Assembly: GCA_016929715.1 (NCBI GenBank) | Contig: JAFGIG010000054.1 | Location: 1 to 38,255 of the forward strand | Reading direction: 5' to 3' | Length of the DNA: 38,255 nucleotides | From: Caldifarciminota bacterium | GTDB taxonomy: Bacteria > SDB-A | In this document: positions 1 to 38,255 of the stretch, in pieces | Position numbering within the stretch: position 1 is the first letter of the stretch | How the letters are laid out: each line of letters opens with the position of its first letter | Notes under the pieces: generated by a model | What the model was told of the DNA's origin: nothing | Seen by the model: the letters and a program-made list of their open reading frames with translations, nothing else | Database searches by the model: none | Position numbers and translations under genes: made by a program

Positions 1-510
1 GGTTCGAGCGGAGACACCGGGGCGGATTCTTCAATAATCGAAGATGCCGTCCTTGGAATACTCAAGCAATGGGGAAAATCAGTTTCCTATTCAATGATAA
101 GGGAAACCATGAGAAAGAGTTTCTGCATTTCGGCAGATGTCGCCTGCGCTCTGGACCCGGACTATCCGGAAGTTGTTGAAAAAAACAACACCGCGAAGCT
201 CGGACACGGAGTATGTATCGTCAAATATACGGGTTCGAGAGGCAAATCAGGAACGAACGACGCTCACGCAGAATCATTTTCGAGGTTGAGAACTTTGTTC
301 AACTCCAACAAAGTCGTATGGCAGGTGGGGGAACTCGGAAAAGTTGACGAAGGCGGGGGCGGGACTGTAGCGAAGTTTATTTCCTACTGGGGTATACCTA
401 CGATAGACTGCGGGACTCCAATTCTCTCTATGCACTCTCCTTTTGAAGTATCCCATAAAGCAGACCTTTTTCAGACAGTTAAAGCCTTTAAGTCTTTTTA
501 TCTATCATAG
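1..510 (+). CDS. M18 family aminopeptidase, C-terminal part (5' end outside window)
   Basis: The frame is open from the first base, so the gene begins upstream of the window and only the last 169 residues are seen. The M18 family (aspartyl aminopeptidase / aminopeptidase I) are di-zinc cytosolic exopeptidases that form large assemblies. Two family signatures are visible. One is the segment ISADVACALDPDYPE, which carries a metal-binding Asp, followed by KLGHGVCIV and a TND motif. The other is a C-terminal segment LSMHSPFEVSHKAD with the metal-binding His, then the typical ending in which a Lys/Phe-rich helix closes the protein. The internal ATG at 94 is not the true start, because conserved M18 sequence continues before it. 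The next gene follows after 10 bp. The family call is firm; the substrate preference (acidic or broad) cannot be told. Confidence 0.93.
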   Translation, partial: GSSGDTGADSSIIEDAVLGILKQWGKSVSYSMIRETMRKSFCISADVACALDPDYPEVVEKNNTAKLGHGVCIVKYTGSRGKSGTNDAHAESFSRLRTLFNSNKVVWQVGELGKVDEGGGGTVAKFISYWGIPTIDCGTPILSMHSPFEVSHKADLFQTVKAFKSFYLS

Positions 511-520
511 GAGACCAAAT

Positions 521-1762
521 ATGCCGAAATTAGCAATCAACGGAGGAAATCCGGTCACGCGCGAATCTTTTCCGGTTTGGCCCGTGTATGGCCAACCCGA
601 GAGAGAAAACCTGCTCCGCGCCTTTGACAGCGGAAAGTGGGGCTCTCTTCACGGAACTTTTGTCAGGGAATTTGAGGAAAAGTTTTCCAGATTCAGCAGA
701 GTCCGGCACGCTGTCGCGGTGACAAACGGCTCGGTAGCCCTTGCTATTGCTTTGAAATCATCCGGTATCGGCCCCGGAGATGAAGTTATCATCCCCGGCT
801 ATACTTTCATAGCATCGGCAATGTCCGTCCTCGACGCACTCGCAAAACCGGTTTTTGCAGATATTGATTTGGAAACACTCAACATCGACATAAATTCAGT
901 TGAAGCACTGATAAACGAACACACAAAAGCAATCATGCCTGTTCATTTCGCGGGAAGACCTGCAGATTTGATCAAAATCCAATCTCTGGCTCAAAAACAC
1001 GGATTGGCTGTCGTCGAAGACGCTTGTCAGGCATGGGGTTCGGTTTTCAAGGGCATCCCCGTCGGCTCAAAAAGCGAAGCCGCTTGTTTCAGCTTTCAGT
1101 CCTCAAAAAATATCAGCTCGGGCGAGGGCGGGATGATAATAACTGATTCGGGTGAAGTCTTTGAAATCGCGAAAAGTCTCGGCAACTGCGGCAGAAGCGA
1201 GAAGGGTCTCTGGTATGCCCATTACAGATACGGCGGAAACTACAGAATGACTGAATTCCAAGCTGCGATTCTCATCGCTCAGCTCGAAAGATATCCTTCT
1301 TTGCAGTCTCTGAGAGAGAAAAACGCTTTGGAACTCGACCGCGCCATATCAGACATGAATGGTTACAGAACGCTTGCTTCTTTGGACAAAGATTCAGTTT
1401 CATCATGGCATATATATCCTTTTATGATAGACATCTCCCAGTGGGAAGGAATCACAAAAGTGGATATAGTCGATGCGGTCAGAGCTGAAGGAGTCCCTCT
1501 TAGTGCCGGATATTCACTGCCTGTATATAAACAACCGGTTTTCACGGAGAATAATTTCGGTCCCGGAGGCGGACCCCAGCGTTGTTTTAACACTGATTTT
1601 CCGGACTTCAATAAATTCAGCCTTCCTAACACTGAAAAAGCCTGTTCATCTGAAGCCGTCTGGATTACTCAAAACATGCTTCTGTCAGAAAAATCCGGAA
1701 TTGAGAATATCATTGCGGCATTGGTGAAAGTGTTCAACAACAGGGACGAATTGAGAAAATAA
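521..1762 (+). CDS. DegT/DnrJ/EryC1/StrS-family PLP-dependent aminotransferase
   Basis: The protein has 413 residues. The start is the ATG at 521, preceded by an AGGAG-type site that overlaps the stop of the aminopeptidase; a longer open frame exists upstream but lies inside that gene. This fold-type I aminotransferase family transfers an amino group, usually from glutamate, to keto-sugars or cyclitols for surface polysaccharides or secondary metabolites. Visible features are the N-terminal KLAINGG motif, the PLP-pyridine Asp167 in VVEDACQAWGS, and the Schiff-base Lys196 in FSFQSSKNISSGEGG. The substrate-loop region contains a glycine-rich GPGGGP stretch near residue 376. No sugar nucleotide dehydratase or sugar-processing partner sits beside it, so the substrate is unknown. 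It abuts the response regulator gene with no gap, which suggests co-transcription. Confidence 0.92.
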   Translation: MPKLAINGGNPVTRESFPVWPVYGQPERENLLRAFDSGKWGSLHGTFVREFEEKFSRFSRVRHAVAVTNGSVALAIALKSSGIGPGDEVIIPGYTFIASAMSVLDALAKPVFADIDLETLNIDINSVEALINEHTKAIMPVHFAGRPADLIKIQSLAQKHGLAVVEDACQAWGSVFKGIPVGSKSEAACFSFQSSKNISSGEGGMIITDSGEVFEIAKSLGNCGRSEKGLWYAHYRYGGNYRMTEFQAAILIAQLERYPSLQSLREKNALELDRAISDMNGYRTLASLDKDSVSSWHIYPFMIDISQWEGITKVDIVDAVRAEGVPLSAGYSLPVYKQPVFTENNFGPGGGPQRCFNTDFPDFNKFSLPNTEKACSSEAVWITQNMLLSEKSGIENIIAALVKVFNNRDELRK

Positions 1763-2740
1763 TTGCCCCAAAACGCATCCATTCTTCTCGTCGACGACAA
1801 CGAGCTTATAATCAATACAATCAAAATGTCTCTCGGCGGTGAAGATTATGATTTTCTGACTGCCTTCAACGGAAGGGAAGCATACGAAATAGCACTGAAG
1901 GAAAAACCTTCCCTGATAATAACGGACGTCACTATGCCTGAAATGGACGGCATAGAGCTCTGCCGCAAGATAAAGACGACTTTCGAAACCAGACTTATTC
2001 CGGTGATCGTCATCACCGCCTACGACGCTCTTGTAGACAAACTTAAAGCCATTAAATCAGGAGCCGACGAATTTCTTTCGAAGCCGTTCAATCCTCTCGA
2101 ATTGAAAATCAGGATACGATCATTCTTGAAATTTAAACTGCTTCTCGACAAACTCGAAGATGTTTCCATGGTTATTGCCTCGCTCGCCAAAGCTATCGAC
2201 GCAAGAGACGCATATACTCAAGGACATAACCAGAGAGTGTCATTTGTCGCTCTCAAACTCGCGGATTTCTTCAATATTTCCGAAGCCACGAAAAGCGAAA
2301 TGCAGGAAGCCGGAATACTTCACGACATAGGCAAGATAGGCATTCCCGAAATCATCCTGCAAAAACCGGGAACTTTCAATCAAAATGAAAGAAAAATTAT
2401 CCAAACTCACCCGATTATCGGCGAAGAAATCTTAAAACCCCTGAAATCAACCGTCAATTTCCGCTCAATTATCCGCTCGCATCATGAAAAACTCAACGGT
2501 TCGGGTTACCCCGACTCATTGAAAGGCGAAAAAATACCTTTCCCCGTCAGAATAATATCCGTTTCTGACGTCTTCGATTCTCTTTCGACTAACAGGCCTT
2601 ACAGAAACGCCATGAAACTCGATAAAAGCCTCGAGATCATAAAAGAAGAAGTTGAAAAAGGATTCTGGGATTCCGAAGTGTTTAAGGCTCTCGAAAAAAT
2701 TTCCGCAGAAGACGAGATAAAAATTCTTTACGGTTTCTAA
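1763..2740 (+). CDS. Response regulator with HD-GYP output domain (putative c-di-GMP phosphodiesterase)
   Basis: The protein has 325 residues and begins with TTG placed directly after the stop codon of the aminotransferase. Residues about 5-120 form a receiver domain: acidic pair D11-D12, phospho-acceptor D55 in IITDVTMPEMDG, Thr in VITAYD and Lys in LSKPF. Residues about 130-325 are an HD-GYP domain with the HD pair at H187-D188 (LHDIGKIGIPE), the HHEKLNGSGYP signature and the downstream SVSDVFDSL block. HD-GYP proteins of this architecture (RpfG-like) hydrolyse cyclic di-GMP to GMP under control of a histidine kinase. No kinase gene is adjacent, so the protein is an orphan regulator here. 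The translational start rests on adjacency and on the receiver domain beginning at once; no strong ribosome-binding site is seen. Confidence 0.93.
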   Translation: MPQNASILLVDDNELIINTIKMSLGGEDYDFLTAFNGREAYEIALKEKPSLIITDVTMPEMDGIELCRKIKTTFETRLIPVIVITAYDALVDKLKAIKSGADEFLSKPFNPLELKIRIRSFLKFKLLLDKLEDVSMVIASLAKAIDARDAYTQGHNQRVSFVALKLADFFNISEATKSEMQEAGILHDIGKIGIPEIILQKPGTFNQNERKIIQTHPIIGEEILKPLKSTVNFRSIIRSHHEKLNGSGYPDSLKGEKIPFPVRIISVSDVFDSLSTNRPYRNAMKLDKSLEIIKEEVEKGFWDSEVFKALEKISAEDEIKILYGF

Positions 2741-2744
2741 TCCC

Positions 2745-3374
2745 TTACCTGAAAATAAACACCGCTTCGAGCGAATCACTTCTAAAAACAGTCTCTATCA
2801 GATGGTCTCTGCCGGCGGGTTTCAGAATAAAAAAGTATTCTTCGCCGTCCATCTCGACCAACGCCACAGCCGCTGATCCGTCCGCCGGTTCAGTTAAAGC
2901 ATACAGGATATCTTCAAAAATCAAAAAATAGTTTTCGTTCCTCTCCTCCACGATTTCTCCCGGAGCGTGACCTACACAGAGAGAAAAAAAAAGCTCTCCA
3001 AACGGTATCAATGGTTCGCCGGAAGCCGTTTCCCAGTCCTTGTATTCAAGCCAGACATCATTTTCATCTTTCCAATGTATTTCAAGAGAATCATGTGATT
3101 TTCGCGCTTTGAAGATAGAAACACCGAAAGGACCTGTAATGTTAATTGTCCAAAGAGAATCGGCATTTCTGTGCGCCATGGAGAAATCACCTGAAATCTC
3201 TACCCATTGGCTGTTGATCCTGATTATGCCTTTCCACACAGAATCAGGTGTTTGAGAGAAGTTAAAACCAATTCCGCTGTTTAGAGTTTCACTGACATGT
3301 CCGACGTAAGAGCTTCTCGGGGCGCAACCACATAAAAGAATTGTTGTCAGAAAAAAACGCTTTCTGAAAGTCAT
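2745..3374 (-). CDS. LolB/DUF4292-like outer-membrane lipoprotein
   Basis: The 209-residue protein starts with a basic, hydrophobic leader ending in LCGC, an acceptable SPII lipobox that would lipidate Cys17. The mature part looks beta-rich. It carries a block near residues 58-95 with Ile-Ser-Gly-Asp-Phe, an Ile-Thr-Gly-Pro-Phe-Gly turn and alternating hydrophobics, like the LolB/DUF4292 group of lipoproteins with a half-barrel that binds acyl chains. The similarity is a pattern impression and remote. The ATG lies 1 bp after the stop of the upstream beta-propeller lipoprotein gene, with its AAGGA site inside that gene, so this is the last gene of the leftward envelope cluster. It ends 4 bp from the convergent HD-GYP gene without a visible terminator. 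If LolB-like, it could be the acceptor of lipoproteins delivered by the LolA-like protein encoded at 29359-29919. Confidence 0.6.
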   Translation of the reverse strand: MTFRKRFFLTTILLCGCAPRSSYVGHVSETLNSGIGFNFSQTPDSVWKGIIRINSQWVEISGDFSMAHRNADSLWTINITGPFGVSIFKARKSHDSLEIHWKDENDVWLEYKDWETASGEPLIPFGELFFSLCVGHAPGEIVEERNENYFLIFEDILYALTEPADGSAAVALVEMDGEEYFFILKPAGRDHLIETVFRSDSLEAVFIFR

Positions 3375-3375
3375 G

Positions 3376-4371
3376 TTATAAATCCTTCTTTTGAATAATC
3401 CAGAGATATCCTTTGGGAATTTGCATAGCGTGGCTCACGAAAACAAGCCCTTCCCATGATGACACTTTTTCCGCCGGAGAAGCTTCGTCGCAGAAAGCTA
3501 TGAGTCTGCCGTTGAGGTCATAAACTTTCAACCCTTCGATATCCGCCGCAACAAATATTTTGCCGTCGCAGAGTTCGACGTCATATGCCGGAAACTCAGA
3601 GATTTCTTTTATCCTTTCAAAAGAGCCGCTTTCTGAAATGCCGTAAATAAGCAACCCCCCCTGCTCCGACGCCACATACAGTCTCTCCCCTTCAATCGCC
3701 AGTCCTGCTATCCCCTTAAGACCTTCAATGACCCCAGTGAGAATGCCATTTTTGAAAAGACATACTTTTTTTACATCCCAAAGGCCGACTGCGGTTAAAT
3801 CTCCTTGAACAGAGACATGAGAAGCACTGCCTTCGCATCTAATCGTGTCCACGGCAAAATATGAGATGTATCCTCCTGCCCCGTGCCTGCTCATGAATTT
3901 TATCACGCCTTCTTCCCCACAAGCACAGTATATGCCTTCATCTCCCTCCGCAACATCAAAAAACATAACTCCTGTATCGGGAGCCATTATTCTTCCGGCG
4001 GCTTCAAAAGATCCGTTTTTTCTGACGACAAGAACACCGTCAAGACCTTCCACGACGTAAAACAATCCATTGTAAAATTTGACGTCCCTGACACCGTATT
4101 CGTCTCTCGCGATATATCCTCTTTCAATTAAGCGAAAGCTGTCCCCCTCGAAAAATTCATAAGCATAAAGATACTGTCTAGACAACGCGTCTATGACCAC
4201 CAGCATGGCGTTTTCCCCGGCAGAAACCGAAGAAACTGTCCCGAGAATGCTGTCGAAAACGAAAAGTTCTATGGGCGCGATATCAGCTTCAACATCTGAA
4301 TATGAGGGCATACAAGAGAACAAAAACGCGAAAAGAGCAAAAAAAGCGATTTCAGTAAAGTAATGTTTCAT
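3376..4371 (-). CDS. Lipoprotein with beta-propeller-like (LVIVD-type) repeats
   Basis: The protein has 331 residues. A hydrophobic leader ends in FLFSC, giving a lipidated Cys20. The rest is a run of short beta-strand repeats of about 40 residues with patterns such as VRDVKFYNGLFYVVEG, GLAIEGERLYVASE and DVELCDGKIFVAAD. These resemble LVIVD-type or WD-like propeller blades, in which an internal 'what is seen, what is known' rhythm of hydrophobic strand, Gly-Asn/Asp turn and Tyr-Val-Ala strand recurs. No catalytic residues are evident. A role as an envelope scaffold or binding protein is inference. The start is ATG at 4371 with AGGATCGG just upstream, and it overlaps the end of the glycosyltransferase gene by 20 bp, so the two are probably translated from one message. 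Confidence 0.65.
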   Translation of the reverse strand: MKHYFTEIAFFALFAFLFSCMPSYSDVEADIAPIELFVFDSILGTVSSVSAGENAMLVVIDALSRQYLYAYEFFEGDSFRLIERGYIARDEYGVRDVKFYNGLFYVVEGLDGVLVVRKNGSFEAAGRIMAPDTGVMFFDVAEGDEGIYCACGEEGVIKFMSRHGAGGYISYFAVDTIRCEGSASHVSVQGDLTAVGLWDVKKVCLFKNGILTGVIEGLKGIAGLAIEGERLYVASEQGGLLIYGISESGSFERIKEISEFPAYDVELCDGKIFVAADIEGLKVYDLNGRLIAFCDEASPAEKVSSWEGLVFVSHAMQIPKGYLWIIQKKDL

Positions 4372-5785
4372 TTTCCGATCCTTTAAGTAACTTTTTTCTC
4401 CTGATCCAAGAGTTCAACCTTGCTCTGTTTTTAGCGTTGAGTTTGAACAACTCGTCTCTGAGGACATCGCTGTTGCCGGGATGTCTTCGGTAATGGTATA
4501 GCACTTCGTGAACTCTGATCAATCTGTATTTTTCAATGACTTTGAGCACCATATCGTAATCCTCGCCGTAATCGCAAAAAAGATCTTCATCGAATAAACC
4601 CATCTCTTGGAGCACCGATTTTTTCCAAACACGCACAGCTCCGGCCCCGTCAACTCTCAGAATATTGTTCACCGAATACTCCTCGTGCTTTACGACTCCC
4701 AGTTCTTCGATGGATTCGCCTTTTTCATCCACCAAATCATAATAACTCACAGCAAGCCCTGCATCGGGATTGTCATCAAGGGCTTGAATCATTTTCCTAA
4801 GCGTCGAAGGAGTATAAAAATCGTCTGAATCGAGCTGAGCAATATATCTGGCGGAGGCGTTTCTTATTCCAAGATTGAGCGCTTTTGATATCCTGTTGTC
4901 CTGTCTTCTTAAAGCTTTTATCCTTCCGTCTTTTTCGGCTAATTTAAGTGCTGTTTCGTATGTCCCGTCGTCTGAAGAATTATCTACTATTATCAGTTCC
5001 CATTCGCCAAAGTCCTGATTTTTGACGCTTTCGACAGCATCTTTCAACATTTCGGATCTGTTATGGACAGGTATTACGACGGCCACTGCCGGAGAACCGG
5101 AAGACTCGACACCTTTTGACGGGGTTTGAGAATTTTCTGACTCGAAAAAGATATTCTGCCTGACCAAAAATTCATCAAAACATTTTTCTACCTGCTGTTT
5201 AAAACTTTCGTCATAGAAGAGGTAGGAAAATCCTCCATATTCTCCTTCCGCAGGGAAAAAAAGCTTATTTTTTAACGTATTGATTTTTTCACGGCTGTGG
5301 AAAGAATATAAAACCTGCGGAATTCTGACTGCCTTTTTTATGTTCCAAAATTTCAAAAGCATGTCGTAATTGTATGCTGACGGGAACCTCGAGTCGAAAA
5401 AACCCTGGTCTGAAACCGCTTTTGTGTTGTATATCCTGAGTTTTCCGAAATTCCATCTTTCCGTCCAATCTCCGTTGTAATCATACAACTCAACTTTTTT
5501 CTGGTTCAATTCATAATCTCCGTATATCATACCCGCGTCATCTTTGCTTGCTTCGCTTTGGGCAACAATTTTAACAAAATCCTCTTTCAAGTGGACGCCT
5601 GGCATTACAACTGAAAACCATTTTCCTCCGGCTTTTTTCAACGTCCTGTTTACGGCTTCCGGCGAATAATCACTAGATTTGAGTATTTCGTAACTATGTT
5701 TATCACCGCAATTTTCTATTGAAAAATACTCACTGTCTCCGGAGAGTTTTTCCGCGATAACAAAACTCAGAAACGGGCTTTTCAA
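4352..5785 (-). CDS. GT2-family glycosyltransferase with a degenerate N-terminal GT-like half
   Basis: The protein has 477 residues. The C-terminal half, from about residue 233, is a complete GT-A domain of family 2: VVIPVHNR start, IIVDNSSDDGT, then the metal/nucleotide-binding DSDD motif at residues 319-322 and the later GEDYDMVLK acceptor-side motif. The N-terminal half (about 40-175) resembles only the second part of the same fold. It has the position of the DxD motif occupied by VVMPGV, then NYDMLLKFWN and a VLYSFHSRE segment that mirrors the VLYHYRRHP of the C-terminal half. The enzyme would transfer a sugar to an unknown acceptor, perhaps a surface glycan. The start is TTG at 5785, overlapping the TGA of the transglycosylase gene as TTGA, with a GGGAG site six bases upstream. 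Confidence 0.88.
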   Translation of the reverse strand: MKSPFLSFVIAEKLSGDSEYFSIENCGDKHSYEILKSSDYSPEAVNRTLKKAGGKWFSVVMPGVHLKEDFVKIVAQSEASKDDAGMIYGDYELNQKKVELYDYNGDWTERWNFGKLRIYNTKAVSDQGFFDSRFPSAYNYDMLLKFWNIKKAVRIPQVLYSFHSREKINTLKNKLFFPAEGEYGGFSYLFYDESFKQQVEKCFDEFLVRQNIFFESENSQTPSKGVESSGSPAVAVVIPVHNRSEMLKDAVESVKNQDFGEWELIIVDNSSDDGTYETALKLAEKDGRIKALRRQDNRISKALNLGIRNASARYIAQLDSDDFYTPSTLRKMIQALDDNPDAGLAVSYYDLVDEKGESIEELGVVKHEEYSVNNILRVDGAGAVRVWKKSVLQEMGLFDEDLFCDYGEDYDMVLKVIEKYRLIRVHEVLYHYRRHPGNSDVLRDELFKLNAKNRARLNSWIRRKKLLKGSENETLLY

Positions 5786-7947
5786 AAAATTCTCCCTTCT
5801 ATTTTTTCATAAATCCAGGCTGTCGTCAGAACTTTCGGCACGTAAAGGCGTGTTTCGGCAAATCCGATATTTGAAATATAATCCTCTTCGCCGCCCGAGC
5901 ATATCCATTTTCTTGCGTTTCCGGGACCGGCGTTATAAGCCGCGAGGGCTACCTCGATTTTTTTGAAATTCGAGAACTGATCAGACAAATATTTGGCTCC
6001 GAACATGAGGTTTGAACTCGGATTTGTGAGAGAATAGGAGCTTATCCCAAGAGAGGCTGCAACGGAGGAAGCTGTAGAAGGCATGAGTTGTGCGAGTCCG
6101 ACAGCTCCTGCCCAGGATTTTATATTCTCGTCGAAAAGGCTCTCTGTCCTCACAAGTCCCTGCAGGATATGGACATCTAATGAAAAAGCGCGTGCCGCCC
6201 TCTCAATCTCCAGCCTGAAAGCCTGGGGGTATATAATGAAAAAAAGATCTGAAGGGCATGAACCTGAAATGCTGTTTTTAACTGAAGACGCGAGGACTAT
6301 GGCTTTGTATCTGTCAAGTCCTGCGTCAGCTGTCTTTGCCAACAGAAATTTTTCACGCTGATTCGGGGACCGGACGGATTCAATTTCTTTTCTCGCCCAG
6401 GTTCTGAGTCCGAATGCATACAGGTATTTAGACCTTTCACAGACCATCGCGGTTTCGTCGCCGACTCGTTGGGTTCCGAATCTCTCTTCAGTGTTTTTTG
6501 AAAAATCAACGGGAAGAGGGACAGCAAAACGCATATTTTCCGAAAGGCGCCTTTCAGACCTTCTCGAGTATTCGCTCAAAGGCAAGGAATTCGCTATTTT
6601 TATCAACAGTTCGCGTGACTCTTCAGTTCTCATTTTAACCGCGGTTGTATATAAAAGAGACGCATTTCGTTCAGTAACTTCGAGAGAAGAAACATATACC
6701 GTGAAATCATTGAGTTCATCTCCGTCAAGGAGTTTTAATATCATCTCGGAAGCCCTGGGGACCATATCGTTTGAATGAGGAGATTCTATGACTTTTTTAA
6801 GAAGCTCAATCGCGACGCTTTTCTGACCGGCGGCGATTTGGAGCTCTGCCAGATAGACAAGCGCGTCGTCATAAAGATTACCGCTCATGAATTCTTTTAC
6901 GAAAGTCGTCCAAACGGCTTCTTCTTCAGCTTTTCTGCCCAGAGTTCTGTAACTCATACCGAGATTATAAAGCGCGTTGCTCCTGAGGGCAGCCGACAAG
7001 GAAGCTCTTTCTAGATGGGAAAGAGCCTCTTGATGCCTCGATGATCTTCTCAAAGCCCGACCGAGTATAAGAGATGCTTCGGCATTTGATGGATGGGAAG
7101 CCACGTAAGGTCCGAGCAGAAGGATTACGCTTTCGTATTTTCTGTCTTTTTCGAGGGATCGTGATCTCGCCAGAGTGTCGGCTTTCTCCAGTTCCGTGAG
7201 GAGGGACCACGCGCTGTCTGACCATGAACTGGAAACCGAGAGAAGTTCAGCTAAATATACCGCGGCAAACTCTGAATCTCCTCGGCTTAAAAATATTTTT
7301 GCCGCAAAAAATTTTTCTTCATCCTCCAGGTAGGCGATTTTGAGATGAGACGCCGCATTATCCATATCTCCCCGCGAGAGGTATATCTGGGACATGTCTC
7401 CGGAAACATGTGCTAAAAGTATTGTGGCGTGTTTTTTACAGAACAGTTCACCTTGAATTAAAGCCGATAGAGTGTCTCCCGTCTGGATATAAGAGGCGAA
7501 AATAAAATAATCGAGGTAGTCTTCTATCACTTTCGGAAAATCCTCCGTGTCCCTTACTTTGATGAATGTTTTCAGCGCGTTTTTATATTCTCCAGCGTTA
7601 AAAAATAGAACTGCCTCCGTAAAATCGCTGTATATCCCCCTGAAAGAATTGTTATGCCTGAAAAGAGGTCCTGCCAGTTCCACAGGAATTTTTTCCCTGT
7701 CAGCTATCCTCGAAGCCCAGAAAAAACTGCTGTCGACAGCGTTCATCCAAAGATACGTCTTCGCGGCTAAAACACAGAATTCAGCCGACGATCTTTCGAA
7801 CTCATTTGAATAAGACAGCAATTCTCTGGCGAGAAGCACGTCTCCCACTGCAAGGGCATTTTCGATTTCGCTCAAAGCGGCGTTTAAAAAGGTCAGAGGA
7901 TAAAATATCAAAAGCGCAGTAAGAACAATTGCAAAAATAATCTTCAT
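5782..7947 (-). CDS. Slt-type soluble lytic murein transglycosylase with TPR-rich N-terminus
   Basis: The start is the ATG at 7947, with AGGAG eight bases upstream; a longer open frame to 8055 runs into the SpoIID-like gene and lacks support. The 721-residue protein opens with a signal peptide (positions 1-22, MKIIFAIVLT onward). It continues with a long alpha-helical superstructure of TPR-like repeats (about 25-420, for example LGRALRRSSRHQEALSHLERA). It ends in a GH23/SLT catalytic domain (about 590-715). The catalytic Glu602 lies in LVRTESLFDENIK, followed by the conserved GLAQLMPSTA and AYNAGPGN motifs. Such enzymes cleave the MurNAc-GlcNAc bond in the periplasm with formation of 1,6-anhydro ends. 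The protein is longer than E. coli Slt70 (about 645 residues). The gene lies 1 bp from the SpoIID-like gene and overlaps the GT2 gene by 4 bp, so all three are co-transcribed. Confidence 0.92.
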   Translation of the reverse strand: MKIIFAIVLTALLIFYPLTFLNAALSEIENALAVGDVLLARELLSYSNEFERSSAEFCVLAAKTYLWMNAVDSSFFWASRIADREKIPVELAGPLFRHNNSFRGIYSDFTEAVLFFNAGEYKNALKTFIKVRDTEDFPKVIEDYLDYFIFASYIQTGDTLSALIQGELFCKKHATILLAHVSGDMSQIYLSRGDMDNAASHLKIAYLEDEEKFFAAKIFLSRGDSEFAAVYLAELLSVSSSWSDSAWSLLTELEKADTLARSRSLEKDRKYESVILLLGPYVASHPSNAEASLILGRALRRSSRHQEALSHLERASLSAALRSNALYNLGMSYRTLGRKAEEEAVWTTFVKEFMSGNLYDDALVYLAELQIAAGQKSVAIELLKKVIESPHSNDMVPRASEMILKLLDGDELNDFTVYVSSLEVTERNASLLYTTAVKMRTEESRELLIKIANSLPLSEYSRRSERRLSENMRFAVPLPVDFSKNTEERFGTQRVGDETAMVCERSKYLYAFGLRTWARKEIESVRSPNQREKFLLAKTADAGLDRYKAIVLASSVKNSISGSCPSDLFFIIYPQAFRLEIERAARAFSLDVHILQGLVRTESLFDENIKSWAGAVGLAQLMPSTASSVAASLGISSYSLTNPSSNLMFGAKYLSDQFSNFKKIEVALAAYNAGPGNARKWICSGGEEDYISNIGFAETRLYVPKVLTTAWIYEKIEGRIF

Positions 7948-7948
7948 G

Positions 7949-9277
7949 TCAAAACTCCTTTTCAAAAACTGACGGATCACCTTTGCAGTTTTGTGGACCG
8001 TCCCCCGTCTTGCCGTGTTTGCATCTGTGAATCTCGTAACAGTTGGCTCTTTCATAACAAGGTCTTTTTTCCTGCCAGATTTTTTCCTCTAAATCTTGAT
8101 ATTCGTATGCCTTGCCTATGCGGCAACCAGGAAAATAATGATCTAATATGAACTCATGGCTGTAACCGGCGACGGCGAGATTCAACGCTCCTATCTGACA
8201 CATTCCAACCCCGTGTCCCCATCCGGCTCCCCTGCATATCCATTCAATTTTTTTGTCGTCAAGAACAAAAGAAGATGACGGAAGAGTTGAGAGCGACATG
8301 ACCTTTCTCAGGTTCAGTTCGCCTGATAGAATGCATTCTCCTTTTTTCCCCACAAACTTCATTTTAACGATCCTGAAAGAAGATGTTATCTCCAAGGGCT
8401 GAGCGGACAATACATCACCTATTTTAAATCCAAAAGAAGCTAAATTACCCGAAACAAAATCCTTTGGGATTGGCATTTCCCATCGAAAATACCGCGAGGC
8501 GTATCTAAATCCTTTGTGGATAGTCTCAGAAGGAGAACAAAGAGCATGGGGAAAATCACTTCCGACGTAATCAGCCAAAGAAGAAATATCCGGTCCTCCA
8601 ATAAGACAATCCCATTTTTCAGGCATATAGGGATGAGGCGATTCCTCTTTCCACGCGTCGCTGAATTTTGATGTCCGTCCTCCGCAGATTTTTGAAAATC
8701 TGCAGTCGGCAATGTCATCCCCGTAATAAAGGAATTCTCCGGATGTCCGGTTTACTGCATCCAGTATTCTGTTTGTCTCACGCAATACGCCCCTGTAGTC
8801 CTGACAATGATCATCAGAACAAAGATCGAATAATTCACCGGCGTGAAGTTTTTTCGACATGCTGTAAGCCGCTGACCTGGCGACAATAGCCTGTGTCATG
8901 AGAAATTCCTCAGGACATTCCGATTTCATCTCAGAGCCCACCACGGAAGCAATATAATATTCAAACGGAAGTTCGTTTATCGCAATGAGACCCGCAGGTG
9001 TGGACACTATTTCAAGCGAACCTCTGAAAGCGTGATCTTCTCTGTGTTCCCAATGGAATGATTCACCTACGATTAATCCTCTTACAACGGAAAATTCGCA
9101 GGGAATATTCACTATGGAACGAAAATACATGCCATTCATCATTATCCTGCCGCCGGAATTTCTGAATTCACAATTCTCGGGAAAACCATTCGCCGCTCCT
9201 TCAGGCAGTTGAATAATTATCTTTTGAGCAGGACCTGCGACTTTTATTCTTATTTTGTTTTTCAAGATATCATTCAT
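7949..9277 (-). CDS. SpoIID/LytB-domain protein (peptidoglycan glycan-strand cleavage family) with Cys-rich tail
   Basis: The protein has 442 residues. Residues about 85-380 match the SpoIID/LytB domain: the active-site region YIASVVGSEM (Glu116), QAIVARSAAYS, DHCQDYRG, CGGRTS and the C-terminal AGWGHGVGMCQIGA motif. In Bacillus, SpoIID is a lytic transglycosylase acting on stripped glycan strands; related LytB proteins enhance amidases. No spore genes are present here, so a vegetative wall-remodelling role is likely. No signal peptide is visible, and an in-frame stop lies four codons before the ATG, so none can be gained by extension. After about residue 400 the protein carries an added Cys-rich tail (four Cys in about 25 residues, including PCYERANCYEIHRC). 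It is 12 bp downstream of the S66 peptidase gene. Confidence 0.85.
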   Translation of the reverse strand: MNDILKNKIRIKVAGPAQKIIIQLPEGAANGFPENCEFRNSGGRIMMNGMYFRSIVNIPCEFSVVRGLIVGESFHWEHREDHAFRGSLEIVSTPAGLIAINELPFEYYIASVVGSEMKSECPEEFLMTQAIVARSAAYSMSKKLHAGELFDLCSDDHCQDYRGVLRETNRILDAVNRTSGEFLYYGDDIADCRFSKICGGRTSKFSDAWKEESPHPYMPEKWDCLIGGPDISSLADYVGSDFPHALCSPSETIHKGFRYASRYFRWEMPIPKDFVSGNLASFGFKIGDVLSAQPLEITSSFRIVKMKFVGKKGECILSGELNLRKVMSLSTLPSSSFVLDDKKIEWICRGAGWGHGVGMCQIGALNLAVAGYSHEFILDHYFPGCRIGKAYEYQDLEEKIWQEKRPCYERANCYEIHRCKHGKTGDGPQNCKGDPSVFEKEF

Positions 9278-9289
9278 ATACTCAACAAC

Positions 9290-10201
9290 TCAGTCTTCTA
9301 CGGCTTTTTCAAGAAACTCGATTTCTCCTCTGTCGGAATCAAGCCTGACGAGCGTTCCAAGAGGCAACGTTATCTTGTCACGGACATGGCCGAAATCAGC
9401 TCCGGTAAGAACAGGGCATTTAAGCGAAGACAGCCTTTCTGCCACGACTTCTTCACAAGTTGGCGGGGCATCCGGACATGAAGAAAACCTTCCTACAAGA
9501 ACTCCTTGGACCTCGTCGAATTTGCCGGCTGCAATTAAATGCGTAAGCATTCTGTCAATTCTATAAGGCGATTCACCTGTATCTTCAAAAGCGAGTATTC
9601 TGCCTTCCGTCTCTATCTCGTAATCGGTTCCTATAGAAGTCTGTATCAAAGAAAGGCACCCTCCAGTCAGCAATCCTTCTCGATTTCCGGATATTATGTT
9701 TTTCCATCCCCCGCAAAAACGATGAATTCCCAAAGATTCACCTGTAGCGGTTTTTTGGAGAAAATTAAACGAAAAATCGGAAAAACTTTTTCCGAAATCA
9801 GGAGAGAGCATTGGTCCGTATAAATTGACAATCCCTTTTTTGAGCAGAACAAGGGAAATCGTCGTCAAATCCGAAAAACCGCAGAACAAAGTTCTGAAAC
9901 CATTCAGGACATCAGAATATAAAATGTCCGGCGCAATTCTCGAACAGCCGTAACCTCCTCTTATTCCTATAATCATACCTGCTTCGGGATCTCCCATAGC
10001 CTTCATCAGATCATCTTTTCTTGTCCTGTCATCGGACGAAAGGTAATAATGATTTTGTCTGAAAAAGTAATTCTCGACTCGGTATCCTCTCAATTCAAAA
10101 TGTTTCACAGCTTCATAAAACCTCTCTCTGTCTTCAAGAGGTCCCGAGGGGAGCACCGGTACTATTTTTGCGTCTTTTCTGAGTTTTTTTGGTTTTATCA
10201 T
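9290..10201 (-). CDS. S66-family LD-carboxypeptidase (LdcA/MccF-like)
   Basis: The protein has 303 residues, the usual length of the family. The serine peptidase family S66 removes the terminal D-Ala from murein tetrapeptides in the cytoplasm during recycling; MccF relatives act on other amide bonds. The residues expected for catalysis are present: Ser110 in the elbow CGFSDLTT, Glu206 in LAFEDTGESPYRIDRML and His272 in GADFGHVRDK. The IRGGYGCSRIA motif at 80-90 and LYGPM at 128-131 are also typical. The ATG at 10201 is the only reasonable start because family homology begins within the first ten residues. It lies just nine bases after the T-run of a hairpin terminator, and no purine-rich ribosome-binding site is visible. 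It heads the run of wall genes 10201-2745. Confidence 0.9.
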   Translation of the reverse strand: MIKPKKLRKDAKIVPVLPSGPLEDRERFYEAVKHFELRGYRVENYFFRQNHYYLSSDDRTRKDDLMKAMGDPEAGMIIGIRGGYGCSRIAPDILYSDVLNGFRTLFCGFSDLTTISLVLLKKGIVNLYGPMLSPDFGKSFSDFSFNFLQKTATGESLGIHRFCGGWKNIISGNREGLLTGGCLSLIQTSIGTDYEIETEGRILAFEDTGESPYRIDRMLTHLIAAGKFDEVQGVLVGRFSSCPDAPPTCEEVVAERLSSLKCPVLTGADFGHVRDKITLPLGTLVRLDSDRGEIEFLEKAVED

Positions 10202-10210
10202 TCGCGCAAT

Positions 10211-10237
10211 AAAAAAAGAGCGGTAAACCGCCCTTTT
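10211..10237 (-). terminator. Rho-independent terminator after the small lipoprotein gene
   Basis: Read on the minus strand, AAAAGGGCGG pairs with CCGCTCTTTT around a four-base loop (one G-T wobble), and the 3' arm runs into a stretch of seven T residues. It sits 24 bp after the stop of the lipoprotein gene at 10261 and immediately before the start codon of the S66 peptidase. Some read-through, or a separate promoter, is needed for the downstream cluster. The plus strand also shows a shorter T-run, so weak bidirectional action is possible. Confidence 0.85.
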
Positions 10238-10260
10238 ATTAAAATTTTAGAACGAAGGCC

Positions 10261-10713
10261 TCACCTGTTGAGGCTCGCGCTCACCCTTCCTTCACAGCTC
10301 CATTGCTTTTCGTAACCATAGGCATCCTCTCCCGATATACGGATGTTGAGATAGACCTGCTCGGTGGGATTGGCAACTAGGTAGTTTCTGATTTCTACAG
10401 TAGGAACAGGATAGGAATTCAAAACCGTTTTTCCTGTTTTTCCCGATATGACAACATCGATGTAACGGGTAATATTGTTCACTCCTGTAATGGAAGAACC
10501 GTCATTTTTCCTGAAGCTGAATTCCGCTTTCATAGCTCTTGCGTCCACATCGTTTTTGACTTTGACTGTGACAGACACACTGGTTGCTGTGTCTCCTATT
10601 ACTATTAACTCGGGACTTATCTCCTCAATGATGACATCCGGAGTCGCCACCATTTTTCCGCAAGAGAAACTCAGGATAGTCGCTAAAAGAACCGCGATAT
10701 AATATTTCAACAT
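10261..10713 (-). CDS. Small lipoprotein of unknown function, beta-sandwich-like
   Basis: The protein has 150 residues. A leader of 17 residues ends in LSFSC, giving a lipidated Cys18 typical of SPII substrates. The mature part is rich in alternating Val/Ile/Thr and contains no recognisable catalytic motif. Its pattern (VSVTVKVKNDVDAR, PVPTVEIRNYL, YLNIRISGEDAYG) suggests an immunoglobulin-like or beta-sandwich fold; this is inference. The start is ATG at 10711-10713, with AAAGGAGG seven bases upstream. A near-consensus promoter sits 24 bases further, and a terminator follows the gene, so it looks monocistronic or weakly linked to the wall genes downstream. It is divergent from the pil operon, and a role with pili is possible but not shown. 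Confidence 0.75.
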   Translation of the reverse strand: MLKYYIAVLLATILSFSCGKMVATPDVIIEEISPELIVIGDTATSVSVTVKVKNDVDARAMKAEFSFRKNDGSSITGVNNITRYIDVVISGKTGKTVLNSYPVPTVEIRNYLVANPTEQVYLNIRISGEDAYGYEKQWSCEGRVSASLNR

Positions 10714-10736
10714 CGAAACCTCCTTTTCAAAAAAAT

Positions 10737-10765
10737 ATTATAATACTTTCGCATAATTTTTTCAA
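10737..10765 (-). promoter_or_regulatory. Sigma-70-type promoter for the small lipoprotein gene
   Basis: On the minus strand there is TTGAAA (plus positions 10760-10765) and a perfect TATAAT (10737-10742), separated by exactly 17 bases. The predicted transcript starts roughly 15-20 bases before the AAAGGAGG site of the lipoprotein gene. An AAGCGCTT palindrome at 10764-10771 overlaps the upstream edge of the -35 box. Confidence 0.7.
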
Positions 10766-10782
10766 GCGCTTTATACTAATAT

Positions 10783-10810
10783 ATAACAATTATTACAACT
10801 ATATTGTTAT
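10783..10810. promoter_or_regulatory. 8-bp inverted repeat, candidate operator between divergent promoters
   Basis: ATAACAAT (10783-10790) and ATTGTTAT (10803-10810) form a perfect inverted repeat with a 12-base spacer. The arm centres are 20 bp apart, close to two helical turns, which suits a dimeric DNA-binding protein on one face. It lies between the lipoprotein promoter and the pil operon promoter in AT-rich DNA, so a chance match cannot be excluded. Confidence 0.35.
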
Positions 10811-10858
10811 GATGTTCTCTACCTAAAAAACTATTTGTTTAGCTAATTAAATATTCGC

Positions 10859-10887
10859 TTGACATAGTTTTGATTTATTTTAATAAT
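10859..10887 (+). promoter_or_regulatory. Sigma-70-type promoter for the HTH-pilMNOPQ operon
   Basis: A perfect TTGACA (10859-10864), a 17-base spacer and AATAAT (10882-10887, five of six matches) precede the operon. The predicted start near 10894 leaves a leader of about 60 bases before the HTH gene at 10955. The next good terminator in this direction is at 15623-15656, after pilQ. Confidence 0.7.
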
Positions 10888-10954
10888 TTGTGTATGTTAA
10901 AATATTAGAGTGCTCTTTTAAATAAAGTTATCTACATCTATGAAAGGAGGATTT

Positions 10955-11140
10955 ATGGTGATTTCTCCTCGGGAGGTCGATCCTAACAAATTCTACACTG
11001 TAGAAGAAGTCGCTGTTTTCCTTGATATTTCTGAACAAACAGTCAGAAAGCATCTCAGAGTAAGTCTTTTAAAAGGGAAGAAGATAGGAAGGCGATGGCA
11101 CATCAAAGGCGCCGTAATCAGAAAGTTCATAGAAGGTTAG
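10955..11140 (+). CDS. Small helix-turn-helix (HTH_17/excisionase-type) DNA-binding protein
   Basis: The start is the second ATG, at 10955, because AAAGGAGG lies five bases before it; the ATG at 10940 would put that site inside the coding sequence. The 61-residue protein is almost entirely one winged helix domain: FYTVEEVAVFLDISEQTVRKHL forms the helix-turn-helix, and KGKKIGRRWHIKGAVIRKFIEG forms the wing and last helix. Such domains occur in MerR-like, excisionase and plasmid proteins. No phage or transposon genes are near. Its place 13 bp before pilM, as the first gene of the pil operon, suggests a local regulator, possibly autoregulatory at the inverted repeat upstream. Direct evidence for that role is absent. 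Confidence 0.8.
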   Translation: MVISPREVDPNKFYTVEEVAVFLDISEQTVRKHLRVSLLKGKKIGRRWHIKGAVIRKFIEG

Positions 11141-11153
11141 GCAGGAGGGGGAT

Positions 11154-12176
11154 ATGGCAAAAAAAGGAGTCGGAATAGATATCGGAGCGAGTTCGATAAA
11201 AATAGTCGAACTCTCCAACATCGGAAAGAAGCCTTCGCTCGTCAAATACGGCATTAAAGAGCTCCCTTCCGATGTAATAGTCGACAGTCACATAATGGAT
11301 CCTCTCCTGATAACTGAGACAATTCAGAAAATTCTCGAGAGCGAGATGATAAAAACGAGTAAAGTCAATATCGGACTTCAGGGAAGATCAGTGATGGTCA
11401 AGAAGATAGAAACAGAACTTATGAACGACAACGAATACGCCCGTCAGGTCAGATTTGACGCACAGAACAACTTCCCCTTTGACTTTGAAGATATAGACAT
11501 AAGCCTGGACTTTCACGTCATCGACAGAATTAAAGCTGAAAAAAAGATGGAAGTCCTTCTACTGGCGGCAAAAACAGAAGTAATTGATCAGCAGATAGAT
11601 CCGATTTCAGAAAGTGGAATGAAAGTCAACGTAGTCGATTACAATCTTTTCGCTCTTCAAAACTGCTATGAAAAAACAATGGGTCCTCTCGATTCCGGCA
11701 ATGTAGGTTTCGTCCACATAGGAGCGGAATGGTTTCTTATGAGTATTGTATCTGACGGCAAACCGGTTATAGCGAGAGATAACAACGCCACCGGAACTCT
11801 CAAGATCACGCATCAAATGATGAGAAAACTAGGGATATCGACAGAAGACGCCAAAAAGGTTATTATGAACGAGACTCCCCCGCCGCCGGATCAGCTTGCC
11901 ACAGTTACTCTCATATACAACGAATTTATCAGCGAAGTAGCCGACAATATTTCGAAACAGGAAGATTCATCGAACAAAAAACTCAGCAAGCTTATACTCT
12001 CAGGCGGAGGCGTCTTGATACCGAGACTTAAGCAGGGCTTGGAAGAAGCCTTAAAAAAACCGGTCGAAATATTCAATCCTTTCGCAGAAATGAACGTTCC
12101 TGATTATCACAGGGAAAAACTCGGAACTTTGGGTCCGGTTCTTTCGGTTGCCGCAGGACTGGCTTTAAGGGGTTAA
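11154..12176 (+). CDS. pilM: Type IV pilus assembly ATPase-fold protein PilM
   Basis: The protein has 340 residues and starts at ATG 11154 after GGAGGGGG. PilM is a cytoplasmic, actin/FtsA-fold protein that binds the N-terminal tail of PilN and forms the cytoplasmic ring of the type IV pilus alignment complex. The fold's signatures are visible: the phosphate-1 loop VGIDIGASSIKIVEL at residues 6-20, the second nucleotide motif around NVGFVHIGAE, and the adenosine motif LILSGGGVLIPRL near residue 280. The gene order pilM-N-O-P-Q directly after it is the canonical one and confirms the call. Confidence 0.95.
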   Translation: MAKKGVGIDIGASSIKIVELSNIGKKPSLVKYGIKELPSDVIVDSHIMDPLLITETIQKILESEMIKTSKVNIGLQGRSVMVKKIETELMNDNEYARQVRFDAQNNFPFDFEDIDISLDFHVIDRIKAEKKMEVLLLAAKTEVIDQQIDPISESGMKVNVVDYNLFALQNCYEKTMGPLDSGNVGFVHIGAEWFLMSIVSDGKPVIARDNNATGTLKITHQMMRKLGISTEDAKKVIMNETPPPPDQLATVTLIYNEFISEVADNISKQEDSSNKKLSKLILSGGGVLIPRLKQGLEEALKKPVEIFNPFAEMNVPDYHREKLGTLGPVLSVAAGLALRG

Positions 12177-12198
12177 TAATTAACTTGAGAGGTTCAAT

Positions 12199-12816
12199 AT
12201 GATAGAAGTAAATCTACTTCGACAGAGGACAATGAAAAAGAGGCCGAAAGCCCAGAAAGGGCCTTCGGGAGGAGGAGGAGCCGGAAATGTCCTGCCTGCC
12301 GCCCTCTCATTCATCATCGTCCTTATCATTCTGCCCGTTGTCTTTTTTTTCCAGCAGATGAGGATCAACTCCGTTAAAAACAGGACTAAAGCAGTTCAGG
12401 GAGACATTGCGAGAATGTCTGATGAGCTCGAAGCCCGTAGAGAAGCTCAGAAAACTCTTGAAGGACTTCAGGAGCAGGAAAGGCTTTTGAGAGAAAGAAT
12501 AAACATAATAGCCGCTCTTAATTCCGGAAGAACGGCCTATGTGCATCTTCTGCAGGAAATTGCAGACAGATTCCCGCAATACACCTGGATATCCTCTTTA
12601 ACGGAATCAAACGGCTCGGTGACCATCACAGGCCTAACTTTATACGACGTTGTTCTTCCACATCTCTGGGACGGACTCGGGAGTTCACCATACATAAACA
12701 ACATACAGATAGAGAACTGGTCGCTGACTAATGTAAGCGATCAGACAGCGGTCACTTTCGTGCTGACTGCTAATCTCGTTAAAACAACACTAATACAGAC
12801 CGGAGGCGCGCAATGA
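12199..12816 (+). CDS. pilN: Type IV pilus inner-membrane protein PilN
   Basis: The 205-residue bitopic protein begins with MIEVNLL, the PilN motif that docks into the groove of PilM. A Gly/Lys-rich linker and a single transmembrane helix (about 33-52, ending before QQMRINS) follow. A periplasmic coiled coil (about 55-110) leads into a small ferredoxin-like domain. PilN dimerises with PilO to connect the cytoplasmic ring to PilP and the secretin. The gene starts 22 bp after pilM with a GAGAGG site and overlaps pilO by four bases (ATGA). Confidence 0.9.
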   Translation: MIEVNLLRQRTMKKRPKAQKGPSGGGGAGNVLPAALSFIIVLIILPVVFFFQQMRINSVKNRTKAVQGDIARMSDELEARREAQKTLEGLQEQERLLRERINIIAALNSGRTAYVHLLQEIADRFPQYTWISSLTESNGSVTITGLTLYDVVLPHLWDGLGSSPYINNIQIENWSLTNVSDQTAVTFVLTANLVKTTLIQTGGAQ

Positions 12817-13400
12817 ACAACAGACTGCTCGCCGTAATAATTTTACTTCTCGGAATTGTTGGCGCCGTGGTTCTTTTCTTCTATATGCAATACAATCCAT
12901 ACAAGAACGCATCCAATGTTCTTAAACAGAAGCTCGAAGTGAAAAGAGCTTACGAAGACTCCCTCAGGCAGGTCGTCGACGTCAGCGAGAAGATTGAATA
13001 CTACAAGGCACTTCTAAAAAGCATGGAAGGGCTTCTCGTAAAGGCAGAGGCAATGGTTCCAAAAGAAGCCGACAGGAATGATATATGCGCTTTGCTTATC
13101 GAGCTATCACATCAGGCTCACATTACCATAGTCGCATCAACTCCTTCCCCGCCGGTTTCTTCGGCTGACGGCACAGGAAGCTTCATGATCCCGGTATCGC
13201 TGAGCGTTGAGGCGACATATCAGACCCTGGGAAAATTTCTTGAATTTCTAGCAAACAATCAGAGAATCCTCAAGCTCTCATCTCTGACCATCACTCCATC
13301 CTCGTCAAAAAGCGGTTTTATCAATGCTTCGCTGATAGTCAACGCCTATTATCTTCCAGTAGGTGCCGCCCAAACTCAATCCCCCGAGCAATGGAACTGA
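12813..13400 (+). CDS. pilO: Type IV pilus inner-membrane protein PilO
   Basis: The protein has 195 residues. One N-terminal transmembrane helix (about 5-27, LLAVIILLLGIVGAVVLF) is followed by a periplasmic coiled coil (about 35-90, with LKQKLEVKRAYEDSLRQ). The C-terminal part is a ferredoxin-like domain in which VSLSVEATYQTLGKFLEFL and the ILKLSSLTI strand match the PilO pattern. It pairs with PilN in the alignment subcomplex. Identification rests partly on gene order, because PilO sequences are weakly conserved. It starts within the end of pilN. Confidence 0.9.
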   Translation: MNNRLLAVIILLLGIVGAVVLFFYMQYNPYKNASNVLKQKLEVKRAYEDSLRQVVDVSEKIEYYKALLKSMEGLLVKAEAMVPKEADRNDICALLIELSHQAHITIVASTPSPPVSSADGTGSFMIPVSLSVEATYQTLGKFLEFLANNQRILKLSSLTITPSSSKSGFINASLIVNAYYLPVGAAQTQSPEQWN

Positions 13401-13416
13401 AGGAAAGGTGGCAGAA

Positions 13417-13953
13417 ATGAAAAAAATATTTATGCTCTTTTTGGTCCTGACATTTGTCATGATGTCCGGATGCAGAGGAAAAGGCGATATAATTTCCGGA
13501 ACTATCGGACAGGCGGCGGAAGTCGTATCTCAGACATCCACCGGCAGGATACAGCAGGGAACTGCTGACGCACCGGATACTTCGGCAGCCCTTGGCGCTC
13601 TGAGCAACCAGATAACGACTCAGGAAATCGAACAGATGCTCGCTACGGAGGAGTTTTATTTTACAAGTTCGAGAGATCCTTTCAACTCTCCGCTGTCTTC
13701 TCTTGAAAGTTCCAACCTCTTGAATCCTCAAGAGGGCATTCTTGAAGGCGTGATATCCGGCCCGAGAGGCCTTCTCGCCATAATCAGAAGTCCCGACGGC
13801 AAGCACTGGCTTCTCAGGAGAGGAGACAGGGTCAGCGGGGGAAATGTCGATGAAATCACTCCTGAGGCGGTTACATTCGTCCTGGAACACTACGGTCAAA
13901 TATCGAGAGTCGTGATAAGAAGAGAAAACTCGTTAAACAGGGAGGAGCAGTGA
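13417..13953 (+). CDS. pilP: Type IV pilus lipoprotein PilP
   Basis: The protein has 178 residues when started at ATG 13417, where the signal peptide begins; an upstream in-frame ATG at 13363 lies inside pilO and would hide the leader. The leader ends in MMSGC, giving a lipidated Cys19 that anchors the protein in the inner membrane. After a flexible linker, the RDPF motif near residue 84 starts the PilP beta domain, with GVISGPRGLLAII, a Gly-Asp turn and a final RVVIRRE strand. PilP links the PilNO dimer to the N0 domain of PilQ. It overlaps the pilQ start by four bases (GTGA). Confidence 0.88.
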   Translation: MKKIFMLFLVLTFVMMSGCRGKGDIISGTIGQAAEVVSQTSTGRIQQGTADAPDTSAALGALSNQITTQEIEQMLATEEFYFTSSRDPFNSPLSSLESSNLLNPQEGILEGVISGPRGLLAIIRSPDGKHWLLRRGDRVSGGNVDEITPEAVTFVLEHYGQISRVVIRRENSLNREEQ

Positions 13954-15602
13954 AAAGACGTTTTATAGCTGCCGTTTTGATGCTCGCCGCAATAGCGCCT
14001 CTTTCGGCATATAACATAAACGAAATTGAAATCTCGCCCATATACTCCGGGGCGCAGATAACAATAAAAACAGACAGATTGGGCTCATTCAGGGACTATC
14101 AGTCCGGCAACAATATAGTTATAGATTTTTACGGAGCCAACAACAACCTCCGCGCCGCGGCTTTTCCATACGTTGACCGCGGATCAATAGTAGGAATAGG
14201 AATAGCGGATTTTTCATCCAGCGATATCATCAGAATAGTAATCGAGACGAGCGGATTGAAAAGCTATAAAGTCACATCATCTGCCGGTGATCTTGTCATC
14301 GAAGTTGAACCAACAGTGGCTTCCGGAAGCTTCAGCATCTGGAGGGCCACAGAGAGCATATCCAAGCTCGAATACGCCGATTTCTCCTTCGGAGGTCTCC
14401 CGAGCGGCTCTTTTGTCGGTTCGGGCGGACTTATCAGCATGAATCTCGACAAAGCCGACATTACATCAGTTATGAGGGCTATTGCCGACTACAGCGGAAG
14501 GGACATAATTGCCGCTCCGAATATATCAGGGACGGTAACCCTGAGGCTAAACAACGTCACATGGTGGCAAGCTCTTCAGGCTATATGCCACTCACACGGT
14601 CTTGGCATTTCGGAAGAAAATGGAATCCTTCTCGTTGGAAGCCAAGGAGATTTCGACACATGGAGAATGGCTCAGGAGAGCGCTGAGAGGGTCATATACA
14701 GAGTTTACACTCTCCAGTATTCCACCCCGGGCGATATTCAGAATTCTGTTGCTTCTCTGTTGTCCGCAAAAGGGACTATAATGCAGGATTTGAGAACCAA
14801 CTCCATAATAATAAGCGACATAGAATCCCGCCAGTCAGCGGTCCAGGAGATGATAAAAATCCTCGACAAGCCGACTCCTCAGGTGGAAATAGTCGCAAAG
14901 ATAATTGACATCAATAAGGACGCCTCATGGAGCCTCGGCATAAACTGGAGCATAACAGGCGTTGAATTCAGCGGACTAAACACCCAAGGCGAGGTTCACT
15001 GGGGAGATGTGGAGCAAATGTCCACTCCACAGACCGGAATTCTCGACATAAACATCGGCTCCCTGCAGAATTTCGCACAGATAAGCGCCGCTATAAACGC
15101 CATGGAAAGGGAAGGACAGGCCCAGACAATCGCGAGCCCTCATGTCACCGTTCTCGACAACAATTCCGCCACCATACTCGGCGGAAAGAGATTCGGAGTT
15201 CCGGTCAGGGGTTCCGACGGATCCGTCACCATTCAGTTCTATGACGCGGGAACCAGACTCGAAGTGACACCTCACGTCAACGCGAATGATGAAATCACTC
15301 TTGAAATAAAAACCGAACTGTCGGACGTCGATGTAGCTTCGGTTCAGGAAGGGAAACCTATAATAACCACTCATGAAGCGACCACGAACCAGAGAGTCAG
15401 AGACGGAGAGACAGTCGTTCTCGGAGGTTTCGTCAGTGAGTCTGAAAACGAGAGTGAAAGCGGAGTTCCGATTCTCAGGCATATTCCTCTCCTCGGATGG
15501 TTTTTCAAGACAAGAAGCACTACTAAAACTCAGCGCGAAGTCCTCATTTTCATCACCCCACACATCATAAGGCCTAACCTGACGCCGGCTTCGGTTCAGT
15601 AA
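13950..15602 (+). CDS. pilQ: Type IV pilus secretin PilQ
   Basis: The protein has 550 residues, starts with GTG 13950, and has GGGAGGAG just upstream inside pilP. A signal peptide ends near residue 20 (PLSAYN). Then come one AMIN domain (about 22-115, peptidoglycan binding), an STN/N0 domain (about 165-235, DKADITSVMRAIADYSG), a NolW/N1 domain (about 248-320, YTLQYSTPGDIQNSVASLL) and the secretin barrel domain (about 365-545). The barrel domain includes ASPHVTVLDNNSATI, the GVPVRG region, ITLEIKTELSDVD and the closing VPILRHIPLLGWFFK block. It forms the outer-membrane pore for the pilus. It is shorter than proteobacterial PilQ (about 700 or more residues), having a single AMIN domain. The motors, platform and pilins are not in the window. 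Confidence 0.96.
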   Translation: MKRRFIAAVLMLAAIAPLSAYNINEIEISPIYSGAQITIKTDRLGSFRDYQSGNNIVIDFYGANNNLRAAAFPYVDRGSIVGIGIADFSSSDIIRIVIETSGLKSYKVTSSAGDLVIEVEPTVASGSFSIWRATESISKLEYADFSFGGLPSGSFVGSGGLISMNLDKADITSVMRAIADYSGRDIIAAPNISGTVTLRLNNVTWWQALQAICHSHGLGISEENGILLVGSQGDFDTWRMAQESAERVIYRVYTLQYSTPGDIQNSVASLLSAKGTIMQDLRTNSIIISDIESRQSAVQEMIKILDKPTPQVEIVAKIIDINKDASWSLGINWSITGVEFSGLNTQGEVHWGDVEQMSTPQTGILDINIGSLQNFAQISAAINAMEREGQAQTIASPHVTVLDNNSATILGGKRFGVPVRGSDGSVTIQFYDAGTRLEVTPHVNANDEITLEIKTELSDVDVASVQEGKPIITTHEATTNQRVRDGETVVLGGFVSESENESESGVPILRHIPLLGWFFKTRSTTKTQREVLIFITPHIIRPNLTPASVQ

Positions 15603-15622
15603 ACTGCTGTAAAACACTATAT

Positions 15623-15656
15623 AAACAGGAGGGAGCAATCCCTCCTGTTTCTTTTT
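15623..15656 (+). terminator. Strong Rho-independent terminator of the pil operon
   Basis: AAACAGGAGGGA (15623-15634) pairs perfectly with TCCCTCCTGTTT (15639-15650) around the stable GCAA loop, followed by CTTTTT. It lies 20 bp after the pilQ stop and closes the operon begun near 10894. Confidence 0.93.
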
Positions 15657-15707
15657 GCGATGTTCGATTTCTCTTGAAAAAGGGCTTTTTTACTGTTAAA
15701 AAGTAGC

Positions 15708-16607
15708 ATGAAATATCTCTTTTTATCCTTTGCCGTTTCGGTCTCAAACCTATCTTCATCTTTTTTTTCAAATCTCGATCCTGCACCCTATACGGCTGTC
15801 GAAAGGTTCATTAAGCTTCCCGACACTCTATACGCCCATCAGAGAATATTCATTCCTCAATACAATTTTCAAAATGCACAAGTTTCAATTCTCTATGACG
15901 GTAACATTTTTGACGCGCAGAAAGTAACCGGTGAAAGCTTTCTCACATTACCTTCTCTTTCCGTTGACACTGCCTCTGCGGTGATAGAGATAAAGTCCCG
16001 TTTTATCATTCAGACGGATACGGTAATATATATTTCGGAAAGGTGGCTTGAATTTTTTTTGGATCCGGATCTTCAGTTTTCGATACTCTGGGAAGGATCA
16101 AGACCTCTTGTCTATTCTCTTGTATCGAGCGGAAGAGAACAGTCTCCTACAACAGCGGCTCACACAAAGATATTCGACAAAAAGCCGAGCTCCGAATTTT
16201 ACGACGGAGGCCTTATGAGGTGGTGGATGTCCATTCAGCGCACGCACAATGTAAAAGTGATAACCGACAGCGGAGAAGAGCGTTTTTTTCCTGTCCTCGA
16301 AAACGGCACTCACGCGCCGTTGTCCGGAACTTATCATATGGTCGGAAGGCAGGCAAGCCACGGATGCATAAGAAACCCCCTTGCAAAAGTTTATTACGAC
16401 AATCTCGATGTTGGAGACAGAGTAGAAATGCACTACAGAAATTCAGGGACGTCTTACAGACATGAAAGGATAAACGGCGCATACAGATATATTACATGGG
16501 ATCCGGTCCTATCCGTCGATTCAACTCTTGTCGAATACGTGGAAAAGGCAAGGATGAGAATTGAAAGTGAATTTGGTATACAACGGATGTCAAAGGAGGA
16601 AAAATGA
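15708..16607 (+). CDS. YkuD-type L,D-transpeptidase
   Basis: The protein has 299 residues. The N-terminus is hydrophobic and resembles a signal peptide or anchor (residues 1-20). The catalytic YkuD domain occupies about residues 125-245: His210 and the signature SHGCIRN carry the catalytic Cys220, and the strand DVGDRVEMH follows. Such enzymes make 3-3 peptidoglycan cross-links or attach proteins to murein in the periplasm. The family motif is intact, so activity is expected. No ribosome-binding site is visible before ATG 15708. TTGAAA (15674-15679) and TAAAAA (15697-15702), 17 bases apart, would place transcription at the ATG itself, so a leaderless message is possible but unproven. It overlaps the LpoB-like gene by four bases. 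Confidence 0.9.
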   Translation: MKYLFLSFAVSVSNLSSSFFSNLDPAPYTAVERFIKLPDTLYAHQRIFIPQYNFQNAQVSILYDGNIFDAQKVTGESFLTLPSLSVDTASAVIEIKSRFIIQTDTVIYISERWLEFFLDPDLQFSILWEGSRPLVYSLVSSGREQSPTTAAHTKIFDKKPSSEFYDGGLMRWWMSIQRTHNVKVITDSGEERFFPVLENGTHAPLSGTYHMVGRQASHGCIRNPLAKVYYDNLDVGDRVEMHYRNSGTSYRHERINGAYRYITWDPVLSVDSTLVEYVEKARMRIESEFGIQRMSKEEK

Positions 16608-17179
16608 AAAAAGTGATTTACTTCGCGTTAGTCTTATTTTTGATCACCGCCTGTTCTTCAAGAAGAGTTACGAGAATAGACACTGATCTCGTGACCGACG
16701 TAAGTGGCAGATGGAATGACACAGACTCCCGGCTCGTCGCTCAGAAAATGATATCCGAGTGCCTTGGCGGATCATGGCTTATGAGATACCACGACCGTTA
16801 CGGCGATAAACCGACTGTAATTGTCGGCAGTGTCCAGAACAGAAGCTATGAACACATTGACGCCACCACTTTCATGAAAGACATTGAAAGAGAGTTTGTC
16901 AACAATGGTGCGATAAGGATAGTCGCTTCGGTCTCCGAGAGAAGCGATCTTCGGGACGAAAGATGGTCCCAGCAGGGTTTCGCATCACCCGAGACGAGGA
17001 CTGCTCTGAGAAACGAATTCGGAGCCCAGTTTATGATGATGGGAACAATAACATCAATTATAGACGAGGCGTCGGGCGTCAGAGTCGTCTATTATCAGGT
17101 GGATCTGGAACTCCTCGACATAGAGACAACCGAAAAAGTCTGGATGGCGACAGAAAAGATAAAAAAAGTCATAGAATAG
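16604..17179 (+). CDS. LpoB-like penicillin-binding protein activator lipoprotein
   Basis: The protein has 191 residues. The leader ends in LITAC, giving a lipidated Cys17. The core (about 45-190) matches the LpoB/YcfM-type fold: DVSGRWNDTDSRLVAQKM, TVIVGSVQNRSYEHIDATTF, GAIRIVASVSER and the final YQVDLELLDIETTEKVWMATEKIKK. In E. coli the outer-membrane lipoprotein LpoB activates the synthase PBP1b. Here it is translationally coupled (ATGA overlap, AAAGGAGG site) to an L,D-transpeptidase, so it may serve a different murein synthase; that is inference. The next gene follows after 12 bp. Confidence 0.85.
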   Translation: MKKVIYFALVLFLITACSSRRVTRIDTDLVTDVSGRWNDTDSRLVAQKMISECLGGSWLMRYHDRYGDKPTVIVGSVQNRSYEHIDATTFMKDIEREFVNNGAIRIVASVSERSDLRDERWSQQGFASPETRTALRNEFGAQFMMMGTITSIIDEASGVRVVYYQVDLELLDIETTEKVWMATEKIKKVIE

Positions 17180-17191
17180 ATTTAACATTAT

Positions 17192-18508
17192 ATGAAAAAG
17201 AACAGACCAAGAGAACTTTTTTTAGCCTTTGCGACTCTCTCTATCTTCTCATGCGCATCGAGCAAGACAAGGATGGAACCTCTGAACAATATGTTGTATA
17301 GAGGCGAATATTCAAGGGCTCTTTACTTATACGACAGTCTCGGCATCAAGGAAGAAAACGCAGTCTCTCTCGATTTCGCCAACAGAGGACTGCTTCTTCA
17401 TTTAGCCGGACTCAATGAAGAGAGCAACCGGGAACTCGAATTCGCCGAAAGATATATGGATAGAATTCTCAAAGACAATTTCAAACAGATAGTTTCATCA
17501 TACCTGATCAATGAATACTCTCTCCCTTATTCCGGCGAGGACTATGAAAACGTCATGGTCAATTTCTACAAAATGTTCAATTATGCTCTTTTAGATCTGC
17601 CCGAAGACGCTCTGGTCGAGTGCAGAAGAATAGATTACAAGCTCAATCTTCTTAAAGACATGTTCGAAGGCTCAACAACATATACCGACGACGCGTTCTC
17701 GAGATACATGGCCGGTATATTTTACGAGAGTCAGGGACTTTACGACGATTGCTTTATAGAATACTATAAATCATACATTGCTTACAAAAATCTTTACGCG
17801 GTTCATTACTCTACACCTGTCCCCTCTTCTCTTTTAAGCTCCCTGAAAAAAGCCGCAGTGGCGACAAGAAGAGAAAATGATGTTCCTTTTCTTTTCGAAT
17901 CCAGTGACTACAGCGTAAATTTTCAGGATACATTCTGCGAATTTATATTCATACTCGAAGCCGGACAGCTTCCCTATAAAGAAGAGGCCGTGTCATACGC
18001 CACTCTCGATGACGGAAAAATCTTATCAGTAGCTCTTCCGGTTCTGATACCAGCCGTAACATCTGTGTCGGGAGGCACCCTTAGAACTACGGAAAATTAT
18101 ACTGAACTGGAACTCGTCGAAAATCTCGGAGAAATCGCCCAAATAAGCCTCAAAGACAGAGGAGGCAGAATACTCGCAAGGGCAGTGGCAAGAGCCGGAT
18201 TAAAGTATCTCGCTCAGCAAGCCGGAGAAAAATTAGGTGACGAAATTTCAGACGATAAAGATTCGGTTCTCGGATCAGTTCTATCCGGCATAATAGGTAT
18301 ATTTTCCGCGGCCACGGAACACGCCGACCTCAGGAGCTGGGCGCTTTTGCCTGATAAAATCTATCTCGGAAGAATATATTTCAGTCAAAACGACAATGCC
18401 GTTAGAGTATCGGTTAGAACGAGAACAAGAGGAGAATTTTCTTACGCATATCCCGTAGAATTTAAAAGCGGGGGAACCGTTTTCGTCAAAGAGAGAATTT
18501 GGTTCTAA
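17192..18508 (+). CDS. COG3014-like lipoprotein, possible LpoB partner
   Basis: The protein has 438 residues. The leader ends in LSIFSC, giving a lipidated Cys21, just after a basic N-terminus (KKNRPR). An alpha-helical TPR-like region (about 30-215) contains LYRGEYSRALYLYDSLG and NVMVNFYKMFNYALLD followed by ALVECRRIDYKL, patterns I associate with the COG3014 family of uncharacterised lipoproteins. The C-terminal part (about 240-438) is beta-rich, with a Gly/Ala-rich helix (ILARAVARAGLKYLAQQ). In gammaproteobacteria COG3014 genes lie beside LpoB-like genes, and that arrangement is repeated here. The function is not established. No clear ribosome-binding site precedes the ATG. The gene converges on the hydrolase gene, with 15 bp between them. 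Confidence 0.75.
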   Translation: MKKNRPRELFLAFATLSIFSCASSKTRMEPLNNMLYRGEYSRALYLYDSLGIKEENAVSLDFANRGLLLHLAGLNEESNRELEFAERYMDRILKDNFKQIVSSYLINEYSLPYSGEDYENVMVNFYKMFNYALLDLPEDALVECRRIDYKLNLLKDMFEGSTTYTDDAFSRYMAGIFYESQGLYDDCFIEYYKSYIAYKNLYAVHYSTPVPSSLLSSLKKAAVATRRENDVPFLFESSDYSVNFQDTFCEFIFILEAGQLPYKEEAVSYATLDDGKILSVALPVLIPAVTSVSGGTLRTTENYTELELVENLGEIAQISLKDRGGRILARAVARAGLKYLAQQAGEKLGDEISDDKDSVLGSVLSGIIGIFSAATEHADLRSWALLPDKIYLGRIYFSQNDNAVRVSVRTRTRGEFSYAYPVEFKSGGTVFVKERIWF

Positions 18509-18523
18509 CTTTTATTCTGAAGA

Positions 18524-19423
18524 TCATAGAGAGTAGAAATTTCCTTCTCTGGCGGCTTCAGCTTCAGGAATTATAGCCTTAGCGGAAGTTTCCATGGCTC
18601 TGATTTTTTCGTCGCCGTATTCCGGATTGAGATGAAATAGAACGAGTTTTTTTACAGCCGCCTTCTTCGTATGCGCTAGGACATAGCCCAGCGAAGAATG
18701 TCCAAATCCCTGATGAGAAGGATAATCTTCGTCAGTAAACTGACAGTCGTGAAACAAAAGGTCGGAACCCTGGATGAAATCACAGACTTTCTTGTCGCCT
18801 CCGACATAATTCTCGGTGTCTGTAACATAGCTGAATTTTTTATTCATATATTTCAGGCTGTATGAAAAAGAGCCTCCCTTTGGATGAGAAAAATTCTTAT
18901 GAATTGACAAGATCGCGTCTTCTTTTCCTACTGTCACGTATTCAAGCTTTTTTCTGACGATAACGACATCTCCAGCTCCGGGCGGCAGAATGATATTATC
19001 CCACTGATTAATTGAATGAACCGTAATCTTGGCCGCGACATCTTCTATGAAAAAAGCCGCCAACGGAGAAGAAAACCAAGTTGAAATTATATCCGAGAGA
19101 TTAGTGTCAAATAGGTCGGGTCCGAAAATGTCTATCCTTGTATTCTGCATCCAGAGGGGTTTAAAAAACGGCAGACCTATGATGTGGTCGTGATGAGTGT
19201 GGCTGAGGAAGATAAGTATCCTTTTTATCTTGGGTTGTTCCTCTTCAATTTGCTTGCCAAGAGATATGATTCCGCTGCCGGCGTCAAATATCAAAAGCCT
19301 ATTGCCGAATCTTGTTTCGACGCATGAAGTGTTACCGCCGTAATACGCAAAATCGCTTCCCGGAGTAGGATAACTTCCCCTTGCTCCCCAAATTTTAATT
19401 TTCATTCCGGCTTTTTTTTTCAA
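18524..19423 (-). CDS. Metallo-beta-lactamase-fold metal-dependent hydrolase
   Basis: The protein has 299 residues when started at TTG 19423, which has GGAGG seven bases upstream; the in-frame ATG at 19405 is too far from that site. The N-terminal WGARGSYPTPG and YYGGNTSCVE motifs, together with SHTHHDHIIGLPFF (the HxHxDH zinc motif), DTENYV and a later His cluster (FHDCQF, GHSSLG), define an MBL hydrolase of the phosphodiesterase/PdeM or RNase Z-like group. The substrate is unknown; nucleotide phosphodiesters or cyclic nucleotides are possible. It stands alone on this strand, convergent with the COG3014-like gene and divergent from grpE. Confidence 0.88.
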   Translation of the reverse strand: MKKKAGMKIKIWGARGSYPTPGSDFAYYGGNTSCVETRFGNRLLIFDAGSGIISLGKQIEEEQPKIKRILIFLSHTHHDHIIGLPFFKPLWMQNTRIDIFGPDLFDTNLSDIISTWFSSPLAAFFIEDVAAKITVHSINQWDNIILPPGAGDVVIVRKKLEYVTVGKEDAILSIHKNFSHPKGGSFSYSLKYMNKKFSYVTDTENYVGGDKKVCDFIQGSDLLFHDCQFTDEDYPSHQGFGHSSLGYVLAHTKKAAVKKLVLFHLNPEYGDEKIRAMETSAKAIIPEAEAAREGNFYSL

Positions 19424-19512
19424 AATTCACCTCCGTGAAAACAATCGCGTATTAATGCCAGTATCAGGCGTTTTAAAATAATAACATAAATAGTTTATTT
19501 TCTCGACTAATC

Positions 19513-19539
19513 TTGACAGTTTTACCATAATTATATACT
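19513..19539 (+). promoter_or_regulatory. Candidate promoter of the grpE-dnaK-dnaJ operon
   Basis: A perfect TTGACA (19513-19518) is followed by TATACT (19534-19539) with a spacer of only 15 bases, shorter than ideal. It lies in a 188-bp AT-rich gap between the divergent hydrolase gene and grpE. I saw no CIRCE inverted repeat here. Confidence 0.4.
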
Positions 19540-19611
19540 TTTATGAAATATAGAAAATTTTTATTATGTATATTTAATTCAGACCCATAATTTAAGTGGA
19601 GGTTTTTATAA

Positions 19612-20232
19612 GTGTTTGAAAACTGTGAAAACGAAAACAACTCAAGTGAAGATATTGAATTATTAAACATTCATGAGGAATACAAAACGTCAGCCGAAGA
19701 TCTCGAGAAGGATAAAATAAAGATTGAGGCTGAAAATGAAGAGCTCAGCAGAAAAAACAAAGAATTATACGAAAATTATCTGCGCACGATGGCCGATTTT
19801 GAAAATTACAAAAAGAGGACAAAAAAAGAGTCTTTGAGAGATTATAAATGCGGTCAAATTGATATTCTCAAAGACATACTCGAAATTCAGGATGATTTCG
19901 ATAGGGGTAAAAGTTTTTTTATCAAATGTAAAAATGAAGACGAATTCCTCGAAGGTCTGGATATTATTCAAAACAAAATCAAAAACCTCCTGGTTTCTCA
20001 CAATGCTTCTTCTTACGGAGAACCCGGGGATGAATTCGATCCGAGAATACACGAGGCAGTGGCCTCCGAAACTGTCAAAGATTCCGATTATGACGGAAAA
20101 ATAATCCGGGTTCTGCGCAAAGGATTCTTAAAAGACGACGAGATTCTAAGACCGGCACAGGTAATTGTAGGACGGGTTGAAAATTCCTCCCAGGAACCAG
20201 CTGAAACTGATATAAATTGCGAAAACAAATAA
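19612..20232 (+). CDS. grpE: Nucleotide exchange factor GrpE
   Basis: The protein has 206 residues. The start is GTG 19612 with GGAGG nine bases before it. GrpE releases ADP from DnaK and acts as a homodimer. The acidic N-terminus ([12 protein letters not shown]) precedes a long coiled coil (about 25-75, including [18 protein letters not shown]). The beta-wing domain that contacts DnaK follows (about 130-195), with [14 protein letters not shown] and the strand [23 protein letters not shown]. The gene is 19 bp before dnaK and is the usual first gene of this operon. Confidence 0.96.
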
Positions 20233-20251
20233 TATTGATAAAGGAGCGGTT

Positions 20252-22162
20252 ATGCCAAGCGAAAAAATAATTGGTATTGATCTAGGGACAACTAACTCCT
20301 GCGTGGCGGTTGTCGAAGGAAACGAACCTGTTGTAATTCCCAATCCGGACGGAGAGAGAACAACTCCCTCTGTAGTAGGTTTCACAAAGCAAAACGAAAG
20401 ACTTGTCGGTCTTTTAGCCAAAAGACAGCAGATAACGAACGCGAAAAATACCATTTATTCAATTAAGAGATTCATGGGTAGGAGAATCGAAGAGGTCAAC
20501 AGGGAAAGAGATTTAGTCCCTTATGAAATAATAGACGGAGGTCCCGCGGGCGTCAAGGTTTCGGCCATGGGCAAAGAATACACCCCTCAGGAAGTTTCCT
20601 CCATGACTCTTCAATATCTAAAAAAATCCGCTGAAGATTACCTTGGAACAAAAATTTCTAAAGCCGTAATCACGGTTCCCGCTTATTTCAACGACGCTCA
20701 AAGACAGGCTACAAAAGACGCCGGTAAAATAGCCGGTCTCGAAGTCATGAGAATTATTAACGAACCTACGGCAGCCGCGCTCGCATACGGGCTCGACAAG
20801 AAAAAGAATCAGAAAATCGCAGTATATGATTTAGGAGGAGGGACATTCGACATAAGCATACTCGAAATCGGCGACGGTGTTTTCGAAGTGATCTCGACAA
20901 ACGGAGACACTCATCTCGGAGGGGATGATTTCGACCAGAGAATAGTCGACTACGTCGCTGAAGAATTCTTAAAGACAGATGGAATAGATCTCAGAAAGGA
21001 TCCTCAAGCTCTTCAGAGACTCCGAGAAGCGGCGGAAAGAGCTAAAAGGGAGCTCTCGACGTCTCTTGAAAGACCGATTCAGCTGCCCTATATAACTGCT
21101 GACAGCACCGGAGCAAGACACCTGGACATCACTCTGTCGAGGGCAAAAATGGAATCTCTCGTGGAAGATCTTGTGAAAAGAACCCTCAGACCGTGCGAAC
21201 AAGCCCTTTATGACGCAAAACTTTCACCTGCCGACATAGATGAAGTCATTCTCGTCGGCGGAATGACCAGAATGCCTAAAGTCCAGGCAACAGTATCCAA
21301 TTTCTTTTCCAAAGAGCCTCACAAAGGAATAAATCCAGACGAGGTTGTCGCAATCGGGGCCGCCATTCAGGGGGCTGTTCTGGCCGGCGACGTCAAGGAT
21401 GTTCTCCTTCTTGATGTGACGCCTCTTTCTCTCGGAATAGAGACTCTGGGGGGAGTGATGACAAAAATAATCGAGAGAAATACTACTATTCCCACCAAAA
21501 AAAGCCAGATATTCAGCACTGCTTCAGACAACCAGACTAGCGTAACAATACACGTCCTCCAGGGCGAAAGAGAAATGGCAACAGATAACAGAACACTCGG
21601 AAGGTTCGATCTAATCAACATCCCGCCTGCGCCGAGGGGCATTCCTCAAATCGAAGTAACATTCGATATCGACGCCGACGGAATTCTTCATGTATCTGCA
21701 AAGGATCTGGCTACTTCGAGAGAGCAGAAAATCAGGATAGAAGCCGGCACGGGCATCAGCGAAGAAGAGATAAACAGAATGGTCAGAGAGGCAAAGGAAC
21801 ACGAGACAGAAGATAAAGAAAAGAAAAAACTCATAGAGACGAAGAATCAGGCGGACAATCTCATATACACAATAGAAAAGACAATCAGAGACAATTCCTC
21901 TTCCATATCTCAGGAGGAAAAAATAACGATCGAAGCCCAAATAGAAGGAGTAAAAAAAGCTATTGAAAATAACGACCTCACGTCAATAACAAACGCATTG
22001 AACGCTTTGACCAACTCTTTCAATCCCATAGCGCAGAGGCTCTATCAGCAGGAAAACCAGAAAAGTTCCCAGGAACAACAGGATCAAAAAACTGAATCCG
22101 ATCAGAGTTCCGCTGAAAGCGACGCCGATTTTGAAGTGATTAACGACGGCCAGGAAAAATAA
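20252..22162 (+). CDS. dnaK: Chaperone DnaK (Hsp70)
   Basis: The protein has 636 residues, the normal length. The nucleotide-binding domain (about 1-385) shows [14 protein letters not shown], the [11 protein letters not shown] phosphate loop and [10 protein letters not shown]. The substrate-binding beta domain (about 390-505) has [17 protein letters not shown] and [21 protein letters not shown]. The helical lid follows, with a Gln/Ser/acidic tail ([11 protein letters not shown]) ending in EVINDGQEK. It works with GrpE and the DnaJ encoded next to it. The start ATG 20252 has AAGGAGCGG upstream. Confidence 0.98.
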
Positions 22163-22180
22163 AAAAGATTTCCGGAAACG

Positions 22181-23362
22181 ATGCAGAGACCTGACACACA
22201 GAAAAAAAGAGATTATTACGAGGTTCTCGGAGTCGGGAAATCGGCTTCTGAAGAAGAGGTTAAAAAAGCATACAGAAGTTTAGCCAAAAAGTATCATCCC
22301 GACCTGAACAGAGGAGACGAAAAACAAGCCGCCGAGAAATTCAAGGAAATCAGTGAAGCCTACGAAGTCCTGATGGACAAAAATAAACGCGCTCAATACG
22401 ACAGATTCGGCCACGACGGGCTTTCACAGAGTTTCGGGCAAAACGGGTTTTCGATGAGAGATTTCACTCACATGGACGATTTAAGCGACATATTCGGCGG
22501 TTTCGGCGGCATAGAGGACATATTGGGCTCTTTTTTCGGCTCATCTCAAGGATTTAGAACCAGAAAACAGAAAAATTCTTTTTCTCCTCAAAAGGGCAGG
22601 AGCATTGAAATTTCTCTGAAGCTTCATCTATCCGAGATGAATTCAGAGATTAAAAAAACGATAAACTTGTCAAGGCATGAGACTTGCGATGAATGCCGGG
22701 GAGCAGGTTTTAAGGACAAAAGCGACAAGCAGACTTGTTCTGACTGTCAAGGCTCCGGATATGTAAAAAAATCAGTCAATACAATGTTCGGAAGAATGGT
22801 GTCCACCACGACCTGCGGTAAATGCGGCGGATCCGGTTTTGAAATAAAAAATCCCTGCTCAAAATGCCGCGGAGAAGGACTTCTGAGTGTCTCTTCAAAA
22901 ATCGAAATCTCTCTGCCGGCGGGAGTGATACCGGAAGAGGGACCATATGTCCTAAGGGGCGAGGGAAACGCTGGCAGATCCGGTGGAGGCAGAGGTGATC
23001 TTATTATCAACATTTATGAAATTCCGGACGACATTTTTCTCAGGTCGGGAAGAAACATTTTATGCAGATTTCCCGTCTCTTTTGATATTCTTGCAACCGG
23101 AGGCAAAATAAAAGTTCCTACCGTAGAAGGAGACGTAATGATGTCAGTCCCGCCGTCAACTCAGACAGGACACGTCTTCAGGCTCAAAAACAAAGGATTG
23201 CCCTATCCCAAGAAAAATCAAAAAGGAGATCAGCTTGTCGAAGTGTTATCCTGGACACCCGGAAACCTATCAAAAAAAGCCAAAGAACTTATTAAGGAAT
23301 TGGGTCCGGAAATTTCCAAAGACACTCCTCCCCCATCGAGGAAGCTATTCAACATAGATTGA
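22181..23362 (+). CDS. dnaJ: Co-chaperone DnaJ (Hsp40)
   Basis: The protein has 393 residues. The J domain (about 10-77) has the HPD motif in YHPDLN, which stimulates the DnaK ATPase. A Gly/Phe-rich stretch (about 95-125, [19 protein letters not shown]) follows. The zinc-binding domain has four CxxCxGxG repeats ([32 protein letters not shown]), all eight Cys present. The C-terminal substrate domains then run to the end. This is a class I DnaJ. The start at ATG 22181 has a short N-terminal extension (QRPDTQKKR) and a weak ribosome-binding site. The last codons overlap the rsmE start. Confidence 0.97.
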
Positions 23363-24102
23363 CATCATCTCTGAAAAAACCTGTTTTTGTTATATCCGGC
23401 TATGATATTGATGAAAAAACCTGCATTTTAAGCCCCGACGAAGTCAAGCACGCAAAAAAATCGCTTCGCTTGAAACCCGGGGAAGAATTTTTCGCGACAG
23501 ACTGCAGAGGAACGCTTTTAAAAGCGCTGTTTGATCCCAAAAAAGAAAAAAGCCCGGCTCTCTGTCGAATAACCGAAATAATTGACACATCGCGTTTTAT
23601 TGAAAAACAAATCCAGCTCACAGTCGCGTGTTCGGTCATGGAAAGAAAGAGATTTGAATTAATGGTCTCAAAAGTGACGGAGATCGGAGCCACGAAAATC
23701 CAGCCTCTGATATCATCGCGTTCGCAAAAAACAAAGCTCCAAAGTGATAGATTGGTCAAAATCGCCCTATCTGCCCTGAAACAATCAGGCAGAATTCTAC
23801 TGCCGAAAATTGAAGATACAATTATTCTTACAGACTTTATTTCTCTCTCCTCTTTCAATCCCGGGGAGTGTTTTTACATGGATATCTTTTCCAATAATTT
23901 CTCCATCAAAGACCCATCATCCATAAACTGCATATTAGTGGGACCTGAAGGAGGATGGACAGAAGAAGAAAGAAACCTATTCAGGGACATGAAGATCTCT
24001 CCGGTTTCTTTAGGCTTCACCACACTGAGAACTGAAACCGCGGCGATTGTCGGAACAGCTATGGCTCTTTATTCTAAACTCGCCTCAATTCAGAGTCATT
24101 AG
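23359..24102 (+). CDS. rsmE: 16S rRNA (uracil-1498-N3)-methyltransferase RsmE
   Basis: The protein has 247 residues, the usual size. RsmE is a SPOUT-class enzyme with a trefoil knot that methylates U1498 of 16S rRNA using SAM. The N-terminal PUA-like part (about 8-75) includes [18 protein letters not shown]. The SPOUT domain has [39 protein letters not shown] and [14 protein letters not shown], which are family signatures. The start is a TTG that forms TTGA with the dnaJ stop, so translation is coupled. Placement after dnaJ is common in bacteria (often with prmA). Confidence 0.95.
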
Positions 24103-25151
24103 TGAAAAAGATCACAATCGTCTCGGGAACGAGGCCGAACCTTGTTAAAATAGCCCCCCTCATCAAAAGATACAATGATTCTTTCAAAGATCTTTTTAGA
24201 ATCCAGCTCATTCACACAGGTCAGCATTATGACCATTCCATGCACGGAGCCATCCTTGAAGATTTTTCCCTTCCCCTCCCGGATATTGCATTTGAAATAC
24301 AAGACAAAAGCCCTACTTCACAGATAGCCGAGGTAATGACGCGCCTCGAAAAAGTTTTTAAGCTGTCGCTTCCCGATGCCGTGATCGCTGTCGGAGACGT
24401 CAATTCCACTCTTGCAACCGCTGTTACTTCTTCAAAAATGGGTCTTTATTTAATACATCTCGAAGCCGGTGTTAGATCTTTCGACATGTCAATGCCGGAA
24501 GAACAGAACAGAGTGGTTGTGGACTCCCTTTCAGATCTGCATCTTGCGCCGACCGGGACCGCGGTCACAAACCTTAAAAATCAGGGAATAAGAAAAGGTT
24601 CAATAATTCATGTCGGAAACATACTGGCAGAATCCCTCACTCACGTTAAAGATAAACCCACTGAGAGAGAAAACTTCGGCCTAATGACATTGCACAGGCC
24701 TTTCAATGTGGACAATCCCGATAAACTACTCCATACATTGTCAGCTGTAAGTGAAAACGCCGGATGTCCGGTCTATTTCCCGGTGCACCCGAGGACAATG
24801 AACAATTTGAAAAGCATAAAAGTTCCCGACGAAATACGCGTTTGTGAGCCTCTTACATATTCGAAGTTTATAGCCAAACTTTCTAAGTGCTCTTTCGTTT
24901 TAACAGACTCCGGAGGCGTTCAGACGGAAGCGACAATTCTTAAAACGCCCTGTGTGACACTCAGAGAAAACTCAGAATGGCCTGAGACAATCGATTTCGG
25001 AACCAATACCCTTTTAAGAGATCCCCATAAATTAAAAAGCGCCCTTAAATCATCATTCGAAAAGACAGAACATTCGAATCTACCGGTTTACTGGGACTCA
25101 GACGTGTCTCTCAGGGTATGGCAATCGGCTGTCTCGGCTCTCGGTATCTGA
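24102..25151 (+). CDS. wecB: Non-hydrolysing UDP-N-acetylglucosamine 2-epimerase
   Basis: The protein has 349 residues. The start is a GTG sharing one base with the TAG of rsmE. The enzyme interconverts UDP-GlcNAc and UDP-ManNAc for surface polysaccharides. Visible motifs are SGTRPNLVKIAPLI at residues 8-21 (the usual GTRPE is GTRPN here), LIHTGQHYDHSM, LEAGVRSFDMSMPEEQNR, a PVHPRTMNN segment and VLTDSGGVQTEA near residue 270, which holds UDP. It is the last gene in the grpE-to-wecB run, 5 bp from the convergent ankyrin gene. No ManNAc-using partner is seen in the window. Confidence 0.92.
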   Translation: MKKITIVSGTRPNLVKIAPLIKRYNDSFKDLFRIQLIHTGQHYDHSMHGAILEDFSLPLPDIAFEIQDKSPTSQIAEVMTRLEKVFKLSLPDAVIAVGDVNSTLATAVTSSKMGLYLIHLEAGVRSFDMSMPEEQNRVVVDSLSDLHLAPTGTAVTNLKNQGIRKGSIIHVGNILAESLTHVKDKPTERENFGLMTLHRPFNVDNPDKLLHTLSAVSENAGCPVYFPVHPRTMNNLKSIKVPDEIRVCEPLTYSKFIAKLSKCSFVLTDSGGVQTEATILKTPCVTLRENSEWPETIDFGTNTLLRDPHKLKSALKSSFEKTEHSNLPVYWDSDVSLRVWQSAVSALGI

Positions 25152-25156
25152 TATCT

Positions 25157-26437
25157 TTACTGACTCACTCCGCCTTTCGATTTCAGCAATTTCTGTATCT
25201 CAGTGTGGCCGGAAAGTTCGGCATAGTAAAGAGGAGTGTGCTGTTCGTCGTTTTTAGCATTTACGCTGGCTCCTGCTGAAATCAGCTCTTCGACTATCTC
25301 TGTGTATCCGTATTGCGAAGCGTAGTGCAGAGCTGTCCATGATTTAACTGTCCCTTTGTTGACGTTCGCTCCGTTGGCTATAAGCACTTTAACCGTTTCA
25401 AGATACCCCTCTGTGGCGGCTATATGTACAGGAGTAACTCCCGAATCACCTCTGGCTACGCAATTGACATCAGCACCAGACGATATCAAAAGAGAGATTA
25501 TTTCGTTTTCACCGTTATAGGATGCCAAATGCAGCGGTGTCCAGTAACCGACTACAATGTCGTCAATAGATGTCTTTCCTTCGGCGTCGATTTGGGCTCC
25601 TGCTCCCAAAAGAGCTTTAACTATATCCGCGTAACCTTCCCTTGCAGCGTAGTGGAGAGAAGTCCATCCGTTTTCTTTTTCCGCGTTGACGTTTGCACCT
25701 TTTGAAATAAGTTCTTTGACGACAAGAAGATGACCGTAATTAGACGCCATGTGCAAAGGCGTCACGCCGTATAAATCAGAAATATCCACTGAAGCGCCGT
25801 TTCTAAGCAGTTCCTGAACCGCGATAAGATTGCCGTATTCCGAAGCGGCGAAAAGAGACGTCTCTCCGAATTCGTTTCTCGAATTGACGTTTGCTCCTCT
25901 TTCAGTAAAAAGGACTATGAGCTCGTAAAATCCCTCTCTTGAGGCGAGATGGAGCGGCGTGTCACCGGAATCTCCCCATACATGAGAATTCACGTCAGAA
26001 CCCTTGTCGAGGAGCATTTTTGAGATTTCATAACGACCGTTATAAGCCGCGAGATGAAGAGGAATCCAATATCCGGCAGTGTTAGCGTCAATTGAAGTTT
26101 TGCCCCTGAAAGATATATCCGCGCCAGAGTTGATCAAAAGGGTGACTATATCGCTGTAACCTTCCCTTGTCGCGTAGTGAAGAGGAGTCCAACCCCACTC
26201 GTCAGTGGAATTGACATCGGCACCTGCAGCTATCAGTTCTCTGACAATGGACAACTCACCCTGATCGCAAGCCATTCTCAGAGCGTAACTATATCTTTCC
26301 TTACCTTCAGAATATGCGGACGAATCATATAAATCGTCTATCCAAGTCTGCGTTTCCTGACTTATTCTTACACCGCAAGAAAAAACTACTATTGACATGA
26401 CCGGAAGGATAAACTTGAAAGACAATAATCCCTTCAC
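25157..26437 (-). CDS. Ankyrin-repeat lipoprotein
   Basis: The start is GTG 26437, with AAGGAGG six bases upstream; an ATG 54 bases further out has no such site. The 426-residue protein has a leader ending in VVFSC, giving a lipidated Cys21. About eleven ankyrin repeats of roughly 30-37 residues follow, with the TPLHxAAxxGxxxIVxxLLxxGAxVN consensus. Two repeats carry a longer loop with GKTSID and GYW. The repeat order suggests that an older block of five repeats was duplicated (see the finding). Ankyrin repeats bind proteins; in a lipoprotein exposed in the periplasm or outer membrane they would act as an adaptor. The partner is unknown. A TATAAT box is present at 26474-26479 on this strand with a weak -35. 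Confidence 0.88.
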   Translation of the reverse strand: MKGLLSFKFILPVMSIVVFSCGVRISQETQTWIDDLYDSSAYSEGKERYSYALRMACDQGELSIVRELIAAGADVNSTDEWGWTPLHYATREGYSDIVTLLINSGADISFRGKTSIDANTAGYWIPLHLAAYNGRYEISKMLLDKGSDVNSHVWGDSGDTPLHLASREGFYELIVLFTERGANVNSRNEFGETSLFAASEYGNLIAVQELLRNGASVDISDLYGVTPLHMASNYGHLLVVKELISKGANVNAEKENGWTSLHYAAREGYADIVKALLGAGAQIDAEGKTSIDDIVVGYWTPLHLASYNGENEIISLLISSGADVNCVARGDSGVTPVHIAATEGYLETVKVLIANGANVNKGTVKSWTALHYASQYGYTEIVEELISAGASVNAKNDEQHTPLYYAELSGHTEIQKLLKSKGGVSQ

Positions 26438-26473
26438 TGAAGACCTCCTTATAGTTTTAATGTATATTTTTGA

Positions 26474-26502
26474 ATTATACAGCAAATCCAAATAAAAAAT
26501 AA
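26474..26502 (-). promoter_or_regulatory. Candidate promoter of the ankyrin lipoprotein gene
   Basis: On the minus strand a perfect TATAAT (plus 26474-26479) lies 17 bases downstream of TTATTT (26497-26502), a weak -35. It sits upstream of the AAGGAGG site and GTG start and is divergent from the hisC-remnant promoter. Confidence 0.4.
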
Positions 26503-26517
26503 GTGTTTAAGCGCGGA

Positions 26518-26546
26518 TTGTTTTTTTTTATCCGTAGTCTTATAAT
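26518..26546 (+). promoter_or_regulatory. Candidate promoter of the hisC-remnant/ftsK/lolA run
   Basis: TTGTTT (26518-26523) and a perfect TATAAT (26541-26546) are separated by 17 bases, followed by a GGAGG site at 26564-26568 and ATG 26574. The -35 box matches the consensus at three of six positions. Confidence 0.5.
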
Positions 26547-26573
26547 CTTTATCTGAACACAAATGGAGGCTAA

Positions 26574-26897
26574 ATGAAATACCGGGCTAAAAAAGCCTTA
26601 GATAATATTGAATCTTATGTTCCAGGAAAACCGCTGGATGAGGTCGTCCGAAAAATTGGGATAAAAGACGAAATAGTCAAACTCGCATCGAATGAAAATC
26701 CCCTGAAACCGTCTTTGCTCGCTGTTGCCAATATCAATGAAATATTAAACGAACTTTATTATTTCCCTGACAACAACGCCTACTGTCTAAAAGAAAAACT
26801 CACGTCTTTATACAATGTCTCTCACTACTGGATAACTACAGGCACGAGAAAACAGGACCAAAAATTTTTCGATGCCCTTGATGCTTACCATCGATGA
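26574..26897 (+). pseudogene. hisC remnant: histidinol-phosphate aminotransferase with internal deletion
   Basis: The open frame encodes 107 residues against about 350 for a working enzyme. Residues 1-86 match the HisC N-terminus (KLASNENPLKPS, YYFPDNNAYCLKEKL). From about residue 87 the sequence jumps to what looks like the extreme HisC C-terminus: ITTGTRKQDQKFFDALD resembles the usual RITxGTxEENxxFLxAL ending. The PLP lysine and the large domain are therefore absent, so it cannot be an active aminotransferase. The frame is kept and the coding start has GGAGG and a good promoter, so the message and a short peptide may still be made. It overlaps the ftsK ATG by four bases. It could instead be an assembly artefact. 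Confidence 0.75.
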
Positions 26898-29356
26898 ACT
26901 TATTATTGGACATCCTTAAAACGGTCGGTAAAATCGCCGCTTTTTCGGCTATTGGAATTCTCGCTTTCTATTTTATTTACAGGGCATCTAAGTTTATGTT
27001 TTTCAAAGCCGTCGGCCTGCCAAAAAAAATCTGGAAAGACCTCTACGCAATCACTTTTTTTGCTCTTTCACTTTATCTTTTCATTTCTTTTTTTTCAAAA
27101 TCCTTCTTTCCCGATAAAAACATCTCCGGTTTTCTGGGCAATTGGCTTTCATCATGGGGATTTTATTTTTTTGGATGGCAATCTTTCATTTTTCTTGCCG
27201 TTTTGTTCATTTTGTCATGGAAATTATGCGTCAGCACATGGTCGGATAAATACCATAAAAGCGACGCCAAGGTTTATGCTTTGACTGCTTTTCTCCTGTC
27301 TTTCGCTTTCGCTTCAATGTCAATTCTCGGCATGTTCAGAATCCCGGGAAAAAAACCCGTGGACAACTATGCGGAATTTCTCGCATCGGGTGAATTAGGG
27401 AGGTTGATCTCAAAATACGGGACTGAATTTCTCGGTAAAACCGGTTTTACACTGACGGTAGTCATTTTTTTTCTGACAACTTCAGTTCTCGCCACCGGTT
27501 TTGATATAATAACGGTTTTCAGATTCTTAAAAAGAACAGCTAAAAAAATCCTCAGATTTAAGTCAAAAAATACAGCCATAAAGAGGAAAAACTTAGTAAA
27601 AAATCAAAAAGCGCCAAGTTCTTTGAATACCACAAAACCGATTACAATAAAAAAAGTCGAAGAAATGCCCCGAATGAATCCGAAAACTTTATATCCTGAA
27701 GAACTGCCCGAAGAACCGGAATACGACGATTTTATTGATAAAACACAACAGGAGTCTATATTTTCCTTCTTGGAAGAACAAAGTGAAAATGTAGCAGCTC
27801 CAATGGCTTCAGAAAATAAATTATCATCTACTCTTGAAAAAAAACTTCTAGATTTCGGCCTCAGCGGAAAAGTGACCTCAGTCGAAACCGGCCCGATAAT
27901 TACAACCATAGAATATCTCCCGGACCCGGGAATCAAACTATCAAAAATAAGCAGTCTGTCCGACGATATAGCGATGGCGATGCATGCTGAAAAAGTCAGG
28001 ATAGTGGCGCCTATTCCGGGAAAATCAGTTGTGGGTTTCGAGATACCCAACAAGACGAAATCCACAGTATTTTTAAAATCCATCCTCAGGGACGAATCAT
28101 TTCAAAACAGCCCGCATTCTTTGACAGTCGCCCTGGGTGTAACTACTTTTAATCAACCGACCGTAGCTGACCTCTCTCAAATGCCCCATCTTCTCGTCGC
28201 CGGCGCCACCGGAAGCGGAAAAAGCGTATGCATTAATTCGATTATTTGCTCTCTTATAAGCAGGATTTCGCCTAAAAATCTAAGATTCATTTTAATTGAC
28301 CCTAAACGCATCGAGCTTTCGATATACAACGGTATCCCGCATCTTGTGAGACCGGTTATAGTTGAACCAAAACAAGCGCCTTATATTCTCAATTCTCTAA
28401 TAAACTGGATGGATCTTAGATACAAGGATTTCGGAAAGCTTGGCGCCAGAAACATAACAGCTTACAATAAAAAGGTTTCACCTGATGCCGCAAAACCTTA
28501 TATTGTAGCCGTAATAGACGAATTGGCGGATTTGATGCTGACGACCGGCCGTGTCGTCGAAGACAGTCTAATAAGACTCGCGCAGATGTCGAGAGCTGTT
28601 GGTATACACTTGATCCTGGCCACGCAGAGGCCATCTGTAAACGTCATCACTGGACTCATAAAGGCGAACTTTCCGGCGAGGATAGCATTCAAAACTTCCT
28701 CTCAGATAGATTCCAGAACAATTCTTGACGGACACGGAGCGGAAAAACTTCTGGGCAGAGGAGACATGCTCTTTTCATCCCCCGGATTGAACGCAGTCGT
28801 CAGGCTGCACGGAGCATATATCAGCACGGAAGAAGCGAGAAAGATTGTCAAATTCTGGGCTCAGAATCATTTAGAGAAACTCCTCAAGAACAGAATTCAT
28901 GACTGGGCAAAAATATCTTCTTTGATTGTCAGGGAAGATTCCGTTCTCGACGCCATTACGGATCCGGAACAGACACCGGGAGCCGAGGAAATTCTGCAGA
29001 GATTTATCCAATACGCTTCAGATCAGATCGGCATAGAAAAAGATATCATATCCGAATCTCTTTCTTCTCTGAGTTATTACCCTCCGGTAAAAGAGCAGGA
29101 AGAATCGCCGCTTCCGGATTTTATTTCCGATGACGACGAGGACAAAGAAACAGGCACCGACGGATTGGATACGCTATATGAACAGGCTAAGGAATTTGTT
29201 CTGCGAACGAGGGTCGCCTCTGTTTCGGCGATTCAGAGACATTTTAAGGTCGGTTACGCGAGAGCAGGCCGCATTATAGATCAACTGGAGACAAACGGCA
29301 TCGTAGGACCTCATCAAGGTTCTAAATCAAGAGATGTATTCAATAAAAAGGAGTAA
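26894..29356 (+). CDS. ftsK: FtsK/SpoIIIE DNA translocase
   Basis: The protein has 820 residues. The N-terminal part has about five hydrophobic segments (near 12-30, 50-68, 85-110, 128-147, 185-205) that anchor it at the septum. A variable linker (about 215-300) precedes the motor. The alpha/beta motor domains contain the Walker A motif GATGSGKSVCINS near 436 and Walker B VAVIDELADLM near 540, followed by LATQRPSVNVITG. The C-terminal gamma winged-helix domain (about 755-820: VSAIQRHFKVGYARAGRIID, HQGSKSRDV) reads KOPS-type sequences. The protein pumps chromosome DNA toward the dif site. It starts inside the hisC remnant (ATGA overlap). Confidence 0.97.
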   Translation: MNLLLDILKTVGKIAAFSAIGILAFYFIYRASKFMFFKAVGLPKKIWKDLYAITFFALSLYLFISFFSKSFFPDKNISGFLGNWLSSWGFYFFGWQSFIFLAVLFILSWKLCVSTWSDKYHKSDAKVYALTAFLLSFAFASMSILGMFRIPGKKPVDNYAEFLASGELGRLISKYGTEFLGKTGFTLTVVIFFLTTSVLATGFDIITVFRFLKRTAKKILRFKSKNTAIKRKNLVKNQKAPSSLNTTKPITIKKVEEMPRMNPKTLYPEELPEEPEYDDFIDKTQQESIFSFLEEQSENVAAPMASENKLSSTLEKKLLDFGLSGKVTSVETGPIITTIEYLPDPGIKLSKISSLSDDIAMAMHAEKVRIVAPIPGKSVVGFEIPNKTKSTVFLKSILRDESFQNSPHSLTVALGVTTFNQPTVADLSQMPHLLVAGATGSGKSVCINSIICSLISRISPKNLRFILIDPKRIELSIYNGIPHLVRPVIVEPKQAPYILNSLINWMDLRYKDFGKLGARNITAYNKKVSPDAAKPYIVAVIDELADLMLTTGRVVEDSLIRLAQMSRAVGIHLILATQRPSVNVITGLIKANFPARIAFKTSSQIDSRTILDGHGAEKLLGRGDMLFSSPGLNAVVRLHGAYISTEEARKIVKFWAQNHLEKLLKNRIHDWAKISSLIVREDSVLDAITDPEQTPGAEEILQRFIQYASDQIGIEKDIISESLSSLSYYPPVKEQEESPLPDFISDDDEDKETGTDGLDTLYEQAKEFVLRTRVASVSAIQRHFKVGYARAGRIIDQLETNGIVGPHQGSKSRDVFNKKE

Positions 29357-29358
29357 TT

Positions 29359-29919
29359 ATGCTTATAGTTTTTTTTCTGATGGGGCTTTCCCCGGCAACC
29401 GATTCTCTCTTCAACTATTTGGATAGAATAGATTACTTTGAATCCCAATATGAAGAAATCGTATTTGATTCATTGACAGAATCAGAATTTGTCTTCCGGG
29501 GCAGGATTTTTCTCGCAAGACCGTGTTTCTTTCGTATGAATGTGACATACCCTGAAATTCAGACCTTAATTTGCGACGGTGATTTTCTTTTACTCGATAT
29601 ACCCTCAGACGACAACAAACTGTTAGTCCCTCTCGACGATCCTCAGGCGAATATTCCGAGACCCGAGAAGTTTATCTTCGGCAGTCGCGACGAATTCATT
29701 GAAACAGGAATTTCCCGAACTGATTCAATCCTTAAAATATCTCTTTCTCCTTCGCAATCTAACAGTTATTTTAAGAAAGTGGAAATAACTGTTTTAAGAG
29801 ATATGATGACCCTTTTAAGTCTTAAAATCTGGACTGAAGAATACGGTGTGCGTTACATGACTTTTATCCCCGGCACCCAAAATTTTTCGGTTCTAAATGA
29901 TTCTCTGTTCAAGATTTAA
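29359..29919 (+). CDS. lolA: LolA-like outer-membrane lipoprotein carrier
   Basis: The protein has 186 residues, a short hydrophobic leader (about 1-13) and a LolA-type beta-rich core. Characteristic segments are FRGRIFLARPCFFRMNVTYPE (the region after the first strand), LICDGDFLLLDIP, and a C-terminal stretch with KKVEITVLRDMMTLLSLKIW. LolA carries lipoproteins across the periplasm from the inner to the outer membrane. The start ATG follows an AAAAGGAG site inside the last bases of ftsK. The ftsK-lolA order is common, which supports the call. The sequence is diverged, so the assignment rests on pattern and position. Confidence 0.8.
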   Translation: MLIVFFLMGLSPATDSLFNYLDRIDYFESQYEEIVFDSLTESEFVFRGRIFLARPCFFRMNVTYPEIQTLICDGDFLLLDIPSDDNKLLVPLDDPQANIPRPEKFIFGSRDEFIETGISRTDSILKISLSPSQSNSYFKKVEITVLRDMMTLLSLKIWTEEYGVRYMTFIPGTQNFSVLNDSLFKI

Positions 29920-29959
29920 ACCCTGCCCTGGATTTCTTCGTCTAATAAAAGGAAGATAG

Positions 29960-30463
29960 ATGGAGAATGAAATCGATTTTGAAAATATTTACAAAACCCT
30001 ATGGGAAAAAATATACAGAGTCTGCTACAGATTCGTCGGGGAAACAGAAGCATTCGATGCCGCACAGGAGACCTTTTTGAAATTTTATAAATCCAAGGAC
30101 CGTTTTAGAGGTGAAAGTTCTCATTATACGTATATTTACAGAATAGCAGTAAATTTATGCCTTGATAAAATCAAGAAAAAAGTAAAGTATTCCGCCCTTG
30201 AAACACTGGGATCCGATCTGATTTCATATCATCCAAGACAAGAGGATCCACTGATAAAAAAACGAATAGCCAAAGCTTTTATCTCTCTTTCAAAACAGAA
30301 AAAAGCCGTATTGGTCCTGAGAATACTTGAAGGCTTTTCTATCAAAGACACGGCCGAAATCATGCAGTTGTCTGAAGGAGCTGTCAAAACTCACCTTTTT
30401 CTCGCCATCAAAGAAATGGCAAAAAAACTCGAAGGTATTCGAAGTGAGGTCGTCCTTGATTGA
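29960..30463 (+). CDS. ECF-type RNA polymerase sigma factor
   Basis: The protein has 167 residues with no sigma1 or sigma3 regions, typical of the extracytoplasmic-function group. Region 2 (about 12-85) shows CYRFVGETEAFDAAQETFLKF and the YIYRIAVNLCLDK segment, which melts the -10 element. Region 4 (about 105-160) has LSKQKKAVLVLRILEGFS followed by the helix-turn-helix DTAEIMQLSEGAVKTHLF. The next gene encodes a zinc-binding anti-sigma factor that would hold it inactive until an envelope signal arrives. AAAGGAAG lies upstream of ATG 29960. The regulon is not visible from this window. Confidence 0.92.
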   Translation: MENEIDFENIYKTLWEKIYRVCYRFVGETEAFDAAQETFLKFYKSKDRFRGESSHYTYIYRIAVNLCLDKIKKKVKYSALETLGSDLISYHPRQEDPLIKKRIAKAFISLSKQKKAVLVLRILEGFSIKDTAEIMQLSEGAVKTHLFLAIKEMAKKLEGIRSEVVLD

Positions 30464-31013
30464 ATCATGCTCGGAATTCAAAAAAGCTCTCTATAGTTAT
30501 TCATTTAAAGACATGCCTGAAAATGAACGGCAGTCTTTTTTGTCTCATATTGACAAATGCCCTGAATGCAGATCTGAATTTAGAAATATTTCAGAACTCT
30601 TTGCTGACCTCAACAAAATCACTTCTCCTTTACATATCCCTGTCCCTGATAAAAAATCCATTCATGCCGGAAGACGGTTTAATACTCACATTCTATACAG
30701 AGGAATAGCCGCTGCGATTTTATCCATCATTCTATTTTTATCAGTTTATATAAAAAACAACGGCAGAAAAGAAAACCAAGAGATTTCTCCTCATGTTTCT
30801 CTCTTCCTTTACGATATTTCCAAAGTTTCCGAATATGAATTTTACGATAATATAGAATGTGAAATCAGGCTGGAGGATGCAAAAGACCTTTACTATTCGC
30901 AAGAAGACATATACATTCTTCTCGGGACAGTTGAACCCGACGACATCCAAAAGCTCAATCAGAAACTAAAAAGCAACTTATTGCTCAGGACGGCAATAGG
31001 AGGTGTTTTATGA
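30456..31013 (+). CDS. Zinc-finger (ZAS) anti-sigma factor
   Basis: The protein has 185 residues starting at TTG 30456, which has GAGGT five bases before it and overlaps the sigma factor stop; GTG 30444 is an alternative. The N-terminal part carries HIDKCPEC, the HxxxCxxC zinc motif of ZAS anti-sigma domains, in a helical region that would clasp the sigma factor. A single hydrophobic segment (about 90-108, AAAILSIILFLSVY) would span the inner membrane. The C-terminal half is periplasmic and beta/alpha-like, without a known sensor fold. It is coupled to the Spy/CpxP-like gene by an ATGA overlap. Confidence 0.87.
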   Translation: MIESCSEFKKALYSYSFKDMPENERQSFLSHIDKCPECRSEFRNISELFADLNKITSPLHIPVPDKKSIHAGRRFNTHILYRGIAAAILSIILFLSVYIKNNGRKENQEISPHVSLFLYDISKVSEYEFYDNIECEIRLEDAKDLYYSQEDIYILLGTVEPDDIQKLNQKLKSNLLLRTAIGGVL

Positions 31014-31438
31014 AGTTGTTTATCGTTATTATACTGTTTTCAGCGACTCCGATCCTGTCACAGAGAGAAGACAGGATGAGAGATCTCGAAGCTATCAGAC
31101 TTTGGGAAATGGCGCAATACATGGAATTGACAGAAGATCAAATTGCATCAGCAATCAGAATCCACAGAGAATATTCCGAATTGACATCACTTATGCACTC
31201 GAGAAGAGCCCAGATAATTGATGAACTCAAGACAGAGTTATCCGCAAATGTAAGAGAGGAAAAATTAAACGCTTTGGTTGAAGAGATAGCAGATATCGAC
31301 AGAAATTTTCATTCCATCAAAGAAGAAGAAAGAGAAAAAATGTTCGAAACTCTCACGCCTGCTCAAAGAGCTAAATTTTATATCTTTCAGATAGAATTCG
31401 CAAAACGGATCAGAGAAAATTTAAGGGGTCCGAGATAA
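31010..31438 (+). CDS. Spy/CpxP-like periplasmic helical protein
   Basis: The protein has 142 residues. A signal peptide (about 1-18, ending PILSQ) is followed by a helical, highly charged domain. Two LT-containing turns (YMELTEDQIASAIRIH near 32-47, and FETLTPAQRAKFYIFQ near 110-125) correspond to the LTxxQ motifs of the Spy/CpxP/ZraP group. Such proteins are periplasmic chaperones or metal-binding feedback sensors in envelope stress circuits. Its place directly after an ECF sigma and anti-sigma pair suggests that it is part of, or a readout of, the same stress response. It ends 1 bp before the convergent greA stop. Confidence 0.8.
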   Translation: MKLFIVIILFSATPILSQREDRMRDLEAIRLWEMAQYMELTEDQIASAIRIHREYSELTSLMHSRRAQIIDELKTELSANVREEKLNALVEEIADIDRNFHSIKEEEREKMFETLTPAQRAKFYIFQIEFAKRIRENLRGPR

Positions 31439-31439
31439 A

Positions 31440-33926
31440 CTAGTTTTCTCTTCTGTCTTCGTATTCTCTTCTGTCCTCTTCCCCGGCTTTTCCAGTCTCG
31501 AGAATTTTTCTGAAATCATCTTCCTCTATCAGTTTTCTCCTTTGCTCTGTCCTCTTATCCGACAAGTCTTCAGCGATTTCGACAGAAATAATTTCGAATG
31601 TTTCGCCTTCCAGCTGGATTTTATCGCCTTTTTTCTTGCCTATAATTTTTTCTCCAATCGGAGACAGATAAGAAAGAACTCCTCTATCAGGATCGGAATC
31701 CCATGGACCGAGTAAAGTAATTTTTCTTTCTTTTTCACCGCTTTTCAGTGAAACGGCGGTGCCTAATGATGCCTTCTCTGTGTCAATTTTATCTTCGTCA
31801 ATTATTTGGGTGCCCAAAAGCTCTTTTTCAATTTGGGCTATTCTTGCCGTCAGTTCACCGTGTTTGGCTCTCGCGGAATGATATTCAAAATTTTCAGACA
31901 AATCCCCCTGAGCCGCCGCTTTTTTTATCTCTTCAACAATCGCAGGGAGTTCTTCGTAGAGCAGTTTATCTCTTTGAGACTGCTTGCAAAGATATGCTTT
32001 TTTTGAAACGTAAACCACATCACCTCCTGTTAATTGTAATTCTTCGGACACGACAATTTCCGGTCTTATCCTTATCAATTTAGTTCTTATATCGCTTTCC
32101 TGAAGCTGGTTGAAAAGAGAAGATTCGCTCACCCAGTTCAAAATAAGTTTTGCTTGAGGCAAAAGCGCACCGAGGACTGCTTGACGAATTATCTTATAAT
32201 CATCATTTTTCAAAACATCTCTTGATGCAGAAATTATCTTTCTGTTTCTTTCCGTGTTTTCGGTGGAATGCTTTTCTGCTGTTTTGAACAACCATTCTGT
32301 CATAGTCACTTCAGAAGGGCGATTAGGATTCTTATAGTCTTTTAATGATTTTTCTACAGCCCATAAAAGGGCTTCAGGTGATTCGTAAGGCTTTTGGAAA
32401 ACCATATCCATATAGTCCTCTCTTCTCCCTGAGGACAAGAAATCCCTGAAACCAAAAGCTTTCGCAAAAAAAAGCTTTCTTTTTAGCTTTTCTTCATCTT
32501 CAGAAAAAACCATTATTGTTTTAACGAATTTTTCCCTGAAATCATTTTTTACATTACTTTCAACAACCGATAAAATATCGTCTTCGCTCATTTTAGGCAT
32601 TTTAATGTCGGAGCCTATACTTACACCGATTTTACTGAATTCCTGAGCAAGAAAATAATATTTGACCTTTGTCAATGGAGTCAATTTCGCAAACTTTTTT
32701 TCTAGGGCTGAAAAATATTCTTCTATCTGCCCGAGTGTTTTTTCAGTCAATCCTTGCTTTTTAACTGACCCGAGAAAAGCATAAACCTGGTCGTATTGAT
32801 CTTCCGGATCTTTTTCAGGAGAAAAATCAACTTCAAGATTTTCATCCGTATTTTTGGGCTCTGCTCTGAGCGAAAACTTTCCGCCTTTTCCCCCTGAGGT
32901 GTAATCTATATAAAGATCTCTCTTGAGTTTCTCTCTGGTTGTGTTCCACCAGGAATCTTGTATGTCTAGGTCCTTAGATATATTTTTTTTCAGATCCTGT
33001 CCATGCGCCTGTCCTCTAAAACTTCTTAAGTAGCTTTTAACTACAGAAACCGGATCTTTTTCAATCCGGGATATAAGTTCTTCGTGCCTTGTTTTTGTAA
33101 TTACCGACCAGTGATTGTCGGGCAAGGGATAGACGATTTTTTCAACTCCGCTTAAATTCATTGCGTGTCCGTTTTTTTTTTCGAAGTCAATTATTATTTC
33201 GTCCTGGTATGGAATCATTTCAGCTACTCTTCCAAGTCCCCACGAATCGTGCATTACCCATTTTCCTTCATCGTATTGCATGAATTCGTGTATTTTATCT
33301 AAAGTTGGAGCCATGTCCTTCCTTGAGTTGATATTTGTCTCTTCTAAATAATACTCAAGGTGCGGGCAGTCAGAATATCTTTTTCTTAGACAGAACAAAA
33401 CGTTTTTCCTGACATCTTCAGATGGATTAATCTTCCAGCAAAGCACGAGAATTTCTTCCATTTCTTCCCAAAGATTTGATGCCGCATACTTTTCAAGAGA
33501 TCTTATAATCCATTCAAATGCGGTTTTGTTTTTACCTGAATTTAGAAGCCTTTCAGCCCAATGAAATATTTTTTCGTGTTTGAACCATTCGCCGGAGATT
33601 AAATCATCGAAAAACTCATCGGCTTCCGTATCCCTTTTTTCCGATATCAACTCATCTATGACATATTCGATCATAGTCAGGGTTTTCCCTTTCAACTCCA
33701 TCAGTCTAATCGCATGATCGGCTTTTTTAACTTCATTCTCCAGAAGTTTTTTAAGAAAGAATTCTTCTTGCTTTTTATCTTTAACACACTTGTAATAATC
33801 GGCGAGAAATCTCAGGCAAGCCCTGTTTTCTTCGGTTTTCAGAATATTTTCACAAAACTCTTTTGCTTGGTCGAATTTATTCTCTCTCTTCAGCTCTTCG
33901 ATCTTTTCCGTAATTTTTTCTTCCAT
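31440..33926 (-). CDS. greA: Long-form transcript cleavage factor GreA with N-terminal extension
   Basis: The protein has 828 residues with the ATG at 33926, which has a GAGGTGG site; GTG 33932 is an alternative. The C-terminal part (about 640-795) is a complete GreA: an N-terminal coiled coil with the catalytic tip GDLSENFEYHSAR (the acidic Asp and Glu that act at the polymerase secondary channel are kept) and the FKBP-like domain with LGPWDSDPDRGVLSYLSP. The preceding 640 residues are mostly helical, TPR-like, with a small beta domain near 215-270 (KWVMHDSWGLGRV, IIIDFEKKNGHAMNLSG) reminiscent of Tudor/CarD-like modules. A charged tail closes the protein. Ordinary GreA has about 158 residues. 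Such long forms are known from spirochaetes and chlamydiae. Confidence 0.93.
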   Translation of the reverse strand: MEEKITEKIEELKRENKFDQAKEFCENILKTEENRACLRFLADYYKCVKDKKQEEFFLKKLLENEVKKADHAIRLMELKGKTLTMIEYVIDELISEKRDTEADEFFDDLISGEWFKHEKIFHWAERLLNSGKNKTAFEWIIRSLEKYAASNLWEEMEEILVLCWKINPSEDVRKNVLFCLRKRYSDCPHLEYYLEETNINSRKDMAPTLDKIHEFMQYDEGKWVMHDSWGLGRVAEMIPYQDEIIIDFEKKNGHAMNLSGVEKIVYPLPDNHWSVITKTRHEELISRIEKDPVSVVKSYLRSFRGQAHGQDLKKNISKDLDIQDSWWNTTREKLKRDLYIDYTSGGKGGKFSLRAEPKNTDENLEVDFSPEKDPEDQYDQVYAFLGSVKKQGLTEKTLGQIEEYFSALEKKFAKLTPLTKVKYYFLAQEFSKIGVSIGSDIKMPKMSEDDILSVVESNVKNDFREKFVKTIMVFSEDEEKLKRKLFFAKAFGFRDFLSSGRREDYMDMVFQKPYESPEALLWAVEKSLKDYKNPNRPSEVTMTEWLFKTAEKHSTENTERNRKIISASRDVLKNDDYKIIRQAVLGALLPQAKLILNWVSESSLFNQLQESDIRTKLIRIRPEIVVSEELQLTGGDVVYVSKKAYLCKQSQRDKLLYEELPAIVEEIKKAAAQGDLSENFEYHSARAKHGELTARIAQIEKELLGTQIIDEDKIDTEKASLGTAVSLKSGEKERKITLLGPWDSDPDRGVLSYLSPIGEKIIGKKKGDKIQLEGETFEIISVEIAEDLSDKRTEQRRKLIEEDDFRKILETGKAGEEDRREYEDRREN

Positions 33927-33933
33927 TACCACC

Positions 33934-35193
33934 TCATTTAGCGTATTTTAACAGCTCCATCATCTCTTTTTTATAAGCTTCTACACCAGGCTGATTGTAT
34001 GCGTTTACGCCGATAAACTGCGAGCTGAAAGCAGCTGAAAACATAAAAAAAGCAAAAAGCTCACCCAGTCTCGATTCATCGGTTTTATCAACTGAAATAT
34101 CTATAACAGGCCTGCCGCTGTTCTCGTGCGCTTTTCGCGTCCCTTTTTTTGCCTGTTCGTTTATCCAAGAAAGATTTTTTCCGGCAAGATATTCAAGTTT
34201 GTCCCCGAGATTTGTTTCAGGTATGCAAATGTCTAAATCGTTTTTAACCCAAAAAAATGTTTCAAAAAGTTCTTTCCTGCCATCTTGAAGATATTGGCCG
34301 ACAGAATGAAGGTCTCTCGTGCAGTGAGCGGTTGAAGGAAAGATGCCTTTAAGATCTTTGCCTTCACACTCTCCAAAGAGCTGTTGCCACCACAAACCTA
34401 TGAAATGAGTTCTTTCCTGCCATGTGATAAGAAGTTCATTCAGATAACCCATGAGATATAGGTTAAACCTAATGAAGGAATACCGCAGTGCAGAATTCTT
34501 TCTTATATCCTTTGTTCGATACGTCTCCCTGGCGTCACAAAAACATTTTGAAAGTTTTTTTACATCAGCTCCTGCTGCTGCCAGAGGCAATAACCCAACA
34601 GGAGTCATAACGGAAAACCGCCCTCCTATATCATTTGGAACGGCAAAAGTTTTCCATTTGTTTTGATCCGCGGCTTCCCTTAGCAAACCTGAATTTCCGT
34701 CAGTTATAGCCGTTATTTGTGCTTTTTCAGCTCGGGAAAAATCTATACCCGTCATTTTGAGGATAATCCTCAGGGAAAGAGCAGGTTCCAATGTCCTTCC
34801 GGACTTGCTGATGACAATTATCGCTGTTCTGCGGCCTTTGAGCTTTTTTGAAAGTCGATTATAAGTGTCGGGTGAAAGGTTGTATCCGCAGAAATGAATT
34901 CCTGGCGCTGTTTCAGCGGATAGAAAATCCACCGCGGCTTTTGCTCCAAGATAAGACCCTCCTATTCCTATCACGACGACTTCATCGAATCTATCCCTTA
35001 GAAACGAGGAGTGTTCATAAATTTCTTCCATCAAAGCCGGACTTGCTTCGTAGTCCATCCAGCCCATGAACTCCGACCCTATAGTTTTCTTATTCAGAAC
35101 AGAATCGGCTATGCTCTCGTAAATTCCCGATAATCCGCACTTTTCTATAATTTTTTCCAAATAAATCCCGTAATCCATTGATATTCCGTCCAT
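33934..35193 (-). CDS. pgi: Glucose-6-phosphate isomerase
   Basis: The protein has 419 residues, typical of the shorter bacterial isomerases. It interconverts glucose-6-phosphate and fructose-6-phosphate in glycolysis. Visible signatures are VVVIGIGGSYLGAKA, VISKSGRTLEPALSL, NDIGGRFSVMTPVG, LFGECEGKDLKG and the HCTRDLHSVGQYLQDG block containing the substrate-binding His. The start ATG 35193 has a GGAGA site seven bases before it. It is followed after 7 bp by greA, whose ribosome-binding site overlaps the pgi stop, so the two are probably co-transcribed. Confidence 0.96.
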   Translation of the reverse strand: MDGISMDYGIYLEKIIEKCGLSGIYESIADSVLNKKTIGSEFMGWMDYEASPALMEEIYEHSSFLRDRFDEVVVIGIGGSYLGAKAAVDFLSAETAPGIHFCGYNLSPDTYNRLSKKLKGRRTAIIVISKSGRTLEPALSLRIILKMTGIDFSRAEKAQITAITDGNSGLLREAADQNKWKTFAVPNDIGGRFSVMTPVGLLPLAAAGADVKKLSKCFCDARETYRTKDIRKNSALRYSFIRFNLYLMGYLNELLITWQERTHFIGLWWQQLFGECEGKDLKGIFPSTAHCTRDLHSVGQYLQDGRKELFETFFWVKNDLDICIPETNLGDKLEYLAGKNLSWINEQAKKGTRKAHENSGRPVIDISVDKTDESRLGELFAFFMFSAAFSSQFIGVNAYNQPGVEAYKKEMMELLKYAK

Positions 35194-35223
35194 AGTATCT
35201 CCGACGAAAATTGTTTAAAACCG

Positions 35224-35252
35224 TTGGCTTTTAATGTCTTTGAGCTTAAAAT
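35224..35252 (+). promoter_or_regulatory. Candidate promoter of the esterase-like/HD-GYP pair
   Basis: TTGGCT (35224-35229) and TAAAAT (35247-35252) are 17 bases apart. The transcript would start near 35259, which favours the ATG at 35297 over that at 35234. Confidence 0.4.
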
Positions 35253-35256
35253 TATA
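35251..35256 (-). promoter_or_regulatory. Candidate -10 box for pgi-greA, overlapping the opposite promoter
   Basis: The minus strand reads TATAAT at plus positions 35251-35256, about 58 bp upstream of the pgi start. The matching -35 region (TTTTAA) is weak. The box overlaps the -10 of the divergent esterase-like promoter. Confidence 0.3.
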
Positions 35257-35296
35257 TGTCGAAAACTTGAATATTAAAAGTCTATTTGGAGCTCAG

Positions 35297-36484
35297 ATGA
35301 ATTTTGCTGATTTTATAAATTTGATGAATTTTTTGAATTCCCATGAAAATAATATTCAAAGACTCGATATAATGAGAAAAACTTTAATTAACATGAATTC
35401 TAAAAAACAAATTCCGATTGCTTCAGAAGACAAAAGAGTTATTTTTGCTTGGATCGGAGACGAACCTGAATATAGAGACAAGACTATTTATCTCCGTCAT
35501 TCGGAAAACGGATGGGAAAGAGACGGATACCTCGGCAGGTATTACGACAGCGAAATAAGACTGGCAATTAGGAATTTCAACGGCGCTGAAAAGATCCTCT
35601 ATAAATTTGAGTCGGATTTCTTATGGTTTCACGACCCGATTAATTCGAGCGTGGAATGGGACGGAACTACCGGCGAACTCTTAAATTCGAGGATGAATTC
35701 AGTTATACATTTTTCACCTGAGCCTTCCTGGCCTTACGGAAGAACCGAAATGTTTGATTTGGAGTTCACTTACGAAGGGTTTAAGGTTTTGGTGAGGAAT
35801 TGGATAATATTCCCGCCTGATTACGACAGGCATCTCTCTTCCTATCCGCTGATGTTGCTTTCTTTCGGAGAACATTATGCGACTCATTTCGAACTTTCAT
35901 CTCTTCCGGCATTGCTAATGCAGGATAATACAATCGCAGAATTTCCTCTAATTGTCTTAGTCAGTTCAGAAATCACAGAAAGAGGAAGAGAGATTCCGAA
36001 AGAAGAGATTTATTCCCCCAAAGGCATATTGCGAAAATTGATGGAAAACTATTTCGCAAATTTCATCATCTGTGAAATTGAACAAAGATACAGGACAAAA
36101 AGAAATCCCGCATACCGGACAATAGGCGGCTTCAAAGCAGGAGCTCTTTTCGCCCTGAACGTCGGACTGAATTATCCAAATGTATTCTCCAACATTGCCT
36201 GCCAGTCGCTTGATGAAAAAATCGACCCTGCTCTAATTCCAGATTTTTCTAAGGACTCCCCTGTTTCACCTCCCGTGATGTATTTCGACTGCGGAGAATC
36301 GGGATCTTTGGAAAATATAAGGGAAACCGCTTCTATACTCAGAAAAAAAGGTTACAAATACACTGATATTGCTATTTTTAAAGATCAGACGGAAAGCCCA
36401 GAGGAGATTAAATCAAGACTGAAAAAGCTCTTCGAAAAACTTTACGGAAGATTCCCTCTCGGAGCGGAGAGATATTATGATTGA
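35297..36484 (+). CDS. Fes/esterase-D-like protein lacking the catalytic triad (probable pseudoenzyme)
   Basis: The start is placed at ATG 35297 (395 residues), where GGAG lies five bases upstream; ATG 35234 has no such site and lies before the predicted transcript start. Residues about 40-125 resemble the N-terminal beta domain of enterochelin esterases (ILYKFESDFLWFHDPINSS). The rest resembles their alpha/beta-hydrolase domain, with WIIFPPDY and the nucleophile-elbow region YRTIGGFKAGALFALNVGLNYPNVF. The expected GxSxG Ser is replaced by Lys280 (GFKAG), the acidic position reads CGESGS, and no His is present in the expected GGH region. Catalysis by the usual triad is therefore impossible. 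It overlaps the HD-GYP gene by eight bases. Confidence 0.72.
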   Translation: MNFADFINLMNFLNSHENNIQRLDIMRKTLINMNSKKQIPIASEDKRVIFAWIGDEPEYRDKTIYLRHSENGWERDGYLGRYYDSEIRLAIRNFNGAEKILYKFESDFLWFHDPINSSVEWDGTTGELLNSRMNSVIHFSPEPSWPYGRTEMFDLEFTYEGFKVLVRNWIIFPPDYDRHLSSYPLMLLSFGEHYATHFELSSLPALLMQDNTIAEFPLIVLVSSEITERGREIPKEEIYSPKGILRKLMENYFANFIICEIEQRYRTKRNPAYRTIGGFKAGALFALNVGLNYPNVFSNIACQSLDEKIDPALIPDFSKDSPVSPPVMYFDCGESGSLENIRETASILRKKGYKYTDIAIFKDQTESPEEIKSRLKKLFEKLYGRFPLGAERYYD

Positions 36485-37658
36485 CATAATCAAGCTTCTC
36501 TACAGACTTAACAAAATTGGAATTTCACTTTCGGCTATCCGGGATCTAGACGAGTTTTTCGATTATATACTTAAAGAAGCCCGTGAATTTGCAAACTGTG
36601 ACGGAGGGACTCTCTACACAGTCCACGGCGACCTTCTCGAACTTACTGTAAGCCAAAATCAAACACTTTCGGAAAGAGCCGGAGACAACGCTGTAAAAAC
36701 CAATTACATTAAAGTTTCAATGCCGATTTCAACCCAGAGCATCGCGGGTTACGTGACTTTGACAGGCAATACGGTCAACATAGCCGACGCCTACGATATC
36801 GACAAAAAATATCCGTTTAAACACAATAAATCATTTGACGAGAAATCAGATTACAAAACAATTTCAATTCTGACTGTGCCTTTGAAAGAACCCTCAGGAA
36901 ATATTTTAGGGATATTGCAGCTTATAAACAGGCGCGACAACCAAAACAACATCACTCCTTTTCCGGATGATTTGATAGACCTGACACAATCTTTGGCTTC
37001 TCAGGCAGCCGTAGCCCTCAGAAACGTAAAGTATTCAGAAGAATTAAAGAAGTCTTATTACGAGACAATCTTCAGGCTTTCAGTGGCGGCGGAATTCAAG
37101 GACTCCGATACCGCAAATCATCTGAAAAGGATGAGTCATTACGCCCAGATGATAGCCAAAAACATTTCCCTTCCGCAGGAAGAAACAGAACTGATTCTTC
37201 ACGCAGCTCCAATGCACGACATAGGAAAATTGGGTATTCCGGATCACATTCTTCTCAAGCCCGGAAGGCTCACCGACGAAGAATGGGAAGAGATGAAAAA
37301 ACACACGGTCTACGGCTCAAAAATACTGGAAAATTCAAAAAATACCATTCTTGAAACATCAAGAGTGATAGCTCTTTATCATCATGAAAAATACAACGGT
37401 CTCGGATATCCTTTTGGCCTCAAAGGAGAAGATATCCCTCTTTACGCGAGAATATGCTCCATCGCGGATGTATTTGACGCATTGACATCGACAAGACCTT
37501 ATAAAAAATCATTTTCCAGTGATGAATCTTTCAAAATAATCGAAGACGAGACAGGATTGTCTTTCGATCCTGAACTCGCCGAAGCTTTTCTCAGGGATAA
37601 ATCCGAAGTCCTTTCAATCATGAACACTTACAGGGAATCAGACCAGAACCTCAAATAA
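36477..37658 (+). CDS. GAF-HD-GYP protein (putative c-di-GMP phosphodiesterase)
   Basis: The protein has 393 residues and starts at ATG 36477, after GGAGCGGAGAG inside the preceding gene. Residues about 18-185 form a GAF sensory domain (CDGGTLYTV, SIAGYVTLTGNTVNIADAY, ILTVPLKEPSGNILGILQLINR). Residues about 195-385 are an HD-GYP domain with H247-D248 in MHDIGKLGIPD, HHEKYNGLGYP at 302-312, and IADVFDALTSTRPYK. It is likely a cytosolic phosphodiesterase of cyclic di-GMP gated by a small ligand or redox cofactor bound to the GAF domain; the ligand is unknown. Its end overlaps the convergent CcdA-like gene by 21 bp. Confidence 0.93.
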   Translation: MIDIIKLLYRLNKIGISLSAIRDLDEFFDYILKEAREFANCDGGTLYTVHGDLLELTVSQNQTLSERAGDNAVKTNYIKVSMPISTQSIAGYVTLTGNTVNIADAYDIDKKYPFKHNKSFDEKSDYKTISILTVPLKEPSGNILGILQLINRRDNQNNITPFPDDLIDLTQSLASQAAVALRNVKYSEELKKSYYETIFRLSVAAEFKDSDTANHLKRMSHYAQMIAKNISLPQEETELILHAAPMHDIGKLGIPDHILLKPGRLTDEEWEEMKKHTVYGSKILENSKNTILETSRVIALYHHEKYNGLGYPFGLKGEDIPLYARICSIADVFDALTSTRPYKKSFSSDESFKIIEDETGLSFDPELAEAFLRDKSEVLSIMNTYRESDQNLK

Positions 37659-38255
37659 AACAACACAGCCGAGAGTAAAAAGTATAATCGCCATAAATGA
37701 TTTGAGGAGTTTTATATTCTTTTGAACCATCCGCTGGATAGGTGCAAGGTCTGTAGTAACGGCGTAAATCGTGATTATCCCCAGAAGCGGCGCTAGGAAC
37801 ATTATGTTATATATAAAGAGCAAAACAACCGACTTCCATGAAGTTTGGGATATCATTACGATAGTTGGAATGTATATCTGACCGGTGCAGAGAAGTTCTG
37901 AAAGTGAAACCGCTGTTCCAGCGAAAAAAAACATGAAAAACAGAGCATTTTTGTTAATTCTCAGAATTTTGTGTATCTTCTTTACTGTCCCTTCAGATAG
38001 AGAAGATTTTTTACCCCTGGGTTTGAAAATATCATAGAGCTGAAGCAGAGCCGAAATAAAACAAAACACCACGATTCCGACTTTAACGACTTTTGCGGCA
38101 AAAGGATAAAAAGAGAAATTCTTGGCCAAAAAAACTGCCGCCGCCCATCCGAAAACAAAATAAAAGAAAAATATACCGGCGGAAAAAAACAACGCGGAAA
38201 GCAGGACAGTCCCTTTTTTTCTGCCTTTAACCGTTAAAAAAGAGATCAGAAACAC
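37638..38255 (-). CDS. CcdA/DsbD-like cytochrome c biogenesis membrane protein (5' end outside window)
   Basis: The frame stays open to the right edge, so the N-terminus is missing; 205 residues are seen, and the GTG at the edge need not be the start. About five strongly hydrophobic segments are visible. The segment SELLCTGQIYIPTIVMI contains a single Cys in the CTGQxYxPTI pattern of a CcdA/DsbD-transmembrane-like family that moves reducing equivalents across the inner membrane. The first conserved Cys of the pair would lie in the missing part. A basic loop (KPRGKKSS) lies between segments. The end overlaps the HD-GYP gene on the other strand. Confidence 0.78.
   Translation of the reverse strand: MFLISFLTVKGRKKGTVLLSALFFSAGIFFFYFVFGWAAAVFLAKNFSFYPFAAKVVKVGIVVFCFISALLQLYDIFKPRGKKSSLSEGTVKKIHKILRINKNALFFMFFFAGTAVSLSELLCTGQIYIPTIVMISQTSWKSVVLLFIYNIMFLAPLLGIITIYAVTTDLAPIQRMVQKNIKLLKSFMAIILFTLGCVVLFEVLV

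Follow-up and report, generated by a model that had tools for sequence, protein, structure and literature searches.

In Escherichia coli, LpoB, the glycosyltransferase of PBP1B, LdtD and PBP6a jointly make 3-3 cross-links (PMC6428754), and a review likewise describes the LpoB-activated glycosyltransferase acting with LdtD (PMC12729407). The former publication speaks against the first-pass annotation of the locus described below where it states that a control of 3-3 cross-linking by the lipoprotein pair is not known to be described. Both LpoB and the domain on which it docks are described as enterobacterial (PMC3060616). The LpoP protein of Pseudomonas aeruginosa is a single activator with a disordered extension which binds UB2H (PMC7267771). 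Furthermore, YkuD enzymes are known which anchor lipoproteins and outer-membrane proteins or detach them (PMC12729407).

The window, i.e. the whole analysed stretch of 38,255 nucleotides from a Caldifarciminota bacterium, harbours three consecutive genes on its plus strand. The first, ykuD (15708-16607), encodes a YkuD L,D-transpeptidase of 299 aa (PF03734) with an extra N-terminal domain, the second (16604-17179) an LpoB-fold lipoprotein of 191 aa (PF13036) with a short tether, and the third (17192-18508) a lipoprotein of 438 aa consisting of a TPR-type helical and a beta domain. Among the matches listed, only three genomes are related to the window genome more closely than at the level of the same domain, all of them from the same family, and the family sample thus comprises four genomes from two genera (G000, the window genome, to G003). 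Each contains four to five Omp85 matches, from which we conclude that the family is diderm. The order YkuD, LpoB, third lipoprotein is kept in all four genomes, in support of the first-pass annotation, which had proposed an operon led by the YkuD gene; in G003 a GNAT acetyltransferase reading frame intervenes between the second and the third gene. The gap between pilQ and ykuD contains a GC-rich hairpin with a T-rich tail in every family genome, which in the window resembles an intrinsic terminator with a 12-pair stem (15623-15650, plus strand). It is followed on the same strand by a promoter-like TTGAAA-N17-TAAAAA (15674-15702), whose end lies 5 nt upstream of the ykuD start codon, and by eye a similar motif is found at the same place in 4/4 genomes; the element is absent from the consensus-scan list because TAAAAA lacks the final T. 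The ATGA overlap of ykuD and lpoB, which had been put forward as a sign of coupling, is real (16604-16607) but confined to the window genome, the gap amounting to 12, 14 and 28 nt in the other three. The three genes form one family-specific operon with ykuD in first position, and judging by the sequence ykuD is probably co-transcribed with the lipoprotein pair. The upstream pilQ likewise occupies a fixed place across the family genomes, and metallo-hydrolase, grpE and dnaK keep theirs in the three genomes with a longer contig.

The YkuD domain is recognised by Pfam with 29.3 bits (cut-off 23.4, E 1.5e-6). The active-site consensus of YkuD enzymes consists of a His followed by [S/T]-x-G-C-x-R, and the window protein matches it with H202-X14-SHGCIRN. 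His202 as well as Ser217-His218-Gly219-Cys220-x-Arg222 are invariant in the four family proteins. Compared to the three relatives, residues 109 to 262, which form the catalytic half, show 92, 88 and 67% identity, whereas the N-terminal domain (residues 24 to 108) reaches only 36, 45 and 27%, so that the active site is under constraint. The protein is predicted to be exported and may yield 3-3 cross-links. Three YkuD paralogues, two in G002 and one in G003, are encoded away from the operon and exhibit the same His/Ser-Cys-Arg motif; they are neighboured by metK-like and two-component-like reading frames, named on sight from their N-termini. A PDB search with the YkuD alignment returned no relevant relative by sequence.

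The LpoB domain of the second protein is recognised with 117.5 bits (cut-off 22.3, E 5.8e-34). With TIGR02722 of NCBIfam the protein scores 79.1 bits, short of the equivalog cut-off of 110.55; each of the 47 sequences in alignment A5 is matched by this model at E <=0.001. Its AlphaFold model (pLDDT 89.6) superimposes on E. coli LpoB (4q6z) with a Z of 13.6 (rmsd 4.0, 117 aligned residues), the next-best structural family following at Z 8.9; Foldseek additionally reveals GNA1162, CsgG, FlgT and PelC (Z 7.6 to 8.9). By sequence profile, PDB LpoB is found at E 0.028 and is outranked by an unrelated chain (E 0.019). Together with the YkuD match, the domain score and the fold bear out the gene content given by the first-pass annotation, i.e. 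a YkuD protein, an LpoB-like and a second lipoprotein. The lipobox-type Cys17 is invariant in the alignment. From this residue to residue 40 of the model, the tether measures 23 residues, and the distance from the Cys to SG.WN is 16 to 23 residues in all printed values except one. In E. coli LpoB, with the first Cys at position 20 and the matching part of 4q6z starting at residue 78, the tether comprises about 58 residues.

For the third protein, neither Pfam nor NCBIfam yields a match at E up to 1, and its "COG3014-like" label is a naming of the first-pass annotation; no paper mentioning "COG3014" was found. Its model (pLDDT 92.0) consists of a TPR-type helical domain, for which TPR structural matches exist, and a subsequent beta domain with a helical stretch at 312-375, to which, among the matches listed, no solved structure clearly corresponds. 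Its lipobox-type Cys21 is invariant in the alignment. Used as a lone query against the genome contigs the protein recovered no relatives; the LpoB alignment did recover loci.

Outside the family, these loci were collected in two surveys. The first comprised the best 80 of 523 confirmed loci obtained with the LpoB alignment; as this choice favours close LpoB relatives, survey B was added as an offset. Sampled exact 60-mers indicate an overlap of 3/77 between the surveys, which may in truth be higher. Alignments A4 and A5 were drawn from 57 and 46 of the 80 loci, respectively, according to completeness, a recognisable lipobox and thinning by hand. In 144 of 154 distinct non-family loci, the genes of the LpoB-like and the third lipoprotein are direct neighbours, usually in the order seen in the window; the additional LpoB copy of G107 was not given a count of its own, and L228 and L047 were entered as adjacent by inspection, outside the script rule. 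An apparent fusion of both proteins at L047 (in G045) was rejected as an artefact, a run of N joining two frames. Within the best 80 of the 523 loci, the pair occurs in records titled Bacteroidetes, Zixibacteriota, Gemmatimonadetes, Fibrobacter, Spirochaetes and Cloacimonadota, among others. In 14 of 73 compared loci it is directly followed by a gene of one and the same cluster, two tested members of which contain an LPP20 domain. Among the titles and abstracts listed, none describes the pair.

A neighbouring YkuD gene was sought in 157 loci by means of a profile built from 12 proteins (five E. coli Ldt, DpaA, G031 and family members) and the motif [ST].GC.R. In leave-one-out runs the profile recovers 9/12 controls at E <0.001, the remainder being LdtD (0.071), DpaA (0.43) and the C121 protein of the window genome (93); the strict motif fits 10/12, and motif or profile at E up to 10 recover 11/12, missing C121. 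An earlier profile (A7) and an earlier motif, both superseded, each recognised one of four E. coli L,D-transpeptidases (LdtB), and the 9/9 control recovery of A7 was circular as its controls were its nine source proteins. Of the distinct non-family loci, 143 extend upstream of the pair by 1 kb or more, and in none of them was a YkuD gene found next to it. Flammeovirga (L096/L130), available as a culturable laboratory strain, is among the carriers of the pair which lack a neighbouring YkuD. The sole true YkuD found in the 157 loci, in G031, is located about 7.2 kb from the LpoB gene on the opposite strand. It is among the 26 reading frames which fit the motif; 13 of these were scanned with Pfam, G031 being the only YkuD, and the remaining 13 either overlap the pair's own genes or are at least 1.1 kb away from it. 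Nine weak profile rows (E 2.9 to 9.8) include one at L113, 0.9 kb away from the third gene, the others lying at least 1.9 kb from the pair. Hence, the pair does not, as a rule, work for an L,D-transpeptidase whose gene is its neighbour. A wide survey without YkuD linkage elsewhere is the outcome which the first-pass annotation had named as its refutation, and the result goes mostly against the wider claim made there. The lipoprotein pair is old and independent of YkuD, and among the genomes examined YkuD is joined to it only in the window's small family.

With respect to wall synthases, the sole GT51 protein found in each of G000 and G001 matches the glycosyltransferase domain only and retains EDGSFFSHRG. 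No bifunctional class A PBP was found in these two genomes; since the GT51 protein of G000 runs into a contig end and this genome is 94.67% complete, an assembly gap may underlie its absence there. A bifunctional class A PBP is present in G002 and G003, and the gene following it has no match in G000 or G001. As the operon is kept in G002 and G003 together with this enzyme, it is not tied to a GT51 protein devoid of a transpeptidase domain. No UB2H domain exceeds the cut-off in G000 to G003, and the family's five GT51 proteins yield none up to an E of 0.1. Three partial UB2H matches (20.9 to 21.6 bits) in frames of 687 to 1070 aa, on contigs other than those of the GT51 proteins, were rejected. 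A search of G000 for two DD-carboxypeptidase families which might supply tetrapeptides, S11 and S13, gave no match. As far as sequence and model allow, the sub-equivalog score, the short tether and family synthases without a detected UB2H set the window protein apart from E. coli-type LpoB.

We tentatively favour the explanation that the LpoB-fold protein and its TPR/beta partner would most likely act jointly on the inner side of the outer membrane, as a docking and regulatory unit for enzymes of the wall. YkuD, made together with the pair, would form 3-3 cross-links or otherwise remodel the wall near this membrane, and the GT51 glycosyltransferase, in two of the four genomes without a transpeptidase domain of its own, would work alongside it. 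The outer-membrane location, a complex and a control of YkuD or GT51 by the lipoproteins are predicted, and the L,D-transpeptidase could serve the transpeptidase-less GT51 of G000 and G001. The conserved order, the terminator-like and promoter-like elements before ykuD and the short gaps after it speak for this explanation, as do the constraint on the catalytic half of YkuD, the pairing of the lipoproteins elsewhere, the LpoB fold, the transpeptidase-less GT51 of G000 and G001, the E. coli precedent and the diderm envelope. Against it stand the pair without neighbouring YkuD in 143 non-family loci, the paralogues of G002 and G003 encoded elsewhere, the retention of the operon alongside a bifunctional class A PBP in G002 and G003, the missing S11/S13 match in G000 and the unspecific nature of the family conservation, which extends to pilQ and other flanks. 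We give equally tentative credence to the view that an ordinary periplasmic YkuD is transcribed before an unrelated lipoprotein pair, both being chance neighbours by family-wide synteny: YkuD adjoins the pair in 0/143 non-family loci, pil genes, metallo-hydrolase, grpE and dnaK are equally conserved in G001 and G002, and the ATGA overlap is seen just once. Yet the terminator-like and promoter-like elements part ykuD from pilQ in all four genomes, and the ykuD-lpoB gap is held at -4 to 28 nt, even in G003 with its acetyltransferase insertion. Of the first-pass interpretation, gene content and a family-conserved operon persist; linkage of the pair with YkuD was not found outside the family, and the E. 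coli work speaks against the supposed lack of a description.

The LpoB name might moreover be misleading, the pair being no regulator of wall synthases but an element of outer-membrane assembly or export like CsgG, PelC, GNA1162 and FlgT. The short tether (16 to 23 residues to SG.WN, one printed value excepted), the lack of an above-cut-off UB2H in the family, the Foldseek matches at Z 7.6 to 8.9 and the LPP20-domain-type gene directly after the pair in 14/73 loci (two members tested) are in line with such a role, but LpoB stands well ahead of all other structural matches (Z 13.6 versus 8.9), and we consider this role unlikely. A similarly low probability is assigned to a YkuD which, rather than forming 3-3 cross-links, attaches a protein or lipoprotein of the outer membrane to peptidoglycan or removes it, with the pair helping to tether the membrane to the wall. 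Enzymes with these activities are known (PMC12729407) and the gene neighbours of ykuD code for lipoproteins; however, the sequence as used here cannot tell a cross-linking from an anchoring enzyme, and by sequence no PDB relative was found with the YkuD alignment. Returning to the docking and regulatory unit, its most far-reaching form, in which the family's pair without UB2H docking, the dedicated YkuD and the transpeptidase-less GT51 would be one complex, cross-links arising from a separate YkuD under outer-membrane control, strikes us as decidedly improbable.

An LpoB fold which has a short tether and is regularly accompanied by a second lipoprotein spans many phyla, including a family in which no UB2H docking domain was found, and in those genomes the label "PBP activator LpoB" should not be taken as a statement of function. 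We found no prior description of this module, and the family's YkuD operon lends itself to the question whether the module concerns wall cross-linking.

Compared to the E. coli PBP1B/LpoB-LdtD-PBP6a system, the window likewise brings together an LpoB-fold lipoprotein and a YkuD protein which may serve a GT51 glycosyltransferase. In contrast, it features a shared operon, a third lipoprotein and a short tether, the family has no UB2H above the cut-off, no bifunctional class A PBP was found in G000 and G001, and G000 has no S11/S13 match. In E. coli K-12, lpoB is flanked by ycfL and thiK; a search of the 20 kb around it found no relative of the third protein. With enterobacterial LpoB (TIGR02722; 4q6z) the window protein has in common the fold (Z 13.6) and the lipid-attachment Cys; it differs by its sub-equivalog score, a tether of about 23 instead of about 58 residues and the gene of a partner lipoprotein. 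The widespread pair comprises the same two lipoproteins, though without a YkuD found alongside. Finally, LpoP of P. aeruginosa, a TPR-containing envelope lipoprotein (PMC7267771), resembles the N-terminal half of the third protein, which differs from it by an additional beta domain and by the neighbouring gene of an LpoB-fold partner.

The three open reading frames lie where the first-pass annotation had placed them, within 15708-18508. The first (ykuD, 15708-16607) encodes a YkuD domain (Pfam, 29.3 bits against a cut-off of 23.4) and the second (16604-17179) an LpoB domain (Pfam, 117.5 bits against 22.3), while the third (17192-18508), encoding the lipoprotein formerly labelled COG3014-like, has no match in Pfam or NCBIfam. 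In the gap between pilQ, which ends at 15602, and ykuD, a terminator-like hairpin (15623-15650) is followed by a promoter-like TTGAAA-N17-TAAAAA motif, spotted by eye in the alignment and absent from the output of the consensus scan, whose -10 element lies within 15697-15708 and ends 5 nt 5' of the ykuD ATG. All four family genomes, i.e. the window genome (G000) and three others (G001-G003; two congeners and one member of another genus), have the hairpin and a similar motif in this gap. In each of them the -10-like element is found 5-6 nt before the ykuD ATG (window, 15697-15708; L038, 7068; L039, 4723; L040, 2292), a proximity which would yield a leaderless or nearly leaderless mRNA. Since these elements precede ykuD and a metallo-hydrolase gene on the opposite strand lies 3' of the third gene, the three genes are most naturally read as one unit. 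Pfam identifies PilN and PilO in the window; what we take to be pilM, pilP, pilQ, grpE and dnaK were named on sight. Near the operon, the minus strand carries three genes for wall remodelling (5782-10201), encoding an SLT lytic transglycosylase with TPRs, a SpoIID-domain protein and an S66 LD-carboxypeptidase. The window further encodes a 444-aa protein consisting mostly of ankyrin repeats (25157-26491) and an 830-aa protein with a C-terminal GreA/GreB elongation-factor domain (31440-33932).

The operon led by ykuD and comprising the lipoprotein pair is real, its gene order being kept in four of four family genomes. The ATGA overlap which had been taken to couple ykuD to lpoB is present in the window (gap of -4 nt) but is not conserved, the gaps amounting to 12, 14 and 28 nt in the other three genomes. 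In G003, a GNAT acetyltransferase gene is inserted between lpoB and the third gene. Compared with the three relatives, the window proteins are 67, 69 and 49% (YkuD), 87, 90 and 76% (LpoB-like) and 63, 74 and 50% (third protein) identical; within YkuD, residues 109-262 share 92, 88 and 67% and residues 24-108 share 36, 45 and 27%. Yet pilQ holds its place in the family as well, as do the metallo-hydrolase gene, grpE and dnaK in the three genomes with a continuing contig, so that synteny within the family by itself tells little.

Two surveys, with three loci in common, addressed the pair outside the family. In survey A, the LpoB alignment was compared with genome contigs and, of 523 confirmed loci, the 80 best, which represent many phyla, were inspected: a relative of the third protein adjoins LpoB in 78 of these 80 (with a smaller profile, 74 downstream and 3 upstream), no adjacent partner being found at L106 or at L094, where the contig breaks off after 63 nt. 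Survey B used genomes chosen independently of LpoB similarity, 80 of 386 of which were matched by the LpoB profile. Of its 77 loci from 76 non-family genomes, 69 have an adjacent partner (63 downstream, 4 upstream and 2 by inspection, namely L228 with overlapping frames and L047 with frames joined by N); there is no partner match at L226, L227, L231, L237, L244, L248 and L262, and L044 stops at the contig end. Taken together, the pair is present in 144 of 154 distinct non-family loci. Its order is reversed, with the third-protein gene first, at L092, L111 and L122 (Balneolaceae, Gracilimonas). Directly 3' of the pair, a gene belonging to one and the same cluster is found in 14 of 73 compared loci (including L042, L047, L062, L066, L067, L074, L086 and L090), and the two tested members of that cluster contain an LPP20 domain. 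Among the literature matches listed, no title or shown abstract concerns the pair, and the term COG3014 gave no match.

At none of the surveyed non-family loci did profile or motif reveal a YkuD gene adjoining the pair; 143 of the 154 distinct loci (76/80 and 69/77, minus 2 in common) include 1 kb or more of sequence upstream of LpoB. As earlier detectors had caught only one of four E. coli L,D-transpeptidases, this search relied on a rebuilt profile and the motif [ST].GC.R, which between them recover 11 of 12 controls (in leave-one-out runs the profile by itself recovers 9 of them, E <0.001), a sensitivity at which a highly divergent YkuD could escape. The search yielded one genuine YkuD, located in G031, a surveyed genome, 7.2 kb from LpoB on the opposite strand; scanning 12 other motif-bearing ORFs with Pfam identified none as YkuD. 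A profile of the window's YkuD subfamily finds matches only in its own family (386 genomes, E up to 1e-8), including additional copies elsewhere in G002 (two) and G003 (one) at L151 7488-8573, L152 7550-8557 and L153 6733-8142, next to presumed metK-like, sensor-kinase-like and response-regulator-like ORFs, named on sight from their N-termini. The pair is thus a widespread element which requires no neighbouring YkuD, while the operon joining it to ykuD is, on this evidence, family-specific. Accordingly, control of 3-3 cross-linking is unsupported as a general function of the pair.

Modelled with 46 relatives (pLDDT 89.6), the LpoB-like protein finds its best structural match in E. coli LpoB (4q6z; Z 13.6, rmsd 4.0, 117 aligned), followed by Salmonella LpoB (Z 12.0), the E. 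coli NMR structure (Z 11.3) and then CsgG and PelC (about 8.9). At the level of sequence profiles, PDB LpoB reaches just E 0.028, and an unrelated chain scores better (E 0.019). The third protein, modelled with 57 relatives (pLDDT 92.0), is predicted to comprise a TPR-type domain (about 20-240) and a beta domain broken by long helices (312-375). Matches of its TPR part to TPR proteins reach Z 14.1 at best, a value that in the case of helical repeats indicates no more than a common arrangement. In the LpoB-like model the fold-matching part begins 23 residues past the lipid-bearing Cys, whereas in E. coli LpoB it begins at residue 78 with the Cys at 20, corresponding to a tether of about 58 residues; among the relatives the Cys precedes the SG.WN motif by 16-23 residues in all printed values except one misplaced start. 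E. coli LpoB is described, in an excerpt of PMC9593243, as about 145 Å long and spanning the periplasm to UB2H. With so short a predicted tether, a comparable reach is unlikely here, unless a partner extends it.

The presence of Omp85 proteins marks the family as diderm. In G000 there are three YkuD matches and one GT51 protein, and transpeptidase domains are matched on two contigs; one of these matches is divided between two frames and has an internal stop, suggesting a frameshift introduced by assembly. The GT51 proteins of G000 and G001 carry the glycosyltransferase domain near the C-terminus, retain EDGSFFSHRG and are devoid of a transpeptidase domain; the G000 copy reaches the contig end, and that of G001 is complete (664 aa). 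Such proteins of about 650-700 aa, the first approximately 450 residues without Pfam match, are encoded at L146 1-1960, L147 3266-5260 and L150 2342-4429. A bifunctional class A PBP is encoded by G002 and, together with a GT51-only protein, by G003. In G002 and G003 the class A PBP gene is followed by a gene for which neither G000 nor G001 shows a match; this fits a loss without proving it. S11 has no match in G000 and one each in G001, G002 and G003, above the cut-off only in G001; S13 is matched only in G003 among the family genomes. The GT51 protein lacking a transpeptidase domain in two of the four genomes provides the strongest hint that the pair may control 3-3 cross-linking locally; this hint loses weight, since the operon is retained just as well in the other two, where a bifunctional class A PBP is encoded.

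No UB2H domain scores above the cut-off in G000-G003; an excerpt of Typas et al. (PMC3060616) describes LpoB and UB2H as confined to enterobacteria. In E. coli K-12, no relative of the third protein was detected in the 20 kb around lpoB, and ldtC is located 6.1 kb from lpoB on the opposite strand (L264, 5639-6280 and 12413-13375). The pair may control 3-3 cross-linking as a local arrangement of the family, a possibility for which E. coli provides a precedent: according to excerpts of PMC6428754 and of a review (PMC12729407), LpoB, the PBP1B glycosyltransferase, LdtD and PBP6a jointly form 3-3 cross-links there upon failure of LPS export.
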